Origin: Chloroflexota bacterium
Lineage (GTDB): Bacteria > Chloroflexota > Limnocylindria > Limnocylindrales > CSP1-4
Length of the DNA stretch: 64,000 bases
Direction of reading: 5' to 3'
Assembly: GCA_021802825.1 (NCBI GenBank)
Contig: JAJZRG010000006.1
Coordinates: forward strand, 1-64,000
Notes under the pieces: model-generated
The model's input: the letters and a program-made list of their open reading frames with translations, nothing else
Database searches by the model: none
What the model was told of the DNA's origin: nothing
Shown here: positions 1-64,000 of the stretch, piece by piece
How the letters are laid out: every line of letters starts with the position of its first letter
Numbering within the stretch: position 1 is the stretch's first letter
Translations under genes and position numbers: made by a program

Positions 1-2022
1 TTCGACACGCCCGACGTGATCGGGCTGACCGGGCCGGAGATCGCGACGCTGCTCGAGGTCAGCCGCCTCAACTGGGCGCTCATCGAGCCCGCCATCTTCG
101 GCACCCTGTTCGAGCGCGGCCTCGACCCCGGGCAGCGCGCGCAGCTGGGCGCCCACTACACCGACCGCGACGCCATCTGGAAGCTGGTGGAGCCGGTCAT
201 CCTGCGCCCGCTGCGCCGCGAGTACGTCGCGATGCAGGCCCGCGTCACCGAGCTCGTCATGTCGGGCCGGAAGGTGACCAAGTCCACCCCGCGCGACCAG
301 GACCCCAACGCCGTCTTCGAGGCGTTCCTGGCCCGTCTCCGGCGGGTGCGCGTCCTCGACCCCGCCTGCGGTAGCGGCAACTTCCTGATCGTCTCCCTGT
401 GGGCGCTCAAGGACCTCGAGTTCGAGGCCATCAACTGGGGCTCGCTCGTGCTGCGGCGGCCGATGCAGGTCCCGCAGATCGGCCCCGAGGCGGTGCTGGG
501 CATCGAGCTCAACGCCTACGCCGCCGAGCTCGCGCGGGTCACGGTCTGGATCGGCGAGATCCAGTGGATGATCCGCCACGGGCTGGGCTACGCCCGCGAC
601 CCCATCCTGCGCCGCCTCGACCACATCGAGAACCGCGACGCCCTCCTCGACCTTTCCGACCCCGCGAACCCCCGTGAAGCCGAGTGGCCCGAAGCCGAAT
701 TCATCGTGGGGAATCCGCCGTTCCTGGGCGGCAAGCTGCTGCGTCGAGGCCTCGGCGACGACTACGTGGACACGCTGTTCGCGGTCTTCGACGGGCGGGT
801 CCCGCGCGAAGCCGACTTCGTCACGTACTGGCACGAGAAGGCGAGGGCCGCGATCCAGTCTGGCCGAATTCGGCGGGCCGGCCTGCTGGCAACGCAAGGC
901 ATCCGCGGGGGCGCCAACCGCAAGGTCCTCGAGCGGATCAAGGAGACAGGCGACATCTTCTTCGCCCGCTCCGACGATCCATGGGTTCTGGCAGGCGCCA
1001 ACGTCCACATCAGTTTCGTGGGCCAGGATGACGGGACCGAAGGCGATCGCGAACTCGACGGCAAGCCGCTCGCCGTGATCAACCCGAACCTGACGTCAGG
1101 AATCGACCTTTCGAAGGCGCATCGTCTGCCGGAGAACCTCGGCATCTCTTTCATGGGCGACACCAAAGGCGGCCCATTCGACATCGACGCCGACACGGCG
1201 GCCTGGCTCCTTGCCCAGCCAAACCCAGACGGTCGCTCGAACAGGGACGTCGTTCGCCCATGGGTGAACGGCCTCGACATCACACGGCGGGCTCGCCATA
1301 TGTGGATCATCGACTTCGGCGTCGACATGCCCGAAGCCGAGGCTGCTCTGTACGAGGCCCCATTCGAGTACGTCCGCCAGCATGTCAGACCTGAGCGGCT
1401 CACAAACGCCCGCGTCGCCTACGCCGAACGGTGGTGGCTTCACGTCGAGGGCCGCTCGGGCATGCGTGCGGCGCTATCGGGCCTCACGCGGTACATCGCG
1501 ACTCCGAACCTGACCAAGCATCGCCTCTTCGCATGGCTCGATCCAGCGACGCTGGCGGATCACCAACTGATCGCCTTCGCTCGAGACGACGACTACACCT
1601 TCGGCGTTCTGCATTCCCGCGTTCATGAAGTCTGGGCACTGGCGATGGGAACGCAGTTGGAGACCCGTCCTCGCTACACGCCCACCACCTGCTTCGAGAC
1701 CTTCCCGTTCCCGCCGGACCTCACCGACGAGCAGCGCGCCAGGGTAGGGGAGGCCGCCCGCCGCCTCGTCGAGCTCCGCGACGGCTGGCTCAACCCGCCG
1801 GGCCTCGCCCCCGCCGACCTCGAGAAGCGCACCCTGACCAACCTCTACAACCAGCGCCCCACCTGGCTCGCCAACGCCCACGCCAACCTCGACGCCGCCG
1901 TCCTCGCCGCCTACGGCTGGCCGGCCGACCTCCCCGACGCCGCTGTCCTCGAGCGCCTCCTCGCGCTCAACCTCGAGCGCTCCCGTGAGTGGCTGGAGGT
2001 CGTCGTCCCGGCGTCGAAGTGA
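1..2022 (+). CDS. Class I SAM-dependent DNA methyltransferase, MmeI/type IIL-like (5' partial)
   Basis: The frame is open to the first base, so the gene starts upstream; the GTG at 16 is internal. The visible 673 residues carry the SAM-binding motif DPACGSG (about residues 120-126), an acidic IELN motif about 45 residues later and the catalytic NPPF motif of N6-adenine methyltransferases (about 238-241). A long target-recognition and C-terminal region follows, ending in the TRP..TPTTCFETFPFP stretch typical of MmeI/YeeA-type enzymes. In that family one polypeptide can carry nuclease, methylase and specificity domains. The N-terminal part is outside the window, so restriction activity cannot be judged. 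BREX PglX is a less likely alternative. It sits next to an AbiE toxin-antitoxin pair, a common defence-island neighbour. Confidence 0.85.
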   Translation, partial: FDTPDVIGLTGPEIATLLEVSRLNWALIEPAIFGTLFERGLDPGQRAQLGAHYTDRDAIWKLVEPVILRPLRREYVAMQARVTELVMSGRKVTKSTPRDQDPNAVFEAFLARLRRVRVLDPACGSGNFLIVSLWALKDLEFEAINWGSLVLRRPMQVPQIGPEAVLGIELNAYAAELARVTVWIGEIQWMIRHGLGYARDPILRRLDHIENRDALLDLSDPANPREAEWPEAEFIVGNPPFLGGKLLRRGLGDDYVDTLFAVFDGRVPREADFVTYWHEKARAAIQSGRIRRAGLLATQGIRGGANRKVLERIKETGDIFFARSDDPWVLAGANVHISFVGQDDGTEGDRELDGKPLAVINPNLTSGIDLSKAHRLPENLGISFMGDTKGGPFDIDADTAAWLLAQPNPDGRSNRDVVRPWVNGLDITRRARHMWIIDFGVDMPEAEAALYEAPFEYVRQHVRPERLTNARVAYAERWWLHVEGRSGMRAALSGLTRYIATPNLTKHRLFAWLDPATLADHQLIAFARDDDYTFGVLHSRVHEVWALAMGTQLETRPRYTPTTCFETFPFPPDLTDEQRARVGEAARRLVELRDGWLNPPGLAPADLEKRTLTNLYNQRPTWLANAHANLDAAVLAAYGWPADLPDAAVLERLLALNLERSREWLEVVVPASK

Positions 2023-2025
2023 CCG

Positions 2026-2149
2026 TCGATAAGCGAGGGCGAAGGCTCGGGGGATAGCATCGACCAGCAGCGCGCGCGACGATACAGGCGCGCCCCGCCC
2101 TCCGGTGGCCTGAGACGCTCGCGTACATCGATGAGAGGCGAAGGCTTGG
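2026..2149. repeat. Imperfect direct repeat upstream of the AbiE operon
   Basis: Two similar stretches, 2026-2050 and 2128-2149, both read TCGATRAG followed by AGGSCGAAGGCT-like sequence. They differ by a small indel and a few substitutions and lie about 100 bp apart. No coding potential was seen between the methyltransferase stop and the abiEi start. They could be a decayed duplication or distal regulator sites; nothing in the sequence decides. Confidence 0.4.
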
Positions 2150-2176
2150 CGCGGGTCCCGACCGCCGGAGCCACTC

Positions 2177-2219
2177 TTGTCGTTGACATCCAAAGTAGCA
2201 TCTAGGATGTGAACGACAA
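2177..2219. promoter_or_regulatory. Inverted-repeat operator and promoter of the abiE operon
   Basis: Two 15-bp arms, TTGTCGTTGACATCC (2177-2191) and GGATGTGAACGACAA (2205-2219), match as reverse complements at 14 of 15 positions around a 13-nt spacer. The left arm contains a perfect TTGACA (2183-2188). The spacer holds TAGCAT (2196-2201), seven bases before the GTG start, and the right arm covers the start codon. AbiEi antitoxins are known to repress their own operon by binding inverted repeats, so this is the expected autoregulatory site. Which hexamers RNA polymerase uses is uncertain. Confidence 0.8.
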
Positions 2220-2823
2220 CCCACGACGCAATGGGCCAGACCAGCAAGCCCTGTTCGAGACGGCCAGTGCCCAGGCCGGGCATTTCACGGCCGGCCAGGC
2301 GCTCGATCACGGCTTCAGCTCCGCGCTGCTGACCCATCACACGAAGACCGGGCGCTTCCTGCGGGTGGCCCGCGGGCTGTACCGGCTGCGCGACTACCCT
2401 TCGGCGCCGGGCGAGGAGATCGTCGCCGCCTGGCTGCGCCAGGCACCGCGCGCCGTCGTGTCGCACGAGTCGGCGCTCGAGCTTCTCGACCTGTCGGACA
2501 TCATCGCCGACCAGGTCCACCTGACGGTGCCTCGCGCGCGTCGCCGACTGGTCGCCCAGCCCGGGGTGACGATCCACACCACGACGCACCCACTCACCGA
2601 TGCTGACGTGATCAGCCGCCACGGCGTTCGGCTGACGGCGCCTGCCCGCACGATCGCCGACGTCGCGGCGGCGGGCATGGCGCCCGACCAGGTCTCGGCG
2701 ACCGTCAGCCAGGCGCTGCGCCGAGGGCTCACCACGCCGGCGCTGCTCCGCGAGGCGGCTCGCCCCCGCGGTCGCCGGGTCCAGCGGCTGGTCGAAGCCG
2801 CCCTCGCTGGGGTCGGCAGATGA
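2209..2823 (+). CDS. abiEi: AbiEi-family antitoxin / transcriptional regulator
   Basis: A 204-residue protein with an N-terminal winged-helix of the AbiEi antitoxin type (pattern GHFTAGQALDHGF, then a recognition helix and RGLYRL wing, about residues 20-65) and the AbiEi C-terminal domain (VVSHESALELL, later RTIADV). In type IV systems this protein neutralises the AbiEii nucleotidyltransferase and represses its own operon. The GTG at 2209 was chosen because the conserved domain starts soon after and no later in-frame start keeps it. It lies inside the right arm of the operator, so the mRNA may be leaderless. The 3' end overlaps the toxin gene by ATGA, implying coupled translation. Confidence 0.85.
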   Translation: MNDNPRRNGPDQQALFETASAQAGHFTAGQALDHGFSSALLTHHTKTGRFLRVARGLYRLRDYPSAPGEEIVAAWLRQAPRAVVSHESALELLDLSDIIADQVHLTVPRARRRLVAQPGVTIHTTTHPLTDADVISRHGVRLTAPARTIADVAAAGMAPDQVSATVSQALRRGLTTPALLREAARPRGRRVQRLVEAALAGVGR

Positions 2824-3707
2824 GGTACGCCTCCGCGGGCGCCTTCCGTCGAGCCCTCGAGATGCGCCTCGCCACGCACGCGCGCGACACCGGCCGCTCG
2901 GTGGTTCGACTGCGCAAGGAGGTCGCCTTCGATCGGCTGCTCGCTCGCCTGTTCGCCGTGGCCCCGGAGCGGTGGGTCCTGAAGGGCGCCCTGGCGCTCG
3001 ACTACCGCTTCGGCGATCGTGCGCGCACGACGAAGGACATCGACCTCGCCAGCGCGGGTGATGAGGCCTCGACGACGGCCGATCTGCTGGCGGCACAGGC
3101 ACTCGACCTTGGTGACTTCTTCGCCTTCGCGATCGAGCGCACGAGCGCCCTCGATCGCCTGGTGGAGGGTTCCGCGGTGCGCTACCACGTGCAGGCCGAG
3201 CTGGCCGGTCGCGTGTTCGACGAGTTCCTGCTCGACGTCGGCTTCGACCCGCCCACCGGGATCGAGCTCGACCGGCTGCGCGGGCCTGACCTCCTGGCCT
3301 TCGCCGATATTACGCCGGTCGAGGTCCCAGCAGTACCGATCGAGGTCCACGTGGCCGAGAAGCTTCATGCCTACAGCCGCGTGTACGGCGTGGGTTCAGT
3401 CGGGAGCACACGAGTCAAGGACCTCGTCGACCTGGCGCTGATCGCGACAGAGGCACCTCTGGACGCAGGGAATCTCCGGGCGGCCATCGGGACTACCTTC
3501 GGTCGACGCGCGAGCCATGATCTGCCCGCGAGGCTGCCTCGCCCACCGGCGTCCTGGCGTGTTCCGTACGGCCGGATGGCGCGCACCGTCGGCCTCGATG
3601 TCGACCTGGATGCGGGGTTCGACTCCGCCGCGCGAATGCTCGATCCGGTTCTCGGGCGCTCCGCGCAACGGGGCGCTTGGGATCCTGTCAGTCAGACCTG
3701 GACCTGA
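2820..3707 (+). CDS. abiEii: AbiEii-family nucleotidyltransferase toxin
   Basis: A 295-residue nucleotidyltransferase of the AbiEii/AbiGii family. The core motif is visible as LKGALAL (about 54-60) followed by RTTKDIDL (about 69-76), whose DxD aspartates bind metal. The usual second glycine of KGG is an alanine here. A basic VHVAEKLHAY segment around residue 175 and VKDLVDLALI near 195 are also typical of the family. Such toxins inhibit growth, some by adding nucleotides to tRNA, and can abort phage infection; the target here cannot be read from sequence. Its ATG overlaps the antitoxin stop, and the pair forms a complete two-gene operon. Confidence 0.85.
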   Translation: MRYASAGAFRRALEMRLATHARDTGRSVVRLRKEVAFDRLLARLFAVAPERWVLKGALALDYRFGDRARTTKDIDLASAGDEASTTADLLAAQALDLGDFFAFAIERTSALDRLVEGSAVRYHVQAELAGRVFDEFLLDVGFDPPTGIELDRLRGPDLLAFADITPVEVPAVPIEVHVAEKLHAYSRVYGVGSVGSTRVKDLVDLALIATEAPLDAGNLRAAIGTTFGRRASHDLPARLPRPPASWRVPYGRMARTVGLDVDLDAGFDSAARMLDPVLGRSAQRGAWDPVSQTWT

Positions 3708-3989
3708 TCCGCGGCAGCCAGGGGTTGGCAACCTGACGGTCGTCGGTGAGATCGAGCCGGCGCTGCTGCACCTACACGGGCACCTCTCCTCCGCAGCCAG
3801 ACAATACATAACTCGCCTTATCGGAAGTGCCAGCACGGCGGAGGAGCCTCGAGCGGAGTTGCGTAGGAGTCACGCCGGGGGTGCGCGCTTCTGCCGACAC
3901 GCTCGACTCCCGGCGTTCCCGGACATCACGCCGGCCCTGAGGTCAGCTACTTGCGAACGATCATCTCGCACACGCGAGCCGGCCTCAGG

Positions 3990-3995
3990 CATGAT
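3990..3995 (+). promoter_or_regulatory. -10 box for a leaderless GNAT gene
   Basis: CATGAT lies exactly 6 nt before the ATG at 4002, with no Shine-Dalgarno sequence. This spacing puts the transcription start on the start codon. Confidence 0.45.
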
Positions 3996-4001
3996 TCGGC
4001 G

Positions 4002-4619
4002 ATGACCGACCCGGCGTTCCTGGGGGCGACGATCCGCGGAGATCGGATCCGCCTGCGTCCGCTGACCGCCGCGGACGTCGCCCCCGTTGTGGAGGCGTGC
4101 AGCGACGAGGTGACTCAGACCTGGCTGCCGCTGCCCCGGCCGTACGTTGAGGCCGACGGACGCTGGTTCTGCCTCGAGTTCGCCCCGCGCTCGCGCGAAA
4201 CCGGGCAGGGAATCGTCTTCGGGATCGAGTTCGAGGGACGCCTGGCCGGGGCGATCGACCTGAAGCGAAGCGACTGGCGCGCCCGTAGCACCGAGATCGG
4301 CTACTGGGCGGCGCCTTGGGCGCGCGGTCGGGGCCTGATGCGCGAGGCGGTGCGGCTGCTGACTCGCTGGGTGATCGAGGAGCAGGGCCTCGCCCGGGTC
4401 GAGATCCGCGTCGCAACGGCGAATGTTGCGTCGCAGCGGGTCGCGGAGGGGGCGGGCTACACGCGGGAGGGCATCCTTCGGAGCGCAGGCTTCGTCCACG
4501 ATGGACGCGTCGACCTCATCGTCTACTCGTTCATCGAGGGCGACCGCGGTGGAACCTCGGCAGGCGGGGTGGCCGTTTCGGGTTCGTCGGGTGAGGCCGC
4601 CGGACGGCAGGGCGCGTGA
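4002..4619 (+). CDS. GNAT family N-acetyltransferase (RimJ/RimL type)
   Basis: A 205-residue acetyltransferase. The RimJ/RimL-like pattern runs from IRLRPLTAADV at the N-terminus through EIGYWAAPWARGRGLM, whose RGRG (about 108-111) is the acetyl-CoA pyrophosphate loop, to the late ANVASQRVAEGAGYTREG segment. Members acetylate protein N-termini, small amines or antibiotics; the substrate is not predictable. ATG 4002 is preferred over an upstream in-frame start at 3951 because the domain begins right after it and a -10-like box sits six bases upstream. It stands alone between two toxin-antitoxin pairs. The last 25 residues are glycine-rich and probably disordered. Confidence 0.85.
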   Translation: MTDPAFLGATIRGDRIRLRPLTAADVAPVVEACSDEVTQTWLPLPRPYVEADGRWFCLEFAPRSRETGQGIVFGIEFEGRLAGAIDLKRSDWRARSTEIGYWAAPWARGRGLMREAVRLLTRWVIEEQGLARVEIRVATANVASQRVAEGAGYTREGILRSAGFVHDGRVDLIVYSFIEGDRGGTSAGGVAVSGSSGEAAGRQGA

Positions 4620-5018
4620 GCCGAGTGAGCTTGACCTCGAGTTGCCCCGAACGGGCGCCACGCGAACTGCCACCGATCCCCTAGGGCCGACACGTTGGCT
4701 GGCCGCGCCGCTGCCCCGGCCGTCGTCGTGGGCGCATGGCTCGACCGCCCGGAGGCAGGGGCTCGTCGCGCGGGCAGCGAAAGTGCGGAGCATCCCTGCC
4801 ACGCTGTGATCCTAGCCTCGGAGCCCCCGGCGGCGCGCAGCCCAATGACGGCAGGGATATCGAGCAGTGTGACCCGGACGGCGGTGACTCGACGGGAGAG
4901 GCATTCGGTGCTACGGGCGACGGATATGGCCCATTGGACGCAGCCCACCGTCACCGCGACGCAATCACCCGTCCTCCGCCTGCAACCGATCGGGAAGAAT
5001 CGGCGCAACCCCAATGCC
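4620..5018. other. Intergenic region without recognisable gene
   Basis: About 400 bp between the convergent GNAT and vapC genes. Open frames here are chance products of high GC. I see no hairpin, repeat or RNA motif that stands out. Confidence 0.5.
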
Positions 5019-5429
5019 TCAGGCGTCCGGCGCGATGAGCTCGAGGCGCGGGAAGTACGTGCGGTAGCGCGCGGCGTCGCGCGTGAGGAGCCGATAGCCG
5101 GCGATGGCCGCGTGCGCACCAACGAAGAAGTCCGGCAGGACGCCTGTCCGCGCGCCGCCCCGGCGGCGGTACTCCAGGTAGCACCGAGCGGCGAGGAACG
5201 CTGCGGGGTACGGGACCTCCTCGCGTCGGATCCAGGCCTGCGGCAGTGCCGCCTCGAGTGCCTCGACGCTCGGATAGCCGACCGCGAGCTCTGCATAGAC
5301 CACCGGGTTGATGAGAAGCGTCGCCTCCTCGGCCGCAGCCTGCAGCCGGCTCGCCGACCACGCCCGCCAGGGACCGTCGGGACCCAGAACGTCGATGAGG
5401 ACGTTGCTGTCGACGAGGACCGAGCTCAC
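5019..5429 (-). CDS. vapC: VapC-like PIN-domain ribonuclease toxin
   Basis: A 136-residue PIN-domain protein. The four acidic residues expected in the active site are visible: D7 in VDSNVLID, E47 in NPVVYAEL, D100 in LPDFFVGAHA and D118 in TRDAARY. VapC toxins are metal-dependent RNases that cleave tRNA or rRNA, normally held inactive by VapB. The GTG start overlaps the vapB stop (GTGA), so the antitoxin is made first from the same transcript. All catalytic positions are intact, so the toxin looks functional. Confidence 0.9.
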   Translation of the reverse strand: MSSVLVDSNVLIDVLGPDGPWRAWSASRLQAAAEEATLLINPVVYAELAVGYPSVEALEAALPQAWIRREEVPYPAAFLAARCYLEYRRRGGARTGVLPDFFVGAHAAIAGYRLLTRDAARYRTYFPRLELIAPDA

Positions 5430-5665
5430 GGCTCGCCCCGGGTCAGCGCCATGATCTCCTCTGTCGTCATGGTGAGCACGCCTCGTGAGCGCTCCAGGTG
5501 CTCGATGAGGCGGGCCCCACGTGTCGGGCGCCTGGACACGGCGGCCTTGACCAGGCGCACGGCGTCTCCCTCAACCTTGAACTCGACCTCGGTGTTCGGG
5601 AGCAGGCCCATCCGCTCGCGGATCTCCTGTGGGATCGTGACCTGCCCCTTCGTCGTGATCCGCAT
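5426..5665 (-). CDS. vapB: VapB-like AbrB/SpoVT-type antitoxin
   Basis: A 79-residue antitoxin. The N-terminal swapped-hairpin DNA-binding domain reads MRITTKGQVTIPQEIRER, the AbrB/SpoVT signature, up to about residue 45. The rest is a charged tail that would wrap the toxin. A clear SD (GGAGG, 8 nt before ATG) and a near-consensus sigma-70-type promoter lie upstream. It forms an operon with vapC by a 4-bp overlap. VapB proteins repress their own promoter, and a small palindrome overlaps the -10 box here. Confidence 0.9.
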   Translation of the reverse strand: MRITTKGQVTIPQEIRERMGLLPNTEVEFKVEGDAVRLVKAAVSRRPTRGARLIEHLERSRGVLTMTTEEIMALTRGEP

Positions 5666-5692
5666 GTCCCTCGCCTCCAGTCTTACCTTCGA

Positions 5693-5723
5693 CAGTAGTA
5701 CTGCTTCGGGCCGTCCCTGTCAA
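5693..5723 (-). promoter_or_regulatory. vapBC promoter with palindrome on the -10
   Basis: On the minus strand, TTGACA (5723-5718) and TACTAC (5700-5695) are separated by 17 bp, the best canonical promoter seen in the window. The -10 lies within CAGTA-C-TACTG (5693-5703), a perfect 5+5 palindrome that is a natural VapB(C) operator candidate. Confidence 0.7.
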
Positions 5724-5794
5724 CGGTGCGAGGCCCACCACGCCGGTAACGGTGCCGGGCCTTCGCGCGTCACGTGCGCGGAAGGGACGAGACG

Positions 5795-6001
5795 ATGGGG
5801 CGGACCACGATCGACGAGTACTACCTGACCGAGCACGACGAGACCACGGTTCGGGTGCAGCTCGGGGCACAGGGCGTGGCGGCGCAGCGGCCTCGCCCGG
5901 CGGCGACGGCGAGTTGCGCGCCAGGCCCGCGACCCAAGCGGGGCATCCTGCGCCGATTCCGGGCGATCCGGCGGGTCGCCGGCCTAGTGCTGACGGCCTG
6001 A
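5795..6001 (+). CDS. Small protein of unknown function (68 aa)
   Basis: I do not recognise this protein. The frame uses almost only G or C in third codon positions, and a GGGACGAG SD-like sequence sits 3 nt before the ATG, so it is probably real. The first half (TTIDEYYLTEHDETTVRVQLG) is acidic. The second half is proline- and arginine-rich (PRPKRGILRRFRAIRR) and ends in a short hydrophobic stretch. It is divergent from vapBC and convergent with the membrane protease gene. A longer in-frame start at 5774 is less likely. Confidence 0.5.
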   Translation: MGRTTIDEYYLTEHDETTVRVQLGAQGVAAQRPRPAATASCAPGPRPKRGILRRFRAIRRVAGLVLTA

Positions 6002-6084
6002 CCCTCACGGTCTGACCGGTCGGTCCGGCGCGCACACCTGACCCGCCCTCCCCCACCGGCCGGGCTCCCCCGCCGGCCTGGCCC

Positions 6085-6897
6085 CTAGCCCGCCGCCCGG
6101 CAGGCCAGCCCCACGTAGAGCGCGATGTCGGCGCCGACGTGGGCCCCGATGGGCAGCCACAGCGACCCCGTGCGGGCGCGGACGACACCGCCGGCGACGC
6201 CCAGCGCGCCCATGAGCGCGATGTGGGCGGGCAGCAGCGCGAGCACCTCCGGCCCGGCGTGCACGATGCCGAAGGCCAGCCCCTGGAGGGCGATCGCCCA
6301 GCGGAGCGGCATCGCCCGCGCGAGCCACGCCTGCATCGCGCCCCGGTAGCCCACCTCCTCGAGGACGCCGTTGGCGAGGCCGAACGCGACGGCCGGCACG
6401 AGGGCGGCGGGCGGCGTCGGGAAGTCGAGGCGGCCGAAGAACGGCTGGGCGAGCCACGGGCCGATCCACAGGCCGCCGGCCGCCACGGCCACGGCGCACG
6501 CGAGCGCCGCCACCGCCTCGGGCCCGCCGGGCCGCCTGAGCCCGAGCTCCCGGGCGCTCGAGCCGTTCGCCTGCGCCAGGACGGCCACCAGCGCGAGCCC
6601 GAACAGCCCGACCGCCACCCGCCGCACCGCGATGGCGGACAGCGGGTCCACGCAGCCGGCCTCGCCCAGCGGCACGTCCGCGCCGAGCAGGTCGGGCCAC
6701 GGCAGGACGAGCCCGATCGGGAGCACGGCGGTCCAGGCGATCGCCTCCGGGCGGTGCGCCCGGCGCAGGAGCAGCCAGCCGACGGCGAGGGCCGCTGCGC
6801 CAGCAGGCCGGAGCGGCGGCAGGAGCGCCGCCGCGAGGAGCACGGCCGGCCCGGTCGCCACGAGCGCCAGGGATCGGGTCATCGCCGCATCACCCAT
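6085..6897 (-). CDS. CPBP-family intramembrane metalloprotease (CAAX/Abi type)
   Basis: About 270 residues, almost entirely hydrophobic, with roughly seven or eight predicted membrane segments. The family signature is present: EEVGYRG (EExxxR motif, around residue 180) and two downstream histidine motifs, FGIVHAG and PIGAHVGAD. The paired glutamates and histidines bind the catalytic zinc. CPBP proteins include CAAX prenyl proteases and bacteriocin-immunity proteins; the substrate is unknown. ATG 6897 has GAGGAG just upstream; ATG 6882 is an alternative. It is the last gene of the run miaB-miaA-hflX-unknown-CPBP, 74 bp after the unknown gene, so it may be co-transcribed. Confidence 0.85.
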   Translation of the reverse strand: MGDAAMTRSLALVATGPAVLLAAALLPPLRPAGAAALAVGWLLLRRAHRPEAIAWTAVLPIGLVLPWPDLLGADVPLGEAGCVDPLSAIAVRRVAVGLFGLALVAVLAQANGSSARELGLRRPGGPEAVAALACAVAVAAGGLWIGPWLAQPFFGRLDFPTPPAALVPAVAFGLANGVLEEVGYRGAMQAWLARAMPLRWAIALQGLAFGIVHAGPEVLALLPAHIALMGALGVAGGVVRARTGSLWLPIGAHVGADIALYVGLACRAAG

Positions 6898-6971
6898 CGT
6901 CTCCTCGCATCCCAGCCGACGGGAGACGAGACGGCCGAGCCGCGACGGCGTGGCACTCCCCCGCCCGTCGC

Positions 6972-7613
6972 CTACGCGGTGGGCGCCTCGAGCTCCAGCG
7001 ACCACGTGAGCGCGTCGGCGGCGGTGGGGATCCCGTCGGCGTCGAGCTCGAGCAGCAGGGACGCCCCGCCGTCGGCCGCGAGCAGGCGCCAGGACCGCTC
7101 GCCGACGCGCGCCACGCGCCAGGTCGCCGCGCGGAGCCGCAGGTCGATCCCCACCTCGACCGCCGGCATGCCCGTCCCCTCCCCCACCCCGATCCCCGCG
7201 GCGGCGCCGGCCACGGCGATGGCCGCCGTGACCGGCGACGCGTCGACCATCAGGAGGTGGCCGCCCGACCACGGCAGGGCGATGTGCTCGATCCCCGACG
7301 CCCGGACCACGTTGCCGTGCAGCCGCGGCGGGTCGCCGTCGGGGTGGAGCGTCAGGAGCCCCTCCCCCGTCGCGAGCTCGAGCTTCGCCAGGCGGCCGCC
7401 CGGGGCGGTCTCGACGAGGAGCGCCGCCTGCAGCCGCCCGTCGCCGTGGGTGGTGGCGGCGCGCCAGCGGCGGCCCTTCGCCCCGTCGGCCACGGCCCAG
7501 ACCACCCGCCGCCCGCCGGGCAGCTCGAGCGTGCCGCCCCTCCTCGCGCGGACCGGCTCGCGCCGCCCGCCTCGCCAGCCGCGCCCCGCCTCGACTCCCC
7601 GGGGCGCGCTCAG
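6972..7613 (-). CDS. Conserved-looking protein of unknown function downstream of hflX
   Basis: About 213 residues, family not recognised. The composition (alternating hydrophobic residues, many GG turns, e.g. GGTLELPGGRRVVWAVADG and DLRLRAATWRVARVGERSWRLL) suggests an all-beta soluble protein with an Ala/Gly-rich helix in the middle. Codon use matches the neighbours. The start is a problem: the beta-rich region begins before the first GTG (7505), and the only plausible upstream start is a CTG at 7613 that overlaps the hflX stop as CTGA. miaA in the same operon has the same arrangement. No catalytic motif was seen. Confidence 0.65.
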   Translation of the reverse strand: MSAPRGVEAGRGWRGGRREPVRARRGGTLELPGGRRVVWAVADGAKGRRWRAATTHGDGRLQAALLVETAPGGRLAKLELATGEGLLTLHPDGDPPRLHGNVVRASGIEHIALPWSGGHLLMVDASPVTAAIAVAGAAAGIGVGEGTGMPAVEVGIDLRLRAATWRVARVGERSWRLLAADGGASLLLELDADGIPTAADALTWSLELEAPTA

Positions 7614-8926
7614 GAGGCCGCGCTCCCCTCTGCGAGCGTCTCCGCCCAGCGGCCGGCGACCGCCCGGAGCTCGCCGGCGAGGCTGGGCGCCATCCGCCCG
7701 AAGACCCGCACGTCGCGCTCCCCGTACTCGAGCTCGACCGTGCCCCGCTCCCGCACCCGAGCCAGGAGCTCGCCGGCGGCGTACGGGACGGCGACGTCCA
7801 CGTCCTCCCACAGCGACGCGAGCAGCGCGGCGATCTCGGCGCGCAGCGTGTCGAGCCCGAATCCCATGGTCGCCGACACCAGCACGGTCCCGGACACCGC
7901 CGGCGCCGGCAGCGGGCCGTCCGCCGCCGGGTACAGCAGGTCCGCCTTGTTGAACGCCGTGAGGCGCGGCTTGTCGCCCGCGCCCAGCTCGTCGAGCACC
8001 TGCTGGACGGTGGCGCGGTGCTCGGGGGCGTGGGCGTCGGCCGCGTCCACCACCTCGACCAGCACATCGGCGCGGGTGACCTCCTCGAGCGTCGCGCGGA
8101 AGGCGTCCACGAGCTGGTGCGGCAGCTTGTGGATGAACCCCACGGTGTCGGTGACGATCGCGGTCTGCCCGTCGCCCAGCTTGACCTGGCGGGAGGTCGG
8201 GTCGAGGGTGGCGAACAGCTTGTCCTCGGCCTTGGCCACCTCGCTGCCCACGAGCGCGTTGAGCAGCGTGGACTTGCCGGCGTTGGTGTAGCCCACGATG
8301 GCGACCGTGGGGTACAGCCGCCGGTCGCGCCCCCGGGCCGCGGTCTGGCGCTGGCGCCGGACGTCCTCGACCCGCTCCTTCATCTTCTTGATCCGCTCGC
8401 GGATGAGCCGGCGGTCGGTCTCGAGCTGGGACTCGCCGGGGCCCCGGGTGCCGATGCCGCCGCCCGTGCGCGAGAGGTGCGTCCAGAGGCGCGTCAGGCG
8501 CGGCAGCTGGTACTCGAGCTGGGCGAGCTCCACCTGGAGGCGACCCTCGTGGGTCTGGGCGTGGAGCGCGAAGATGTCGAGGATCAGGCGGCTGCGGTCG
8601 ATGACCTTGACGTTGAGCAGCGACTCGAGGCTCTTCTGCTGCGCGGGCGAGAGCTCGTCGTCGGCGACCAGGATGTCGAAGCCGGTCTCGCTCTTGGCCT
8701 GGAGCAGCGCCTCGGCCTTGCCCTTGCCCACGTACCAGTTGGGGTCCACGTGGCGCCGGTTCTGCCACTCGGCGCCCACGACCTCGGCGCCCGCGGTGGT
8801 CGCCAGCGCGGCGAGCTCGCCCAGGCTGTCCTCCGCCGACCAGCCGGGGTCCTCGCCGGTGTCCACGGCGAGCAGGAACGACTTCTCGATGGGCGGGGCG
8901 AGATCGACGGTGGTGCGCGGACTCAT
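7610..8926 (-). CDS. hflX: GTPase HflX, ribosome-associated
   Basis: A 438-residue GTPase. The N-terminal HflX domain (about 15-150, with WYVGKGKAEAL) and the glycine-rich linker RTGGGIGTRGPGESQLETDRR precede a coiled region and the G domain: P-loop GYTNAGKST (212-220), DTVGF (260-264) and NKAD (326-329). HflX binds the 50S subunit and splits stalled or heat-damaged ribosomes. The ATG at 8926 was chosen because the domain begins there and a TATGCT -10-like box lies 8 nt upstream without an SD, so the gene may have its own leaderless promoter. It lies 125 bp after miaA, an arrangement also common in other bacteria (miaA-hfq-hflX). Confidence 0.95.
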   Translation of the reverse strand: MSPRTTVDLAPPIEKSFLLAVDTGEDPGWSAEDSLGELAALATTAGAEVVGAEWQNRRHVDPNWYVGKGKAEALLQAKSETGFDILVADDELSPAQQKSLESLLNVKVIDRSRLILDIFALHAQTHEGRLQVELAQLEYQLPRLTRLWTHLSRTGGGIGTRGPGESQLETDRRLIRERIKKMKERVEDVRRQRQTAARGRDRRLYPTVAIVGYTNAGKSTLLNALVGSEVAKAEDKLFATLDPTSRQVKLGDGQTAIVTDTVGFIHKLPHQLVDAFRATLEEVTRADVLVEVVDAADAHAPEHRATVQQVLDELGAGDKPRLTAFNKADLLYPAADGPLPAPAVSGTVLVSATMGFGLDTLRAEIAALLASLWEDVDVAVPYAAGELLARVRERGTVELEYGERDVRVFGRMAPSLAGELRAVAGRWAETLAEGSAAS

Positions 8927-8934
8927 GGGCGGCC

Positions 8935-8940
8935 AGCATA
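8935..8940 (-). promoter_or_regulatory. -10 box for hflX (leaderless candidate)
   Basis: TATGCT on the minus strand ends 8 nt before the hflX ATG; no SD sequence is present. Confidence 0.4.
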
Positions 8941-9051
8941 CCGCCCGAGCCCTGCGTCCCGGCGAGACCTCGAACCCGGATGTGGCGGCCGAAGTCGACG
9001 GCATCGTCGAGGTCCGCGACGAGACGGAGGTCGAGGAACTGTAGTGCCGGG

Positions 9052-10044
9052 CTACGCGCCGACGCCCGCCGCGTCCGCGATCGGGAGGAGCCGGTCGAGG
9101 GCCGCGAGGGCGCCGGGGAGCGGGTCGGCCTGCGCGTCGAGGATCGCCAGGCTCCGCTCGGAGCGGAGCCACGTGCGCTGGCGCCGCGCGAACTGCGCGT
9201 TGTGGAGCGCGTCGAGCTCGATCGCCGCCTCGAGCGTGATCTCGCCGTCGAGGTACGCCCAGCTCTCGCGGTAGCCGATGGCGCTGAACGCCGGCAGCGA
9301 GGGGTCGAAGCGCTCGCGGAGGGCGCGCGCCTCCTCCACGAGGCCGGCGTCGAACTGCGACCTCGCGCGGGCCGAGATGCGGCGGCGGTGCTCGAGCGGC
9401 TCGAGCACGAGCTGGAGGCCGACGGCGGGCGCCGGGTAGCCGAGGCGGGCCGGCAGCGGGGCGTCGCCGCGCAGGGTCGCGATCTCCAGCGCGCGCACGA
9501 CCCGGCGGGGGTTCCGGAGGTCCGTCCGCCGGGCGAGGCCGGGCGCCAGGGCGCGCAGCCGCCGGGCCAGCTCGGCGACGCCCCCTCCCGCCAGCTCCGC
9601 CTCGATCCCCGCCCGCACGGCCGCGTCGGACGGGAGGGCGTCGGTGTCGATGCCGGCCATGACGGCCCGGAGCCAGAAGCCGGTGCCGCCGGCGAGGATC
9701 CCGACGCCGCCGCGCGCCCCGAGCGAGCGCAGCGCGCCCAGGGCGTGGTCGCGGAACTGGGCGACGGAGTAGGGCTGGTCGGGCTCGACGAGATCGAGGC
9801 CGTGGTGGACGACCCGTCCCCGCTCCTCGGGCGTCGCCTTCGCCGTGCCGATGTCGAGGCCCCGGTACACCTGCCGGGAATCGGCCGAGATGACCTCGGC
9901 GGGGATGCCGCGGGCGAGCAGGTGCTCCGCGAGCGCGATCGCGACGCCGGTCTTGCCCGTGGCGGTGGCGCCGCCGAGGACAAGGAGCGGCGCGAGGGTC
10001 GGTCCTCCGGGCTGGGCCTGGGGCGCCGGCCCGGGTCCGCTCAG
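9052..10044 (-). CDS. miaA: tRNA dimethylallyltransferase MiaA
   Basis: About 330 residues. MiaA transfers a dimethylallyl group to A37 of tRNAs that read U-starting codons, the substrate for MiaB encoded just upstream. Visible motifs are the P-loop GGATATGKT (about 24-32), the DSRQVYRGLDIGTAK tRNA-contact segment, AGGTGFW and the late FSAIGYRESWAYLDGE. There is no ATG, GTG or TTG between the miaB stop and the P-loop; the first usable codon is a CTG at 10044 that overlaps the miaB TGA as CTGA. This implies a rare CTG start with coupled translation. The downstream boundary is 125 bp before hflX. Confidence 0.93.
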   Translation of the reverse strand: MSGPGPAPQAQPGGPTLAPLLVLGGATATGKTGVAIALAEHLLARGIPAEVISADSRQVYRGLDIGTAKATPEERGRVVHHGLDLVEPDQPYSVAQFRDHALGALRSLGARGGVGILAGGTGFWLRAVMAGIDTDALPSDAAVRAGIEAELAGGGVAELARRLRALAPGLARRTDLRNPRRVVRALEIATLRGDAPLPARLGYPAPAVGLQLVLEPLEHRRRISARARSQFDAGLVEEARALRERFDPSLPAFSAIGYRESWAYLDGEITLEAAIELDALHNAQFARRQRTWLRSERSLAILDAQADPLPGALAALDRLLPIADAAGVGA

Positions 10045-11717
10045 GCGAGCCTCCCGCGGAGGGCGTACGGCCCGGCGTGCTCGATCGCGACGCTGACCAG
10101 CTCGCCGACGAGCGCCGGCGCCCCGGCCACGTGCACGAGCTTGTTCTCGCGCGACCGACCGACCAGGTGCGCGACCCCGTCGGGCAGGTTCCGGAACGCG
10201 TCGCGCGCGCTCGGCGTCCCGGCAGCCTCCTCGTCGGCATCCTCGTGGTCGTGGGCGCGCGGCGGGACCACCGCGTCGAGCAGCACCTCCGCCCTGCGGC
10301 CCAGCCACGCGCGGTTGCGCTCGAGCCCGATCGCCTCCTGGACCGCGAGCAGCTCGACCAGGCGGCGGTGCTTCACGCCTGCCGGGACGTCGTCGGCGAG
10401 GTGGGTCGCGGGCGTGCCGGGCCGCTCGCTGTAGGCGGCGGCGAACACCTGGTCGAAGCGGATGGCCCGCAGCAGGTCGAGCGTCGCCTCGTGCTCGGCC
10501 TCGGTCTCGCCGCAGAACCCGACGATGACGTCCGTGGACAGCGCGATCCCGGGCACCGCCTCGCGGATGCGGGCCAGGCGCTCTGCGTAGTGCGCGACCG
10601 TGTACTGGCGGCCCATCCGGCGGAGCATCGCGTCGCTCCCCGACTGCACCGGCAGGTGGAGCGCCTCGCACACCGAGGGGCAGTCGCGCATGGCCTCGAT
10701 CAGCCGGTCGGAGAGGTCCCACGGGTGGGACGTGACGAAGCGCAGGCGCGGGATCGCGGGCGCGGCGCCACCGTCGGCGCGGATGCCGTCGATCGCGCGG
10801 ATCAGCTCGGCGAGGTCCGGCCGCGCCTCCCGGTCTTGCCGTCGGCCGACGGTCCGCTCGGTGTGGACGTGCGCGAAGCGCCCCTCGGCGGGCAGGTCGT
10901 GGCCGTACGAGTTGACGTTCTGGCCGAGCAGGGTGACCTCGCGGTACCCGGCTTCGGCCAGCGCGCGCGCCTCGGCGACAACCTCGTCGAACGGGCGGCT
11001 CCGCTCCGGGCCGCGGCTGAACGGGACGATGCAGTAGGTGCAGGTCTTGTCGCAGCCGTAGATGATCGGCAGCCAGGCGCTGATGGCCGATCCCCGGCTG
11101 ACGGCCCCGCCGGCGATGGCGTCGGAGCGGGCGCGCACGAGGTGCGTCGCGTCCGACACGAGGTCCCCCTTGACGAGCGTGGTCGCGGCGGTCGCCGCGC
11201 ACACGGCCCTCGCCGGCACCGCGCCCACCGCCCCCTGCGCCGAGGCCAGGCCAAGCCGGTCCACGAGCTCGGGCTCCTCGTCGGGCCGCAGGAACAGGTC
11301 CACCGCCGGGTATCGTCGGGCCAGGGTTGCCCGGTTCGACTCGCGGACGCTGCAACCGGTCAGCACGACGCGCAGGCCCGGGCTCGCGTCCTTGAGCCGC
11401 CGAAGGTGGCCCTGCCGGCCGATGACCTTGGCCTCGGCCGCCTCGCGGATCGCGCAGGTGTTGATCACCACCAGGTCGGCCGCCTCCATCGACGTCGCCT
11501 CGGCACAGCCCGCGCTCAGCAGGCGCCCGGCCATCTCCTCGGAGTCGCTGCGGTTCATCTGGCAGCCCAGCGTCCAGACGAAGAACCGCGGCAGCGCGGG
11601 CGCCTCAGGGCGGAACTCGGCGAGGCGGGCGTCGTCGGGGTCGAGCGGCGCGCGAGGGCCGCTCGGGGCGACGCCGGGCGGGGCGATGTCGAGGACGGGC
11701 AGGGATCGGGACGTCAT
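10041..11717 (-). CDS. miaB: tRNA-2-methylthio-N6-dimethylallyladenosine synthase MiaB
   Basis: A 558-residue radical-SAM methylthiotransferase, longer than the usual ~450. The N-terminal UPF0004 domain has the three auxiliary-cluster cysteines C52, C88 and C122. The radical SAM core has C222, C226 and C229 (GCDKTCTYC). A TRAM domain follows. Extra length lies in the first 45 residues, in a stretch rich in Arg/Asp after NSYGHDLP, and in an acidic HDHEDADEEAAG loop inside the TRAM region. MiaB thiomethylates the isopentenyl-A37 made by MiaA, its immediate neighbour. The ATG at 11717 has no SD but a TACCAT box nine bases upstream. Confidence 0.95.
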   Translation of the reverse strand: MTSRSLPVLDIAPPGVAPSGPRAPLDPDDARLAEFRPEAPALPRFFVWTLGCQMNRSDSEEMAGRLLSAGCAEATSMEAADLVVINTCAIREAAEAKVIGRQGHLRRLKDASPGLRVVLTGCSVRESNRATLARRYPAVDLFLRPDEEPELVDRLGLASAQGAVGAVPARAVCAATAATTLVKGDLVSDATHLVRARSDAIAGGAVSRGSAISAWLPIIYGCDKTCTYCIVPFSRGPERSRPFDEVVAEARALAEAGYREVTLLGQNVNSYGHDLPAEGRFAHVHTERTVGRRQDREARPDLAELIRAIDGIRADGGAAPAIPRLRFVTSHPWDLSDRLIEAMRDCPSVCEALHLPVQSGSDAMLRRMGRQYTVAHYAERLARIREAVPGIALSTDVIVGFCGETEAEHEATLDLLRAIRFDQVFAAAYSERPGTPATHLADDVPAGVKHRRLVELLAVQEAIGLERNRAWLGRRAEVLLDAVVPPRAHDHEDADEEAAGTPSARDAFRNLPDGVAHLVGRSRENKLVHVAGAPALVGELVSVAIEHAGPYALRGRLA

Positions 11718-11726
11718 GGCCTGTGC

Positions 11727-11732
11727 ATGGTA
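11727..11732 (-). promoter_or_regulatory. -10 box for miaB
   Basis: TACCAT on the minus strand ends 9 nt before the miaB ATG; no SD is visible. Confidence 0.35.
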
Positions 11733-11794
11733 GCGAGTCCCGCGATGCCGGCCGGGCCGGTCACGCCCGCACGCCAACCCAGGGCCGGGCCGGA

Positions 11795-11800
11795 TACGAT
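11795..11800 (+). promoter_or_regulatory. -10 box for leaderless terC
   Basis: TACGAT ends exactly 6 nt before the terC ATG at 11807. There is no SD. The 89-bp miaB/terC intergenic region therefore holds two divergent promoters. Confidence 0.5.
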
Positions 11801-11806
11801 CTGGAC

Positions 11807-12548
<742 letters not shown>

Positions 12549-12577
<29 letters not shown>

Positions 12578-13472
12578 GGGCTGCCAGCAACCCGTCGATC
12601 AGCCACTGCGGCAGCACTAGCTCGGCATGCGTGTCTGCATACGGGCCGTGGTCGCCGTGGTAGTCGGAGCCGCCGGTCTCGACCAGCCCCAGCGACCGGG
12701 CGAAGGCCGACATCGCCAAGCGCGTCTCGGGCAGGAACGAGCGGTGGTGCGTCTCGAGCCCGTCGAGCCCGGCCGCCATGAGCTCGCGGATCAGCGGCTG
12801 GCGGGCCGGCGCGTCGGAGAAATGCGCGAGCGACGCCAGTCCGCCCGCCGCGCGGACGGTGCGGATGGCGGCGATCGGGTCCAGCCCGCGGCGCGGCACG
12901 TACGCTGGGCACCCCGCGCCGATGATCCGCGTGAACGCGTCCTGCACGTCGACCGCGTGGCCGGCGGCGATCAGCGCCCGCGCGATCGTCGGCCGGCCGA
13001 GCGCGTCATCGGCGGTGACGTCCAGCCGCGCCACCTGCTCGTCGATCGCGATGTCGAGGTTGCGGAGGCGGTCCACCATGGCGTAGAAGCGGATGCGGCG
13101 GGCATCCCGCTGCGTCACGAGCGCCGCCTCGAACGCCGCGTCGCCCGGATCGACGCCCAGGCCCAGGATGTGGAGCTCGCCCTCGGGCAGCTCACCCGCC
13201 AGGCGGCCCGCCACCGAGTTGATCTCGACCGCCGGGATGAGCGTGAAGCCGTCCGGTGGCGGCGCGGCGCCTGCGGCCGTCAGCTCGCGGTAGGCGGCGA
13301 GGTTGTCATGGTCGGCGATCGCGAGCAGTCGGACCCCAGCCTCGCGCGCCTGGCGGACCAGCTCGGCCGGCTCCAGCACGCCGTCGGAGCGCGTCGTGTG
13401 GGTGTGGAAGTCCGCGGCGGCCGTGCCGGGGGCCGTCGGGCGCTCGTCAGGGCGGGCATGACGGGCAGCCAC
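12549..13472 (-). CDS. PHP-domain phosphoesterase (YciV/RNase AM-like)
   Basis: A 307-residue PHP domain protein. The metal motif DFHTHTTRSDG (about 21-31) is followed by IADHDN, PAVEIN, the RPTIARAL segment and the late GGSDYHGDH, matching the YciV/TrpH group. Characterised members are 5'-3' exonucleases acting on short RNA (RNase AM) or 3',5'-nucleoside bisphosphates. The GTG start is 2 nt after the stop of the ymdB-like gene. Together with ymdB and rny this forms a small RNA-turnover cluster. The last 29 bp overlap terC on the other strand. Confidence 0.85.
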
Positions 13473-13474
13473 GG

Positions 13475-14338
13475 CTAGACCTCGACGAGCCGCTGGACGC
13501 GCTCGACCTGCAGCGCCCGGCCGGTCGCGGGGTCGATGTCCACCTGGCAGGCGTTGAACACCACCGGCCCCTGCCCCACCTCGAAGCGCGTCGGCAGGGC
13601 GTTGATGAACCGCGGCAGGACGGTGGCGGGGTCGAAGCCGATCACGCTCCACAGCGGCCCGGTCATGCCCAGGTCCGTCTGGTAGGCGGTGCCCCTGGGC
13701 AGGATCCGCTCGTCGCCGGTGACCACGTGCGTGTGCGTGCCCACGACCGCGGACACCCGCCCGTCGAGGTGCAGCCCGAGCGCGTTCTTCTCGGACGTGA
13801 TCTCGCAGTGGAAGTCCACGAGGCGGATCGGCGGCAGCGGGTCGGCCGCCTCGTCGAGCAGGTGGTCGGCGTCGGTGAACGGGTTGTCGATTGGCTGCAT
13901 GTAGGTCCGGCCCTGGAGGTTGATCACTACCAGCTCCGACCCGTCGAGGGCCGTGTACGCGCCCCAGCCCCGCCCGGGCACGTTGTGGGTCCCGTAGTTG
14001 AGCGGCCGCAGGATCCGGTCGTTGCGGTCGAGCGCCTCGTAGATCTCGCGCTTGTCCCAGATGTGGTTGCCGCTGGTGATGACGTCCACGCCGGCCGCGA
14101 ACAGCATGTCGGCGGTGGCGGACGTCAGCCCCATGCCGCCCGCGAGATTCTCGCCGTTGGCGGTGACGAAGTCGATGCCGCGCTCCTCGCGCAGCCCGTG
14201 CAGGACCTGTTCGACGGCCTGGCGCCCCGGCTTGCCGATGACGTCGCCGACCATCAGGACCCGGCAGGCGCCGGGCGGCCGTGGCGCGTTGCCATTGGGC
14301 GGGTTGCCGAGCCCGGCTCGCTCGCTGCGGGCGGCCAT
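13475..14338 (-). CDS. YmdB-like metallophosphoesterase (TIGR00282 family)
   Basis: A 287-residue calcineurin-like phosphoesterase of the family that contains Bacillus YmdB, which hydrolyses 2',3'-cyclic nucleotides and affects RNase Y-dependent RNA levels. Metal-site motifs are visible: GDVIGKPGR (D32), TANGENLAGG, SGNHIWDK, VDFHCEITSEK and GTHTHV. The family often lies next to rny, as it does here. The first ~25 residues (NPPNGNAPRPPG) are probably a disordered leader, so the real start could be slightly downstream, although CRVLMVGDVIG must be kept. It is separated from rny by a 342-bp repeat-bearing gap. Confidence 0.9.
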   Translation of the reverse strand: MAARSERAGLGNPPNGNAPRPPGACRVLMVGDVIGKPGRQAVEQVLHGLREERGIDFVTANGENLAGGMGLTSATADMLFAAGVDVITSGNHIWDKREIYEALDRNDRILRPLNYGTHNVPGRGWGAYTALDGSELVVINLQGRTYMQPIDNPFTDADHLLDEAADPLPPIRLVDFHCEITSEKNALGLHLDGRVSAVVGTHTHVVTGDERILPRGTAYQTDLGMTGPLWSVIGFDPATVLPRFINALPTRFEVGQGPVVFNACQVDIDPATGRALQVERVQRLVEV

Positions 14339-14533
14339 CAGGGGACCAAGAGGGTGCGCATCGACCGAATCTATCAGCGGGGACCGCCAAGAGGCGGCCG
14401 AGGATCCAATGAGGCGTCCGAGGATCCGGATGTGCCCCCTGCTGGCCGCTCTGTCCTCCGATCCGCTTCGGAGCGTGTCCGCCGCGTCACCGATGGCGCT
14501 GCGCGCATCATTGCCGACGGCCCACCGGCCGGA

Positions 14534-14552
14534 CGATGCGCGTCGCGCATCA
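14534..14552. repeat. GATGC/GCATC palindrome, copy 1
   Basis: CGATGCGCGTCGCGCATCA, a near-perfect dyad. It is the reverse-complement orientation of copy 2. Confidence 0.55.
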
Positions 14553-14636
14553 GGCCGGTGGATTGCGGCCGTTGTGGAGCTGGATCGGGTCGGTCTGATG
14601 CGCCCTGGGCAACACGGCGACCCCACCCGGCCGAGA

Positions 14637-14656
14637 TTGATGCCGGACGCGCATCG
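14637..14656. repeat. GATGC/GCATC palindrome, copy 2
   Basis: TTGATGCCGGACGCGCATCG. With its flanks it matches 21270-21314 for about 40 bp with few differences and one 5-bp indel. Confidence 0.6.
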
Positions 14657-14680
14657 GCCCGCGAGCGGCCGGCTCAGGTG

Positions 14681-16210
14681 CTACTTCGCGTACTCGGTCG
14701 CGCGCGTCTCGCGGATGACCGTGACCTTGATCTGGCCCGGGTAGGTCAGGCTGTCCTCGATCTTCTTGACGATGTCGCGCGCCAGCCGCGTGGCCGAGAG
14801 GTCGTCGATCTCCTCCGGCCGGACCAGGATGCGCACCTCGCGCCCGGCCTGGACCGCGAACGAGCGCTCGACCCCCGTGAAGCTCTCGGCGATCGCCTGG
14901 AGGTCCTCGAGCCGCTTGACGTAGGTCTCCATCGTCTCGCCGCGAGCGCCCGGACGGGACGCGCTGATCGCGTCGGCGACCTGGACGATCGGCGCCTCGA
15001 TGCAGGCGTACTCGACCTCCTGGTGGTGCGCGGCGATGCCGTTGACCACCTTGAACGGCATGTTGTGCTTCTGGGCGATCGACGCGCCGATGGCCGCGTG
15101 CGGGCCCTCGACCTCGTGGTCCACAGCCTTGCCGATGTCGTGGAGCAGGCCGCCGATCTTGGCGGCCTGGACGTCGGCGCCGAGCTCCGCCGCCATGATC
15201 GCGGCCAGGTGGCTGGTCTCGACCGAGTGGATGAGCACGTTCTGCCCATACGAGGTGCGGTACTTGAGCCGGCCGATCAGCTTGACGAGCTCGGACGGCA
15301 GCCCGGGGACGCCCGCGTCGTAGACGGCCTGCTCGCCCGCCTGGCGGATGACGAGGTCCACCTCGGCACGGGCCTTGGTGACGACCTCCTCGATGCGACC
15401 CGGGTGGATCCGGCCGTCGGCGATCAGCTTGGTGAGCGCGAGGCGCGCCACCTCTCGGCGGACGGGGTCGAAGCCCGACAGCACGACGGTCTCGGGCGTG
15501 TCGTCGATGATGAGGTCGATGCCGGTGGCCTGCTCGAGGGCCCGGATGTTGCGGCCCTCGCGGCCGATGATGCGGCCCTTCATCTCGTCGCTGGGCAGGT
15601 GGACGACGGTGACGGTGTGCTCGGCCGTGTGGTCGGCGGCGACGCGCTGCATGGCGGTCACGATGATCTCGCGCGCCTTGTCCTGGGCCTCGTCGCGGGC
15701 GCGCCGCTCGATGGACCGCGCGAGCTTGACGGCATCGTGCTCCGCCTCGTCCCGGATCGCCTCGAGGAGGATGCCCTTGGCGTCCTCGGCCGACAGCCCG
15801 GACACGCGCTCGAGGGCCGCCACGCGCTCCTGGTTGAGTCGACCCAGCTCATCGCGCTGCTTCTCGATCTCGCGCTCGCGGTCGTTGATCTTGCGGGCCT
15901 TCTCCTCGAGGAGGTCGGCGCGCTGGTCGAGCTGCTCGTCGCGGTTGAGCAGCCGCCGCTCGAGGCCCTGGAGCTCGGACCGCTTCGCGCGCGCCTCCTC
16001 CTCGGCCTCGCGCTGCAGCCGCAGCTTCTCGTCCTTGGCCTCGAGGATCATGTCCTTCTGCTGAGCGCGCGCCTCGGCGACGATGCGGGCGGCCTTGTCG
16101 TTGGCCGCCTTGACCGCCTGGTTGGCCCACACGCCGCGCACGAGGAAGCCGGCGACAACGCCGACAGCGCCTGCGATCACCGCCACCGCGGCGACAGCAA
16201 CCCAATCCAT
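14681..16210 (-). CDS. rny: Ribonuclease Y
   Basis: A 509-residue endoribonuclease anchored to the membrane. Order of parts: N-terminal transmembrane helix (about 3-26), a long charged coiled coil (about 30-190), a KH RNA-binding domain with [12 protein letters not shown] (212-223), and an HD domain with [12 protein letters not shown] (357-358 being the HD pair). RNase Y starts mRNA decay in bacteria lacking RNase E. The ATG at 16210 has a good SD (GGGGAGG, about 8 nt upstream). A TAGGCT box with a TG extension at 16397-16392 may be its promoter. The C-terminus, ending in [13 protein letters not shown], is typical of the family. Confidence 0.96.
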
Positions 16211-16454
16211 ATTCGGATCCTCCCCCGCGGCCGGGTGAATGGGCCGAGGGTGTTTGACGAGTCGATCGGGCACGGCAGCTGTCGGCTTGTCGCGTTGGGC
16301 ACGGGGCCGGGGCGCCACTCGGCGCTGGTCCGGCCTCAGCCGAGGCTGCGGCTCGTCCGGCGCGGCCCTGAGGTCCGCGGTCCGGTGCGCGTAGCCTACA
16401 GCCTCGGACCGGAACCGGCTCGCAACTCTCAGGATTCGGGACAGTGCCCCGAGC

Positions 16455-16853
16455 TCAGCGTCGCCCGATGGCCGCCAAGTCGGCGGCCGCGCGCGTGAAG
16501 GCGGCGAGGCGCGGGTCGCGCAGGTCCTCAGGGTTCGTCAGCGTGAACCAGCGGGCGCGCTTCGTCTCGCCCTCGCCCTGGAGCGTGCCGTCCCGGTCGA
16601 GGAGCATGACGCCCCACGGGAAGCCGAGGTGGACGTGGGCGCGCTCGGGCATGATCCAGGCGATGAACGCGGTGCGACGTCCGCCGATCGGGATGTCGTA
16701 GCCGATGACCCTCCAGCCCTGACGCACGCGCTCCACCGCCTCGGGCACGGCGGCGAGCACGACCTCCCGAAGGCTGTCTGCGAGGGCGGCCATTGCCGGC
16801 GGGCAGTCTTCCAGCAGGACCTCGGGCGGCACGCTGTCGGCCCGATCCGTCAA
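16455..16853 (-). CDS. DUF1801 (YdhG-like) domain protein
   Basis: A 132-residue protein of the DUF1801/YdhG fold. It has the typical N-terminal helix that ends in [19 protein letters not shown] and the beta-sheet core with [19 protein letters not shown]. Biochemical function is not established; the fold resembles a frataxin-like iron chaperone. The TTG start overlaps the recX stop as TTGA, so it is translated from the recA-recX transcript. Why it belongs with recombination genes is unclear. Confidence 0.8.
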
Positions 16854-17476
16854 GCGCCCGGCCCTCCCCCGAGATCCTCGTCAGCGGCCTCCGCCGACGC
16901 CGCCAGCGTGCGCTTCGCCACCGTCGAGCACACGTCGGGCGCGAACCCGTTGCGGGCGAGGAGCGCGTAGGCGCGCTGGAGCCGACGGCGAGGGTCGGCC
17001 TCGCGCAGGATGGGTCCGAGCTTCTTCGCGAGCAGGCGCTCCGCGGCCGCCTCGTCGGGGTTGGGCGCGCCCTCGCCGTCCGTCGCCGCGACCGCCGCGC
17101 CCTCGCGCCGCTCGTCGAGCACGGCGTCCACCAGCGCGCGCTCCACGCCCTTCTGCCCGAGCTCGCGCCGGAGCGCGTGCTCGCCGCGCGGCCGCGCCCG
17201 ATCCCGCGACTCCACCCATGCTCGGGCGAATGCGTCGTCGTCGAGATAGCCCACGGTGAGCAGCTTGGCGACCGCCTCGTCGACCATGTCCGGGCGAAAA
17301 CCCAAGAGCAGCAGCTTGCGCCGGACCTCGGCCTCGGAGCGCGGGCGCGCCTCGAGGAACCGGGCCGCGGCGTCGAGCACCTCGGCGGGGTCGTCGGATG
17401 CAGCGCGCTGCTCGCGCCGCTGCGCGAGGGTGGGCTTGGGGCGCCTTGGCGCGCAGCCCGTGCGCTCGTCGCTCAC
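16850..17476 (-). CDS. recX: Regulatory protein RecX
   Basis: A 208-residue RecX. The three-helix repeats are recognisable: a first repeat with ARFLEARPRSEAEVRRKLLLLGF, a second with LLTVGYLDDDAFARAWVESRDRARPRGEHALRREL, and a third near RRRLQRAYALLARNGF. RecX binds RecA filaments and modulates their activity. The GTG start lies 9 nt after the recA stop, the usual recA-recX arrangement. An Ala/Gly-rich linker (about 130-145) and a C-terminal tail lengthen it compared with the E. coli protein (166 aa). Confidence 0.92.
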   Translation of the reverse strand: MSDERTGCAPRRPKPTLAQRREQRAASDDPAEVLDAAARFLEARPRSEAEVRRKLLLLGFRPDMVDEAVAKLLTVGYLDDDAFARAWVESRDRARPRGEHALRRELGQKGVERALVDAVLDERREGAAVAATDGEGAPNPDEAAAERLLAKKLGPILREADPRRRLQRAYALLARNGFAPDVCSTVAKRTLAASAEAADEDLGGGPGA

Positions 17477-17485
17477 GCGACCGAC

Positions 17486-18550
17486 CTACTCGGCTTCCTC
17501 GATCCCCTCGACCGGGAGCGTGACTTCGTTCATCTTGCCGCGGATGCGGCGCTCGATCTCGGTCGCCACGTCCACGTTGTTGCGGAGGAACTCCTTCGAC
17601 GCCTCGCGGCCCTGGCCGAGGCGCGTCTCGGCGAAGTTGAACCAGGCGCCTGTCTTGCTCACGACGTCCATCGCGACCCCGACGTCCAGCAGGCCGCCCT
17701 CCTTGCTGATGCCCTCGCCGTACATCACGTCGAACTCGGCGACGCGGAAGGGCGGCGAGACCTTGTTCTTGACGACCTTGACCCGGACGCGGTTGCCCAC
17801 CGACTCGGTGCCGCTCTTGATGGTCTCGACCCGCCGGATGTCGAGCCGCACCGAGGCGTAGAACTTGAGCGCGCGGCCGCCCGGCGTGGTCTCGGGGTTG
17901 CCGAACATGACGCCGATCTTCTCGCGCAGCTGGTTGGTGAACACGAGCGCCGTATTGGAGCGCGAGACGGCGCCGGTGAGCTTGCGCAGCGCTTGGCTCA
18001 TCAACCGGGCCTGGATGCCGACAAAGCTGTCGCCCATCTCGCCCTCGATCTCCGCGCGCGGCACGAGGGCCGCCACGGAGTCCAGCACGACGATGTCCAC
18101 GCCGCCCGAGCGGATGAGCGTCTCGGTGATCTCGAGGGCCTGCTCGCCGGTGTCCGGCTGGGACACGAGCAACTCGTCCACGTTCACGCCGCAGGCGCGG
18201 GCGTACCCCGGGTCGAGCGCGTGCTCGACGTCGATGAACGCGGCGATCCCGCCCTTGCGCTGGGCCTCAGCGATGACGTGCTGGCAGAGCGTGGTCTTGC
18301 CCGACGACTCCGGCCCGAAGACCTCGCAGATCCGGCCCCGCGGGATCCCGCCGACGCCGAGCGCGAGGTCGAGCGCGATGGAGCCCGTGGGGATGAAGTC
18401 GACCTGCTGCCGCTCGGCCGAGCCGAGCTTCATGATCGAGCCGCGCCCGAACTGCTTCTCGATCGCGAGGATGGCGGCGTCCACCGCACGCCCTCGCTCG
18501 GCGAGCGCCTTGTCCGCGGTGCGGGTGTCCAGATCCCTGCCGGTTGACAT
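17486..18550 (-). CDS. recA: Recombinase RecA
   Basis: A 354-residue RecA. The Walker A is GPESSGKTT (79-87), followed by the [11 protein letters not shown] segment, [21 protein letters not shown], the L2 region with [22 protein letters not shown] and a short acidic C-terminus EGIEEAE. It forms nucleoprotein filaments for strand exchange and triggers SOS cleavage. The ATG at 18550 has an SD-like GGAG/GAGGG upstream. I did not see a clear LexA box of either the E. coli or Bacillus type before it. It leads the recA-recX-DUF1801 operon. Confidence 0.98.
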
Positions 18551-18617
18551 CGTGTCCCTCGCTCCTGGCGGCTTTAGCCTGCCCGACGGAGCGGGGCCAA
18601 CCCGCCCGGCCGGTGGA

Positions 18618-18773
18618 TCAGCCCTCCGACTCGTCCTCGCGACGCGGCTTGCGGGGCTTCTTGATCAGCTCCGCCTGCTGGGGCGGCTCCGAAAGCGGCG
18701 AAAGGTGCGGCGAGGCCGACTTCTCCTTGGGTTTCTTCTTGACTTCCTTGTGGGGGCGATCCCTCGAACCCAT
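18618..18773 (-). CDS. Tiny basic protein, conserved-looking (51 aa)
   Basis: A 51-residue protein, very rich in Lys, Pro and Glu: it starts [18 protein letters not shown] and ends [16 protein letters not shown] strong SD (GGAGG) lies about 7 nt before the ATG, and its composition differs from random frames here. From memory, similar short proteins beginning MGSxDRxxKExKKPK occur in several phyla, but I cannot give a name or function. It lies between tgt and recA on the same strand, 39 bp after tgt and 67 bp before recA. It is probably disordered and may bind nucleic acid. Confidence 0.75.
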
Positions 18774-18812
18774 AACGCGCCTCCACGCCTAGCGACGATA
18801 CCGACACGGACT

Positions 18813-19973
18813 TCACGCCGGCTTTGCGGCCCCTTCGGCGCCACTCATCCGGACCGCGCGACGGCGCATGTCCGGCATTTCGGCAGGGAAGGTTCCGGCG
18901 CGCAAAGCAGCACGGACACCGGCCATGAAGTCTAGGGTGAAGGTCAGGTTGTGACAAGTCGCCAGACGGTACGCCAGCATCTCCCTGGCCCGGAACAGGT
19001 GGCTCAGGTACGCCCGCGAGAAGCGCGTGCAGAGCGGGCACGGGCAGCCCTCCTGGACCGGGCGCGGGTCGTCCCTGTACTGCTCATTGCGCAGGTTGAG
19101 GCGGCCGCCCGGGACCCACAGCTGGCCGTTGCGGGCGACGCGGGCGGGCAGCACGGAGTCGAACAGGTCGATGCCCCGGTGCACGGCCTCGAGCAGGTCC
19201 AGCGGCGAGCCCAGGCCCATCAGGTAGCGCGGGCGCGGGTCGCCGTCGAGGAACGGGACCGTCACATCCAGCGTCGCGTTGCGCTGCTCGGGCGTCTCGT
19301 CGCCGGCGAGCCCGCCGATGTTGATCCCGTCGAACGGGAGCTCCGCGATGAACCTCGCCGACTCCTCGCGGAGCTCGGGGTCGAGCCCGCCCTGAACGAT
19401 GCCGAACAGCGCCTGGTCCGCCCGGGTGTGCGCCTCGAGCGAGCGTGTCGCCCAGCGGTGGGTGCGGCGCATGGCGTCCTCGACCACGGCTCGCGGCGAG
19501 CTGGGGAAGACCGGCTGGTCGAAGGCGACCGCGATGTCGGGCCCCAGCGCCTGCTGGACCGCGATGGAGTGCTCGGGCGTGAACCGGTGGATCGTCCCGT
19601 CGAGGTGGCTCTTGAACGTGACCCCGCCGTCGTCGATCACGCGCAGGTCGCCCAGCGAGACCACCTGGAAGCCGCCCGAGTCGGTGAGGATCGGCCCGTC
19701 CCAGCCCATGAACGTGTGCAGCCCGCCCAGCCGCTCGATCCGCTCGTGCCCGGGTCGCAGGTACAGATGGTAGGTATTGGCAAGAATGATGCTCGCGCCC
19801 GCCGCCCTGACCTCGTCCGGGTGGAGGGCCTTGACGGTCGCGTTCGTTCCCACGGGCATGAATTGCGGCGTCTCGACGACGCCGTGGGCGAGGTGGAGGC
19901 GGCCGACGCGGGCCCGCGTGGACCCGTCGGCGGGCGGCGGGACCAGGAGCTCGAAGCGGGACGCGCTCGGCAC
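18813..19973 (-). CDS. tgt: tRNA-guanine transglycosylase (queuine/preQ1)
   Basis: A 386-residue TGT. It exchanges G34 of GUN-anticodon tRNAs for preQ1. The general base/acid aspartate is D98 in TDSGGFQV, and the nucleophile is D272 in LFDSVLPAR. The zinc site is C310, C312, C315 and H341 (GCPCPLC ... CHN). The GTG start at 19973 is 12 nt after the ruvB stop, so the pair forms one transcript. No other queuosine-synthesis gene is in the window. Confidence 0.96.
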   Translation of the reverse strand: MPSASRFELLVPPPADGSTRARVGRLHLAHGVVETPQFMPVGTNATVKALHPDEVRAAGASIILANTYHLYLRPGHERIERLGGLHTFMGWDGPILTDSGGFQVVSLGDLRVIDDGGVTFKSHLDGTIHRFTPEHSIAVQQALGPDIAVAFDQPVFPSSPRAVVEDAMRRTHRWATRSLEAHTRADQALFGIVQGGLDPELREESARFIAELPFDGINIGGLAGDETPEQRNATLDVTVPFLDGDPRPRYLMGLGSPLDLLEAVHRGIDLFDSVLPARVARNGQLWVPGGRLNLRNEQYRDDPRPVQEGCPCPLCTRFSRAYLSHLFRAREMLAYRLATCHNLTFTLDFMAGVRAALRAGTFPAEMPDMRRRAVRMSGAEGAAKPA

Positions 19974-19985
19974 GTTCTGGGCAAC

Positions 19986-21059
19986 TCAGCCGGCGGGCAG
20001 GTCGTCCCACAGCGCCGGCATCTCGGGCTCGGCGCGGCGGGGGGCGGGAACGTCGAAGCCGAGCGCCGCGAGGTGCTGGCGCGCGGGCTCCGTGGCGATG
20101 CGTCCCTGCGGGGTCCGGTCCAGGAAGCCCAGGCGCAGCAGGTACGGCTCGTAGACGTCCTCGATCGTGTCGGCCTCCTCGGCCAGCACGGCGGCCAGCG
20201 CCTGCACGCCGACCGGCCCGGAGCCGAACTTCTGGACGATGGCGGCCAGGAGCTTGCGGTCCGTGGTGTCGAGCCCCAGGTCGTCGATGTCGAGGATGGT
20301 CATCGCCTCGGCCACCGCCTGGACGTGGATGCGGCCGTCGCCGTGGACCTCTGCGTGGTCCCGGACGCGGCGCAGGAGCCGGTTGACGATGCGCGGGGTG
20401 CCCCGGCCGCGCTTGGCGATGAGCCTCGCCGCGTCCGCGTCCACCTCGACGCCCAGGATCCGGGCCGAGCGCTCCACGATCGAGGTCAGGTCGTCCTCGC
20501 CGTAGAAGTCGAGCCGGTAGGTCATGCCGAAGCGGTCCCGGAGCGGTCCGCTGATCCGGCCGGCTCTCGTTGTGGCGCCCACCACGGTGAACGGCTTGAG
20601 CGACAGGCGCAGGCTCCGTGCCGACGGCCCCTTGCCGATCATCACGTCGAGCGCGAAGTCCTCCATCGCCGGGTAGAGGATCTCCTCGACGGCCCGGTTG
20701 AGGCGGTGGATCTCGTCAATGAACAGGACGTCCCGCTCGTCGAGGGCGGTGAGGATGGCCGCCAGGTCCCCTGCCCGCTCGACGGCGGGGCCGCTGGTGT
20801 AGCGGACGTTGACGCCGAGCTCCCGGGCGATGATCGTGGCGAGCGTGGTCTTGCCCAGGCCGGGCGGTCCGTACAGGAGGACGTGGTCTGCCGCCTCTCC
20901 CCTGCCCCGGGCCGCCTGGAGCAGCACATCGAGGCTCGCCTTGACCTCCCGCTGCCCGATGTACTCGTCCAGCGTCCGCGGGCGCAGCGACCCCTCCACG
21001 GCGAGGTCGCCGGGTTCGGAGGCGCCGGCCGCGAGGAGGCTCAGGGCGTCGTCGGTCAT
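19986..21059 (-). CDS. ruvB: Holliday junction helicase RuvB
   Basis: A 357-residue AAA+ motor of the RuvAB complex. It shows the leading [11 protein letters not shown], Walker [10 protein letters not shown] (64-72), Walker [10 protein letters not shown] (112-120), sensor ATTRAG and the winged-helix domain with [20 protein letters not shown]. The start ATG 21059 has no SD but a TAGACT box 8 nt upstream, again suggesting a leaderless mRNA. ruvB is separated from ruvAC, which lie about 7 kb away in the other block. Confidence 0.97.
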
Positions 21060-21067
21060 CGCCGCGG

Positions 21068-21073
21068 AGTCTA
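21068..21073 (-). promoter_or_regulatory. -10 box for ruvB (leaderless candidate)
   Basis: TAGACT on the minus strand ends 8 nt before the ruvB ATG; no SD present. Confidence 0.45.
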
Positions 21074-21126
21074 GCAGTTTCGCGTGAAAGCGCACAGATG
21101 TTCTACGCAGCGAGCTGATCGCTCCG

Positions 21127-21146
21127 CGATGCCCGCTGCGCATCAA
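21127..21146. repeat. GATGC/GCATC palindrome, copy 3
   Basis: CGATGCCCGCTGCGCATCAA, inverted relative to copy 4. Confidence 0.5.
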
Positions 21147-21272
21147 CTTCATCGGCGAGGAGGCCCTCGATGCGCACTGGACATGCGTTGGCCGGCCGAG
21201 CCCCTCGGTATCGGCCACGACCCGGTCGTGGCGATGCGTCGTGGGCACCGGAACTCCGCGCCGGGGCACGAG

Positions 21273-21292
21273 TTGATGCCTGGGGCGCATCG
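21273..21292. repeat. GATGC/GCATC palindrome, copy 4
   Basis: TTGATGCCTGGGGCGCATCG, followed by CCGCGAGCGGCC, as in copy 2. Confidence 0.6.
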
Positions 21293-21381
21293 CCAGGGGC
21301 CGCGAGCGGCCAGGCGCGGACCCGCCGCAGCGCGAAGGATCGCGGGACGCGATCGGCCTTCCCCGCGCGGCGCCGTCGGGG

Positions 21382-21387
21382 CATGAT
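21382..21387 (+). promoter_or_regulatory. -10 box for leaderless S9 peptidase gene
   Basis: CATGAT ends exactly 6 nt before the ATG at 21394, the same arrangement as at the GNAT gene. Confidence 0.45.
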
Positions 21388-21393
21388 GGGCGC

Positions 21394-23436
21394 ATGAGCG
21401 AACCGTTCTCGATCGACCGCATGCTCCAGCTCCCGCGCCTCTCATCGCTCCGGCTGAGCCCCGACGGACGGCGACTGGTTGTGGCAGTGGGCACGGTGGC
21501 CCCCGATGGCAAGAAGATGGCGACCGCGCTGTGGCAGGTCGATCCGGCGGGGGCGCTCCCAGCGCGGCGCCTGACCCGCTCGGTCGCGGGCGAATCGGGC
21601 GGGCACGCATTCCTTCCCGACGGGTCGCTCCTGTTCGCCTCGGCGCGCCCTGACCCTGACGTCAAGGCGCCCCCGGCTGACGATGCGCACCCCGCCCGCG
21701 CGATGTGGCTGCTGCCACCCGACGGCGGCGAGGCGCGCCCGGTGGCCAGCCCGGACGGCGGGGTCGACGGCATTGCCACGTCACGGGCCTCGCGCGCGAT
21801 CGCCTTCGGCGCGATGGTCCACCGAGGCGCCGCCGACCTCGCCGAGGACCAGCGGCGCGAGAAGGCCCGCCGCGATGCGGGCGTCGGCGCGCTGCTGTTC
21901 GAGGACTACCCGATCCGTCACTGGGACCACTACCTTGGCCCGCGGCACCGGCGCCTGTTCGCGGCCACGGTCCCGGAGGGCGAGGAGCCGATGTCGGACC
22001 CGCGCGACCTCGAGCGAATCGTGACTGGGTTCACGTTCGAGGAGGGGCCGCTCGACATCGCGCCCGACGGCTCGTTCGTGGTGGCCGTGCGGCGGCGGCC
22101 GGGCGTGTTCCCCGAGACCTGGGACGACCTCGTCCGCTACGACACGGCCACCGGTGAGGCGCGCCAGCTGACGAACCACGAGGCGGCCTACGCGGGCTGT
22201 GCGATCTCGCCCGACGGGGCGACCGTGGCGGCCGTGCGCTTCAGCTACTCGACGCCGACCGAGCCCGAGCGCTACACGCTGGTGCTCATCGACCTTGCCA
22301 CCGGCGACCAGCGCGAGATCGCCGGCGAGGTTGACCGCCGCCCGGAGACGCCCACCTGGGGCCCCGACAGCTCGGTCCTCTACTTCGACTCCGACGACGC
22401 CGGGCTCCACTCCGCCTATCGCGTGGACCTGCCCGAGGGCCGGGTGACGCGCCTGACGGCGTCGGGCCACGTGTCGGACCTGTGCCCGGCGCCGGACGGC
22501 TCGACGCTATTCGGGCTCCAGTCCACCATCGGCACGCCGCCCCGGATCGTCCGGTTCGACGCCCGGACCGCGGACCAGACGCCGGTCGAGGTGGCTTCGA
22601 GCATCGACGAGGGCGGGATCGCCATCGGCAGCGTCGTCGAGCGGCTCGAGGCAGAGGTCGCCGACGGCACCCGGATCGGCGCCTGGCTCGTCCGCCCGGC
22701 GTCGGCGTCGCCTGCGGCCAAGGCACCGCTCGTGCTGATGGTCCACGGCGGCCCGCTGTCCTCGTGGAACAGCTGGCACTGGCGCTGGAATCCGAATGTG
22801 CTCGCGGCGCACGGGTTCGCCGTGCTGCTCCCGGACCCGGCCCTGTCCACCGGGTACGGGCAACAGATGCTCGACCGGGGCTGGGGCCAGTGGGGCGGCA
22901 ACCCGTACACCGACGTCATGACGGTGCTCGAGGCCGCCGTTGCGCGCGAGGACATCGACGGATCGCGGGTCGCGATGATGGGCGGCTCGTACGGCGGCTA
23001 CATGGCCAACTGGATGGCGGGACACACGGACCGCTTCCGGTGCATCGTCACGCACGCTTCGCTGTGGGAGCTGCTCGGGTTCCACGGGACGACGGACCAC
23101 GGGCCGGCCTGGGAGCACGAGATGGGCGACCCGTACGCCGACCCGTCGGCCTACCTGCGCTGGTCGCCCAGGGAGTCCCTGGCGGAGATGGCGCGCCACA
23201 AGACGCCCCTACTCGTGATCCACGGTGAACTGGACCATCGCGTGCCGATCAGCGAGGCGCTCACGCTGTGGACCGACATGCGGCGCATGGGCGTGCCGGG
23301 GCGGTTCCTCTACTTCCCCGACGAGAACCACTGGGTGCTCAAGCCGCAGAACGCGAAGCTCTGGTACCGGACCGTGCTCGCCTTCCTCGACGAGCACCTC
23401 AACGGGGTGCCGTTCGAGCGGGACGCGCTGCTGTAG
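21394..23436 (+). CDS. S9 family peptidase (prolyl oligopeptidase / acylaminoacyl-peptidase type)
   Basis: A 680-residue serine peptidase. The N-terminal ~400 residues form WD40/PD40-like beta-propeller repeats (e.g. [37 protein letters not shown]) and the C-terminal ~270 the alpha/beta hydrolase. The catalytic triad is S532 (GGSYGGYM), D614 (HGELDHRVP) and H646 (ENHW). There is no signal peptide, so it is probably cytoplasmic and cleaves short peptides. It is monocistronic. The stop codon lies inside a perfect 20-bp tandem duplication. Confidence 0.92.
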
Positions 23437-23461
23437 GGCTTGACGCGCTGCTGTAGGGCTT
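23422..23461. repeat. Perfect 20-bp tandem duplication at the S9 peptidase stop
   Basis: GACGCGCTGCTGTAGGGCTT occurs twice without gap (23422-23441, 23442-23461). The first copy contains the stop codon. Confidence 0.85.
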
Positions 23462-23864
23462 GCGGCCCGCGCGCTGGCGATCCGTCGGGCGGGCGGATCC
23501 GGCGCTGGCGATCCGTGAGTCACGTGGGGGTCATCCGGCGCGCGGCCGTGCATGGCCTCCCGCCCGAACCCGGTGCTTGCGCGAGGGCGTCGAGCGTGGA
23601 GCGGCGCGAGGTGAGTCTGGAATGACTCAGGGGCCGGATCGCAGGGGGCGGATCGCGGGGGCGGATCCAGGGGCGGATCGCGCGTCCCTGAGCACCCGTG
23701 CCGAACGGGAACCGAATCGACGCCGGAACGCTACCGGCACCTCCACGCGGCTTCACGCTGTGCCTCATACCATCGCGCCTGCCAACCGGCGGCACCGACC
23801 GGGGGCATGACGACCGGGGCTCCCGCGCTCGCGCGCGTCCCAGTCCTGCGAGGAGGATCGCCCG
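23437..23864. other. Intergenic region before amt, repeat-rich
   Basis: About 430 bp with no gene. Holds the second half of the 20-bp duplication, two copies of GCGCTGGCGATCCGT (near 23471 and 23502), several GGGGCGGATC runs (23643-23680) and one GAGTC-N6-GACTC palindrome at 23612. The amt promoter must lie here but I could not single it out. Confidence 0.5.
23612..23629. repeat. GAGTC-N6-GACTC palindrome, copy 1
   Basis: TGAGTC-TGGAAT-GACTCA, perfect 6-bp arms with a 6-nt centre. Confidence 0.75.
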
Positions 23865-25226
<1,362 letters not shown>

Positions 25227-25246
25227 ACGAAGGCCCGAGAGACGCC

Positions 25247-25588
25247 ATGAAGCTCATCGTCGCGATTATCCAGCCGGACAAGCTGGACGAGGTCCACCAG
25301 GCGCTCGTCGACAACGAGATCTTCCGCATCACCGTGAGCCGGGTTGCCGGCCACGGGCAGCAGGAGGACCCCGACCTGTACCGCGGGCAGGAGGTGGCGC
25401 CGAGCCTGTTGCCGAAGGTGCGCCTGGAGATTGGCGTGAACGACGCCTTCGTCGAGCCCACCGTGGAGGCGATCCTGCGCGGCGCGCGCCACGGCGACGG
25501 GACGATCGGCGACGGCAAGATCTTCGTGATGCCGCTGGAGGACTGCATCCGCATCCGGACGGGCGAGCGCGGGGGCTCCGCGATCTGA
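25247..25588 (+). CDS. glnK: PII nitrogen-regulatory protein GlnK-like, lacking the uridylylation tyrosine
   Basis: A 113-residue PII protein. MKLIVAIIQPDKLDEV, the T-loop GHGQQEDPDLYRGQEV, LPKVRLEI and the C-terminal GDGKIFVMPLEDCIRIRTGE are all present, so ATP/ADP and 2-oxoglutarate binding is expected. The tyrosine that GlnD uridylylates (Tyr51 in E. coli) is replaced by valine (V50 in YRGQEV), while Tyr46's equivalent (Y45) is kept. Signalling therefore probably relies on effector binding only, as in several PII proteins without GlnD control. It is translationally close to amt and most likely gates it. Confidence 0.94.
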   Translation: MKLIVAIIQPDKLDEVHQALVDNEIFRITVSRVAGHGQQEDPDLYRGQEVAPSLLPKVRLEIGVNDAFVEPTVEAILRGARHGDGTIGDGKIFVMPLEDCIRIRTGERGGSAI

Positions 25589-25968
25589 TATGGGGCGCTG
25601 GCGGCGAACGTCAGGCGGAGGACGGCGCACGCGCCGCCAGGAGGTTTCCTGATCACGCCGCAGGAGAGTGGTATGGGCCCCAGTTGTCCGTAGCACTCCG
25701 CCCAGGCGTGTTCCGGCACGTTGGATGCCTGAATACGCCTGCCAGGCGTGTACGGGACTGATCGCCCGCACACCACTCCTAGGGGGCGTGTTACGGAGGC
25801 GCCGGCGCGGTGCTGGCGGTTGGGCCCATGCTCGTGGCGCGCGACGGCTCGGGGATGTGGGCGTGCCCGGAGATGGGCAGCCGCCCCGTTGGCGCATGCG
25901 GTGCGCCAGATCCCTGGAACCCGCGTCGTTCGGCGCCATCCCGGTGCTTCCCGTGGACCGGGCGGCGG
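25589..25968. other. Convergent intergenic region with AGGCGTGT repeats
   Basis: 380 bp without a gene between glnK and the glycosyltransferase. Contains a set of CCAGGCGTGT-type repeats described separately; no clear terminator with a T-tract. Confidence 0.55.
25702..25796. repeat. AGGCGTGT direct repeats, about 40-bp period
   Basis: CCAGGCGTGTTCCGG (25702), CCAGGCGTGTACGGG (25742) and GGGGGCGTGTTACGG (about 25782) are spaced about 40 bp. The middle one is part of a perfect palindrome ACGCCTG-C-CAGGCGT (25735-25749). Confidence 0.6.
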
Positions 25969-27156
25969 CTATGCGCTCCCGCGAGCCAGCGTCCCGTCCG
26001 GGCCCGCGGCTGCGAGCGCCTCCAACCGCGGGAGCACGTCGGCCGGTGACGGCATCGCGTTGATCTGCTCGCGGACCCGCGCAGCCGCATCGCGATAGCG
26101 GCCGTCCTCGAGTACCGCCCGCGTCGCTGCGGCGATGTCGCCGGCCGTTCGTGCCTTGGGCTCGAGAGCGATCCCCACCCCGGCGGCGGAGCAGCGTTCG
26201 GCGTTCTCGGGCTGGTCTGCCGCCACCGGTAGCACCACCAGTGGCACGCCGTGGGCCAGGGCCGCGAGCATCGTCCCGGAGCCTCCGTGGAAGACCAGCG
26301 CGTCGGCCGTGGCGAGGAGCCGCGACATCGGGACGTAGCGCTCGACGCGCACATTGTCGGGTCGGTCTCCGAGCGAGGCGGGGTCCAGGCCGGGTCCCAC
26401 CGTGGCCACAACCTCGACCGCAAGCCGCTCGAGGCCGACGAGGATCGCCTCCATCGTGTTGAGGCGCCCGGGAAGGATCGTCCCGAGCGTCACGGCGACC
26501 CGCGGTCGCGAGGGATCCGTGGCGTCCAGCCACGCAGGCGCAACGTCCTCCGCGTCGTCGAGGGCGATCGGCCGCAGGGAGATCGCCGACGCCGGGACGG
26601 GATCGTCAGGGTTCTGGAGCAGCGGCGGGCGAGTGGTGAGGTACCCATGGCGGTGCCACCGGGCGAGCTCAGGGTCGGGCGGGAGGCCGAGGCGCGCACG
26701 CAGCCGACCGAGCGGCTCGGCAGATAGCCGCAAGCCGACGCCTCGCCACGCCGTCGCCTGGAGCGACACGTGGGGCACGCCGATTCGTTCCGCCGCGACC
26801 CAGGTGCCCTGCTCGCTGTCGTCGTGGACGAGGAGGTCGGGACGCCACTCCCGGGCTAGGTCCAGGAGCGCATCGGCCATCTCCGGGGCGATCACACCGC
26901 CGAACACAGGGCCCCAGGTCGCAGCGGCCAGCCGCCTCCCGGTGAGCCCGGCGCGCTCGGGGACCCTGGCAAACGCCGTCTGGAGGTCGGGCGGTCCGGC
27001 GACCACATGCCGGAGCCCGCTCCGTGCGATCGTGCCAGCAAGGCTCGACCCGCCGAGCACAACCACGTCGTGACCGGCGTTGCGGGCCGCCAGCGCGAGG
27101 GGGAGGACGGGGAGCAGGTGGCCGAGCGCCGGCTGCACGGAGAAGGCGATCCGCAT
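25969..27156 (-). CDS. GT1-family glycosyltransferase (macrolide/steroid glycosyltransferase-like)
   Basis: A 395-residue GT-B glycosyltransferase of the UDPGT/MGT group. The N-terminal acceptor domain starts MRIAFSVQPALGHLLPVLPLA, and the C-terminal nucleotide-sugar site shows HGGSGTMLAALAHGVPLVVLP followed by ADQPENAERC. Members attach sugars to antibiotics, lipids or xenobiotics; the acceptor cannot be inferred, and no biosynthetic genes are adjacent. The ATG 27156 lacks an SD but has TAGAGT exactly 6 nt upstream. It lies just downstream of ruvA on the same strand (25-bp gap). Confidence 0.88.
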   Translation of the reverse strand: MRIAFSVQPALGHLLPVLPLALAARNAGHDVVVLGGSSLAGTIARSGLRHVVAGPPDLQTAFARVPERAGLTGRRLAAATWGPVFGGVIAPEMADALLDLAREWRPDLLVHDDSEQGTWVAAERIGVPHVSLQATAWRGVGLRLSAEPLGRLRARLGLPPDPELARWHRHGYLTTRPPLLQNPDDPVPASAISLRPIALDDAEDVAPAWLDATDPSRPRVAVTLGTILPGRLNTMEAILVGLERLAVEVVATVGPGLDPASLGDRPDNVRVERYVPMSRLLATADALVFHGGSGTMLAALAHGVPLVVLPVAADQPENAERCSAAGVGIALEPKARTAGDIAAATRAVLEDGRYRDAAARVREQINAMPSPADVLPRLEALAAAGPDGTLARGSA

Positions 27157-27162
27157 CCGCGA

Positions 27163-27168
27163 ACTCTA
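27163..27168 (-). promoter_or_regulatory. -10 box for leaderless glycosyltransferase gene
   Basis: TAGAGT on the minus strand ends exactly 6 nt before the ATG at 27156, in the short gap after ruvA. Confidence 0.5.
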
Positions 27169-27181
27169 ACCGGTGCTCGGC

Positions 27182-27775
27182 TCAGTCCCGAAGCAGCGTC
27201 CGGAGGGCCGCCTTCACGCGCTCCTCCAGGCCGGCGCCAACGGCAGCGTCGGTGATGGCCAGCCGCGACGCCTCCCGCGCCTCGCCCGGCGAGTAGCCCA
27301 GAGCCTGGAGCGCCGCCACCACCTCGTTCTCGGACGCAGTGGACATGGCGGCCGACGTCCCGGCGGCGATCCCCGCGGCCGACACCTTCTCCTTGAGCTC
27401 GAAGATGATCCGCTCGGCCAGCTTCTTCCCGATGCCAGGGATCGACACGAGGACCGCCTGGTCCTGCTGGAGGATCGCGAGCTGGAGGTCGGCGGCCGGG
27501 CGCGAGCCCACGATCGCCATCGCTACCTTCGGCCCCACGCCGGTCACAGTCAGCAGCAGGTTGAAGAACCCGAGCTCGTCGGCCCCCCGGAAGCCGAACA
27601 GCGCCTGCTGGTCCTCGCGGACGAGGTGGTAGGTGTGGAGCTTGAGCGTGCCGCCGGCCGCCGCCGACGCGAGCACCGACGGTGCGGCGAACACCCGGTA
27701 GCCGATGCCGCCGACCTCGATGACCAGCGAATCCGCGGCGATCGCGCCGACAACGCCTTCGACGGACGCGATCAC
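27182..27775 (-). CDS. ruvA: Holliday junction branch migration protein RuvA
   Basis: A 197-residue RuvA: OB-fold domain I (IASVEGVVGAIAADSLVIEVGGIGYRV), two helix-hairpin-helix motifs (VTGVGPKVAMAIV and IPGIGKKLAERII, about residues 75-125), a flexible linker and the RuvB-binding domain III (ALQALGYSPGEAREA...). RuvA tetramers bind four-way junctions and load RuvB. The GTG at 27775 has a GGGAG SD and sits 16 nt after the ruvC stop. Confidence 0.96.
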   Translation of the reverse strand: MIASVEGVVGAIAADSLVIEVGGIGYRVFAAPSVLASAAAGGTLKLHTYHLVREDQQALFGFRGADELGFFNLLLTVTGVGPKVAMAIVGSRPAADLQLAILQQDQAVLVSIPGIGKKLAERIIFELKEKVSAAGIAAGTSAAMSTASENEVVAALQALGYSPGEAREASRLAITDAAVGAGLEERVKAALRTLLRD

Positions 27776-27791
27776 GGCCCGCTCTCCCGCC

Positions 27792-28571
27792 CTACGGCTT
27801 GCGCGTCTGGGTGCCGGGCCGGGGCGCCGCCGCGGGCTTCGGGGCGTCGGGCCCCAACGCGCCTGCGCCCTTGGGGGCGTCGGTCCCCAACGCGCCTGCG
27901 CTCTTGGGGGCGTCGGTCCCGAGCGCGCCCGCGGGCTTGCGTGAGGCCCGGGCGCCCTTGCCCGGCGCGGGCTTAGCGTCGCGCGCGATCGCCTCGCGCA
28001 CCGCCCGCTCGTACGGCGTCTCGCCCCGGGTGATGGGCGCGACGGCGGCACGGTCCAGCAGGCCCGACTTGGCGGTGGCACCGGCGTTGAGGCGGTCGCC
28101 GGGCCGCTCAGCGTTCGCGATCGAGATCGCGCACGCCAGGGCGTCGGCGGTGTCGTCTGGCGTGGGCGCCGCGTCGAGGCCCAGGATCACCGCCACCATC
28201 CGGCCGACCTGCTCCTTGTCGGCGCCGCCGAACCCGGTCACGCCCATCTTGATCTCGTTGGGCGTGGCCTCCCGGACGGGAATCCCGTGCTGGGCTGCCG
28301 CCAGGAGGACCACGCCGCGCGCCTGCCCCACGCCGAACGCAGTCTGCGCGTTGTTCGAGAAGAACAGCCGCTCCACGCCCATCAGGTCGGGCGCGTGCGT
28401 CTCGATGAGCTCGGTGAGACCTTCGTGGATGTGCAGCAGCCGCTCGGGCAGCGGGGCGTCGGGCGTCGTGACGATGCACCCGTAGTCCACCGCGCGGAGG
28501 CTCCCGCCCGTGCGCTCGACCACGCCGTAGCCGAGCGCCGCCGTCCCGGGGTCGATCCCCAGGACGATCAC
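27792..28571 (-). CDS. ruvC: Holliday junction endonuclease RuvC with repeat-bearing tail
   Basis: A 259-residue protein, whereas RuvC is usually 160-190. The catalytic core is complete: D7 (GIDPGT), E67 (GVERLFF), D140 and D143 (PDDTADALA). After about residue 170 comes a disordered Ala/Pro/Lys-rich tail. It includes three tandem 11-residue units of the form AGALGTDAPK(S/G/P), encoded by a 33-bp tandem repeat. The GTG start overlaps the yebC stop as GTGA. The order yebC-ruvC-ruvA is conserved in many bacteria. Whether the tail contacts DNA or partners is unknown. Confidence 0.95.
   Translation of the reverse strand: MIVLGIDPGTAALGYGVVERTGGSLRAVDYGCIVTTPDAPLPERLLHIHEGLTELIETHAPDLMGVERLFFSNNAQTAFGVGQARGVVLLAAAQHGIPVREATPNEIKMGVTGFGGADKEQVGRMVAVILGLDAAPTPDDTADALACAISIANAERPGDRLNAGATAKSGLLDRAAVAPITRGETPYERAVREAIARDAKPAPGKGARASRKPAGALGTDAPKSAGALGTDAPKGAGALGPDAPKPAAAPRPGTQTRKP
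27841..27939. repeat. 33-bp tandem repeat, 3 copies, in the ruvC 3' end
   Basis: Units at 27841-27873, 27874-27906 and 27907-27939 start GGGGCGTCGG. The first two are nearly identical; the third has diverged at several bases. The period is a multiple of three, so the frame is kept. Confidence 0.85.
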
Positions 28572-29317
28572 CCGGCGTACTCCTCCATGAGCTCCTCGGG
28601 GATGTCCGCGTTGCTCGTGACGCGCTGGACGTCCTCGATGTCCTCGAGCAGGTCCATCAGCCGCAGGACCTGGCGCACGTGCTCAGCGTCGACGGCGGTC
28701 GTCTGCTTGGGGATCATCGCGCTCTCGGCCTCCTCCACCGCGATCCCCGCGGCGTCGAGCGCCTTGCGGACGGCCTCGAGGTCCGAGGGCTCCGTGTAGA
28801 TCTCGATGGGATCGGTCTCGGTGTCCACGTCGGCCGCGCCCGCGTCGATCGCGGCCAGCGCCACCTCGTCGGGGTCAACGCCATCGCGGGCGACGGTGAT
28901 CAGGCCACGCACCTCGAACTGCCAGGCGACGGCGCCCGAGCCGGCGAGCTGCCCGCCGCTCTTGGTGAAGATGGAGCGGACCTCGGCTGCCGTGCGGTTC
29001 CGGTTGTCTGTTGCCGTCTCGACGAGGACCGCCACCCCGCCGGGGCCGTAGCCCTCGTAGGTGATCTCCTCGTACTCGACGTCGCCGCCGGCGCCGGTCG
29101 CCTTCTCGATCGCCCGCTTGACGTTGTCCGCGGGCATGTTGATCGAGCGCGCCTTGTCCATCGCCAGGCGCAGCCGGTAGTTCGCGTCAGGGTCGCCGCC
29201 GCCTGTGCGCGCCGCGACCATGATCTCGCGGGCGACCTTGGTGAACATGGCGCCGCGCTTGGCGTCATTGGCGCCCTTCTGGCGCTTGATCGTTGACCAC
29301 TTGGAATGTCCGGACAT
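28568..29317 (-). CDS. yebC: YebC/PmpR-family (TACO1) translation/transcription factor
   Basis: A 249-residue YebC-family protein with the canonical start MSGHSKWSTIKRQKGANDAKRG and the EEITYEGYGPGGVAVLVE segment. Family members were described as transcription regulators. More recent work shows that YebC/TACO1 proteins help ribosomes through polyproline stretches. It leads the yebC-ruvC-ruvA transcript. A TATACT box lies 8 nt before the ATG with no SD, so a leaderless start is likely. Confidence 0.95.
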   Translation of the reverse strand: MSGHSKWSTIKRQKGANDAKRGAMFTKVAREIMVAARTGGGDPDANYRLRLAMDKARSINMPADNVKRAIEKATGAGGDVEYEEITYEGYGPGGVAVLVETATDNRNRTAAEVRSIFTKSGGQLAGSGAVAWQFEVRGLITVARDGVDPDEVALAAIDAGAADVDTETDPIEIYTEPSDLEAVRKALDAAGIAVEEAESAMIPKQTTAVDAEHVRQVLRLMDLLEDIEDVQRVTSNADIPEELMEEYAG

Positions 29318-29325
29318 CGGCCGGG

Positions 29326-29331
29326 AGTATA
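29326..29331 (-). promoter_or_regulatory. -10 box for the yebC-ruvCA operon
   Basis: TATACT on the minus strand, 8 nt before the yebC ATG. Just upstream, an 11-bp unit ACCGACTATCA is tandemly duplicated on the plus strand (29331-29352), overlapping the box by one base. Confidence 0.55.
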
Positions 29332-29508
29332 CCGACTATCAACCGACTATCATCGGGTCAACGGGTCCGGTTTCCGATTTCACGCGTCCCACGGCCCCAG
29401 GGACGGACCTGGCATCGCATCCGAGCGCAGCCTGCGCCCACTGCCCCGCGTCGTGTCCGGGTTTTGCGGTCCGGCACACCGGAGCCACACCGAGAGGAAC
29501 CGCGCGCG

Positions 29509-31587
29509 ATGACCCTGAAGAGCCACGACCTCGCCCACATCAGGAGTGTTGTCCTCGCCGGCCATGCCGGCGGGGGCAAGACAACGCTGGCGGAGCAGGT
29601 CCTGTTCCGCGCGGGGGCGATCCCCCGCCTGGGCCGGGTTGATGACGGCACCGCCCACCTCGACTACGAGCCCGAGGAGCAGAAGCAGCACCGCTCTCTG
29701 GCGCTGGCCGTGGGCACGTTCGAGCACGGTGAGCACGAGGTCACGGTCGTCGACACCCCGGGCTACCCGGACTTCGTGGCGGAGGTGATCGAGGGCTTCC
29801 ACGCGGCGGATGCGGGCCTGTACGTGATGGACGCGTCGGGCCACGTCGAGGCCGGGCTCGAGAACGCCGTCAAGGTGGGCCGGTCAACCAGGACCGCCGC
29901 CTGCTTCGTCATCAACAAGTGCGACCGCGAGAACGCCGACCCCTCGGGTGCCCTGGACGCGCTGCGCGCCGCGTTCGGCACCAAGGTGGCCCCGCTGCAC
30001 ATCGCGATCGGCGCCGCCGAGTCGTTCACCGGCTACGTCGACCTCGTCCACCGCAAGGCGTACCAGCTGGACGGCGGCAAGGAGGTCGAGATCCCCGTCC
30101 CGGCCGAGCTCGCCGACGAGGTTGCGCTGCGGCGCGACCAGCTACTCGAGGCCGCGGCCGAGGCCGACGACGCCGTGTTCGAGAAGTACCTCGGCGAGGA
30201 GGAGATCAGCGACGCCGAGCTCGACGCGTGCCTGCACAAGGGTGTCCGGGAGTCGATCCTCGCACCCGTACTGGTGGCCTCCGCGACCAAGGGCATCGGC
30301 CTCAACGCGCTGCTCGACGCGATCGTGCGCTACCTCCCCTCGCCAGAGGAGGAGGGCCCCTTCGAGGCCCAGGACAAGGCGGGCAAGACCGTCGCGGTGC
30401 CCGCGGCCGGCAGCACCCTGCTGGTCCGCGTGTTCAAGACCGCCGCCGACCCGTTCGTCGGTCGGCTCACCTACCTGCGCGTGCTGGCCGGGACCCTGAG
30501 GAGCCAGAGCTCGGTGTTCAACAGCACCAAGGGCGAGGACGAGCGTATCGGCCAGCTGCTGTACCTCCACGGCAAGGAGCAGGAGCCGGCAGCCGAGCTG
30601 CGGGCGGGCGAGATCGGCGCGATCGCGAAGCTCGGCGTCACCGAGACCGGCGACACGCTCACGACACGCGACGCCGGGCTCAGGCTCGACGACATGGCCT
30701 TCCCGGACCCGACGCTCCAGGTGGCGATCGAGCCGCTGTCCAAGGGCGACCTGGACAAGATGGGACCGGCGCTCCAGCGGATGCTCGAGGAGGAGCCCAC
30801 AGCCCGCGTCGAGCGCTCCGAGACCGGTGAGCAGATCCTGCGGGCGATCGGCGAGGCGCACGTCGCGGTCATCTGCGAGCGGCTCAAGCGCAAGTTCGGC
30901 GCCGCGATCGTCACCCGCACGCCCACGGTTCCCTACCGCGAGACCATCCGCGGCACCACCAAGGCCCACGGCCGGTACAAGAAGCAGACCGGCGGGCACG
31001 GCATGTTCGGCGACGTGTGGATCGAGCTCGCCCCCAACCCGGCGGCCGGCGTGGAGTTCGCCGAGAAGGTCGTCGGCGGCACGGTGCCCAAGGGGTTCTT
31101 CCCGGGCATCGAGAAGGGCATCCGCGAGACTGCGGCCGAGGGGGTGCTGGCCGGCTTCCCGCTGATCGACTTCAGGGCGACGCTGTACGACGGCTCGTTC
31201 CACCCCGTGGACTCCAACGAGCTCTCGTTCAAGATCGCCGCGTCGATGGCGCTCAAGGATGGGGTCATGCAGGCGAAGCCCGTGCTCCTCGAGCCGATCA
31301 TGGCCGTGGACATCCGGGTCCCCGAGCAGTATCTGGGCGAGGTCAACCGCGACCTCAACGGCCGGCGCGGCCGGGTGCTGGGGATGGACACCGCCGACGG
31401 CATGCAGGTCATCTCGGCGCACGTCCCGCAGGCGGAGCTGTTCTCCTATGCGACGGAGCTGCGTTCGCTGACCGGCGGCCGCGGCACGTTCTCGGCGGTG
31501 CTCGACCACTACGAGGACGTGCCGAGCAACCTCGCCGAGAAGATCATCGAGTCCCACAAGAAGGAGCACAAGGACGAGGGGCACTGA
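29509..31587 (+). CDS. Elongation factor G-like GTPase (EF-G type 2 / FusA2-like)
   Basis: A 692-residue translational GTPase with all EF-G domains. The P-loop is GHAGGGKTT (about 18-26, instead of AHIDAGKTT), with DTPGYPDF (G3) and NKCD (G4). The switch region reads HRSLALAV where canonical EF-G has RGITI. Domain IV (HGRYKKQTGGHGMFGDV) and domain V follow. These differences place it with the second EF-G type found beside fusA in many bacteria, whose exact role is unsettled. The ATG at 29509 has a GAGAGGA SD. No str-operon genes are adjacent. Confidence 0.9.
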   Translation: MTLKSHDLAHIRSVVLAGHAGGGKTTLAEQVLFRAGAIPRLGRVDDGTAHLDYEPEEQKQHRSLALAVGTFEHGEHEVTVVDTPGYPDFVAEVIEGFHAADAGLYVMDASGHVEAGLENAVKVGRSTRTAACFVINKCDRENADPSGALDALRAAFGTKVAPLHIAIGAAESFTGYVDLVHRKAYQLDGGKEVEIPVPAELADEVALRRDQLLEAAAEADDAVFEKYLGEEEISDAELDACLHKGVRESILAPVLVASATKGIGLNALLDAIVRYLPSPEEEGPFEAQDKAGKTVAVPAAGSTLLVRVFKTAADPFVGRLTYLRVLAGTLRSQSSVFNSTKGEDERIGQLLYLHGKEQEPAAELRAGEIGAIAKLGVTETGDTLTTRDAGLRLDDMAFPDPTLQVAIEPLSKGDLDKMGPALQRMLEEEPTARVERSETGEQILRAIGEAHVAVICERLKRKFGAAIVTRTPTVPYRETIRGTTKAHGRYKKQTGGHGMFGDVWIELAPNPAAGVEFAEKVVGGTVPKGFFPGIEKGIRETAAEGVLAGFPLIDFRATLYDGSFHPVDSNELSFKIAASMALKDGVMQAKPVLLEPIMAVDIRVPEQYLGEVNRDLNGRRGRVLGMDTADGMQVISAHVPQAELFSYATELRSLTGGRGTFSAVLDHYEDVPSNLAEKIIESHKKEHKDEGH

Positions 31588-31637
31588 CCTCGGCCCCTGG
31601 CTTCTGACGAAGGGGCTGACCGACGCGGCGCCAACCG

Positions 31638-32390
31638 TCAGCGGCGCAGGTCGTGCCCCTCGATGGCGTCGATCAGCTCGCGCACCGAGACCCGTCCCTC
31701 GTACAGTGCCCGCCCGACGATGACGCCGGCGCACCCGGCCGCCTGCACCGCCAGCACGTCATTGAGCGACGAGATGCCGCCGGACGCGATGATCCGCTCG
31801 CTTCCGAGCCGGACAAGTGAGCGCAGCAGCGCAATGTCCGGTCCGCCCATGAGCCCATCGCGGTCGATCGCGGTGACCTCAAAGGTGTTGATCCCCGATG
31901 CCGCCAGCATCTCGAGCGCGTCGGTCGCCGGGACGCCGGCCGATCCCTGGCGCCAGCCGTCGCCGTAGGCCATGCCGTCGCGGATGTCGAGCGAGGCCAC
32001 GATCCTCGACGGCCCGTAGCGGGCGACGAGTCCGAGGCCGAAGGCCGGGTCGCGCAGGGCGGCAGTCCCCACGGCCACCCGCGTGGCCCCGGTCCCGAGC
32101 GCGCCCGCCACCGCCTCGGGGGAGCGCAGCCCACCGCCGACCTCCACGTGGGTCCGGCCGTGGACCTCCGCCACGATCTCGGCCACGAGCTCGAGCTGCC
32201 TCGGCTCCCCCTCGCGGGCTCCGTCGAGGTCCACGACGTGGAGCCATCTGGCACCGGCATCGGCGAACTGGCGGGCGAGCGCCACCGGCTCCAGCGCGTA
32301 GACCGTCTGGCGCGCGAAATCTCCCTGGATCAGGCGGACGACACGCCCGCCCTCGAGGTCGATAGCCGGCAGGATCTCGAACTGGGACAC
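31638..32390 (-). CDS. hisA: HisA, phosphoribosylformimino-AICAR-ribotide isomerase
   Basis: A 250-residue TIM barrel. HisA performs the Amadori isomerisation of ProFAR to PRFAR. The two half-barrel catalytic aspartates are seen in LPAIDLEGG (about D11) and the equivalent VTAIDRDGLMGG (around residue 175); phosphate-binding GG loops lie after the fourth and eighth strands. A GTG start follows a strong GGAGGG SD. It is transcribed away from the rest of the his genes, the two units sharing a ~100-bp control region with an operator-like AT-rich island. Confidence 0.95.
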   Translation of the reverse strand: MSQFEILPAIDLEGGRVVRLIQGDFARQTVYALEPVALARQFADAGARWLHVVDLDGAREGEPRQLELVAEIVAEVHGRTHVEVGGGLRSPEAVAGALGTGATRVAVGTAALRDPAFGLGLVARYGPSRIVASLDIRDGMAYGDGWRQGSAGVPATDALEMLAASGINTFEVTAIDRDGLMGGPDIALLRSLVRLGSERIIASGGISSLNDVLAVQAAGCAGVIVGRALYEGRVSVRELIDAIEGHDLRR

Positions 32391-32491
32391 GGGCCCTCCG
32401 TCCTTGCCTATTAGTGCACTACTACGCTAACATGCTACTAAGAGCGGCTGGGAACGACCTCGCCGACGCCCTGATCGGGAGGATCGCACCC
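32391..32491. promoter_or_regulatory. Divergent his control region with TrpR-family operator candidate
   Basis: The AT-rich island 32408-32442, unusual in this GC-rich DNA, contains the perfect palindrome TAGTGCACTA (32412-32421) and CTA/TAG triplets on both sides, including TTAGT (32411-32415) and ACTAA (32437-32441) as inverted arms. CTAG-like boxes are typical of the TrpR/YerC family encoded next door. Possible -10 boxes are TAATAG (minus, 32413-32408) for hisA and TACGCT (32423-32428) for the his operon. Confidence 0.6.
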
Positions 32492-32815
32492 GTGGCAAGC
32501 GAATGGCGGACCCCCGACCTCGACGCCCTGCTCGATGTCATTCTGCGCCTGGGCGACCGCGAGGAGGCGCTGAGCTTCCTGCGCGACCTGTGCACCGTGG
32601 GCGAGTTGCACGACATGGCCCAGCGCTGGGCCGTGGTCCGGATGCTCGACGCCGGCCTCCACTACGCGGAGATCTCGAAGCGCAGCGGCGCCAGTACGGC
32701 CACCATCACGAGGATCGCCTCGTGGCTCCACCACGGCGAGGGCGGATACCGCCGGCAGCTCGACCGGATGAAGGCCGAGACGGGCAGCGTGTACCCCGAG
32801 GCCGACGAGGCATGA
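32492..32815 (+). CDS. TrpR/YerC-family transcriptional regulator of the his operon
   Basis: A 107-residue helix-turn-helix protein of the TrpR-like YerC/YecD family: DALLDVILRLGDREEALSFLRDLCTVGEL, then MAQRWAVVRMLDAGLHYAEI and the recognition helix SGASTATITRIASWLHHG. Related regulators (HisR in Firmicutes) control histidine genes. GTG 32492 was chosen over upstream starts at 32414 and 32432 because it has a GGGAGG SD, gives the usual family length, and leaves the operator region untranslated. It overlaps hisG by ATGA and is the first gene of the operon, so feedback on its own expression is likely. Confidence 0.85.
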   Translation: MASEWRTPDLDALLDVILRLGDREEALSFLRDLCTVGELHDMAQRWAVVRMLDAGLHYAEISKRSGASTATITRIASWLHHGEGGYRRQLDRMKAETGSVYPEADEA

Positions 32816-33672
32816 GGGATCGGCTCCGGCTCGCCATCCCCAACAAGGGCCGCCTCGTCGAGCCCACCCTGTCGCTGCTCCACGCGTCCGGGCTGGTGTT
32901 CGAGGAGCACGACCGCAGCCTCGTCTCGCAGGTCGCGAACCAGCCGCTCGACATCCTCTTCGTCCGCACGGGCGACGTGGTCGAGTTCGTGGCGGACGGC
33001 GTCGCCGACGTCGGGATCACGGGCGCCGACATCCTGGCCGAGGCCGGCCGCGAGCTGCCGATCATCGCCCGGCTCGGCTACGGCCGCTGCCGCCTCGCCG
33101 TGGCGGTCCCCTCGGACGCCCCGGTCCGCGCGATCGAGGACCTCGCCGGCCAGCGCGTCGCGACCTCGCACCCGTCGATCACGCGCAGCTTCTTCAGGGA
33201 GCGCAACCTCCCGGTCGAGGTCGTCCCCCTCTCTGGCGCGGTCGAGGTGGCGCCCCGCCTCGGGCTCGCGGATGCCATCGTTGACCTCGTCTCGACCGGC
33301 TCCACGCTCCAGATGAACGGCCTGCGCGCGATCGGCGACGTGCTCGCCTCGGAGGCCGTCCTGGTGGCGGACCCCACGGCGCAGGAGCAGCGCCCAGCCG
33401 ACCTCGACAGCATCGTGATGATGCTCGGCTCCGTGCTCGCCGCGCGCAGCCGCAAGTACCTCATGATGAACGCCCCGGCGACACACCTCGAGGAGCTCGA
33501 GGGCCTCCTGCCGGGCCTGGAGTCGCCCTCGGTGATCCCCCTCGCGCACGCGGGCATGATCGCGATCCACTCTGTCGTCGGTGCCGACGAGGTCTGGGGC
33601 CTGCTGCCCCGCCTCAAGGCCGCGGGCGCCTCCGGGATCCTGGTCCTGCCCATCGAGAAGATCCTCCCGTGA
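32812..33672 (+). CDS. hisG: HisG, ATP phosphoribosyltransferase (long form)
   Basis: A 286-residue enzyme that catalyses the first step, joining ATP and PRPP. The periplasmic-binding-like core has IPNKGRL near the N-terminus and the PRPP loop IVDLVSTGSTL (around residue 165). The C-terminal ~75 residues (from YLMMNAPATHLEEL) are the ferredoxin-like regulatory domain of the long form, so histidine feedback inhibition is expected and HisZ is not needed. It overlaps the upstream regulator by ATGA and hisC by GTGA. Confidence 0.96.
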   Translation: MRDRLRLAIPNKGRLVEPTLSLLHASGLVFEEHDRSLVSQVANQPLDILFVRTGDVVEFVADGVADVGITGADILAEAGRELPIIARLGYGRCRLAVAVPSDAPVRAIEDLAGQRVATSHPSITRSFFRERNLPVEVVPLSGAVEVAPRLGLADAIVDLVSTGSTLQMNGLRAIGDVLASEAVLVADPTAQEQRPADLDSIVMMLGSVLAARSRKYLMMNAPATHLEELEGLLPGLESPSVIPLAHAGMIAIHSVVGADEVWGLLPRLKAAGASGILVLPIEKILP

Positions 33673-34895
33673 GCCCGACGCCCATGACCTGGGCCGAACC
33701 CGGGCCGCCGGCCTCGTACAGCTGGGAGGCGACCGACGAGGGCGTCGCCACCCGGTTCGGCCTCACGGTCGGGCAGATCGTCCGGTTCGACCTCAACACC
33801 TCCCCCGCCCCGCCCGCGCTCCTGGGAGAGATGCTGGCCGCCGGCACGTTCGAGACGAGCCTGTCGGAGTACCCGCCGGGCGACTACCGCCGGCTGGTCG
33901 AAGCTGCCGCCGAGCGGTACGGCGTGGGCACCGACGAGGTCGTCCCGGGAGCCGGCGCCGACGAGATCCTCGACATGGCGGCGAAGGCGTTCCTGCGGGC
34001 CGGCGAGCGCGCGGTCGTCCCGGTTCCCACCTACGCGATGTACCGCGTGGTCACCGAGCAGCGCGGCGGCGTCGTCGTCCCCGTGCCGCGCCTGGGCCCC
34101 GACGAGGGTTTCGCGCTCGACCTGCCGGCCATGCGTGAGGCTGCGCGCGACGCGGCGCTGGTCTGGCTGTGCAACCCGAACAACCCGACGGGCGCCGAGG
34201 AGCCGGAGGGGGCGATCGAGGCTCTGCTCGACACGATCAAGGCCGATGCCGCGGCCGAGGGCCGTGACCCGGCGGCCGTGGTGGTGGACGAGGCGTACGC
34301 CGAGTTCACCGGCCGCTCCCTGATCGGCATTCGCTCCAGCTACCCCAATCTGGTCGTCGTCCGGACCGCGTCCAAGGCGTACGCCCTTGCCGGGCTGCGC
34401 GTCGGCTTCGCGATCGCGGCGCCGGCAAGCCTCGCGCGCGTCGCCCTCTACCGGCCGCCGGGCTCGATCGGGACGATCTCTGAGACGGTTGTCACCCGAG
34501 CCCTGCGCGAGCCCGCGGCCATGCTCGCGAACGTTGCTCGTGTCGCGGCGGAGCGCCCCCGGCTGCTGGCCGCCTTCGAGACTGCGGGGTGGCGGCCCTA
34601 CCCGTCAGTCGCCTGCTTCGTCCTGGTGGACCTCGGCTCCGCGGCCCGCGCGTCGTTCGTCGCCGGGCAGCTGCTTCGCCGGGGCATCGTCCCGCGCACC
34701 TTCTCGGCCGGCCACCCGGCCGAGCGGTGCCTGCGCTTGACCGTCCGCGCCCCGCAGGAGAACGAGCGGCTGATCGAGGCGATCGCGCAGATCGCACCTG
34801 AGGCGGCGCGGGTCACGGCGCACCTCGACCCCGATCCCGCCACCACGCGCCTCGCCTCGGAAGCCGCGCAGCCCGTACCGAAGGAGCCAGCATGA
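33669..34895 (+). CDS. hisC: HisC, histidinol-phosphate aminotransferase
   Basis: A 408-residue fold-type I PLP enzyme, about 50 residues longer than usual. Motifs: LNTSPAPP, YPPGDYRRL, PGAGADEIL, CNPNNPTGA, VVVDEAYAEF and the PLP lysine in RTASKAYALAGLRVGF (around residue 238). It converts imidazole-acetol phosphate to histidinol phosphate. The extra length is an N-terminal ~25-residue leader and a C-terminal Pro/Ala-rich tail. The GTG start overlaps hisG; the end overlaps hisB by ATGA. Confidence 0.95.
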   Translation: MSPTPMTWAEPGPPASYSWEATDEGVATRFGLTVGQIVRFDLNTSPAPPALLGEMLAAGTFETSLSEYPPGDYRRLVEAAAERYGVGTDEVVPGAGADEILDMAAKAFLRAGERAVVPVPTYAMYRVVTEQRGGVVVPVPRLGPDEGFALDLPAMREAARDAALVWLCNPNNPTGAEEPEGAIEALLDTIKADAAAEGRDPAAVVVDEAYAEFTGRSLIGIRSSYPNLVVVRTASKAYALAGLRVGFAIAAPASLARVALYRPPGSIGTISETVVTRALREPAAMLANVARVAAERPRLLAAFETAGWRPYPSVACFVLVDLGSAARASFVAGQLLRRGIVPRTFSAGHPAERCLRLTVRAPQENERLIEAIAQIAPEAARVTAHLDPDPATTRLASEAAQPVPKEPA

Positions 34896-35518
34896 CCACG
34901 CCCCTCGGCACGCTCGAGGTCCTCGACCGGGGCGCCCGCAGCGTGCGCGTCCGCCGGGCCACCCGCGAGACCACGATCGAGGTCGCCCTGACGCTCGACG
35001 GCACGGGCCGCGCCCGGGTCTCCAGCGGCATCGGCTTCTACGACCACCTCCTGGCCTCGTTCGCCCACCACGGCCTGTTCGACCTCGAGCTCTCCGCGAA
35101 GGGCGACCTCGAGGTGGACGAGCACCACACCGTGGAGGACGTTGCCCTCGTGCTGGGAGCGGCGTTCGCGGAGGCGCTGGGCGACAAGGTGGGCATCAAC
35201 CGCTTCGGCGACAGCTCGGTGCCGATGGACGAATCGCTCGCGACCGCGGTCCTCGACCTCAGCGGGCGACCATACGCGGTGATCGACCTGCCGTTCCGCG
35301 GCGAGCGCGCCGGCGGGCTGCCGCTCCAGCTCGTGGACCACGCCCTCGAGTCGTTCGCGCGAACGTCCGGCGCAACGCTCAACCTCCGCGGCTCCGGCCG
35401 CAATGACCACCACCTCGCCGAGGCTGCGTTCAAGGCGCTCGGCCGCGCCCTCCGCGTCGCCTGCGAGCTCGACCCGCGACGGACCGGCGTCGCGTCGACG
35501 AAGGGCTCGCTCGGATGA
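34892..35518 (+). CDS. hisB: HisB, imidazoleglycerol-phosphate dehydratase
   Basis: A 208-residue monofunctional IGPD without a phosphatase domain. The duplicated metal-binding motifs are clear: YDHLLASFAHHG with DEHHTVED in the first half, and VDHALESFA with RNDHHLAEAAFKALGRAL in the second. These histidines and glutamates bind two Mn ions. Since it is monofunctional, a separate histidinol-phosphatase is needed; none is obvious in the window, unless the PHP protein at 12549 does so, which is speculative. Confidence 0.96.
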   Translation: MTTPLGTLEVLDRGARSVRVRRATRETTIEVALTLDGTGRARVSSGIGFYDHLLASFAHHGLFDLELSAKGDLEVDEHHTVEDVALVLGAAFAEALGDKVGINRFGDSSVPMDESLATAVLDLSGRPYAVIDLPFRGERAGGLPLQLVDHALESFARTSGATLNLRGSGRNDHHLAEAAFKALGRALRVACELDPRRTGVASTKGSLG

Positions 35519-36162
35519 CGGGCCCCGAGCCGCTCGCCGGCAGGCGGCTGCCGGTCACGGTCGTGGACTACGGTGCCGGCAACCTGGTCTCAATCGAGCA
35601 GGCGCTCGTCACCGCGGGCGCCGACGTCCGGCGGGCGGCGACCGCCGACGAGATCGCCGACCCGGCGCTGCTGGTGGTGCCGGGGGTGGGCGCCTCGGCC
35701 CCCGCGATGGACCGCCTGCGCGCCGGTGGCTTTGTGCCCGCGATCCTCGGCTGGATCGCCGCGGACCGGCCGTTCCTCGGCATCTGCCTCGGGCTCCAGC
35801 TGCTGTTCCAGGCCAGCGACGAGGACGGCGCGGTCACCCTCGGGGTCCTGCGCGGGCACACGGCCCGCCTGGAGGGCGCGCCCACGCTCCCCCACATCGG
35901 ATGGAACCAGGTGGAGCGGCGGTTCGACCACCCGGCCTTCGCCGGCATCGCGCCCGGCGCCGACTTCTACTTCGTCCACTCGTACGCGGGCGCCCGCGTG
36001 GACGATGAGGTCATCCTCGCGGAGACCGAGCACGGCGCGCGATTCACGGCGGCCGTCGCGCGGGGGAATCTGCTGGGCGTCCAGTTCCACCCGGAGCGCT
36101 CGGGCACCGACGGGCTTCGCCTGATCGCCAACGTGGTCCGCCTCGCAGCAGGGGCAGCCTGA
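35515..36162 (+). CDS. hisH: HisH, glutamine amidotransferase subunit of IGP synthase
   Basis: A 215-residue class I glutamine amidotransferase. The nucleophilic cysteine is in [12 protein letters not shown] (about residue 88) and the His-Glu pair in VQFHPERSG near the C-terminus. It supplies ammonia to HisF. The first ATG overlaps the hisB stop (ATGA), and its stop shares one base with the hisF start (TGATG), fitting equimolar production of the HisHF complex. Confidence 0.96.
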
Positions 36163-36959
36163 TGCTCCGCCGCCGCGTCATCCCCTGCCTCGACGTCGCG
36201 AACGGACGCGTCGTCAAGGGCACCCGCTTCGTGGACCTGCGCGACGAGGGCGACCCGCCCGAGCTCGCCGAGCGCTACGCTCGTGAGGGCGCCGACGAGA
36301 TCGTGTTCCTCGACATCACGGCGGCGCCGGAGGGCCGGGGCACACTACTCGAAATTGTGGAGCGGACGGCGCGGCGCGCCTTCATCCCGCTCACGGTGGG
36401 TGGCGGGGTCCGGAGCGTGGACGACATGCGCGACGTGCTGCGGGCCGGCGCCGACAAGGTCAGCCTCAACACGAGAGCCGTCGAGGACCCCGGGCTCGTC
36501 CGACGCTGCGCCGCGCGGTTCGGCAGCCAGGCGGTGGTCGTCGCGATCGACGCGCGGCGGGCGCCCGCGAGCGACGGCATCCCGTCAGGCTTCGAGGTGG
36601 TTGTGAAGGGCGGCCGCCAGGCCGTGGGGCTCGACGCGGTCGCCTGGGCGACGCGGGCAGTGGAGCTGGGGGCCGGCGAGCTGCTGGTGACTTCGATCGA
36701 CCGCGACGGGACGAAGTCCGGGTTCGACACCGAGCTGCTGCGCGCCATCTGTGGGCTCGTCCCGGTGCCGGTCATCGCTTCGGGCGGTGCTGCGGGCCCC
36801 GAGGATTTCGTCGCGGCCATCCGCGATGGGGGCGCTGACGCCGTGCTGGCGGCCGGGATCTTCCACCGGCGCGAGTGGACGATCGCGGCGATCAAGGCGG
36901 CGATGGCCGAGGCGGGACTGCCCGTGCGGCCAGCGGTCGGCGTGACGGTGCTCCCATGA
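36162..36959 (+). CDS. hisF: HisF, cyclase subunit of IGP synthase
   Basis: A 265-residue TIM barrel paralogous to HisA. The catalytic aspartates are D11 in [14 protein letters not shown] and the one in [13 protein letters not shown] (around residue 180). The GGG(V) and SGGAAG phosphate loops are present. It closes the imidazole ring using ammonia from HisH. It overlaps hisH by one base and hisIE by ATGA. Confidence 0.97.
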
Positions 36960-37714
36960 GCGACACACCGGCGTTGCCGGCGACCCCCGCCGCGCCGGCG
37001 ACCAGCGGGGCCGGTTCCGTTGACCTCATGGCCGGCCCCTCGGCGGACGCGGTCGCCTGGGGCGAGGGCGGGCTCGTCGCGGGTGTGGTCCAGGACGTCG
37101 CCGATGGCCGGGTCCTCATGGTGGGCTGGCTCGACGCCGAGGCACTCGCGGCCACGCTCGCCACCGGCGAGGTGCACTTCCACTCGAGGTCGCGTGGCCG
37201 CCTGTGGCGCAAGGGCGAGACCTCGGGCAACGTGCTCCGCCTCCGCTCGCTCTCGATCGACTGCGACGGCGACGCGCTGCTCCTAGGGGTCGAGCCGGCT
37301 GGGCCGACCTGCCACCGGGGCGTGCGGTCATGCTTCGACGCGGACGCGCCTTCGGCCGAGACGCCGGCAGCGGCGGCCCAGGGCTTCGCGTGGCTGGAAT
37401 CGCTCTGGGCGACCATCGCCGCGCGCGCTGCGGAGCGACCCGCCGGCTCGTACACGACGCGCCTGCTCGACGGGGGCGTGGACCTGGTCGGTCGCAAGGT
37501 TGCCGAGGAGGCCACGGAAGTGCTCCTGGCGGCGAAGAATGACCAGGCGTCCGAACGGGCGGGCCGGGACCGGACCGAAACGGGCCATCTGCTGGCTGGC
37601 GAAACCGCCGATCTGGCCTACCATGCGCTCGTGCTGCTCGCCGAGCGGGGCCTGACGCCGGCCGACGTGCTCGCGGTCCTCCGCGACCGCCACGGCAGGC
37701 CCGGCGGCCGCTGA
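36956..37714 (+). CDS. hisI: HisIE, bifunctional PRA-CH / PRA-PH
   Basis: A 252-residue fusion. After a ~40-residue Ala/Pro-rich leader comes the cyclohydrolase domain ([50 protein letters not shown] with the zinc cysteines), then the MazG-like pyrophosphohydrolase (about 150-245: [38 protein letters not shown]). They catalyse steps 2 and 3 of histidine synthesis. It is the last his gene in this operon; hisD is not in the window. Confidence 0.95.
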
Positions 37715-37726
37715 GAGGAATGGGCC

Positions 37727-38149
37727 ATGTCCAACCTCGGGTTCGACACCAGGGCGTTCGCCCCGCACGACCGGGTGAAGCAGGTGTTCGCGGTGACGCT
37801 GTTCGTGGAGGACTTGGCCGAGACCGAGCGCTTCTACCATGACGTGTTCGGCATGCCTCTGGTCCACAAGGACGACGAAGCGATCGCCTACCGCCTCCCG
37901 AACATGGTCGTCAGCCTGCTGCTCTCCTCGGCTGCGCCCGAGCTCATCGAGCCGGCGCCTGTCGGCCCGGCGGGGACGCCGTCGCGGATGATGCTGACCC
38001 TCGAGGTGGACGATGTCGATGCGTTCGCTGCTCACCTCCGGACGGTCGGGGTGCCAATCCTCAACGGCCCGATCGACCGGCCGTGGGGTCCGCGCACCGT
38101 GACCATGGCCGACCCGAGCGGCCACTGCTGGGAGATCTCGGCCGGCTGA
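37727..38149 (+). CDS. VOC-family (glyoxalase/bleomycin-resistance fold) protein
   Basis: A 140-residue single-domain VOC protein with the paired beta-alpha-beta-beta-beta units: KQVFAVTLFVEDLAETERFYHDVFGMPL and MLTLEVDDVDAFAAHLRTVGVPI ... VTMADPSGHCWEIS. Metal-dependent lyases and dioxygenases share this fold; the substrate cannot be told. An SD (GAGAGGA) precedes the ATG, 12 bp after hisIE, so it is co-transcribed with the his operon, although no metabolic link is evident. Confidence 0.85.
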   Translation: MSNLGFDTRAFAPHDRVKQVFAVTLFVEDLAETERFYHDVFGMPLVHKDDEAIAYRLPNMVVSLLLSSAAPELIEPAPVGPAGTPSRMMLTLEVDDVDAFAAHLRTVGVPILNGPIDRPWGPRTVTMADPSGHCWEISAG

Positions 38150-38211
38150 GGGCGGCCGGCTGGCCTGCCGCACCGGTCCACGGCGCACCCGCTGGCCCGC
38201 CGCCGCCGCCG

Positions 38212-38229
38212 TGAGTCGGCTCAGACTCG
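38212..38229. repeat. GAGTC-N6-GACTC palindrome, copy 2
   Basis: TGAGTC-GGCTCA-GACTCG, in the VOC/tyrS convergent gap. Confidence 0.7.
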
Positions 38230-38245
38230 ATGCCCGACGCGGTGA

Positions 38246-38290
38246 GCGCGCCCCCCGGCCGTGACCGCGGTCATCGGCCGGGGGGCGCGC
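38246..38290. terminator. 45-nt near-perfect palindrome, bidirectional terminator candidate
   Basis: Left arm GCGCGCCCCCCGGCCG (38246-38261) and right arm CGGCCGGGGGGCGCGC (38275-38290) are perfect 16-bp complements. The centre TGACCGCGGTCA (38262-38273) is itself a perfect 12-bp palindrome. It lies between convergent genes (VOC and tyrS), the usual place for a shared terminator. No T-tract follows on either strand, so it could also act at the RNA 3' end or as a protein site. Confidence 0.6.
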
Positions 38291-38306
38291 GGCCCACAGC
38301 ACAACT

Positions 38307-38379
38307 TGAGTCTGGCGCGACTCGCGGGGTCGGTGTGCGGACGGAGTGAGTCTGGCGCGACTCGCGGGGTCGGTGTGCG
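38307..38379. repeat. 33-bp direct repeat containing GAGTC-N6-GACTC copies 3 and 4
   Basis: The 33 bases at 38307-38339 recur exactly at 38347-38379 (period 40). Each begins with TGAGTC-TGGCGC-GACTCG. Only 7 bp separate the copies. Confidence 0.85.
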
Positions 38380-38409
38380 AAGGAAGACGGTGACGGCTGG
38401 CCGACATCG

Positions 38410-39732
38410 TCAGCCGCGCACCACCCGCACGACCGAGCGGTTGCGCTTCCCGACCCGGACCTCGAGCCACTCGCCCGCCACGGGCGCCGGCACGGGCGCC
38501 GCAGGGTCCGTGATGCGCTCGCCGTTCACGGTGATCGCGCCGCCCGAGATCAGCCGGCGAGCTTCGCCGCGCGACGACGCCAGCCCCGTCTCGGCGAGCA
38601 CCACCGCCACGCCGCCGGCGAGCACGTCGGGGGCCGCGTTGGCGCCATTGGTCGCCGCGTGGATGCGGGCGAGGAGCATGGGGTCGGTCACCGGCTCGCG
38701 TTGGAACAGCGCGCCGGACACCTGAACCGCTGCCCGCGCCTCATCCTCGCCGTGGACGCGCGCGGTCACGTCGAAGGCGAGCTCACGCTGCGCCTCGCGT
38801 GCGTCCGGGCGCTCGGCGGTGGCCGCGTCGAGCGCCTCGATCCGCTCCCTCGGCCACAGCGTGAACCAGCGCGAGTACGTCCCGATGTCGCGGTCGTCCA
38901 CGTTCACCCAGTACTGGTAGAACGCGTAGGGCGTCGTCCGGCGCGGGTCCAGCCACACGGAGTCGCCCGCCTCGCTCTTGCCGAACTTGGTGCCGGACGG
39001 CGATAGCAGGAGCTTGTAGCTGATGCCGTGCGCGGGGCCCTGCTCGCCGCCCTCGCCGCCCCCGCCGGCGGTCCGGCGGATCAACTCCAGACCCGCCGTG
39101 ATGTTCCCCCACTGGTCTGCGCCGCCCATCTGCATCTCGACGCCCTGGGTACGGTAGAGGTGGGCGAAGTCGGCGGCCTGGAGCGTCATGTAGCTGAACT
39201 CCGTGAACGAGAGGCCGCGCTCGAGGCGGACCTGCACGGAGTCCTTCGCCAGCATGTACGGGATCGTGAAGTGGACGCCCACCTCGCGCAGGTAGTCGAT
39301 GAGCGACATCGGGCCGAGCCAGTCGAGGTTGTTGGCCATGACGGCTCCGGTGGGGCCTGGCGTGAAGTCCAAGAGCCGCTCTAGCTGGGCGCGGATCGCT
39401 TCGGCGTTCGCGCGGACGTCGGCCTCGGTGAGCATCACCCGCTCCGTGGAGCGGTGGGACGGGTCGCCGATCATGCCCGTGCCGCCGCCCACGAGCGCCA
39501 CCGGCCGCCCCCCGCGCAGCTGTAGCCGGATCAGGCCGAAGATGGGGATCAGGTGCCCGACGTGGAGCGAGTCAGCCGACGGGTCGAAGCCGTTGTAGGC
39601 CGCGATCGTGCGTCCCGTCGCGAGCCGCTCGCGCAACCCCGGCGTGGTGGCGTGGAGGATCCCGCGCCATTCCAGTTCGTCGATCAGCCCGGCCAGACCG
39701 GGCGCGGGATCGGCCACCGTCGTCCTTTGCAT
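38410..39732 (-). CDS. tyrS: Tyrosyl-tRNA synthetase
   Basis: A class I synthetase of about 440 residues (TyrRS-S type). Visible are IDELEWRGIL, the HIGH-like motif DSLHVGHLIP, YMTLQAADF, QMGGADQWGNI, the KMSKS-like KFGKS, and a C-terminal S4 RNA-binding domain (SRGEARRLISGGAITVNGERI). Start ATG 39732 was chosen because TyrRS begins near LIDELEWRG; an upstream ATG at 39801 in the same frame would add 23 residues. A GGGGEGGEQG insertion follows ELIRRTA. I saw no T-box in front of it. It is divergent from the penicillin-binding protein gene. Confidence 0.95.
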   Translation of the reverse strand: MQRTTVADPAPGLAGLIDELEWRGILHATTPGLRERLATGRTIAAYNGFDPSADSLHVGHLIPIFGLIRLQLRGGRPVALVGGGTGMIGDPSHRSTERVMLTEADVRANAEAIRAQLERLLDFTPGPTGAVMANNLDWLGPMSLIDYLREVGVHFTIPYMLAKDSVQVRLERGLSFTEFSYMTLQAADFAHLYRTQGVEMQMGGADQWGNITAGLELIRRTAGGGGEGGEQGPAHGISYKLLLSPSGTKFGKSEAGDSVWLDPRRTTPYAFYQYWVNVDDRDIGTYSRWFTLWPRERIEALDAATAERPDAREAQRELAFDVTARVHGEDEARAAVQVSGALFQREPVTDPMLLARIHAATNGANAAPDVLAGGVAVVLAETGLASSRGEARRLISGGAITVNGERITDPAAPVPAPVAGEWLEVRVGKRNRSVVRVVRG

Positions 39733-39803
39733 CACATGTTCTGAGGCGGATCCGTCACGGTCCGGCCCCTTCGTGGGGAGACGGTTGTTCATCACCTGCA
39801 TGG

Positions 39804-39809
39804 TATCGT
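39804..39809 (+). promoter_or_regulatory. -10 box for the class A PBP gene
   Basis: TATCGT with a TG two bases upstream (TGGTATCGT), ending 9 nt before the ATG; no SD. Confidence 0.4.
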
Positions 39810-39818
39810 CCGCCAGAC

Positions 39819-42545
39819 ATGCGAAACAGTCTCGCCCGGCGCCAGCGCCATCGTCGTCAGGGCGCGCGGCGCCAATCGCGCGGCATCGGGGTCGTTCGAT
39901 CCACCCTCATCGCACTCCCGATCATCCTCTTCGGAGTCCTGGTCGTGATCGGCGCGGGCGCCGGCGTCGCGGCCGTGAGCGCCTACCAGTACCTCTCCCA
40001 GGGACTGCCGGACCCGACCACGCTCGACGCGATCACATTCACCTCGCAGACGGTCGTATACGACCGCACGGGCAACATCGAGCTGGCCAAGCTCGGCAGC
40101 GATCGTCGCGACGTCGTGCAGTACAAGGACATCCCCGACTCGCTCGTGGACGCCACGGTCGCAGCCGAGGACAAGACGTTCTGGCAGAACGCCGGCTTCG
40201 ACCCCATCGCCTTCATCAAGGCGACGTACGACACGCTGCAGGGCAACGATCGCGGCGCGTCGACGATCACCCAGCAGCTCGTCCGGGCACGGCTCCTCCC
40301 GGCGGACGTCCTCGCAGGGGACAAGTACATCCGCAAGGCCAAGGAGATCATTCAGTCGATCCGGCTGACGCAGGTCTATCCGGGCGAGGCCGGCAAGCAG
40401 ACGATCATGCAGGATTACCTGAACCAGAACTTCTACGGCAACCGCTCGTATGGCGTGGCGGCCGCTGCGAGGAGCTATTGGAACAAGGACCTCAAGAAGC
40501 TCACGCTCGCGCAGATGGCGCTGCTCGCGGGAATCCCCAAGTCGCCCACGCAGTTCGACCTCGTCAAGAACGCCGTCGAGCAGACCGTGAAAGACGCCAA
40601 CGGCAAGGACGTCACGGCGCTCGTCGTCCCGGCCACCACGGCGATCGTCCAGCGACGGAACTACATCCTCGACCTCATGCTGGCGCAGTCGCAGCTCGGA
40701 ACGCCGCACTTCGGCACCTATACGCAGGCCGAGATCGACGCCGCCAAAGCCGAGCCGGTCATCCTCTCGTCGCAGGCAACCCCACAGTGGCTGGCCCCCC
40801 AGTTCGTGTGGCAGGTCCGGGACGAGCTCGGCCAGCTGCTGTGCGGCTCCAGCCAGTGCCAGAAGATCGACACCGGCGGCTACAAGGTCTACACGACGCT
40901 CAACTACACGATGCAGCAGAGCGTCGAGAAGTGGGCCTACGCCGCGGCCGTCATCCCCAACCTGTCGAACCAGACGGCGGCGCTGAAGGCGAAGAAGATC
41001 CCCTCGTCGGAGTGGGGCTGGATCCGGAACCTGTCAGGCCAGAACATCCACAACGACGCGGCTGGCGTCGTGGACTATCGGACCGGGGAAGTGCTCGCCT
41101 ACGCGGGTTCGGCGGACTACCTGGGCAAGGGCAACAAGAAGTTCCAGCCCCAATTCGACGTGCTCGGTGACGGGTTCCGCCAGCCCGGGTCCGCGATCAA
41201 GCCGGTCGACTACGTGATCGGGATCGACGACAAGACCCTCACCGCCTCGACGCTGTTCATGGACGTGGTGACCAACTTTGCCGGCCCCGGGCAGAAGCCG
41301 TTCCTGCCCACGCAGGCTGACGGCTTGGAGCGCGGTCCGGTGCGCCTCCGGAGCGCCCTCCAGTTCTCGCTCAACGTCCCCGCCATCAAGGCGGGGTTCA
41401 TCAACGGGCTTGACCACCAACTCCAGCGAAGCAAGGAGTTCGGGCTGGTGTACCCGCCCAACACATACGCGGTCCCGTCCGAGAGCATCGGGACCCTGCT
41501 GATCCACCCCATCGACCTGATCAGCGCCTACGGCACCATCGCCGATGGCGGCGTCCTGATGCCGCGCCACACGATCCTCAAGGTCATTGGGCCCGATGGC
41601 GAGCAGGTCTGGCCGCAGCAGGGCTTCACCATCACGGGCAAGCGCGTCGTGTCCAAGCAGGCGGCCTACATCATCACTGACATCCTGGCGGGCAACACGC
41701 AGCCGTCAGTCAACCCGTTCTGGGGCAAGTGGCGGGTGACCGACGGAGTGTCGAGCAGCAAGGTCCGTCCCGCCGCCTACAAGACGGGAACCACGAGCGA
41801 CAACCGCGACGTGCTCGCCTACGGGTTCCTGCCGCCGCCCTCGGACCCCAAGCTGCCGGGGCTCGTCGTTGGCGTGTGGATGGGCAACTCCGACAACTCG
41901 CCCAACTCGGGGCGGCTCTCGCTCGACAGCTCAGCGCCCCTGTGGTCGGCGATCCTGTCCGAGATCGCCAGGGGCATGCCCATCGAGAGCTTCAGCCGGG
42001 TCAAGCCCGCGGGCCTCGTCAGCGCGACGGTCGATGCCTTCACCGGCATGAAGCCCGGGCCCACGACGCGCAAGACCGTGACCGAGATCTACCTGCCGGG
42101 AACCCAGCCAACCGGTCCGGCCAAGGTCACCGTGACCGTGGACGTGGACGCCGCGAGCGGGCTCCTGTGGCAACCCGGCTGCGCCGGCCCGATGGAGTCC
42201 CGCTCGTTCATCGACTTCAGCCAGATCGACGCAGGCTGGCCAACATGGCAGAAGGCCGACATCGGCTGGCAGGCGCGCGCAGCGCGCGGGCCGGGTGTTG
42301 CCGGCGGGCCCAAGCACACCCGCACGAGCTACTTCTACGGCCCCGGCTTCTACCCGTTCGGCGCCACCTGGGGCGGCTCGTTCGCCCCGACGAAGACGTG
42401 CAGCGTCGTGCCGGTCACGCCGCCGCCCACGCCGTGCATTTCACTGAACCCGTTCGCACCGTGCCCCTCGGCGCCCCCGCCCGGGCCGACCACCATTCCC
42501 GCGCCGACTCCGTCGCCTTCGCCGTCGCACAAGGGCCGGGGATAG
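39819..42545 (+). CDS. Class A penicillin-binding protein (bifunctional PBP1-like)
   Basis: A 908-residue peptidoglycan synthase. A basic cytoplasmic N-terminus (about 1-25) and one transmembrane helix (about 27-55) precede the GT51 glycosyltransferase domain (catalytic E117 in AAEDKTFW; GASTITQQLVR). The transpeptidase domain has S458/K461 (PGSAIKP), S517/N519 (SLN) and K655-T656-G657. A Pro/Thr/Ser-rich extracellular tail ends the protein. It polymerises and cross-links cell wall. Presence of this gene indicates a peptidoglycan-containing organism. The intergenic gap to tyrS is only 86 bp. Confidence 0.95.
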   Translation: MRNSLARRQRHRRQGARRQSRGIGVVRSTLIALPIILFGVLVVIGAGAGVAAVSAYQYLSQGLPDPTTLDAITFTSQTVVYDRTGNIELAKLGSDRRDVVQYKDIPDSLVDATVAAEDKTFWQNAGFDPIAFIKATYDTLQGNDRGASTITQQLVRARLLPADVLAGDKYIRKAKEIIQSIRLTQVYPGEAGKQTIMQDYLNQNFYGNRSYGVAAAARSYWNKDLKKLTLAQMALLAGIPKSPTQFDLVKNAVEQTVKDANGKDVTALVVPATTAIVQRRNYILDLMLAQSQLGTPHFGTYTQAEIDAAKAEPVILSSQATPQWLAPQFVWQVRDELGQLLCGSSQCQKIDTGGYKVYTTLNYTMQQSVEKWAYAAAVIPNLSNQTAALKAKKIPSSEWGWIRNLSGQNIHNDAAGVVDYRTGEVLAYAGSADYLGKGNKKFQPQFDVLGDGFRQPGSAIKPVDYVIGIDDKTLTASTLFMDVVTNFAGPGQKPFLPTQADGLERGPVRLRSALQFSLNVPAIKAGFINGLDHQLQRSKEFGLVYPPNTYAVPSESIGTLLIHPIDLISAYGTIADGGVLMPRHTILKVIGPDGEQVWPQQGFTITGKRVVSKQAAYIITDILAGNTQPSVNPFWGKWRVTDGVSSSKVRPAAYKTGTTSDNRDVLAYGFLPPPSDPKLPGLVVGVWMGNSDNSPNSGRLSLDSSAPLWSAILSEIARGMPIESFSRVKPAGLVSATVDAFTGMKPGPTTRKTVTEIYLPGTQPTGPAKVTVTVDVDAASGLLWQPGCAGPMESRSFIDFSQIDAGWPTWQKADIGWQARAARGPGVAGGPKHTRTSYFYGPGFYPFGATWGGSFAPTKTCSVVPVTPPPTPCISLNPFAPCPSAPPPGPTTIPAPTPSPSPSHKGRG

Positions 42546-42608
42546 CGAGTTCGGTCTGCTTCCGCGAGCGGCGTCGTGAACGAAGGGACTCGCGAGTGAC
42601 GCGACCGG

Positions 42609-45023
42609 TCACAGCTTGACGATCGTTGCCCCGTGGCCGCCCTCGCCGCGCTCGCCGGCGCGGAAGCTGCGCACCAGCGGGTGCGAGCCCGCGAGGTCCC
42701 GCACGGCGTCGCGGAGGGCCCCCGTCCCCATGCCGTGGATCACGACCACCTGGTCGAGGCCTGCCAGCGACGCGTCATCGAGATAGCGCGACAGGGCGTC
42801 AAGCGCCTCGTCAACGCGGGCGCCGCGGAGGTCGAGCGACGATGCCACGCTGCGCGCCCGCCCGAGCCGGATGCCCGCGATGCCCGGCGCCGTGTCGTTG
42901 CTGGACGGCGCCGGGCGCCGGGCGCCGATGGATCCCGAGCCAGGGGCCGACCCGCCGCCGTTCCCCGCTCCCCCGCCCCCCGCTGACGGCCCGACGGCCG
43001 GTTCGAGGTCGTCCACTGCCACCGACACGCGCATCCCGCCCGCCTCGAGCGTCGCGCGGGTGCCGCCCTTGTCGATGGCCGCGATCCGGCCCTCCCAGCC
43101 GCCACTCCGGCTGCGCGCCCGCTCGCCCAGCCGCCACATGTGCGGGACCGCGGGGGTCGCCCGAGGCTCCTCCAGGGGTGCCGCCTCGGGCAGCCGCTCA
43201 AGCGTCTCGGCGGCACGGGCGAGGGCGGCGTCGATGGCGGGCGCCGTGACCGTCTCGCGCTCGAGCTTGCGGCGCATGCCCGCCACGTCGTCGCGCAGCT
43301 GGTCCACGAGGCGCTGCGCCTCCTCGCGGGCCGACTTGACGGCCTCGTCGCGCTCGCGGCGCGCCTTGCGGCGCTCCTCCTCCGCGGTGCGCAGCGCATC
43401 GGCGGCCTTCGCCTCGGCGGCCCGCGCCCGCTCGACTGCGACCGCGATCTCGTCCTCCTGCTTGCGGATGGACGCGAGCGTCGCCTCGAAGGCGCGCTGG
43501 TTCTCGGTCAGGCGGCTTCGCGCGTCGGCCACGATCGGCTCCGGGAGCCCCAGCCGCTCGGCGATCGCGAACGCCTGGCTACCGCCGGGCAGGCCGATCG
43601 TGAGCCGGTAGGTGGGCGACAGCGTCTCGAGGTCGAACGCGACCGACGCGTTGCGCGCCTGCGGGGTCTCGTGGGCGTAGACCTTGATCTCGGCGTAGTG
43701 CGTGGTCGCGGCGACCAGGGCGCCCGAGCGGATGAAGTAGTCGAGCAGCGCCTGCGCCAGGGCCGAGCCCTCCGTCGGGTCCGTGCCGGCGCCCAGCTCG
43801 TCGAGGAGGATCAACGTGGAGGGCCCGGCGTGCTCGACGATGCGGGTGATCGAGCGCAGGTGGCCCGAGAAGGTCGACAGCGACTGGGCGATCGACTGCT
43901 CGTCGCCGATGTCGGCGAACACGTCGCGCAGCACCGGCAGGCGCGAGCCGGCGGCCGCGGGGATGTGGAGCCCGGCCTGGTGCATGAGCGAGAGCAGGCC
44001 GAGCGTCCGGAGCGTGACCGTCTTGCCGCCCGTGTTCGGGCCTGTGATGACGAGCGCGGTGTACCCGTCGCCGAGGCGGATGTCGATCGGGACGACGCGC
44101 CCGGTGAGGCCCGGGTGGCGCGCGGAGAGCAGCACGACCTCGGTCCGCTCCGAGGTCTCCGCCCGGACGCCGTCCATCTCGGCCGCCAGCTGCGCTTTCG
44201 CGGCCCAGAAGTCGAACTGCGCGAGCGCCTCGAGCGTCTCGCGGAGCATCACCGCGTTCGCCGCCACGAGCGCCGACAGCTCGTCGAGGATGCGGGCCTC
44301 CTCCTCCTCGACCGCCGCCTGTGCCTCGCGCCAGGCGTTGCCCAGCTCCACCACGACGAGCGGCTCGACGAACAGGGTGGCGCCGCTGCCGGACGCGTCG
44401 TGGACGATGCCCTTGACGCGGCTGCGGGCCTCGGCCCGGATCGGCACGACGTAGCGGCCGTTGCGGAGGGTGATGATCGGCTCCTGAAGGGCGCTGCCGA
44501 GCTCGGAGCCGACGAGCGTGTCCAGCCTCCGCCGGAGCCGGTCGTACGCGATGCGCACGCCGGCGCGCAGCGCGCCGAGCCGCGGCGACGCGGTGTCGAG
44601 CAGCTCCCCCGCGGGGTCGAAGCAGCGAGACAGGGTCGAGCGCAGGGCGGGCAGGCTGTGCAGCCGCCTCCCGACGTCGCGGATCAGCGGGCGCCGGTCG
44701 TCGGCGATCCCCGTGGCGAGCCGCACCACGGCGTCGAGCGTGTCCACGATGTCGATGAACCCGAGCGGCTCGAGGCGCCCGCCGCGCAGCGCCCGGCCCA
44801 CGAGGGGCTCGATGTCCTTCGCGCCGCCGATCCCGACGCCGGGCCGCTCGGAGAGCAGCGAACGGGCCTGGTCAGTCTCGTCGAGGCCCCGCGCGACGAT
44901 GACCGGGTCGGACGACGGGAGGAGCGCCGCCGCGAGCCGCCGTGACGGCTCGAAGCTGGTGCGCTCGGCGAGGCGGTCGCGCACCTGCGGGAACTCCAGG
45001 AGCGCGATGGACCGGGCGTCCAC
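42609..45023 (-). CDS. mutS2: Endonuclease MutS2 (RqcU-like)
   Basis: An 804-residue MutS2. It has the clamp/core region with YDRLRRRLDTLV, Walker A GPNTGGKTVTL (about residue 327), Walker B LILLDELGAGTDPTEG, a long coiled coil (about 480-600), an SH3/KOW-like segment (GERARSRSGGWEG) and the C-terminal Smr domain (LDLRGARVDEAL ... VVIHGMGTGALRDAV). Roles known in the family are suppression of recombination and splitting of collided ribosomes. A Gly/Ser-rich linker precedes Smr. The GTG start is 1 nt after the mpg stop. Confidence 0.95.
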   Translation of the reverse strand: MDARSIALLEFPQVRDRLAERTSFEPSRRLAAALLPSSDPVIVARGLDETDQARSLLSERPGVGIGGAKDIEPLVGRALRGGRLEPLGFIDIVDTLDAVVRLATGIADDRRPLIRDVGRRLHSLPALRSTLSRCFDPAGELLDTASPRLGALRAGVRIAYDRLRRRLDTLVGSELGSALQEPIITLRNGRYVVPIRAEARSRVKGIVHDASGSGATLFVEPLVVVELGNAWREAQAAVEEEEARILDELSALVAANAVMLRETLEALAQFDFWAAKAQLAAEMDGVRAETSERTEVVLLSARHPGLTGRVVPIDIRLGDGYTALVITGPNTGGKTVTLRTLGLLSLMHQAGLHIPAAAGSRLPVLRDVFADIGDEQSIAQSLSTFSGHLRSITRIVEHAGPSTLILLDELGAGTDPTEGSALAQALLDYFIRSGALVAATTHYAEIKVYAHETPQARNASVAFDLETLSPTYRLTIGLPGGSQAFAIAERLGLPEPIVADARSRLTENQRAFEATLASIRKQEDEIAVAVERARAAEAKAADALRTAEEERRKARRERDEAVKSAREEAQRLVDQLRDDVAGMRRKLERETVTAPAIDAALARAAETLERLPEAAPLEEPRATPAVPHMWRLGERARSRSGGWEGRIAAIDKGGTRATLEAGGMRVSVAVDDLEPAVGPSAGGGGAGNGGGSAPGSGSIGARRPAPSSNDTAPGIAGIRLGRARSVASSLDLRGARVDEALDALSRYLDDASLAGLDQVVVIHGMGTGALRDAVRDLAGSHPLVRSFRAGERGEGGHGATIVKL

Positions 45024-45024
45024 C

Positions 45025-45663
45025 TCAGGGCGCCCGGCGGCTGAGCGCCGGGCTGCCGGCGATCGCCAGCCGCCACGGGATGCTGGCCCACGGCTCGCCC
45101 GCGTACGCGATGCCCACGCGCGGCCCGGCCATGATGACCGGGTCGGGAGCGTCCTCGGGGCGCGCGGCCAGGTGGAGCGGCGCCGACGGGTCGCACAGGT
45201 CCAGGCCGCTGAACGAGCGGTCGATGCCGAACGCGGCGCCGACGCTTCCCGGGCCTGCGGCGAGCCGCTGGTCTTTGACGCGTGCCCCGGCGCGGGCAGC
45301 GCGCATCGCGTCGAGCCCGGCGATGGGCTCCACGGCGCGGATGAGCAGGGCCGCTGGGCGTCCGGCGGCCTCCGTGACGACGTTGAGACAGTGGTGCATG
45401 CCGTAGACAAGGTACACGTAGGCGATGCCGGGCGGCCCGAACATGGGCCGGTTGCGGGCGGTGGGGCCCATCCGCGCGTGGGACGCGCGGTCATCGAGCC
45501 CGATGTACGCCTCCACCTCGACGATGCGACCCTCGCGTCGGGTCGGGACGGCGGCGTCGGGTTCGCGCACCAGAAGGGCGCCGAGCAGGGCGCGCCCGGC
45601 GGTCAGCGTGTCGCCGGCCAGGAGGTCCCGGGGGAAGGGCCGCTCGGGTGGCGCGGGGCTCAC
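45025..45663 (-). CDS. mpg: DNA-3-methyladenine glycosylase (AAG/MPG family)
   Basis: A 212-residue glycosylase. Family marks are EGRIVEVEAYIGLDDRASHA, the RNRPMFGPPGIAYVYLVYGMHHCLNVV block, PAALLIRAVEP and GPGSVGAAFGID. The glutamate in EVEAY activates water for base excision of alkylated purines. The GTG start overlaps the cvpA stop as GTGA. It sits between cvpA and mutS2 in one transcription unit. The C-terminal FAGEPWASIPWRLAIAGSPALS-like end is typical. Confidence 0.93.
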   Translation of the reverse strand: MSPAPPERPFPRDLLAGDTLTAGRALLGALLVREPDAAVPTRREGRIVEVEAYIGLDDRASHARMGPTARNRPMFGPPGIAYVYLVYGMHHCLNVVTEAAGRPAALLIRAVEPIAGLDAMRAARAGARVKDQRLAAGPGSVGAAFGIDRSFSGLDLCDPSAPLHLAARPEDAPDPVIMAGPRVGIAYAGEPWASIPWRLAIAGSPALSRRAP

Positions 45664-46244
45664 CGCCCGTACGTGGCGCGGACCGCAGGCGGGATGAGGA
45701 AGCCGGTCAGGGTGACGAACCCGGGGATGATCGCCGCGTGGAGCTGCGCGCCGGTCCAGGAGCCGTTGATCCCGGTCCACAGGTCTCGCAGCACGGGCAG
45801 CTCGTTGGGGTTCGCGGCGGGCGACGCCGTGAGGAAGAACTGGTCGAGGATGATCACCACGAACATGAGCAGCAGGCCGCCCTGGATCAGGCCCAGCACC
45901 CCGCCGACGACCTCGTCCACGATGGGGTGCGCCGCGAACACCGCCACCCGGCTGTACGTGCCCTGGACCACGAGGGCGAAGGCGAGGAAGCCGGCGACGA
46001 ACAGCGTCCCGAAGCCGATCATCTGCGCGTAGCCCTCGGGGAACTGCGTCCAGTGGCTGGCGAGGAACGGCCCGAGGTACACGTTGAGCTGGGCGGCGAG
46101 GAAGAACGAGAACCCGATCGTGAGGATGCCCACGAGCCGCCGGACCGCGCCCTGCGCCCACCCCAGCACGAACCAGCCGAACAGATAGGCGATGACCACG
46201 AGGTCCGCGAGATTCACCTTCGCGAAAAAGCCCGCGACGTCCAC
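45660..46244 (-). CDS. cvpA: CvpA-family membrane protein
   Basis: A 194-residue protein with four or five hydrophobic helices. The CvpA pattern is visible: NLADLVVIAYLFGWFVLGWAQGAVRRLVGI and VDEVVGGVLGLIQGGLLLMFVVIILD. CvpA proteins are linked to colicin V export, biofilm and envelope stress; the molecular function is unclear. The adjacency of cvpA and mutS2 is common in Firmicutes. The GTG start at 46244 is preceded by a GGAGGG-like SD. A TACGCT box about 55 nt upstream may be its -10. Confidence 0.85.
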   Translation of the reverse strand: MDVAGFFAKVNLADLVVIAYLFGWFVLGWAQGAVRRLVGILTIGFSFFLAAQLNVYLGPFLASHWTQFPEGYAQMIGFGTLFVAGFLAFALVVQGTYSRVAVFAAHPIVDEVVGGVLGLIQGGLLLMFVVIILDQFFLTASPAANPNELPVLRDLWTGINGSWTGAQLHAAIIPGFVTLTGFLIPPAVRATYGR

Positions 46245-46366
46245 CCTCTGCCCTCCACCCGGCGTTGCCGCGAGACCGTGCCCGCGGCCGTCTCCCCGTG
46301 GGAAGCGTAGCAGCGGCTGGACTGCCGCGTCACAGCGCCTCGGCGGGGCGCCCCCAGCCGTTCACG

Positions 46367-48871
46367 CTAGGCGCGCAGGCGGCCCCCGATCCCGGGCAGC
46401 GCGGCGACGACCGCCGCCACGGCCGCCTCGACCTCGGCCTCCGTGAGCGTCCGCTCGGGCGACCCGAGGCGGAGCCGATACGCGAGGCTCTTCTCGTCGG
46501 GCTCGAGCGGCACGCCCCGGTAGATGTCGAACAGGGAGAGGTCGCGCAGGAGCTCGCCCGCGTTGGCCCGGACCAGCGCCTCGACCGAGGCCGCGGCCGT
46601 GGCCTCGCCCACGATGATCGCCAGGTCGCGCTCCACCTCTGGGAACCGCGCGACCGCGTGCGCCTTCTCGGGCGACAGGCGGCCGGCCGAGAGGCCGCGG
46701 AGTGCGACCTCGGCGACGATGACGCGCTGGCTCGTCCGCAGGCCCCACCGGTCGGCGATGTCAGGGTGGAGCTCGCCGACGATGGCGTGCAGGTCGGCGC
46801 CGGCATCGGCGCGAGCGGTTCGGCCGGGGTGGAACACGGCCTCGCCGGCGTCGGCCTCGTACACGGGGCGCGGCAGGCCGAGGCGGCGCGCGAGCAGCTC
46901 GAGGATGCCCTTCGCGTCGTCGAGGTCGTAGGGCCTCGCGGGACGGTTCCAGGAGGCGGGCTCGCCGGTGCCGGTGAGCGCCAAGCCCAGGCGCCACCAC
47001 TCGCGGGGCTCGTTGCCGTCCCGCGCGTAGCCCTTGCCGGTCTCGAACACCGCCACGTCCGGCGTCCCGTGGCGCAGGTTGACGGCCACCACATCCACCA
47101 GGCTGCCGAGCAGGTTCCTGCGCAGCAGCGAGTGGTCGCGCGAGAGCGGGTTCGTCACGCCGATCGCGTCACCGCCCGGCTGGTCCTCGCCCTCGACCGA
47201 GGGCACCTCGCGGGCCATCACGAAGGTATCGATGTGCCTGGGCGACACGAGGGCGCTCGTGACCACCTCGGTCAGCCCGGCACCCGCGAGCGTCTCGCGC
47301 ACGAGCTGGCGCACCTCGAGCGGCGAGGCCCGGAACTCGGGCATCAGCGTGTCGGGGGTGACCGACGGGATGAGCTCGTAGCCGCGGACGCGGGCGATCT
47401 CCTCGGCGACGTCGGCCTCGACCGCGATGTCCCGGCGCCAGGTGGGGACGAGCGCCGTCACGGCGGCACTCAGGTCAGGCACGACCGCCAGCAGGTGCGG
47501 CTCGAGGGCCACGTTGACGCGATCGCCGGGCTGGGCGTGCTCGGTCTCCACCTCGACGCGCGCCAGCAGCTCACGCTGCTCGTCGGCGGTGAGCTGCGTG
47601 CCGAGCAGGTGGTTGATCCGTGCCGGGCGGAAGGACACCCGAGAGCGACCGGGCTCGTCGGGCGCGGTGTCGACCACGCCGGGGGCGATCACGCCGCCCG
47701 CCCACTCGTGGAGCAGCTGCGCGGTGCGGTCGGCGCCCAGGCGCGCCATCCGCGGTTCCTGGCCCTTCTCGAAGCGGCTCGACGCCTCGGAGCGGAGGGC
47801 CAGGCGGAATGCCGTCCGGCGGATGCTGACGGGGTCGAAGATCGCGGACTCGACGATGACGTCGGTCGTCGCGTCGGACACCTCCGAATCGGCGCCGCCC
47901 ATGACACCCGCGACGGCGAGGGCGCCCTCGGGGTCGGCGATGAGCAGGGTGTCGCCGGTCAGCTCGCGGTCGATGTGGTCGAGCGTCTGGAGGCGCTCCC
48001 CGTCCGCCGCCCGCCGCACGATGACCTGGCGCCGGCCGTCGGGCCCGACGTGGACTGCGCCGGCGTCGAACGTGTGGATGGGCTTGCCCAGCTCGAGCAT
48101 GACGTAGTTGGACGCGTCCACGACGTTGCTGATCGGGCGCTGGCCGGCGGCCAGCAGGCGCATCTGGACCCAGTCGGGCGAGCGGCCGACCGTCACGCCG
48201 CTGACGTACCGGCCGACGAAGCGCGGGCACAGGGCGGGGTCGCGGACGTCCACGGCGAGGCGCTCGCCGGTGGTGGGGCCACTCCCCTCCTCGACCGTGA
48301 CGACCGGCTGGCGGGCGTGCTGGCGGGTGGCGGCGGCGACCTCGCGGGCGAGCCCCAGGATCGAGAGCGCGTCGCCGCGGTTGGGCTTGACGTCAACATC
48401 GAGCACGACGTCGCCGTACAGGTCGGCCATCGGCACGCCCAGGGGCGCGTCGGACGGCAGGATCAGGATGCCCTCGGCGTCGCCGGTGAGCCGCAGCTCG
48501 TCACCCGAGCACAGCATCCCGTTGGACACGACGCCCATCTTCTCGGTGCGCTCGATGCGCCGGTCGCCCGGCAGGACGGCGCCCGGCAGGGCCACCGGGA
48601 TCCGCTGGCCGGGGGCGATGTTGTTGGCGCCGCAGACGATCGAGAGCGGCTCCCGCCCGTCGCCCACCGTTACGGTCGTGAGGTGGAGGCGGTCGGCGCG
48701 CGGGTGGTTGGCGACCGTCAGCAGCTCGCCGATGACCACGTTCTGCCAGTCGGCGCCCCAGCGCTCGAGGCTCTTGACCTCCATGCCCAGCAGCGTGAGG
48801 CGCTCGGCCAGCTGCTCCGGCGTCAGCTCGACGTCGACGAACTCGCTCAGCCACGACAGGGGGACTCTCAC
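46367..48871 (-). CDS. pheT: Phenylalanyl-tRNA synthetase beta subunit
   Basis: An 834-residue beta subunit. It begins MRVPLSWLSEFVDVEL, has the tRNA-binding OB domain (about 40-150, including CGANNIAPGQ), B3/B4 editing domain (GMLCSGDEL region onward, NYVMLELGKPIHTFD), B5, the catalytic-like core (LRRNLLGSLVDVVAVNLRHG) and the C-terminal FDX-ACB anticodon-binding domain ending LPGIGGRLRA. GTG start overlaps the pheS stop (GTGA). Confidence 0.96.
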   Translation of the reverse strand: MRVPLSWLSEFVDVELTPEQLAERLTLLGMEVKSLERWGADWQNVVIGELLTVANHPRADRLHLTTVTVGDGREPLSIVCGANNIAPGQRIPVALPGAVLPGDRRIERTEKMGVVSNGMLCSGDELRLTGDAEGILILPSDAPLGVPMADLYGDVVLDVDVKPNRGDALSILGLAREVAAATRQHARQPVVTVEEGSGPTTGERLAVDVRDPALCPRFVGRYVSGVTVGRSPDWVQMRLLAAGQRPISNVVDASNYVMLELGKPIHTFDAGAVHVGPDGRRQVIVRRAADGERLQTLDHIDRELTGDTLLIADPEGALAVAGVMGGADSEVSDATTDVIVESAIFDPVSIRRTAFRLALRSEASSRFEKGQEPRMARLGADRTAQLLHEWAGGVIAPGVVDTAPDEPGRSRVSFRPARINHLLGTQLTADEQRELLARVEVETEHAQPGDRVNVALEPHLLAVVPDLSAAVTALVPTWRRDIAVEADVAEEIARVRGYELIPSVTPDTLMPEFRASPLEVRQLVRETLAGAGLTEVVTSALVSPRHIDTFVMAREVPSVEGEDQPGGDAIGVTNPLSRDHSLLRRNLLGSLVDVVAVNLRHGTPDVAVFETGKGYARDGNEPREWWRLGLALTGTGEPASWNRPARPYDLDDAKGILELLARRLGLPRPVYEADAGEAVFHPGRTARADAGADLHAIVGELHPDIADRWGLRTSQRVIVAEVALRGLSAGRLSPEKAHAVARFPEVERDLAIIVGEATAAASVEALVRANAGELLRDLSLFDIYRGVPLEPDEKSLAYRLRLGSPERTLTEAEVEAAVAAVVAALPGIGGRLRA

Positions 48872-49908
48872 CGGAACGCTCCCAGGAAGCGAAGGTCGTC
48901 CTCCATGTACTGGCGGAGGTCAACGACGTGATGCCGAAGGTTGGCGATGCGCTCGACGCCCATCCCGAAGGCGAAGCCCTGGTACCGCTCCGGATCGATG
49001 CCGCCGTAGCGGAGCACGACCGGGTGGACCATGCCCGCCCCGAGGATGGTCATCCAGCCCGTGCGTGAGCAGGCGGGGCACTTCTCGCCATTGCAGATGA
49101 CGCACAGGATGTCGAACGCGACCGATGGCTCGGTGAACGGGTAGTAGCCAGGCCGGAAGCGAGTGGGGCGGTCGGCGCCGAACATGGCGTGGGCGAATTG
49201 GTCGAGCAGGCCCTTGAGGTCCGCCAGCGAGGTCCCCTCGTCCACCATGAGGCCCTCGACCTGGAAGAACTCGGACGCGTGGCTCGCGTCGACGGCCTCG
49301 TAGCGGAAGCAGCGGCCGGGCAGCAGCGCCCGGATGGGTGGCCTCTCCCGGTGCATCACGCGGATCTGGCCCGGGCTGGTGTGGGTGCGCAGCAGGCGCC
49401 CGTCGAGGTCCAGGTAGAGCGTGTCCCACAGGTCGCGCGCGGGATGGTCGGGCGGGATGTTGAGCATCTGGAAGTTGGTGAGGTCGTCCTCGACCTCCGG
49501 CCCCTCGTAGACCACGAAGCCGAACTGGGCGAACACGTCGGCGATCTGGCGGGCCGTCTCCATGATCGGGTGCAGGCTGCCGCGCCGGATCGGGCGGCCG
49601 GGCGTCGTCACGTCGACGGCCTCGGCCCGGAGCCTGGCCGCCAGCTCGGCCGCCGACAACCGCCGTCGCGCCCCGCCCAGCGCCGACTCGACCGCGGCGC
49701 GCACGTCGTTGGCGATCGCGCCCACCTTGGGACGGTCCTGGGGCGGCAGCGCGCCGATGCCGCGCAGGATCGCGGTGAGGTCGCCCTTCTTGCCCAGGAC
49801 CGCCACTTCGAGCGCGTCGAGCGCGGCGGTGTCGGGGGCGTCCGCTGCGGCAGCGGTGGCCCGGGCGCGGAGGGCCTCGAGGTCCGAGGTCAGCTGGGCG
49901 AGGTCCAT
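48868..49908 (-). CDS. pheS: Phenylalanyl-tRNA synthetase alpha subunit
   Basis: A 346-residue class II catalytic subunit. The N-terminal coiled coil (1-90) is followed by motif 2 (CFRYEAVDASHASEFFQVEG) and motif 3 (GFAFGMGVERIA). It carries an inserted four-cysteine knuckle, CVICNGEKCPACSRTGW, seen in a subset of bacterial PheS and probably zinc-binding. It follows rplT by 116 bp and a hairpin. The order infC-rpmI-rplT-pheS-pheT is classical. Confidence 0.96.
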   Translation of the reverse strand: MDLAQLTSDLEALRARATAAAADAPDTAALDALEVAVLGKKGDLTAILRGIGALPPQDRPKVGAIANDVRAAVESALGGARRRLSAAELAARLRAEAVDVTTPGRPIRRGSLHPIMETARQIADVFAQFGFVVYEGPEVEDDLTNFQMLNIPPDHPARDLWDTLYLDLDGRLLRTHTSPGQIRVMHRERPPIRALLPGRCFRYEAVDASHASEFFQVEGLMVDEGTSLADLKGLLDQFAHAMFGADRPTRFRPGYYPFTEPSVAFDILCVICNGEKCPACSRTGWMTILGAGMVHPVVLRYGGIDPERYQGFAFGMGVERIANLRHHVVDLRQYMEDDLRFLGAFR

Positions 49909-49974
49909 GTCGGCTGGCGATCCGATCCTGCTGTCACGAGACGGGCTGGGCTGGGAGGTCCCCGAGAATCACGA

Positions 49975-50002
49975 ACCCCCGAGCGTCGGGGACGCCGAGG
50001 GT
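49975..50002 (-). terminator. Hairpin between rplT and pheS (terminator or attenuator)
   Basis: On the minus strand ACCCTCGGCGTC-CCC-GACGCTCGGGGGT forms about 11 pairs with one mismatch. It is followed by TTCGTGATTCTC rather than a T-tract. A very similar tail follows the thrS leader hairpin. It probably reduces read-through from the ribosomal-protein operon into pheST. Confidence 0.55.
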
Positions 50003-50024
50003 CCGAGCGAGACGACCGCTGGGG

Positions 50025-50375
50025 TCAGGCGCTCTTCGCGACCTCGGCGATCCGACCAAACGTGGCGGCGTCGCGGACGGCGATGTCCGCGAGGACCTTG
50101 CGGTCAAGAGCGACGTCGGCCTTCTTGAGGCCGGCGATGAGCCTGCCGTAGGTGATGCCGTTCAGCCGGGCCGCCGCGTTGATCCGCACGATCCAGAGCT
50201 CGCGCATGTCGCGCTTGCGCTGCTTGCGGTCACGAGTGGCATAGGCGAGGGCGTGGAGCTGGGCCTCGCGCGCGGCCTTGACCAGCTTGCGCCGCGTGCC
50301 CTTGCGGCCCTCGGCCTCGTTGAACAGGCGCTTGTGGCGCTTGTGGGCGACAACGCCCCGCTTGACGCGTGCCAT
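50025..50375 (-). CDS. rplT: 50S ribosomal protein L20
   Basis: A 116-residue L20 with the typical start [16 protein letters not shown] and [22 protein letters not shown] segment. It binds 23S rRNA early in 50S assembly and, in other bacteria, represses the infC-rpmI-rplT operon by binding its leader. It is 9 bp after rpmI. Confidence 0.98.
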
Positions 50376-50384
50376 CGACTGCTC

Positions 50385-50582
50385 CTAGATGTACGGCAGG
50401 AGCCGGCGGAGCTGGTCCGTGTGCTCCGGGCCCAGGATGGACTTGCCCGCGTAGCGGCGCGTCCGGCGGGACGACTTGTGCTCGAGGTGGTGCCCGCGCC
50501 AGGACTTCACGCGAATGAACTTGCCCGACCCGGAGACCCCGACTCGCTTCTGGGTCCCCTTGTGGGTCTTCATCTTCGGCAC
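50385..50582 (-). CDS. rpmI: 50S ribosomal protein L35
   Basis: A 65-residue L35 (PKMKTHKGTQKRVGVSGSGKF ... HHLEHKSSRRTRR). A GTG start, where GTG replaces the more usual ATG before PKMKTHK. It lies 7 nt after infC. Confidence 0.98.
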   Translation of the reverse strand: MPKMKTHKGTQKRVGVSGSGKFIRVKSWRGHHLEHKSSRRTRRYAGKSILGPEHTDQLRRLLPYI

Positions 50583-50589
50583 GCTGGCC

Positions 50590-51228
50590 TCACTCTCCTG
50601 CTTGCGGCGCCTCGGCCTCAGCCGGGACGTGCCCGGCCGGCTGCGGCGGCGTTGGCGCTGTGGCGAGAGGGGCTTGATCCGCCTCGCCTTCGGTCTTCCG
50701 GTGCTCGTGGACCCTCGGCTTGTGGACCGAGAGCAGCGTCATGAACATCGACTTGCCCTCGAGGGCCGGGGTCCGGTCGATCGTTCCGTGATCCTTCACC
50801 GCCTCGCCGAACTTGGCGAGGAGGTTACGGCCGATCTCCGGGTGGGTGAGCTCACGGCCGCGGAATCGGACCGTCACCTTGATCCGATCGCCGTCCTCGA
50901 GGAACTCGATGGCGCGATGGACCTTGGTGTCGAAGTCGCCGGTGCCGATCTTCGGCGTGAGGCGGACCTCTTTGAACTCCACCGCCCGCTGCTTGCGCTT
51001 CGCCTCTTTCTCCTTCTTGGTCAGTTCATACTTGTACTGACCGTAGTCGAGAAATCGGACGACGGGCGGCGCCGCCATCGGCGCGACCTCCACGAGGTCG
51101 AGGCCGCGTTCCTGCGCCATGGCCAGAGCCTGATGCGTCGGCATGACGCCAAGCTGCTGTGCGTCCTCATCGACAACCCGCACCTGAGGGACGCGGATCA
51201 TCTGGTTAATGCGCAGGTCTCGGCTGAT
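50590..51228 (-). CDS. infC: Translation initiation factor IF-3, probable non-AUG start
   Basis: About 212 residues. The N-domain begins near RINQMIRVPQVRVVDEDAQQLGV, the linker is Lys-rich (ELTKKEKEAKRKQRA), the C-domain covers VKEVRLTPKIG-like to ALEGKSMFMTLL, and a disordered Pro/Glu-rich tail of about 35 residues follows. No ATG, GTG or TTG lies just before RIN; the ATC at 51228 sits 8 nt after AGGGGA and fits. IF-3 rejects non-AUG starts, and infC genes classically use such codons for self-control. The GTG at 51315 overlaps the promoter and is unlikely. Confidence 0.9.
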   Translation of the reverse strand: MSRDLRINQMIRVPQVRVVDEDAQQLGVMPTHQALAMAQERGLDLVEVAPMAAPPVVRFLDYGQYKYELTKKEKEAKRKQRAVEFKEVRLTPKIGTGDFDTKVHRAIEFLEDGDRIKVTVRFRGRELTHPEIGRNLLAKFGEAVKDHGTIDRTPALEGKSMFMTLLSVHKPRVHEHRKTEGEADQAPLATAPTPPQPAGHVPAEAEAPQAGE

Positions 51229-51305
51229 GGCAGGTATCCCCTTGCTCGTACGTTGCTGGTTTCGCGGCGCATCAGGGCAAACGGCCCGGGCGCGGTCGCC
51301 GCGGC

Positions 51306-51335
51306 AGGATAGCACAGGGGTTCGACGGGCCGCAA
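51306..51335 (-). promoter_or_regulatory. infC-rpmI-rplT promoter candidate
   Basis: Minus strand: TTGCGG (51335-51330), 18-bp spacer, TATCCT (51311-51306) with a TG extension one base before it. The predicted start gives a leader of about 70 nt before the ATC codon. Confidence 0.6.
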
Positions 51336-51393
51336 CGAACGTGGAACGTGCTCGGATCGCCGGTTGCCGCGCTCGTTTCGATGCCGACCGGCG

Positions 51394-51411
51394 CGAGTCA
51401 GGCAGGACTCA
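51394..51411. repeat. GAGTC-N6-GACTC palindrome, copy 5
   Basis: CGAGTC-AGGCAG-GACTCA, followed by GGGGCGG as copy 1 is followed by GGGGCCGG. Confidence 0.7.
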
Positions 51412-51488
51412 GGGGCGGTCCGACGGAGCGTGGCCGCCGGTTGAGAATGCCAATCCGGGCATGGACGCGTGCGTGCGCTTCCCGGCGG

Positions 51489-51506
51489 CGAGTCTGACAT
51501 GACTCA
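51489..51506. repeat. GAGTC-N6-GACTC palindrome, copy 6
   Basis: CGAGTC-TGACAT-GACTCA, 95 bp from copy 5. Confidence 0.7.
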
Positions 51507-51770
51507 ACGTCGACACTCCCGGCGACGCTCCCCGGTAGGCGGAATTCTGGCACCGATTCGCAACTCGCGGGGCGCTCCGATCACCGCGTGCGATCGCTCT
51601 TTCGTCGAGGCGAGACGCCGCCAGCCGATCCGCCGTTGTCGATCGCTGCCGGGCGGTCAAACGGCGACGGGAGGGGCCGTCGAGGGTCGAAGTGACTCGC
51701 TCGACGCCGGAGGTGATCGCTGCCAGCGATCAGCGGGCGTGGGCGCATGGCCCGCCGACGCGGGCCTCCC

Positions 51771-53657
51771 CTACCCCAGGCGCCTCTCGCGGATCTCCTC
51801 GCCCAGGCGCGCCGCAAGCTCGGCCCAGGGCAGGATCTCCTGGGGCACGTCCTTGCCGGCGCCGCGCTTGCGAACGGCGGCCGAGCGGGCCTCGACCTCG
51901 CGGTCGCCCAGGATCAGCATGTACGGGACCTTCTGGCCCTGGGCCAGGCGGATCTTGTTCTGCATCCGATTGTCCGAGTCGTCCACCTCGACGAAGCGAA
52001 CGCCCCCGGCCCGCAGCTCGGCGGCGAGCTCCTGGGCGGCGGGCACGTGGCGGTCGGCGATCGGGATAACCACCGCCTGCACGGGCGCGAGCCACAGCGG
52101 GAACGCCCCGCCGAAGTGCTCGACGAGGATGCCGATGAACCGCTCGAGCGAGCCGTAGATGGCCCGGTGGATCGCGACCGGGCGCTGCTGCGTGCCCGCC
52201 TCGTCGATGTAGGACAGGTCGAATCGCTCCGGCAGCATCAGGCGGTCGACCTGGATCGTCGCCGTCTGCCACTCGCGGCCGAGGGCGTCGGTGACCTGGA
52301 TGTCGATCTTGGGTGCGTAGAAGGCGCCGTCCTTGGGCTTCTCGCGGTACGCGAGGCCGGAGCGCTCGAGCTCGCCGCGCATCAGCGCCTCGGTCTCCTC
52401 CCAGGTCGCGGGATCGCCCAGCGCCTTGTCCGGCCGCGTGCCGAATGTCAGCGTCGGCGTGAGCCCGAACCACGAGTAGGACTCCCGGATCTCGCCCATC
52501 AGGCCCTCGATCTCGGCGGCGATCTGATCCGGGCGGACGTAGATGTGGGCGTCGTCGGTCACGAAGTGGCGCACCCGAGTCAGGCCCGAGAGCACGCCGG
52601 ACAGTTCGTTCCGGTGAAGGACCCCGTACTCGCTGAGGCGCAGCGGCAGGTCGCGGTAGGACCGCAGCTTGGAGCGGTAGATGAACGACGACTCGGGGCA
52701 GTTCATCGGCTTCAGGCTGAACCACTGGTCCTCCACGTCGACCAGGTACATGCCGTCGCGGTAGTGCTCCCAGTGCCCGGACCGCTCCCACAGCTTCTGG
52801 TGGACGAGCGGCGGTGTGTAGATCTCCTCATATCCACGGCGGTCCTGGAGCTCGCGCATCGCGTTGCGGAGCGTCTGGTACACGCGCCAGCCCTTGGGGT
52901 GCCAGAAGGCTGCGCCGGGGGCCACGTCGTGGAAGCTGAACAGGTCGAGCTCGCGGCCAAGCTTGCGGTGGTCGCGCTTCTTGGCCTCCTCGCGCCGCCA
53001 CAGGTACTGGTCCAGCTGCTCCTGCGTCTCCCAGACCGTGCCGTAGATGCGCTGGAGCATCGGGCGCTTCTCGTCGCCCCGCCAGTAGGCGCCGGCCACC
53101 GAAAGGAGCCTGAACGGCCCGATCCGGCCTGTGGACTCCACGTGGGGGCCCTTGCACAGGTCGCGGAACGGGCCGTGCTCGTAGAACGTCACCGGCGGCA
53201 TCGGCCCGCCGGCCTCGACTGCCTTCTTGGCGAGGTCGTCGAGGATCTCGACCTTGAACGCCTGGCCAGCCTCGGCCTCGAGCTTGCGACCCTCGTCGAA
53301 GCCGACCTCGCGGCGAACGAACGGGTGGTCGGCCCTGACGCTCTCGGCCATGCGCGCCTCGATGAGCGCGAGATCGTCCGGCGTGAGCGGACGGGACAGG
53401 TCGAAGTCGTAGTAGAAGCCGTTCTCGACGGCCGGACCGATGCCGAGCTTCGCGCCCGGGAACAGGTCGAGCACAGCCTCTGCCATGACGTGCGCGGTGC
53501 TATGGCGCATCGCGTCGATGGGCGCGTGGGCGCCGGCGTCGAGCAGCTCATCGGCCGAGCCCCGAACCGGCGCTTCGAGGACCTCGTCCTCGCCGCCGTG
53601 ACCGTTGTCGTCGCCGCCCGCCGCGACCGCCATGTTGTCCGCCGCCTTGTCCGCCAT
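51771..53657 (-). CDS. thrS: Threonyl-tRNA synthetase
   Basis: A 628-residue class II synthetase. After an acidic/Gly-rich leader (about 1-40) comes the editing domain with HSTAHVMAEAV (zinc-like HxxxH) and a later SAGAYWRGDE-like core. The catalytic domain shows motif 2 PLRLSEYGVLHRNELSGVLSGLTRVRHF, with CPES/H residues for catalytic zinc, and the anticodon-binding C-terminus (VVIPIADRHVPAAQELAAELR). No TGS domain is seen at the N-terminus, so the protein is shorter than the ~640-residue E. coli form only by that domain. A strong GGGAGG SD precedes the ATG, and a T-box leader lies upstream. Confidence 0.95.
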   Translation of the reverse strand: MADKAADNMAVAAGGDDNGHGGEDEVLEAPVRGSADELLDAGAHAPIDAMRHSTAHVMAEAVLDLFPGAKLGIGPAVENGFYYDFDLSRPLTPDDLALIEARMAESVRADHPFVRREVGFDEGRKLEAEAGQAFKVEILDDLAKKAVEAGGPMPPVTFYEHGPFRDLCKGPHVESTGRIGPFRLLSVAGAYWRGDEKRPMLQRIYGTVWETQEQLDQYLWRREEAKKRDHRKLGRELDLFSFHDVAPGAAFWHPKGWRVYQTLRNAMRELQDRRGYEEIYTPPLVHQKLWERSGHWEHYRDGMYLVDVEDQWFSLKPMNCPESSFIYRSKLRSYRDLPLRLSEYGVLHRNELSGVLSGLTRVRHFVTDDAHIYVRPDQIAAEIEGLMGEIRESYSWFGLTPTLTFGTRPDKALGDPATWEETEALMRGELERSGLAYREKPKDGAFYAPKIDIQVTDALGREWQTATIQVDRLMLPERFDLSYIDEAGTQQRPVAIHRAIYGSLERFIGILVEHFGGAFPLWLAPVQAVVIPIADRHVPAAQELAAELRAGGVRFVEVDDSDNRMQNKIRLAQGQKVPYMLILGDREVEARSAAVRKRGAGKDVPQEILPWAELAARLGEEIRERRLG

Positions 53658-53663
53658 CGTAAG

Positions 53664-53880
53664 CCTCCCGGAGAATCACAGAACCTCTCGTCCGACAGGA
53701 CGAGAGGTTCGACCTCCCGCGGTTCCACCCGCCTTCGCATCGGCTTGGCGATCCATTCGCCGCCGCCGCGCTCTCGTGCCGCGCTAACGGGCGGATCCCG
53801 GGCCGGTTCGCCGGCCGCTCGCGGGTGGTGCCGTGGTCCCGTGACCCCTGGCGCGACTCTCAGCCGTCGATCGCGCCTCT
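53664..53880 (-). ncRNA. T-box riboswitch leader of thrS
   Basis: The minus strand carries the T-box core GGGTGGAACCGCGGG (53730-53716), matching the consensus GGUGGNACCGCG. Just after it, a perfect 12-bp hairpin AACCTCTCGTCC-TGTC-GGACGAGAGGTT (53709-53682) can form. The antiterminator is also visible: CGGGAGG pairs with CCTCTCG of the hairpin's 5' arm, so the two structures compete. A 7-bp stem GGCGCGA/TCGCGCC (53877-53850) may belong to stem I. The specifier codon could not be assigned. No T-run follows the hairpin, so control may be translational or Rho-assisted. The SD is at 53669-53664. Confidence 0.85.
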
Positions 53881-53920
53881 CTGGCGGGTGCGGGTCCGGG
53901 CGTGTCCCGGTCAACGCATG

Positions 53921-53997
53921 TGGTGGGCGATACTGGACTCGAACCAGTGACCTCATGCATGTCAAGCATGCGCTCTAACCAACTGAGCTAATCGCCC
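53921..53997 (-). tRNA. trnV: tRNA-Val (GAC anticodon), CCA encoded
   Basis: The minus strand reads GGGCGAT TA GCTC ... GAGC, an anticodon arm with loop TTGACAT (anticodon GAC), the T-arm ACTGG-TTCGAGT-CCAGT and ATCGCCC. The acceptor stem pairs perfectly (GGGCGAT/ATCGCCC). The discriminator A and CCA are encoded (53924-53921). tRNA 3' ends are frequent integration sites, and a decayed integrase gene lies 370 bp away on the 5' side. Confidence 0.96.
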
Positions 53998-54082
53998 TTC
54001 GGCGGCGGAGGATAGCACGTCGCCTGCGCCGCCGGCTGCGGTCACGAGCGTCGGCGCGGGCTCCTCGCGCGCGCGTTAGCCG

Positions 54083-54130
54083 GTCGTCCAGCCGAACATG
54101 GCGCATGTCGTCCAGCCGAACATGGCGCAT
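54083..54130. repeat. Perfect 24-bp tandem duplication
   Basis: A 24-base unit beginning GTCGTCCAGCCGAACATGG is repeated exactly (54083-54106, 54107-54130). Confidence 0.85.
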
Positions 54131-54368
54131 GCAACGTCGATCGCTGCCCTGGTCTGTAGCGACGGCTCTGCAACGTCCGGACGTTCGCCGCGCTCCCCTC
54201 TTGGCGTCGCTCGCCGCGCCGCGGGTGATCCCGCGGACGGTAGCGATGTACCAAGCGAGGGCCGGACACCGCCGACGCTCGACGACACGCCGCCTACGCT
54301 CTTGCGAGAGGTCGAGCTCCGGTGGGCTAGCGACCACCGAGAGGGACCGAACGTGGGCTGGCGTACGT

Positions 54369-54510
54369 GACGCCGCGATCCTGCGCCTGTTCGTGGACAC
54401 CCGGCGTGCGCCGCGGCGAGCTGCTCGGGATCCGCGGCGAAACGCCCGGACGTGGGCGAGCCTTGGCTGTGGCTCGGTCGCAAGGGCCATCTGCGGGAGA
54501 TGGGCGTGAC
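54369..54510 (+). pseudogene. Tyrosine recombinase (phage-type integrase) remnant
   Basis: Three integrase-like fragments lie in order but in three different frames: DAAILRLFVDT (54369-54401), TPGVRRGELLGIR (54397-54435) and GEPWLWLGRKGHLREMGV (54455-54508). The second matches the TGxRxxEL motif that carries the first catalytic arginine, and the third resembles the LWLGxRGPL segment of actinobacterial-type integrases. The central part and the catalytic tyrosine are missing. Two frameshifts and a deletion are needed to explain this. It marks an old integration event near tRNA-Val. Confidence 0.6.
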
Positions 54511-54764
54511 GCCCAACGGCCGCGGGTCACGCTGCCTAATAAGGCTGATGCCATCTTCAGCGTGCTGCTCCGGCTCCTCGAGATCGAAGACGCTCCCGGT
54601 CTGGGTTCCCCGCCAGGTCGTCGTGAACAGGGCCGGGGAACCCGCATGAACGCCAGTCGGCCGGTCTGGGTCGCCCTCTACGCTCGCGCAGCACCCGCGA
54701 CAGGGAGAGGGCCCGCGCCATCCGAGATGGACGCGGGCCCTGATGAACGCCGCGGTCGAGGGGG

Positions 54765-55478
54765 TTAGGACCCGATCGGGACTGCCCCGCTGGTCGCGAA
54801 GTAGCTGACGCACTGGCCCTGGTTCTTGAACGTGAGCGTGTTGCCGCTGCCGTCCTTGTACAGGTTCGTCGCCCAACCGCCGTCCTTGCAGCTGGCGCCG
54901 GTCGTGGCGACCTGCGTCACGATGACGTTGTCGATGACCGGGCCCCAAGCGCCGGCCGTCAGGCTGGCGAAGGTCAGTGTCGAAGTGGTCCCTGTAGCGA
55001 CGAAGGTGTAGCCCAGCGTCTGGTACTTCATGTCGGTACGGGTATTGCCCATGACCTGCGTGTTGAAGTCGTAGGTCGCGGGGGCGGTGCTGGTCCCAGT
55101 CGCGCCGACCTGCACGGTCTTGACGCCAAGGTTGGAATCGGGGTTGCCGGAAAGCGCGAAGGTCACGAAGTACGTGCCGCCGTTCACGGTCGCGAAGGCG
55201 TTACTGGTGACGGCTCCTGCAGCGTTGCCGTCGAGGTCGACGCTCTTCGTGCCCGCTGCTGCCTGCCAGTACGAGGAGTCCACCCAGTCGACCGAACCGC
55301 TGCTCACGGTCCAGCCGCTGATCGCCGTGGATCCGGTGGGCAGTGTGTTAAAGATTCCGCCCGTGTACGAACCAGTCTCGAAGCTGCCGTTCGTGAGACC
55401 GGCCGCCAGCGCCGAGCCGGCGATCGCGAGCGATGCCACCACCGCGAGCGTCGTGCCAACAATCGAGCTTCTCTTCAT
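54765..55478 (-). CDS. Secreted choice-of-anchor-C-like (DUF642-type) protein
   Basis: A 237-residue exported protein. It has a signal peptide (about 1-26: MKRSS, hydrophobic VVASLAIAG, cleavage near ALAAG). The body is a beta-sandwich rich in Gly, Ser and Thr: GLTNGSFETG, GWTVSSGSVDWV, GTKSVDLDGNAAGAV, YFVTFALSGN. These match the choice-of-anchor-C family of secreted beta domains, some of which bind carbohydrates. The C-terminal CKDGGW ... FKNQGQCVSYF motif is a common short tail in secreted proteins of high-GC bacteria. A strong GGGAGG SD precedes the ATG. A Gly/Thr composition richer in A/T sets it apart from the neighbours. Confidence 0.8.
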   Translation of the reverse strand: MKRSSIVGTTLAVVASLAIAGSALAAGLTNGSFETGSYTGGIFNTLPTGSTAISGWTVSSGSVDWVDSSYWQAAAGTKSVDLDGNAAGAVTSNAFATVNGGTYFVTFALSGNPDSNLGVKTVQVGATGTSTAPATYDFNTQVMGNTRTDMKYQTLGYTFVATGTTSTLTFASLTAGAWGPVIDNVIVTQVATTGASCKDGGWATNLYKDGSGNTLTFKNQGQCVSYFATSGAVPIGS

Positions 55479-55875
55479 GAGCGCATGCCTCCCTAGGCTG
55501 CACGGGACGCGTGCAGCACGGCCGGGCGGGGTCGGTCTCGCCAGTGGCTCGGCGCGGTCCAGGCGGCCGAAGTTTGCGGACCGCGCGTCGTGGCCTCCCG
55601 TCTTGCCGGCTCATTGTAAGGCGCCGGTGCGACAGGCGCCGCGGCCGGGTCGATCTGCGGTCTGCGCCCTCTCGGCCGTCGCAGCTCCCCCAGCGCACGC
55701 GGGGCCAGCCCCGAATCGGGCCTGGTCTCCGAGCTCGCCCTGCTCGCTGAGCTTCGAAGCCAGGGCTCGCTCACGGAGTCAGAGTTCGGTTGGGCGAAGG
55801 TGAAGCCCCTCGGGCGGGACTAACGCGCCCGTACCGGGACTAACGCGCCCGTACCGTCGGTTCCGGGAGCGCAGC
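55479..55875. other. Intergenic region with a 20-bp tandem duplication
   Basis: About 400 bp without a gene. The only distinct structure is the duplication at 55816-55855. Confidence 0.5.
55816..55855. repeat. Perfect 20-bp tandem duplication
   Basis: GGGACTAACGCGCCCGTACC occurs twice in tandem (55816-55835, 55836-55855), just downstream of the membrane protein gene's stop. Confidence 0.85.
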
Positions 55876-56436
55876 TCAGCCCATCGACATCGCCTGCGGC
55901 GCAAGCGCGGCCATGGCGGCGACCGTGGCCAGGACGACGAGGGCCGCCAGGAGGGCGACCGCCCATCGGGCCGGCTGCCGCGCGAGGCCAGCAGCGAGGC
56001 GCGTAGGGACCTGTGTATGTGCCGTCAGCAGACCCAGAACGAGCACCGCCTCGAGGCCGCTCGATAGCGCATCGGCGAACCCGACCGCCTCGGTGGCGCC
56101 GGGCTCGGGGCCGATCGGCAGGCCGATCGTGCGTGACCACGCCCACACCGCCACGACCGCGGTGTTGACGACGACCCCGGCGATCCTGAGCCGTCGGGTT
56201 GCGCCGACGAGGTAAGCCGCCGACCAGCTGAGCTGGAACCACGCGAGGCAGGCGAAGGCGACCCCGTACGGCAGCCACTCGGCGAAGTGGTCCGGGGACA
56301 CGGCGAAGTGGATCCCCGCGGCGCCGAAGGAGAGAATCGCGAGCAGCGTCGATCCGGGGCGAGACCCAACGACCGCAGGCCAGGCAGCGGACGGCGAGGT
56401 CCGAGGCGCGGCCATAGGCTGGCTGGAGTCGGTCAC
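55876..56436 (-). CDS. Small integral membrane protein of unknown function
   Basis: A 186-residue protein with about five hydrophobic helices (for instance LLAILSFGAAGIHFAVSP, GVAFACLAWFQLSWSAAYLV, IAGVVVNTAVVAVWAW, LEAVLVLGLLTA and WAVALLAALVVLATVAAM). A GIHFAVSPDHFAEW segment contains two histidines in the first membrane region, reminiscent of haem- or metal-binding membrane proteins, but I cannot assign a family. The GTG at 56436 was chosen for its GGAGG SD 7 nt upstream. It stands alone and is divergent from the methyltransferase gene. Confidence 0.7.
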   Translation of the reverse strand: MTDSSQPMAAPRTSPSAAWPAVVGSRPGSTLLAILSFGAAGIHFAVSPDHFAEWLPYGVAFACLAWFQLSWSAAYLVGATRRLRIAGVVVNTAVVAVWAWSRTIGLPIGPEPGATEAVGFADALSSGLEAVLVLGLLTAHTQVPTRLAAGLARQPARWAVALLAALVVLATVAAMAALAPQAMSMG

Positions 56437-56605
56437 GATCCCACCTCCGGGGGGACTGGTCGCGGGATGCGTGGAGCATACCCGCACGCGGCTCGTCGGC
56501 TTGGAGGCGACCGCCCGCCCCGAAACCGTGTCAGTCCTCACGCGCATCTCGCGCCCGGACGGGAGTCGGACCGCGCGGTCTGCGCCGCGAGACCCGCGCT
56601 CGTGC

Positions 56606-56611
56606 GACGAT
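56606..56611 (+). promoter_or_regulatory. -10 box for a leaderless methyltransferase gene
   Basis: GACGAT ends exactly 6 nt before the ATG at 56618; no SD. Confidence 0.35.
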
Positions 56612-56617
56612 GGGCGC

Positions 56618-57487
56618 ATGCCCGACCTCGAGCTCCTCGACTGCGGCGATGGCCGGCGCCTCGAGCGCTTCGGCCGTGTCCTCGTTGACCGCCCTGCGCC
56701 GGGTGCCACCATGCCCCGTCGCCTCTCGGCGGCCGACTGGGCGAAGCCGGACCTCCGCTGGTCGAAGGGCGGGTGGGTGCGAGGCGCAGCAGCGGATTCG
56801 TGGCCGGTCCGCGTCGGCGACCTGACCTTGGAGTGCCGGCCGGCCTCCGGGGGCCAGGTCGGGGTGTTCCCCGAGCACGCGGTCACCTGGGCCTGGCTCG
56901 ACGCTGCGGTTCGGACCGCCGCGGAGCGGCTCGAGCGGCCGCCCGAGGTGCTCTCGCTGTTCGCCTACACCGGCGGCGCGACGCTCACCTGCGCGAGGGC
57001 GGGGGCGCGCGTGACCCATGTGGACTCGTCCAGGCCCGCTGTTGCCTGGGCGAGACAGAACGCCGCACTGTCCAGGCTCGCCGAGGCGCCGGTCCGCTGG
57101 CTGGCGGAGGACGCCCGCGCCTACGTCCGTCGCGAGCGGCGCCGGGGCCGCCACTACGACGGCGTCATCCTCGACCCGCCCACCTACGGGCACGGCGATG
57201 GCGCCTGGCAGATCGATGCCGACCTGCCCGCCCTGCTCGACGACCTGCTCGCGCTCTGCGGCGCGCGGCCGTCGCTGTTCCTGCTCTCGGCGCACACGCT
57301 CGGCTACGACGGCGAGCGGCTTGCCGCCATGGTGCGCGAGCACATCGGCGTGGGAGCCGACGGTGCTCCGCTGGCGCTCGACTCGCGCGCGGGCAACCGG
57401 CTGGACCTGGGCGCCTGGGCGTGCGGCGGGGTCCACGGCCCGAAGCCGGTCGCCCGCAAGCGGCCGTCGCCGGCGCGCCGCCCCTGA
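56618..57487 (+). CDS. Class I SAM-dependent methyltransferase (RlmI/RlmK-like)
   Basis: A 289-residue Rossmann-fold methyltransferase. It shows the rRNA-cytosine/guanine methyltransferase pattern: EHAVTWAWLDAAV, SAM motif I VLSLFAYTGGATLTCARAGARVTHVDSS, motif IV VILDPPTYGHGDGAW (DPPxYG) and FLLSAHTLGY. The DPPxY motif is typical of enzymes acting on 23S rRNA bases. The usual PUA domain of RlmI is absent. The ATG at 56618 gives the conserved start LELLDCGDGRRLERFG. It is followed 26 bp later by a second RNA methyltransferase gene, so both may act on rRNA. Confidence 0.85.
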   Translation: MPDLELLDCGDGRRLERFGRVLVDRPAPGATMPRRLSAADWAKPDLRWSKGGWVRGAAADSWPVRVGDLTLECRPASGGQVGVFPEHAVTWAWLDAAVRTAAERLERPPEVLSLFAYTGGATLTCARAGARVTHVDSSRPAVAWARQNAALSRLAEAPVRWLAEDARAYVRRERRRGRHYDGVILDPPTYGHGDGAWQIDADLPALLDDLLALCGARPSLFLLSAHTLGYDGERLAAMVREHIGVGADGAPLALDSRAGNRLDLGAWACGGVHGPKPVARKRPSPARRP

Positions 57488-57500
57488 CCGGCGTCTCTGC

Positions 57501-57506
57501 GAAGAT
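57501..57506 (+). promoter_or_regulatory. -10-like box for the TrmH-family gene
   Basis: GAAGAT ends exactly 6 nt before the GTG at 57513; a weak match, but in the same position as at other genes here. Confidence 0.25.
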
Positions 57507-57512
57507 CGCGCC

Positions 57513-58325
57513 GTGCCTCCCTACGAGCCTGAGATCACCAGCCCCAAGAACCCGCGCGTGCGCCACGCCATCGGCCTGCGCGAGCGCCGGGCGCGCGAGG
57601 AGACGGGGCTCACGGTCGTGGATGGCGTGAGGGAGCTCGAGCGGGCGATGGCCGCGGGCGCCCGCCCGATCGAGGTGTTCGCGGACCTCGCCCGCCTCGA
57701 CGCCCACGGCCGCGAGCTCCTGGGCGTCGCCCGGGAGAAGGGCGCCCTCGTCCTGCCGACTTCCGGCCAGGCGCTCGAGCGGCTCGGCTTCGGCGATCGG
57801 TCCGAGGGGATCGTGGCGACCGTGTCGGTGCCCGAGCTCACGGTGGCGGACCTGCGACTCCCGGACGACCCTCTGATCGTGGTGGTCGAGGGCGTCGAGA
57901 AGCCGGGCAACCTAGGCGCCGTGCTGCGCTCGGCCGACGCGGCCGGCGCGGACGCCGTGATCGCCGCTGACCCACGGGCAGACCTGTTCAACCCCAATGC
58001 GATCCGGGCCTCGCTGGGGGCGATCTTCGCGCTGCCGGTCGCCGCGGGCTCGAGCGCCGAGGTGAGGGCGGAGTTGGAGCGCCGCGGCGTGCGCATCGTC
58101 ACGGCGCGCGTGGACGCCGAGGAGCTGTACACGGACGTGGACCTCACGGGGCCGATCGCCATCGTGCTGGGCAGCGAGGCCGACGGGCTGACCGACCGAT
58201 GGCCGGCGCCGCCGGCCCTCGCGGTCCGCCTGCCGATGCTGGGAGTCGGCGACTCGCTCAACGTGTCGATCGCGGCGGCCGTGCTCCTGTACGAGGCGAG
58301 GCGCCAGCGCGGGCTGCCCGGCTGA
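57513..58325 (+). CDS. TrmH/SpoU-family RNA 2'-O-methyltransferase
   Basis: A 270-residue SPOUT enzyme. The N-terminal substrate-binding region starts ITSPKNPRVRHAIGLRERRAR. The knotted SAM domain has motif 1 VEGVEKPGNLGAVLRSADAAG, motif 2 IVLGSEADGL and motif 3 GVGDSLNVSIAAAVLLYE. This resembles RlmB/TsnR-type 23S rRNA methyltransferases. The GTG start (57513) has no SD; its frame follows the upstream methyltransferase by 26 bp. Some TsnR relatives give thiostrepton resistance, but this cannot be assumed. Confidence 0.92.
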   Translation: MPPYEPEITSPKNPRVRHAIGLRERRAREETGLTVVDGVRELERAMAAGARPIEVFADLARLDAHGRELLGVAREKGALVLPTSGQALERLGFGDRSEGIVATVSVPELTVADLRLPDDPLIVVVEGVEKPGNLGAVLRSADAAGADAVIAADPRADLFNPNAIRASLGAIFALPVAAGSSAEVRAELERRGVRIVTARVDAEELYTDVDLTGPIAIVLGSEADGLTDRWPAPPALAVRLPMLGVGDSLNVSIAAAVLLYEARRQRGLPG

Positions 58326-58395
58326 GTGTTCCCGCCGGGCGCACCGCGAGCGGAGTCGCGGCCCGCACCTGACGGCGATCCGCCCCGGGACGCGG

Positions 58396-60051
58396 TCAGC
58401 CGCCGGCCACGACCTCGCCATCCATCAGCACCAGCCTGGGCCGGGCGAACCAGAGCGCGCCGCCCACCTCGACCGGGTCCGCAAGCGCCGCAGCGGGCAA
58501 CACCACGATGTCCGCCCGCTGCCCCGGGACCAGCCTGCCGCGGTCACGCTCGCCCGCCGTTACCGCGGGGGCGACGCACCACGCCCGCAGCGACGCCCAG
58601 AGGTCGAGCGCGTTCTGGGGGCCGAACGGGGGCGTACCGGGCGCCCAGTCCGGGGCAGAGCGGGTGATGGCGCAGGCCACGCCGGGCCACGGGTCCACGG
58701 GCTCGACGGGGGCATCGGTCCCCGCCGCCACGACGGCCCCCGTGCCCGCGATCGCGGCGAGCGCGTACCCGCGCGCCTCCGCCCGCGCCCCCCACAGCCG
58801 GCGCGCCTGCACGGCGTCCGAGCGCACGTGCACGGGCTGCACCGACGCCGCGACGCCCAGCGCCGCGAACCTTGGCATGTCCGCGAAGGACACCAGCTGC
58901 GCGTGCTCCACCCGGGGCATGAGCGGCGTGGCGCCGACGGTCGGCGCGAGGGCGTCTAGCGCGGCCCGCACCGCGGCATCGCCGATGCCGTGGACCTGGG
59001 TCGCGATGCCGGCAGCAGCGGCGCGCGCCGCCTGGGCACGGAGCTCCGCGGGCGGGGTCAGCCACACGCCGTAGCCGCCGTTGGGCGGGTCGGGCTCGCC
59101 GGGAAACGGGTCGAGCGGCTCCAGGAGGGCCGCGGTCCGGGAGCCGAGCGACCCGTCGGCGAAGGTCTTGAGCCAGCCGAGCCGGAGCCGGTCGAGCGGG
59201 TCGGGGCCAAGGGGCGAGCCCGAGCGCAGGCCGCGCGCGATCGCCGCCTCCATCTGCTCGGGCCGCAGGCAGGCGTGGACGCGCACGCGGAGCCGGCCAC
59301 GGGCCGCGAGCAGGCGGTACGCGCCCATGGGGCCGCCCAGGCCCGGGGTCGGCGAGAGGCCGCCGGGGTCGTGCGCGGCGACCACGCCCAGCCCCACGAG
59401 CTCAAGGGTCAGCGCCTCGATCGCATCGCCGATCGCCGTTTCCGCCGCCGGTGGGATGAGGCTGCCGACGAGGCCCGCAGCGGTCTCGTGGAGGACACCC
59501 GTGGCGTGGCCGCTCGCGTCGCGGCGGATGACGCCGCCGCCCGGGTCGCTGCGGGCGTCATCGATGCCGGCCTCGGCCAGGGCGCGTGCGCTCGCGAGCA
59601 GGGCGTGATGGTCGTGGGCCCAGACGGCGACGCGACGGTCTGGGGCGGCACGCTCGAGGTCATCGGCGGTCGGCCAGCGTCCGAGGGCGTCCGCGTCCCA
59701 GCCCCCGCCCTCGATCCACGGCTCGGGGTCGGGGTACGCCGCTGCGAAGGCGCGCACGCGCCGGATGAGCTCGTCGATCGTCACGACCCCGGCCAGGTCC
59801 ACAGCGCGGCGCGCCATCGCGGCCGCGGCGAGGTGGAGGTGGGCGTCGGTGAGCCCGGGGATCGCGGCCTCGTCGGGCGCGAGCTCCAGCCGGCGGGTCC
59901 CCGGGCCCGCGAGCGCTTCCACCTGCGGGCGCGAACCGGCCGCCACCACCCGCCCGCCCCTGACCGCCAGCGCCTCGGCCCAGCCCGGGCCAGCCCCCCC
60001 GGCAAGGGTCGCGACCGGGCCGAGGACGATCAGCTCGGCGGGAGCCGTCAT
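58396..60051 (-). CDS. YtcJ-like amidohydrolase (amidohydrolase 3 family)
   Basis: A 551-residue metal hydrolase. The metal motif is LTDAHLHLAA (about 69), with KTFADGSLGSRTAALLEP, QVHGIGDAAVRAALDAL and RVEHAQLVSFADMPRFA as further family markers and the terminal GQRADIVVLPAAAL segment. YtcJ-type enzymes hydrolyse cyclic amides or N-acyl substrates; the substrate is unknown. The ATG overlaps the upstream MFS stop (ATGA), so transporter and hydrolase are probably functionally tied: uptake or export of the compound acted on. Confidence 0.9.
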   Translation of the reverse strand: MTAPAELIVLGPVATLAGGAGPGWAEALAVRGGRVVAAGSRPQVEALAGPGTRRLELAPDEAAIPGLTDAHLHLAAAAMARRAVDLAGVVTIDELIRRVRAFAAAYPDPEPWIEGGGWDADALGRWPTADDLERAAPDRRVAVWAHDHHALLASARALAEAGIDDARSDPGGGVIRRDASGHATGVLHETAAGLVGSLIPPAAETAIGDAIEALTLELVGLGVVAAHDPGGLSPTPGLGGPMGAYRLLAARGRLRVRVHACLRPEQMEAAIARGLRSGSPLGPDPLDRLRLGWLKTFADGSLGSRTAALLEPLDPFPGEPDPPNGGYGVWLTPPAELRAQAARAAAAGIATQVHGIGDAAVRAALDALAPTVGATPLMPRVEHAQLVSFADMPRFAALGVAASVQPVHVRSDAVQARRLWGARAEARGYALAAIAGTGAVVAAGTDAPVEPVDPWPGVACAITRSAPDWAPGTPPFGPQNALDLWASLRAWCVAPAVTAGERDRGRLVPGQRADIVVLPAAALADPVEVGGALWFARPRLVLMDGEVVAGG

Positions 60052-61694
60052 TCGCCCTGCGGCTCCTCCGAATCCGGGTCAGCGTGCGCGGGGTCGGCGG
60101 GTGCCGCGCCGACCGCAGCGTGCCCGCCATTCCCGGGCGGGTTGCCCTTGGGCGACGCGGTCAGCGCGGCGAGCCGTCGGCCGCCGGCACGGCGCTCGCT
60201 CGCCTCGAGTTCGGTGGCCACGGCCACGGCCACCGGGTCGAGCCCCGCCGGCCTCGCCGGGCCTATGGCGGTCGCCCGGGCCTCGACGGGGTTGAGCCGC
60301 CCCCGCCGCAGGATCGAGACCAAGCCGGAGATCGTGATGCCGACGCCCACGCTGTAGAGCACGTTGGTCGTGCCGATGAAGTCCGACAGCGGCCCGACGA
60401 TGATGATGGGCAGGAAGCTCGCGGTCGAGACCAGCATGTTGAGGACGCCGAACACCCGCCCGCGGACGTCCTCCGGGAGCTCCTCCTGGAGCTGGGTCTG
60501 CGCGGGGATGGCCACGAAGGCGTAGGCCACGCCTGCCAGCAGGGCGATGAAGATGACGATCGAGAGCAGGCTGCTGAAGTCGGCGAGCGACGGCAGCCCC
60601 GCGACCTGCTCGGCGCGCTGCAGAAACCGCGACACCGGCCCCACGGAGACGATCAGGATCACGAAGATCCCCAGCGCCACCAGGCCGAGCTCGATGATGC
60701 GCCGGCGTGGCATGAGGTGGCCCCACGAGTTGAGGACCAGGATGCCGGTCACGATGCCGAACCCGAGCGGCAGGACCACGACCGCGAAGTCCTTCGCCTC
60801 GAGCCCGAGCGCCGACTGGGCGAAGTCCGGTCCCAGCACGCCCAGCACGCCGACCAGCGATGCCGCGATGCCGAGGTAGACGAGCGACCAGCTGATCGCA
60901 CGGTTGAGCCGGATGTAGGCGATCCCCTCGCGCAGCTGGCCGAAGGTCGAGTCCATGGCCGCGGCGGCGGCGGCGTCGGCGGTTCGCTCGCCTTGCGGCC
61001 GGTCGGCCGTCGTGGCAGGGGCCGGCGGGAGCCACCAGCAGAACACGGCGGCCACCAGGTAGAAGACCGCCACGACGATGATCAGCCCAGGCGCACCGGC
61101 CAGGGTGACCACGATGGACCCCAGCAGCGCGTACCCGACGGCGAAAGCGGCGTTGAGCGTTATGGTGAAGATCCCGTTGGCGGCGACGAGCTGCTTGCGC
61201 GGGACGAGCTGCGGGATCATCGAGGCCTCGGCCGGCGCGAAGAAGACGGTCACGGTCGAGACCAGGGCGTTGAGCAGCAGGATCAGCGGCACGGACGACT
61301 GCGCCAGCCACAGCAGCACGAACATGGCCGCGCGCAGCAGGTTGGTGCCGACGAGGACGAACCGCTTGTCGAACCGGTCCACGTAGACGCCGGCAACGGC
61401 AGAGAACAGGACCGCGGGGCCGAGGAACGAGAGGATCAGCACGCTGACGGCGGTGTTCGACTTGGTGGTGTCGCGCACGATGACCGTCAGGCCGAAGAGG
61501 ACCATGTTCCCGCCGATCTGCGTGAACACCTGGCTCAGCCAGAGCAGGAGGAACGGCCGGTTGCGGAAGACGTCGAGGGCGCCGGGCTCACCGTTCCCGT
61601 TGCCGTCGCCATTGCCGTCGCCATTGCCGTTGGCATGGCCTTTCCCGCCGCCGTTCGCCGGGAGGCGGTCGGTGCGAGCCCCGCCGCCGGTCAT
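60048..61694 (-). CDS. Major facilitator superfamily transporter
   Basis: A 548-residue MFS protein with about 12 hydrophobic helices (FLLLWLSQVFTQIGGNMVLFGLTVIVRD first). It resembles the MFS group with a VDRFDKRFVL cytoplasmic loop and VRGRVFGVLNMLVSTASFLPI. The N-terminal 30 residues hold a GNGDGNGDGNGNG repeat, encoded by a 6-bp-type repeat. The cytoplasmic C-terminal ~80 residues are disordered. Substrate unknown; drug or peptide efflux is plausible. The ATG overlaps the DUF951 stop by ATGA. It shares an operon with a downstream amidohydrolase. Confidence 0.88.
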   Translation of the reverse strand: MTGGGARTDRLPANGGGKGHANGNGDGNGDGNGNGEPGALDVFRNRPFLLLWLSQVFTQIGGNMVLFGLTVIVRDTTKSNTAVSVLILSFLGPAVLFSAVAGVYVDRFDKRFVLVGTNLLRAAMFVLLWLAQSSVPLILLLNALVSTVTVFFAPAEASMIPQLVPRKQLVAANGIFTITLNAAFAVGYALLGSIVVTLAGAPGLIIVVAVFYLVAAVFCWWLPPAPATTADRPQGERTADAAAAAAMDSTFGQLREGIAYIRLNRAISWSLVYLGIAASLVGVLGVLGPDFAQSALGLEAKDFAVVVLPLGFGIVTGILVLNSWGHLMPRRRIIELGLVALGIFVILIVSVGPVSRFLQRAEQVAGLPSLADFSSLLSIVIFIALLAGVAYAFVAIPAQTQLQEELPEDVRGRVFGVLNMLVSTASFLPIIIVGPLSDFIGTTNVLYSVGVGITISGLVSILRRGRLNPVEARATAIGPARPAGLDPVAVAVATELEASERRAGGRRLAALTASPKGNPPGNGGHAAVGAAPADPAHADPDSEEPQGE

Positions 61695-61930
61695 GAGCGC
61701 TTGGGCGCGACGGCGGCGCTGATCGCGGGGTCCCCGCGGCTCACGAAGGCCACGAGGCGGCGCTCGAGGGCCGCTCGCTCGATGAGGGCGTGGCGGCCGC
61801 AACCCTGACAGCGCAGGCCGATGTCGGCGCCGAGCCGGTCCACGAGCCACGTGTCTGAGCCGCAGGGATGGGCGCGGCGCAGGCGGACGACGTCGCCGAG
61901 GTACAGCGCCATGACGGGGGTGCCTGACAT
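61691..61930 (-). CDS. DUF951 family protein
   Basis: A 79-residue (or 73 from the ATG at 61912) protein of the DUF951 family, recognised by LGDVVRLRRAHPCGSDTWLVDRLGADIGLRCQGCGRHALIERAALERR. Two CxxC-like cysteine positions (CGSD, CQGCG) suggest a metal site. Function is unknown; in Firmicutes the gene lies near chromosome-partition or tRNA genes. A TACGCT box 8 nt before the 61930 ATG argues for that start. It heads the DUF951-MFS-amidohydrolase operon. Confidence 0.85.
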   Translation of the reverse strand: MSGTPVMALYLGDVVRLRRAHPCGSDTWLVDRLGADIGLRCQGCGRHALIERAALERRLVAFVSRGDPAISAAVAPKRS

Positions 61931-61938
61931 CGCGCCCG

Positions 61939-61944
61939 AGCGTA
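61939..61944 (-). promoter_or_regulatory. -10 box for the DUF951 operon
   Basis: TACGCT on the minus strand, 8 nt before the ATG at 61930; no SD. Confidence 0.4.
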
Positions 61945-62037
61945 GCAGAGGGCGTCGGTGGGGGTCGGGCGGGAGCGCGGAGGCCCTGGGGGCGCGCGCG
62001 GGCGGGTGCCGGCTGGGGCCGAGGTCGTCCCAGCGGC

Positions 62038-62712
62038 TCAGAGGCGTGGGCGTCCGAGGACCGGCGCGATGCTCCGGTCGGTGGGCGGCACCACCACGAG
62101 ATCCTGAGGCAGCACCTTCACCTCCACCGTGGGGAACTGCGCGGTGAACTGCGCGATGAGCCCCCCCGCGCGCGACAGCGAACCCGCGAGGGTCTCCTGC
62201 TGACCCACGGCCAGGAGTTCAAGCGGCTCCGACAGTGGGCGGCCGGCGATCATGAGGTGGCCCGGGTCGCCGGTCACGACGACCCCCGGGACGATGCGGG
62301 TGCCATTCACCGCGATGGCCTCGGCGCCCGCGTTGCGCAACTCGTTGATGAGCTCGCCGACCGCAGGCCCGGGCAGCTGACCATTGACGGTGACCCGCAC
62401 GCCGGTGCCGGTGACACCGAGGGAGCCCGACCAGGCGAGGATGTGAGTCAGGTCTGAGCGCACCTGCGACGATGAGGTGTCACCCCGCTGGACGGCCCTC
62501 GCGAGGGACTCCTGCTGGGCCTGGAGCGACCGGATCTCGTCGCGCAGCTGGTTGTTGCGTGCCGTGACGTTGGCCACCAGCTCGGTAAGGTCCTGGACCG
62601 ACAGCTGGGTCAGTCCCTGGCCCTGCGCCTGCGAACGCAGCTGGGCCACGACGAGGAGCCCCAGGATCGCAAGCACCAGCCCGACCGCGAGCGGTCCCCT
62701 CCCCCGGCCCAT
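62038..62712 (-). CDS. DUF881 family membrane-anchored protein (second copy)
   Basis: A 224-residue protein: one N-terminal transmembrane helix (about 7-24), a coiled coil (about 40-90) and a C-terminal DUF881 domain (TGTGVRVTVNGQLPGPAVGELINELRNAGAEAIAVNGTRI). DUF881 proteins are extracytoplasmic, often in pairs near division or cell-wall genes; function is not known. Its ATG shares one base with the stop of the preceding DUF881 gene (TGATG). Confidence 0.85.
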   Translation of the reverse strand: MGRGRGPLAVGLVLAILGLLVVAQLRSQAQGQGLTQLSVQDLTELVANVTARNNQLRDEIRSLQAQQESLARAVQRGDTSSSQVRSDLTHILAWSGSLGVTGTGVRVTVNGQLPGPAVGELINELRNAGAEAIAVNGTRIVPGVVVTGDPGHLMIAGRPLSEPLELLAVGQQETLAGSLSRAGGLIAQFTAQFPTVEVKVLPQDLVVVPPTDRSIAPVLGRPRL

Positions 62713-63506
62713 CAGGGCATCCCCGAGGCAGGTGCCGTCGCCGGCGGCGATGAAGGCGACGCCGAGGGGGTGGCAACCCCGTACCGCAGATTCATCGAGC
62801 CCGCGTACGCGGGCAGGTCCACCTGGTCAGGAGTGGCGTACGAGACGCCGATCCCGAACGTCTGGCTGCGAGCCCGCACGAAGTCCACGAACCCCTGCTG
62901 GTGGGTCAGCGTGTCGAACATGGTGCTCGGCCCGATGGCGCTGATCTGGTAGGGCGCCGCGACATAGGCGCCGTTCACGACCACCGAGCCGCCGATGTCC
63001 ACGATGGCGGTCGACACCGTGACGCGCTCGCCGTTGATCGAGACGCCCTCGGCCCCCGCCGCCCACAGCTGGTCCACCACGGTGAGCACGTCAGCGCCCG
63101 ACACCAGGTAGTCCTGCGCATTGCCGTCGGCCGGCACCGGCAGGGTCGAATCGGACAGCTGGATGACGAGCCCCGGGCCAGTCATGGCCACGAGGCCGGC
63201 GGCGATCCGGGCGGCCTGGAGCTCGTCGTTGAGCTGCTTGGTCACGGCTGCGCCACCCTCGCCGGCGGCCTCGAGGTTCTGGATGGCCGCCCGTGCGTCG
63301 AGCAGCTGCTGCTTGAGCTGGGCCTGCTGCGCCTGGAGGTCCTGGACCGTCTCCACGAGTGGCGTGCGCTCCTGGCTCGTGTAGCGCACGCGCGGGCCCT
63401 CGGCTGCCATCTGGGCCGCCACCAGGAAGCCGAGCGCGAGCAGGGCCAGGCCGAGCGTCAGCTGCCAGGTGGGTATCGCCCGGATCCGGCCGGCGACCGC
63501 GGTCAC
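62712..63506 (-). CDS. DUF881 family membrane-anchored protein (first copy)
   Basis: A 264-residue paralogue of the next gene, with an N-terminal helix (about 13-33), coiled coil (LVETVQDLQAQQAQLKQQLLDARA) and DUF881 domain (TGPGLVIQLSDSTLPVPADGNAQDYLVSGADVLTVVDQLWAAGAEGVSINGERV). A Pro/Ser/Ala-rich tail ends it. The GTG start overlaps the upstream peptidase-like gene (GTGA). Two tandem, diverged copies suggest a heteromeric complex on the outside of the membrane. Confidence 0.85.
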   Translation of the reverse strand: MTAVAGRIRAIPTWQLTLGLALLALGFLVAAQMAAEGPRVRYTSQERTPLVETVQDLQAQQAQLKQQLLDARAAIQNLEAAGEGGAAVTKQLNDELQAARIAAGLVAMTGPGLVIQLSDSTLPVPADGNAQDYLVSGADVLTVVDQLWAAGAEGVSINGERVTVSTAIVDIGGSVVVNGAYVAAPYQISAIGPSTMFDTLTHQQGFVDFVRARSQTFGIGVSYATPDQVDLPAYAGSMNLRYGVATPSASPSSPPATAPASGMP

Positions 63507-64000
63507 GGCGACGCGGCTCGCCTGCCAGCGATGACGATCCCCGCCAGCGCCGCCCCCGACACGATGATGAGCGCGATGAGGATGAGTGCGAGGTCGGTGC
63601 TCGAGCCGCTCCCGGCGCTCGAGGCGGGCACTGTCGCCGGCGATGCGGTGGGGGCGGCCGTTGCCGTCGCCGCAGCCTCCGGCGAGCTGCTCGCGGCGGC
63701 TGCGGGCGAGCCGGCCGGGCCTTGGGTCACGGCAGGGCCCGTCCAGCCCGAGGGAAGCGGGCCCGAGGGCGCCGGCTGCGGGCCGAACTGCGAGGGTGGC
63801 GTAGCGCCGATCGCGCGGTACCACTCGGTCTGGAAGTCCGCCATGTTCTTGCCGATCGCGGCGGTCAGCGCCTCGTCGTCGGTCGGGCCGTCCTTGTAGG
63901 CGAGGATCAGCTTGACGAGCGCGTCCTTGCCGTACGTTCGGACCACGTGGTCCACCGCCGACACGGATTCCGCGTACCCGAGGAGGGTCTTCTGCGGGTC
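63503..64000 (-). CDS. Peptidase MA-like metallohydrolase, C-terminal part (5' partial)
   Basis: The frame is open to the window edge; the GTG near 63964 is internal. Only 165 residues are visible. They begin TLLGYAESVSAVDHVVRTYGKDALVKLILAYKDG, which resembles the last helices of peptidase MA (gluzincin) domains, then a Thr/Pro/Ala-rich linker and one C-terminal transmembrane helix (DLALILIALIIVSGAALAGIVIAG). The catalytic HExxH would lie outside the window. It is translationally linked to the two DUF881 genes (GTGA). Confidence 0.65.
   Translation of the reverse strand, partial: DPQKTLLGYAESVSAVDHVVRTYGKDALVKLILAYKDGPTDDEALTAAIGKNMADFQTEWYRAIGATPPSQFGPQPAPSGPLPSGWTGPAVTQGPAGSPAAAASSSPEAAATATAAPTASPATVPASSAGSGSSTDLALILIALIIVSGAALAGIVIAGRRAASP

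Follow-up and report, generated by a model that had tools for sequence, protein, structure and literature searches.

The start of an abiE operon in a Chloroflexota draft genome raises the question of what is served by an inverted repeat that spans the promoter region and runs on into the first codons of the antitoxin gene. The window, by which we mean the whole 64,000-nucleotide stretch analyzed here, is where contig C35 begins in a draft genome of 3.9 Mb, and the closest named relatives are Chloroflexi MAGs. An earlier note, made from the sequence alone, had assigned the two genes to the AbiE family and proposed the repeat as the binding site of AbiEi. The family assignment is borne out by profile matches above the cut-offs, with PF13338 (AbiEi_4) matching the first product with an E value of 3.8e-9 (36.9 bits, cut-off 25) and PF08843 (AbiEii / DUF1814) matching the second with an E value of 1.2e-24 (88 bits, cut-off 22.5). 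The AbiEi family profile also matches a solved AbiEi structure, 6y8q, with an E value of 1.4e-5. The antitoxin gene comes first and overlaps the toxin gene by 4 nt (ATGA, 2820-2823), and an overlap of the RTGA type is found in many orthologues; the regular expression used for toxin motifs overlooked some AbiEii copies that are plainly present in translation, and in MAG contigs some of the toxin frames downstream are interrupted or truncated. Directly upstream of abiE lies an MmeI-like restriction-modification gene with methyltransferase, target-recognition and C-terminal domains (16-2022), truncated by the contig start, and a PIN-domain gene is found at 5019-5429 on the minus strand. As judged from their sequences, the MmeI-like gene, abiE and the PIN-domain gene are a small defence cluster. 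The features of the locus are collected in the table.

Features of the abiE locus, with positions counted from the first nucleotide of the window
Feature	Position	Strand	Basis
tRNA-Asn 3'-end copy, CCGCCGGAGCCA plus CT, left edge of the abiE cassette	2162..2175	+	homology of relatives begins here
Left half-site of the predicted operator, core TGTCGTT 2178-2184	2177..2191	+	inverted repeat 14/15; conserved in orthologues
TTGACA, proposed earlier as -35, rejected	2183..2188	+	7 nt from TAGCAT; confined to close relatives
Probable -10, TAGCAT (TANNNT class), at the center of the dyad, in the spacer	2196..2201	+	TANNNT-N7-start in orthologues; genome enrichment
Right half-site, core AACGACA 2212-2218, over the start codon and codons 2-4	2205..2219	+	inverted repeat; conserved; correlated with the left half-site
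GTG start codon and probable leaderless transcription start	2209..2211	+	same dyad-relative in-frame start in 18 orthologues; transcription start inferred
abiEi, antitoxin and predicted autorepressor, winged helix-turn-helix, 204 aa	2209..2823	+	PF13338
abiEii, nucleotidyltransferase toxin (predicted), 295 aa	2820..3707	+	PF08843

The two arms of the dyad, TTGTCGTTGACATCC (2177-2191) and GGATGTGAACGACAA (2205-2219), are 15 nt each and are separated by a spacer of 13 bp. Direct comparison of the arms confirmed two of the original observations, namely that they are complementary at 14 of 15 positions and that the right arm contains the GTG start codon (2209-2211); the sole mismatch, at position 8, falls opposite the G of this codon. 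The dyad is real and beyond chance, the whole 64 kb containing just two with arms matched at 14 or more of 15 positions and a gap of up to 30 nt, the other being a GC-rich hairpin at about 38,246. That hairpin (38245-38292), the only other dyad of such quality in the window, has arms matched at 15/15 (GCGCGCCCCCCGGCC / GGCCGGGGGGCGCGC), and adjoining it are two exact copies of GAGTCTGGCGCGACTC, 40 bp apart (38308-38363) and inside a longer repeated unit, for which the chance expectation as an exact repeat is 0.18. In the genome as a whole (3.9 Mb), the spaced core TGTCGT...ACGACA has two occurrences, one in the window and one on another contig, against one for a reversed control pattern. A search of the same genome for further operator copies that would make up a regulon thus revealed no core excess over the control and no hint that the element is repeated; half-sites taken singly, with as many as three mismatches, were too frequent to inform it.

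The promoter anatomy differs from that first proposed. The arms had been said to embed both a TTGACA -35 and the -10; TTGACA does lie within the left arm, but the probable -10, TAGCAT, occupies the spacer, its first base 13 nt before the GTG. As a promoter element TTGACA is unsuitable, being only 7 nt from TAGCAT and 14 nt from an alternative TAGGAT, and it is limited (as TTGAC) to L014-L017 and L024, all of them close relatives. In the distant orthologues L104, L108, L110 and L119, a TTGNNN does stand at 17-nt spacing, adjoining the left half-site on its outer side. The window abiEi carries the signal of the leaderless TANNNT class as defined previously (PMC3160421), that is, TANNNT with its first T some 12 bp ahead of the start codon and no usable Shine-Dalgarno sequence, and a TANNNT 7 nt ahead of the start codon is found in 22 of 27 orthologues. 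Regions totaling 400 kb were drawn from the genome of the window for examination, and in this genome TANNNT at 6-7 nt from starts is enriched (11 of 299 ORFs versus about 1.7 expected). Leaderless genes make up about 4.7% in Chloroflexi genomes where they were detected in silico (PMC3160421), and 32 of 37 toxin-antitoxin gene pairs with a primary start in Mycobacterium tuberculosis are leaderless (PMC3898074). Given the enriched spacing and these published frequencies, a leaderless abiEi mRNA, as the earlier note had supposed, is likely.

We compared the region across orthologues drawn from within the family and from further families in the phylum, anchoring the upstream sequences on an in-frame start codon with TANNNT 7 nt before it, so that the dyad itself was not used. 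Of the 27 sequences, 22 could be anchored, and in 18 of these TGTC, or a close variant of it, lies 18 nt ahead of TANNNT and codon 3 is GAC, giving a common layout of TGTCNNN-N11-TANNNT-N7-start codon-NNNGACA that is 41 bp long with the -10 at its center. The half-site triplets vary among genomes and are often matched within one genome, the pairs being GTT/AAC in the window, ATT/AAT in L107, AGA/TCT in L109, ACG/CGT in L112 and ATG/CAT in L113. Among 13 less redundant orthologues, pairing at positions 5-7 reached 26/39 against 15.5 ± 3.6 when partners were re-dealt (p ~0.003), and over positions 1-14 it reached 119/182 against 99.6 ± 5.1, with 0 of 20,000 permutations as high; such permutations leave relatedness in, and 6 of the 13 sequences are of the GTT type. 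The half-sites therefore tend to vary together, as had been suggested for a genuine operator. The outer 7 bp are matched at only 3-5 of 7 positions in L019, L104, L108, L110, L111 and L119, and homologous operons lacking the dyad, which would speak against an operator, are few among the orthologues compared, namely L013/L023, a single orthologue whose AbiEi N terminus looks abnormal, and the distant L118. Asp at codon 3 is encoded by GAC in all 18 cases, versus 175 of 236 among all Asp codons in those genes. In L112 and L113 the matched 41-bp dyad is kept (CACG/CGTG in L112; arms of 25 bp in L113) with the start codon further downstream, which argues that selection acts on the DNA and not on an M-N-D-T peptide.

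The left edge of the cassette lies just outside the dyad. The sequence CCGCCGGAGCCACT (2162-2175) is made up of the tRNA-Asn 3' end and two further bases and is identical to the tRNA-Asn(GTT) 3' end and flank in G017 and G100. Compared with two relatives (93% and 85%), the window abiE is homologous from a point at, or no more than 10 nt away from, this sequence to one just past abiEii. In G017, tRNA-Asn is followed directly by an abiE operon and then by a second partial tRNA copy and another abiE operon in tandem, and in G100 abiE is likewise directly behind tRNA-Asn; the operons so placed in relatives belong to two subgroups. The tRNA-Asn of the window genome is located elsewhere, with a 3' flank common to other genomes, whereas this flank differs in most genomes compared. 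Several genomes carry a second, partial copy of tRNA-Asn on the contig that holds the first. From the loci inspected (window 2162-2175, L009 1929-4000, L080, L034 and L126), the tRNA-Asn 3' end has the look of a hotspot at which defence cassettes integrate. A search of the window genome for an array of cassettes bearing the tRNA-end repeat found one exact copy only, and no integrase was recognized by eye among the ORFs upstream of the related G079 cassettes. At three places, L126 (G001:C98), G079:C28 and C54, the tRNA-Asn 3'-end copy is preceded by ATTCAGTACACGGCC-GCTCC-G or a near match, a stretch that is possibly the end of an integrative element.

A dyad over a start codon might also act in RNA. 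In transcripts reading through from upstream, the arms could pair and hide the start codon, leaving only the mRNA from the abiE promoter itself to be translated; RNA spanning 2170-2240 has a folding energy of -24.8 kcal/mol (z = -3.7), and some abiE copies immediately follow a tRNA gene, from which transcription could read through. We consider this quite unlikely as the main function, as the left arm would be missing from a leaderless mRNA, G-U accounts for 13 of 41 mismatched pairs (27% expected), which is no clear wobble enrichment, and pairing is among the poorest at the positions opposite the start codon (position 8 in 2/18, position 10 in 8/18). It is unlikely, too, that the dyad is dual, serving as AbiEi operator in DNA while in read-through RNA it traps the start codon and silences the mobile cassette except from its own leaderless promoter. 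Were this so, the read-through would arrive from the tRNA gene or a neighbor beside the landing site of the cassette.

That a different regulator binds the dyad is an improbable alternative. Such dyads are bound by many winged-helix regulators, and AbiEi binding here is a prediction; nevertheless, the dyad geometry is tied to abiEi throughout the phylum, the core is in no excess elsewhere in the genome, and AbiEi subgroups with differing recognition helices carry differing dyads. A second subgroup in the same bacterial family (e.g. L028, L031 and L033-L036) has a compact dyad of the type AATGTTACG-n5-CGTAACATT. A second, distant AbiEi of the window genome (L037, G000:C62:4350-4847) and its relatives (L028-L038) have a compact dyad of this type with the arrangement TTGNCC-N17-TAACAT-N6-ATG, which is likely to be another leaderless operator design. 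In a third subgroup (L105, L117), the -10 lies within the right arm of the dyad, and the recognition helix is different. The idea that the right arm is kept for an M-N-D-T protein start and that the match of the left arm is accidental draws on the overlap of the right arm with codons 2-4 and on common descent among close relatives, but it is highly improbable given that the left arm is conserved despite being non-coding and is correlated with its right counterpart, that L112 and L113 retain the dyad without coding M-x-D there, and that AbiEi residue 2 varies (N, S, T, R, G).

Taken together, these data favor, with a probability of roughly 0.8, the reading of the dyad as the autoregulatory operator of an AbiE type IV toxin-antitoxin operon, in which AbiEi half-sites flank a central -10 and the transcript is leaderless. 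In such a system AbiEii would be toxic, and AbiEi would neutralize it with no complex formed between them. The arrangement expected of an AbiEi operator, facing repeats over the abiE promoter, is present at this locus. The original proposal of an AbiE operator accordingly stands as regards the genes, the position expected of an operator, its retention in relatives and the tendency of the half-sites to co-vary, and fails as regards promoter anatomy. We infer that AbiEi binds, two molecules to a site, that it represses the operon, and where transcription begins. Each arm would provide one half-site, TGTCGTTnAnnTCC, for one AbiEi molecule, and the two half-sites would face each other across the -10 at the center of the dyad. 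The transcript most likely starts at or next to the GTG, in which case the right half-site would cover about +4 to +10 of the mRNA together with codons 2-4; it lies inside the ORF, as there would be no leader. At high AbiEi levels, two molecules would occupy the half-sites and bar RNA polymerase from the -10 and start-site region, exclusion of the polymerase being, by homology with AbiEi of Streptococcus agalactiae and as also in M. tuberculosis AbiE, the most likely mode of repression, and less antitoxin and less toxin would be made. Once AbiEi drops, the operon would be transcribed as a leaderless bicistronic mRNA.

This arrangement resembles the abiE operon of S. agalactiae, where AbiEi binds TGTTGCTTTTA-N27-TAAAAGCAACA over the promoter and represses it (PMC3985639), with positive cooperativity and DNA bending (PMC7319586). 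There too, two facing repeats span the abiEi-abiEii promoter, the genes overlap by 4 nt, the outer repeat ends begin with TGT, the -10 is near the center, and the right repeat passes the transcription start (at our locus, the predicted one). The S. agalactiae site differs in being 49 bp wide (11-bp perfect arms separated by N27, extending to 23-bp arms) as opposed to 41-43 bp, in having its -35, TTGCTT, inside the left repeat, unlike the window site, and in the start of transcription 26 bp before the ATG with a ribosome-binding site, so that the right repeat is in the leader and not over the start codon. The description of the present operator as long thus did not hold, the S. agalactiae site being longer (PMC3985639). 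In M. tuberculosis rv2827c-rv2826c (PMC7319586), the AbiEi-family repressor Rv2827c likewise has facing repeats 13 bp apart, and the start-proximal repeat pair straddles the promoter. That system, however, has two pairs of 23-bp repeats, forming four sites with negative cooperativity, against one pair here, and its repeats lie upstream of the start codon (-1 to -131), whereas the window pair reaches into the ORF. These published AbiEi sites are 49 or 59 bp wide, compared with 41-43 bp here. As in our locus, the -10 lies inside the operator in leaderless M. tuberculosis toxin-antitoxin operons with a TANNNT -10, leaderless mRNA being the prevailing form among the toxin-antitoxin gene pairs (PMC3898074, PMC9477884), although the operator described as an example, that of MazE6 (18 bp), is of type II and belongs to another antitoxin family. 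Counting against the operator reading, the AbiEi-like Rv1044 of M. tuberculosis fails to bind its own promoter (PMC7319586).

The site is conserved across the phylum and is a known design in variant form, and the promoter anatomy given in the first reading has been revised. As an operator it would extend AbiEi autoregulation to the Chloroflexota, a phylum for which we found no published AbiE operator study. The rule TGTCNNN-N27-NNNGACA, centered on the -10, can be applied in predicting AbiEi specificity and locating start codons, and the natural matched half-site variants allow a direct test of how AbiEi recognizes its sites. With the right half-site situated within the reading frame, the evolution of the operator and that of the antitoxin N terminus would be mutually constrained.

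Follow-up and report, generated by a model that had tools for sequence, protein, structure and literature searches.

The intergenic gap between hisA and hisR in this Chloroflexota genome most likely serves as one bidirectional operator-promoter region, at which histidine-loaded HisR would co-repress hisA and the hisR operon and would autoregulate its own synthesis. Since a strongly conserved HisR-type site lies between the two gene sets, a single switch very probably controls both of them and the repressor itself. The site is symmetric and phased at 8 bp, it is linked to hisR, and it is duplicated when the two promoters separate. The window, as used below, is the whole stretch of 64,000 nucleotides (64 kb) of DNA that was analyzed. 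The genes around the gap and the probable ribosome-binding sites within it are the following.

31638-32390, minus strand: hisA (ProFAR isomerase), divergent, GTG start at 32390 (TIGR00007)
32391-32491: hisA–hisR intergenic gap, 101 bp, exact between the GTG at 32390 (minus) and the GTG at 32492 (plus)
32492-32815, plus strand: hisR, YerC-type TrpR-family regulator of 107 aa, GTG start (TIGR02531, PF01371, PDB relatives)
32812-33672, plus strand: hisG, long form with C-terminal domain (TIGR00070 and TIGR03455), overlapping the hisR stop
33669-34895, plus strand: hisC-like aminotransferase (best model TIGR01141, 232.9 bits, below the cut-off of 276.55)
34892-35518, plus strand: hisB (IGP dehydratase)
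35515-36162, plus strand: hisH (TIGR01855)
36162-36959, plus strand: hisF (TIGR00735)
36875-37714, plus strand: hisIE (NF002747), ORF taken from the first GTG
32394-32399, minus strand: GGAGGG, probable hisA ribosome-binding site, read from the sequence
32477-32483, plus strand: GGGAGGA, probable hisR ribosome-binding site, 8 nt before the GTG

Seven genes thus follow one another on one strand in the order hisR-hisG-hisC-hisB-hisH-hisF-hisIE, with hisA on the opposite strand. The match of hisA to TIGR00007 (E 2.2e-65, 220.5 bits) is slightly below the cut-off of 228.95. The true start of hisIE is probably later than the first GTG, as the family match starts at residue 57-58. The initial annotation placed a TrpR-fold regulator first in the his operon, and this is borne out: hisR and hisG overlap by 4 bases, which makes hisR the first gene of the operon, and the HisR protein passes the YerC/YecD model TIGR02531 (84.7 bits, cut-off 42.2) and matches Pfam PF01371 at 85.7 bits. 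HisR is the only protein of the genome assembly that matches PF01371. An assignment as the tryptophan repressor TrpR was rejected, with 26.1 bits against the equivalog TIGR01321 (cut-off 67.25). The closest solved structures are PDB 3kor, 3frw and 3g1c. In an alignment of 20 HisR proteins, several of them shortened at their 3' ends, the contact residues are A70 (90% or more), T71, R74 and Y58 (invariant). The helix-turn-helix contacts Ala, Thr and Arg at TrpR positions 80/81/84 are conserved and Tyr replaces Arg69, positions being matched to TrpR by eye with the help of the STATITR motif and the text of PMC9413887.

The gap holds an array of repeated units, of which the main elements are listed here.

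32399-32434: 36-bp operator match, top-scoring in the window (30.7 bits with a matrix built from sites outside the genus)
32407-32426: 20-bp core CCTATTAGTG-CACTACTACG, a HisR/TrpR-type palindrome, by consensus match
32412-32443: four 8-bp units TAGTGCAC TACTACGC TAACATGC TACTAAGA, read from the sequence

The matrix trained outside the genus comprises 63 sites and recognizes a second operator register 8 bp further, at 32407, with 27.6 bits. Against the 30.7 bits of the gap site, no unrelated place in the 64 kb scores above -10.5. TA steps at 32412, 32420, 32428 and 32436 form a run of four with a spacing of exactly 8 bp, and the CTA/TAG boxes noted earlier are therefore real and phased. The AT-rich island that had been described in the gap shared with hisA was also recovered, with A/T at 20 of the 32 bases of 32410-32441. 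The dyad TAGTGCACTA, which had been proposed as the operator, is present at 32412-32421 and, allowing at most 1 mismatch, is found only there in the 64-kb window, the expected number being 0.11; it is a single unit of a longer dyad array, and it is this 8-bp array, rather than the single dyad, that constitutes the operator. Across the assembly, TAGTNCACTA has a single location. A search of the assembly for a second operator with the degenerate pattern TANNRYNCTANNAYGNTANCA, at 1 mismatch, matched two registers of the gap only, and weaker sites may exist elsewhere.

Could the array be a chance AT-rich palindrome? All that speaks for this is that short AT-rich stretches are low in complexity. 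When the gap was shuffled 5000 times, no shuffle attained the score of the site, the maximum being 6.9, and a set of 60 Markov sequences, each 64 kb long, did not exceed 10.7. Relatives of the window rank the corresponding site first at every locus scored (74/74, described below). Chance is thereby refuted, its probability being negligible.

The conservation of the site was followed in 101 genomes that were searched for HisR, the window's own included, and the protein was present in 54 of them. Genome contigs yielded 80 named loci, to which further stretches were added; after removal of the window itself (L001-L003) and of loci with identical 160-nt upstream ends, 116 rows were kept. These rows were assigned by hand, from record titles, to the window's family set or to an Acidimicrobiia-type group. 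All 76 rows of the family set, window included, have hisG at the locus together with a divergent hisA no more than 300 bp away. The Acidimicrobiia-type rows have both divergent hisA (29/29, 27 of them within 300 bp) and hisG (29/29), and among the other 11 rows a divergent hisA was found in 1 and hisG in 6. Because the loci were recruited through the HisR protein, these gene-arrangement counts are conditional on hisR.

Expectation-maximization on the family gaps returned the 36-bp consensus c.TGctagCGT.tTAgCAcGCTACTAcGcTA.cAcg, which correlates with its own reverse complement (r 0.86) and with itself at 8 bp (0.69) and 16 bp (0.59). An unseeded motif search with 40 random starts, from which L099 was excluded, recovered the same features in its five best runs. 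The best of them reached an information of 35.7 bits, a dyad symmetry of 0.86 and an 8-bp autocorrelation of 0.72, compared to maxima of 9.1 bits, 0.47 and 0.38 in 40 shuffled sets. The dyad symmetry of the motif was r 0.86 to 0.88 (shuffled maximum 0.47, 40 sets). Runs of at least three TA dinucleotides at a step of 8 occur in 96% of the gaps, while any other step from 3 to 14 accounts for at most 5%; in shuffled gaps of the relatives a run of three at step 8 is seen in about 0.4%. When each locus was scored over its full length, the top-ranked site fell in the hisA–hisR gap in 74 of 74 family loci. In this rank test, sites at least 75% identical were left out of training, and the 74 loci exclude the window and L099. 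L099, whose gap is cut short and holds Ns although part of the array is still visible, was dropped from both the matrix and the test. The check that had been proposed, i.e., whether relatives with the same gene order share the dyad, has therefore been carried out with a positive outcome.

The family matrix was also applied to 40 loci outside the family set, from Acidimicrobiia, Thermoleophilia, MAGs labeled Acidobacteria, Patescibacteria and other Chloroflexota. In 36 of these loci, the top-scoring site is located upstream of hisR. Of the four misses, L132 and L134 have two sites each and score higher at the hisA one; in L108 the top match follows the hisR start by 345 bp, and in L136 (Patescibacteria) no operator was found, the only match (2.5 bits) lying 799 bp downstream. 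In a sample of the phylum Chloroflexota, 46 of 400 genomes have a TIGR02531 match. Ten HisR loci of these genomes, from other Chloroflexota families and classes, were inspected, and nine of them combine divergent hisA, downstream hisG and a gap site (14 to 41 bits). The tenth, in the single-contig Chloroflexota genome G248, has HisR away from the his genes and no site within 5 kb. Some YerC-type proteins hence fall outside the scheme, as G248 and L136 lack a site. The G248 protein (L188, G248:C1:1481915-1482169) gave the top TIGR02531 score of the phylum sample, 124.8 bits, and is possibly a Firmicutes-like HisR. In Patescibacteria, HisR was found with strong 8-bp-phased sites of 22 to 25 bits (L108:4333-4368, L104:3968-4003 and L123:3945-3980); matches to hisA or hisG are absent nearby, and the L108 site is the one downstream of hisR.

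The best available evidence that hisA itself is a target comes from L132 and L134 (Acidimicrobiaceae), where hisA and hisR are set apart by an uncharacterized gene of 180 aa, and a copy of the site is retained at each of the two promoters. The copies abutting hisA score 30.5 bits (L132) and 33.7 bits (L134), and those upstream of hisR 29.2 and 33.5 bits. The earlier proposal that both units are controlled from one site is strengthened by these loci, where each promoter has its own copy once hisA and hisR are apart. The inserted ORF lies at about 3346-3888, and its match to DUF7937 in L134 is weak and sub-threshold.

These copies bear on a narrower reading, which we consider quite unlikely, that restricts the action of the site to hisR and the hisG operon, by autoregulation as in Proteobacteria, and takes hisA as a constitutive neighbor. 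It is consistent with the proteobacterial arrangement, in which hisR heads the operon with the site immediately upstream and the main text of PMC9413887 describes no divergent gene. It would also accommodate a -10 element that, by eye, is better on the hisR side than on the hisA side, and the class relatives L054-L056 from another family, which have the site at hisR-hisG without a divergent hisA; other loci lack a divergent hisA as well. Control of hisR alone is nevertheless difficult to reconcile with copies of 29 to 34 bits kept at both genes of L132 and L134 despite the inserted gene, with the symmetry of the motif and its position directly at the hisA start in Acidimicrobiia, and with the divergent hisA of all 76 family and all 29 Acidimicrobiia-type rows.

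Promoters were sought in the gap as well. A sigma-70 consensus scan found no promoter at 9 of 12, and since the scan gave none, the overlap of promoter and array is a by-eye assignment of two candidates.

32404-32433, plus strand: candidate hisR promoter TTGCCT-18-TAACAT, which the array overlaps
32408-32413, minus strand: possible hisA -10 element TAATAG inside the operator, with no good -35

It could be proposed that the conserved sequence is itself a divergent promoter pair, maintained by contacts with RNA polymerase. The outer units do resemble TAGCAT/TATGCT -10 boxes, and TTG-type -35 elements precede them in several relatives, by eye. Against this stand the strict 8-bp phase and the dyad symmetry, which are foreign to promoters. 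Moreover, the site is missing from the his genes of class relatives with no hisR match (18 of 18 loci, 7 at hisG and 11 at hisA; best score -5.1) and recurs together with hisR in other phyla, which makes a promoter pair very improbable as the source of the conservation. The class relatives were used for this comparison because the hisR-less genomes of the family itself are uninformative as a negative control: of its 10 genomes lacking a hisR match, no hisG is present in 8, and in the remaining 2 hisG sits at the edge of a contig. Control by a known RNA family was considered and rejected, as an Rfam search of the 64-kb window detected no T-box or attenuator family, its only matches being a tRNA and a c-di-GMP-II riboswitch.

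How does the operator compare with known HisR and TrpR systems? The HisR (YerC) regulon has been described in Firmicutes, with members in Actinobacteria (Coriobacteriales, Eggerthellales), Synergistetes and others (Ashniev et al., 2022; PMC9413887). The phylum list of this paper does not include Chloroflexota, and in its main text the terms "divergent" and "Acidimicrob" are absent and "Chloroflexi" appears in the reference list only. HisR is reported there to regulate itself in nearly half of the genomes studied, and the site of Ruminococcus gnavus HisR was bound on addition of histidine, the sole case given in which histidine-dependent binding of a HisR has been shown. With the Firmicutes system, the window shares a YerC-type TrpR-family protein, a 20-bp palindromic core, histidine biosynthesis as target and, as predicted here, autoregulation; the passages of PMC9413887 used here describe neither a divergent hisA nor an 8-bp array. 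The Firmicutes operator consensus cacTTTAnnnnnnTAAAgtg was tried and rejected, with a best match in the gap of 8/14 positions that is equaled by 32% of shuffles. The window core agrees better with the proteobacterial HisR consensus TGTAnTArnnnnyTAnTACA, at 11/14 positions in a symmetrized form made in this analysis (equaled by 0.35% of gap shuffles) and at 10/14 as printed (2.9% of shuffles), and with the TrpR consensus at 11/16 (1.9% of shuffles), the published consensuses being taken from PMC9413887. The initial annotation had seen here an extension of the Firmicutes HisR scheme. A relative of HisR is indeed present, but its operator fits the TrpR/proteobacterial HisR type and leaves the Firmicutes consensus unmatched, so that the scheme is not simply extended.

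As in Proteobacteria, hisR is first in its operon and the site is just upstream of it; in contrast to the proteobacterial site, the one in the window is common to divergent hisA, extends over about 36-44 bp and has an 8-bp phase. With E. coli TrpR, HisR shares family membership (Trp repressor chains, profile E 0.02 to 0.14), a 20-bp symmetric core and predicted autoregulation, and it differs in failing the equivalog cut-off, in having Tyr58 where TrpR has Arg69 (mapping after PMC9413887) and in the pathway, which is that of histidine. In the literature searched, which took in the main text of PMC9413887, no paper with a shared operator between divergent hisA and hisR in Chloroflexota was seen. 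The two-way arrangement and the repeated 8-base site appear to be new in Chloroflexota, HisR itself being already known elsewhere.

The effector of HisR might be something other than free histidine, such as a pathway intermediate or another amino acid, and this we regard as unlikely. Another effector has been proposed for HisR2 paralogs, which in other bacteria are found beside tyrosine/tyramine genes (PMC9413887). The clade of the window's HisR has a conserved TRxAxWLxHGEGG stretch and a C-terminal WLHHGEGGY motif that differ from the three solved Firmicutes proteins, the former after STAT, and this too would be consistent with a different ligand. Histidine is favored by the histidine biosynthesis context throughout the family and by the window protein, which appears to match the region of acidic residues proposed for histidine contact in PMC9413887.

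In the mechanism with histidine as corepressor, HisR would bind histidine when it is plentiful. HisR dimers would then sit side by side on the TA-phased array in steps of 8 bp, with three overlapping dimer registers in the window genome. The array of HisR would cover the hisA promoter on one side and the promoter of hisR-hisG-hisC-hisB-hisH-hisF-hisIE on the other, shutting off both units and the synthesis of HisR itself. When histidine runs out, HisR would be released and both units would be transcribed. Here we infer HisR binding, the role of histidine as corepressor, repression rather than activation, the promoter positions and the cooperative side-by-side binding. Occupancy with histidine and tandem 8-bp registers are likely by analogy to R. 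gnavus HisR and to the tandem dimers of TrpR, for which tandem binding is possible and cooperativity is variable (PMC8745587).

In Acidimicrobiia, about 30 bp separate the start codons of hisA and hisR. The 36-bp site, abutting the hisA start, spans the distance from start codon to start codon in most rows, with starts assigned by eye. Because the site fills the start-to-start gap, the divergent hisA and hisR genes of Acidimicrobiia may be leaderless. A bolder version of the mechanism, which we put forward only tentatively and with less than even confidence, would have an edge-to-edge array of at least three HisR dimers in 8-bp steps filling the gap, the Acidimicrobiia genes leaderless, and the element, hisR and the hisG-type operon together forming a self-regulating cassette that moves between phyla.

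Some history of such a cassette may be preserved in HisG. In a HisG tree, a branch of 2.05 with a support of 100/100 separates the cassette from hisR-less class relatives, and the hisR-bearing rows of Acidimicrobiia and other Chloroflexota are found on the cassette's side. The tree was built from the HisR-recruited loci and from HisG of 7 class relatives without hisR, several of these sequences being partial (170-210 aa), and the direction of transfer is outside its reach; an exchange of the cassette between lineages is suggested. The hisD gene of the window's genome lies outside the operon (L142, G000:C77:10403-11620), and its upstream region has no site (best score -20.4). In many relatives, hisG and hisC are about 1.35 kb apart, a distance that corresponds to the size of hisD. 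Relocation of hisD may have released it from HisR control.

Chloroflexota and Acidimicrobiia have few cultured members, and little is known about their regulation. The predicted control of histidine synthesis by HisR would be extended to both groups, for which the site matrix is ready to be used in annotation. The arrangement also provides two natural tests. Does a TrpR-fold repressor use overlapping 8-bp registers to serve two divergent promoters from one element? Do a regulator, its operator and its target operon move together, as the long, fully supported HisG branch might indicate?

Elsewhere in the window, the riboswitch detected by Rfam is of the c-di-GMP-II-GAG type (55521-55607, minus strand; 66.6 bits, gathering threshold 40). 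Directly downstream of it, a 237-aa DUF642 protein with a signal-like N-terminus is encoded (54765-55478, minus strand), which suggests that an exported DUF642 protein may be under the control of c-di-GMP.
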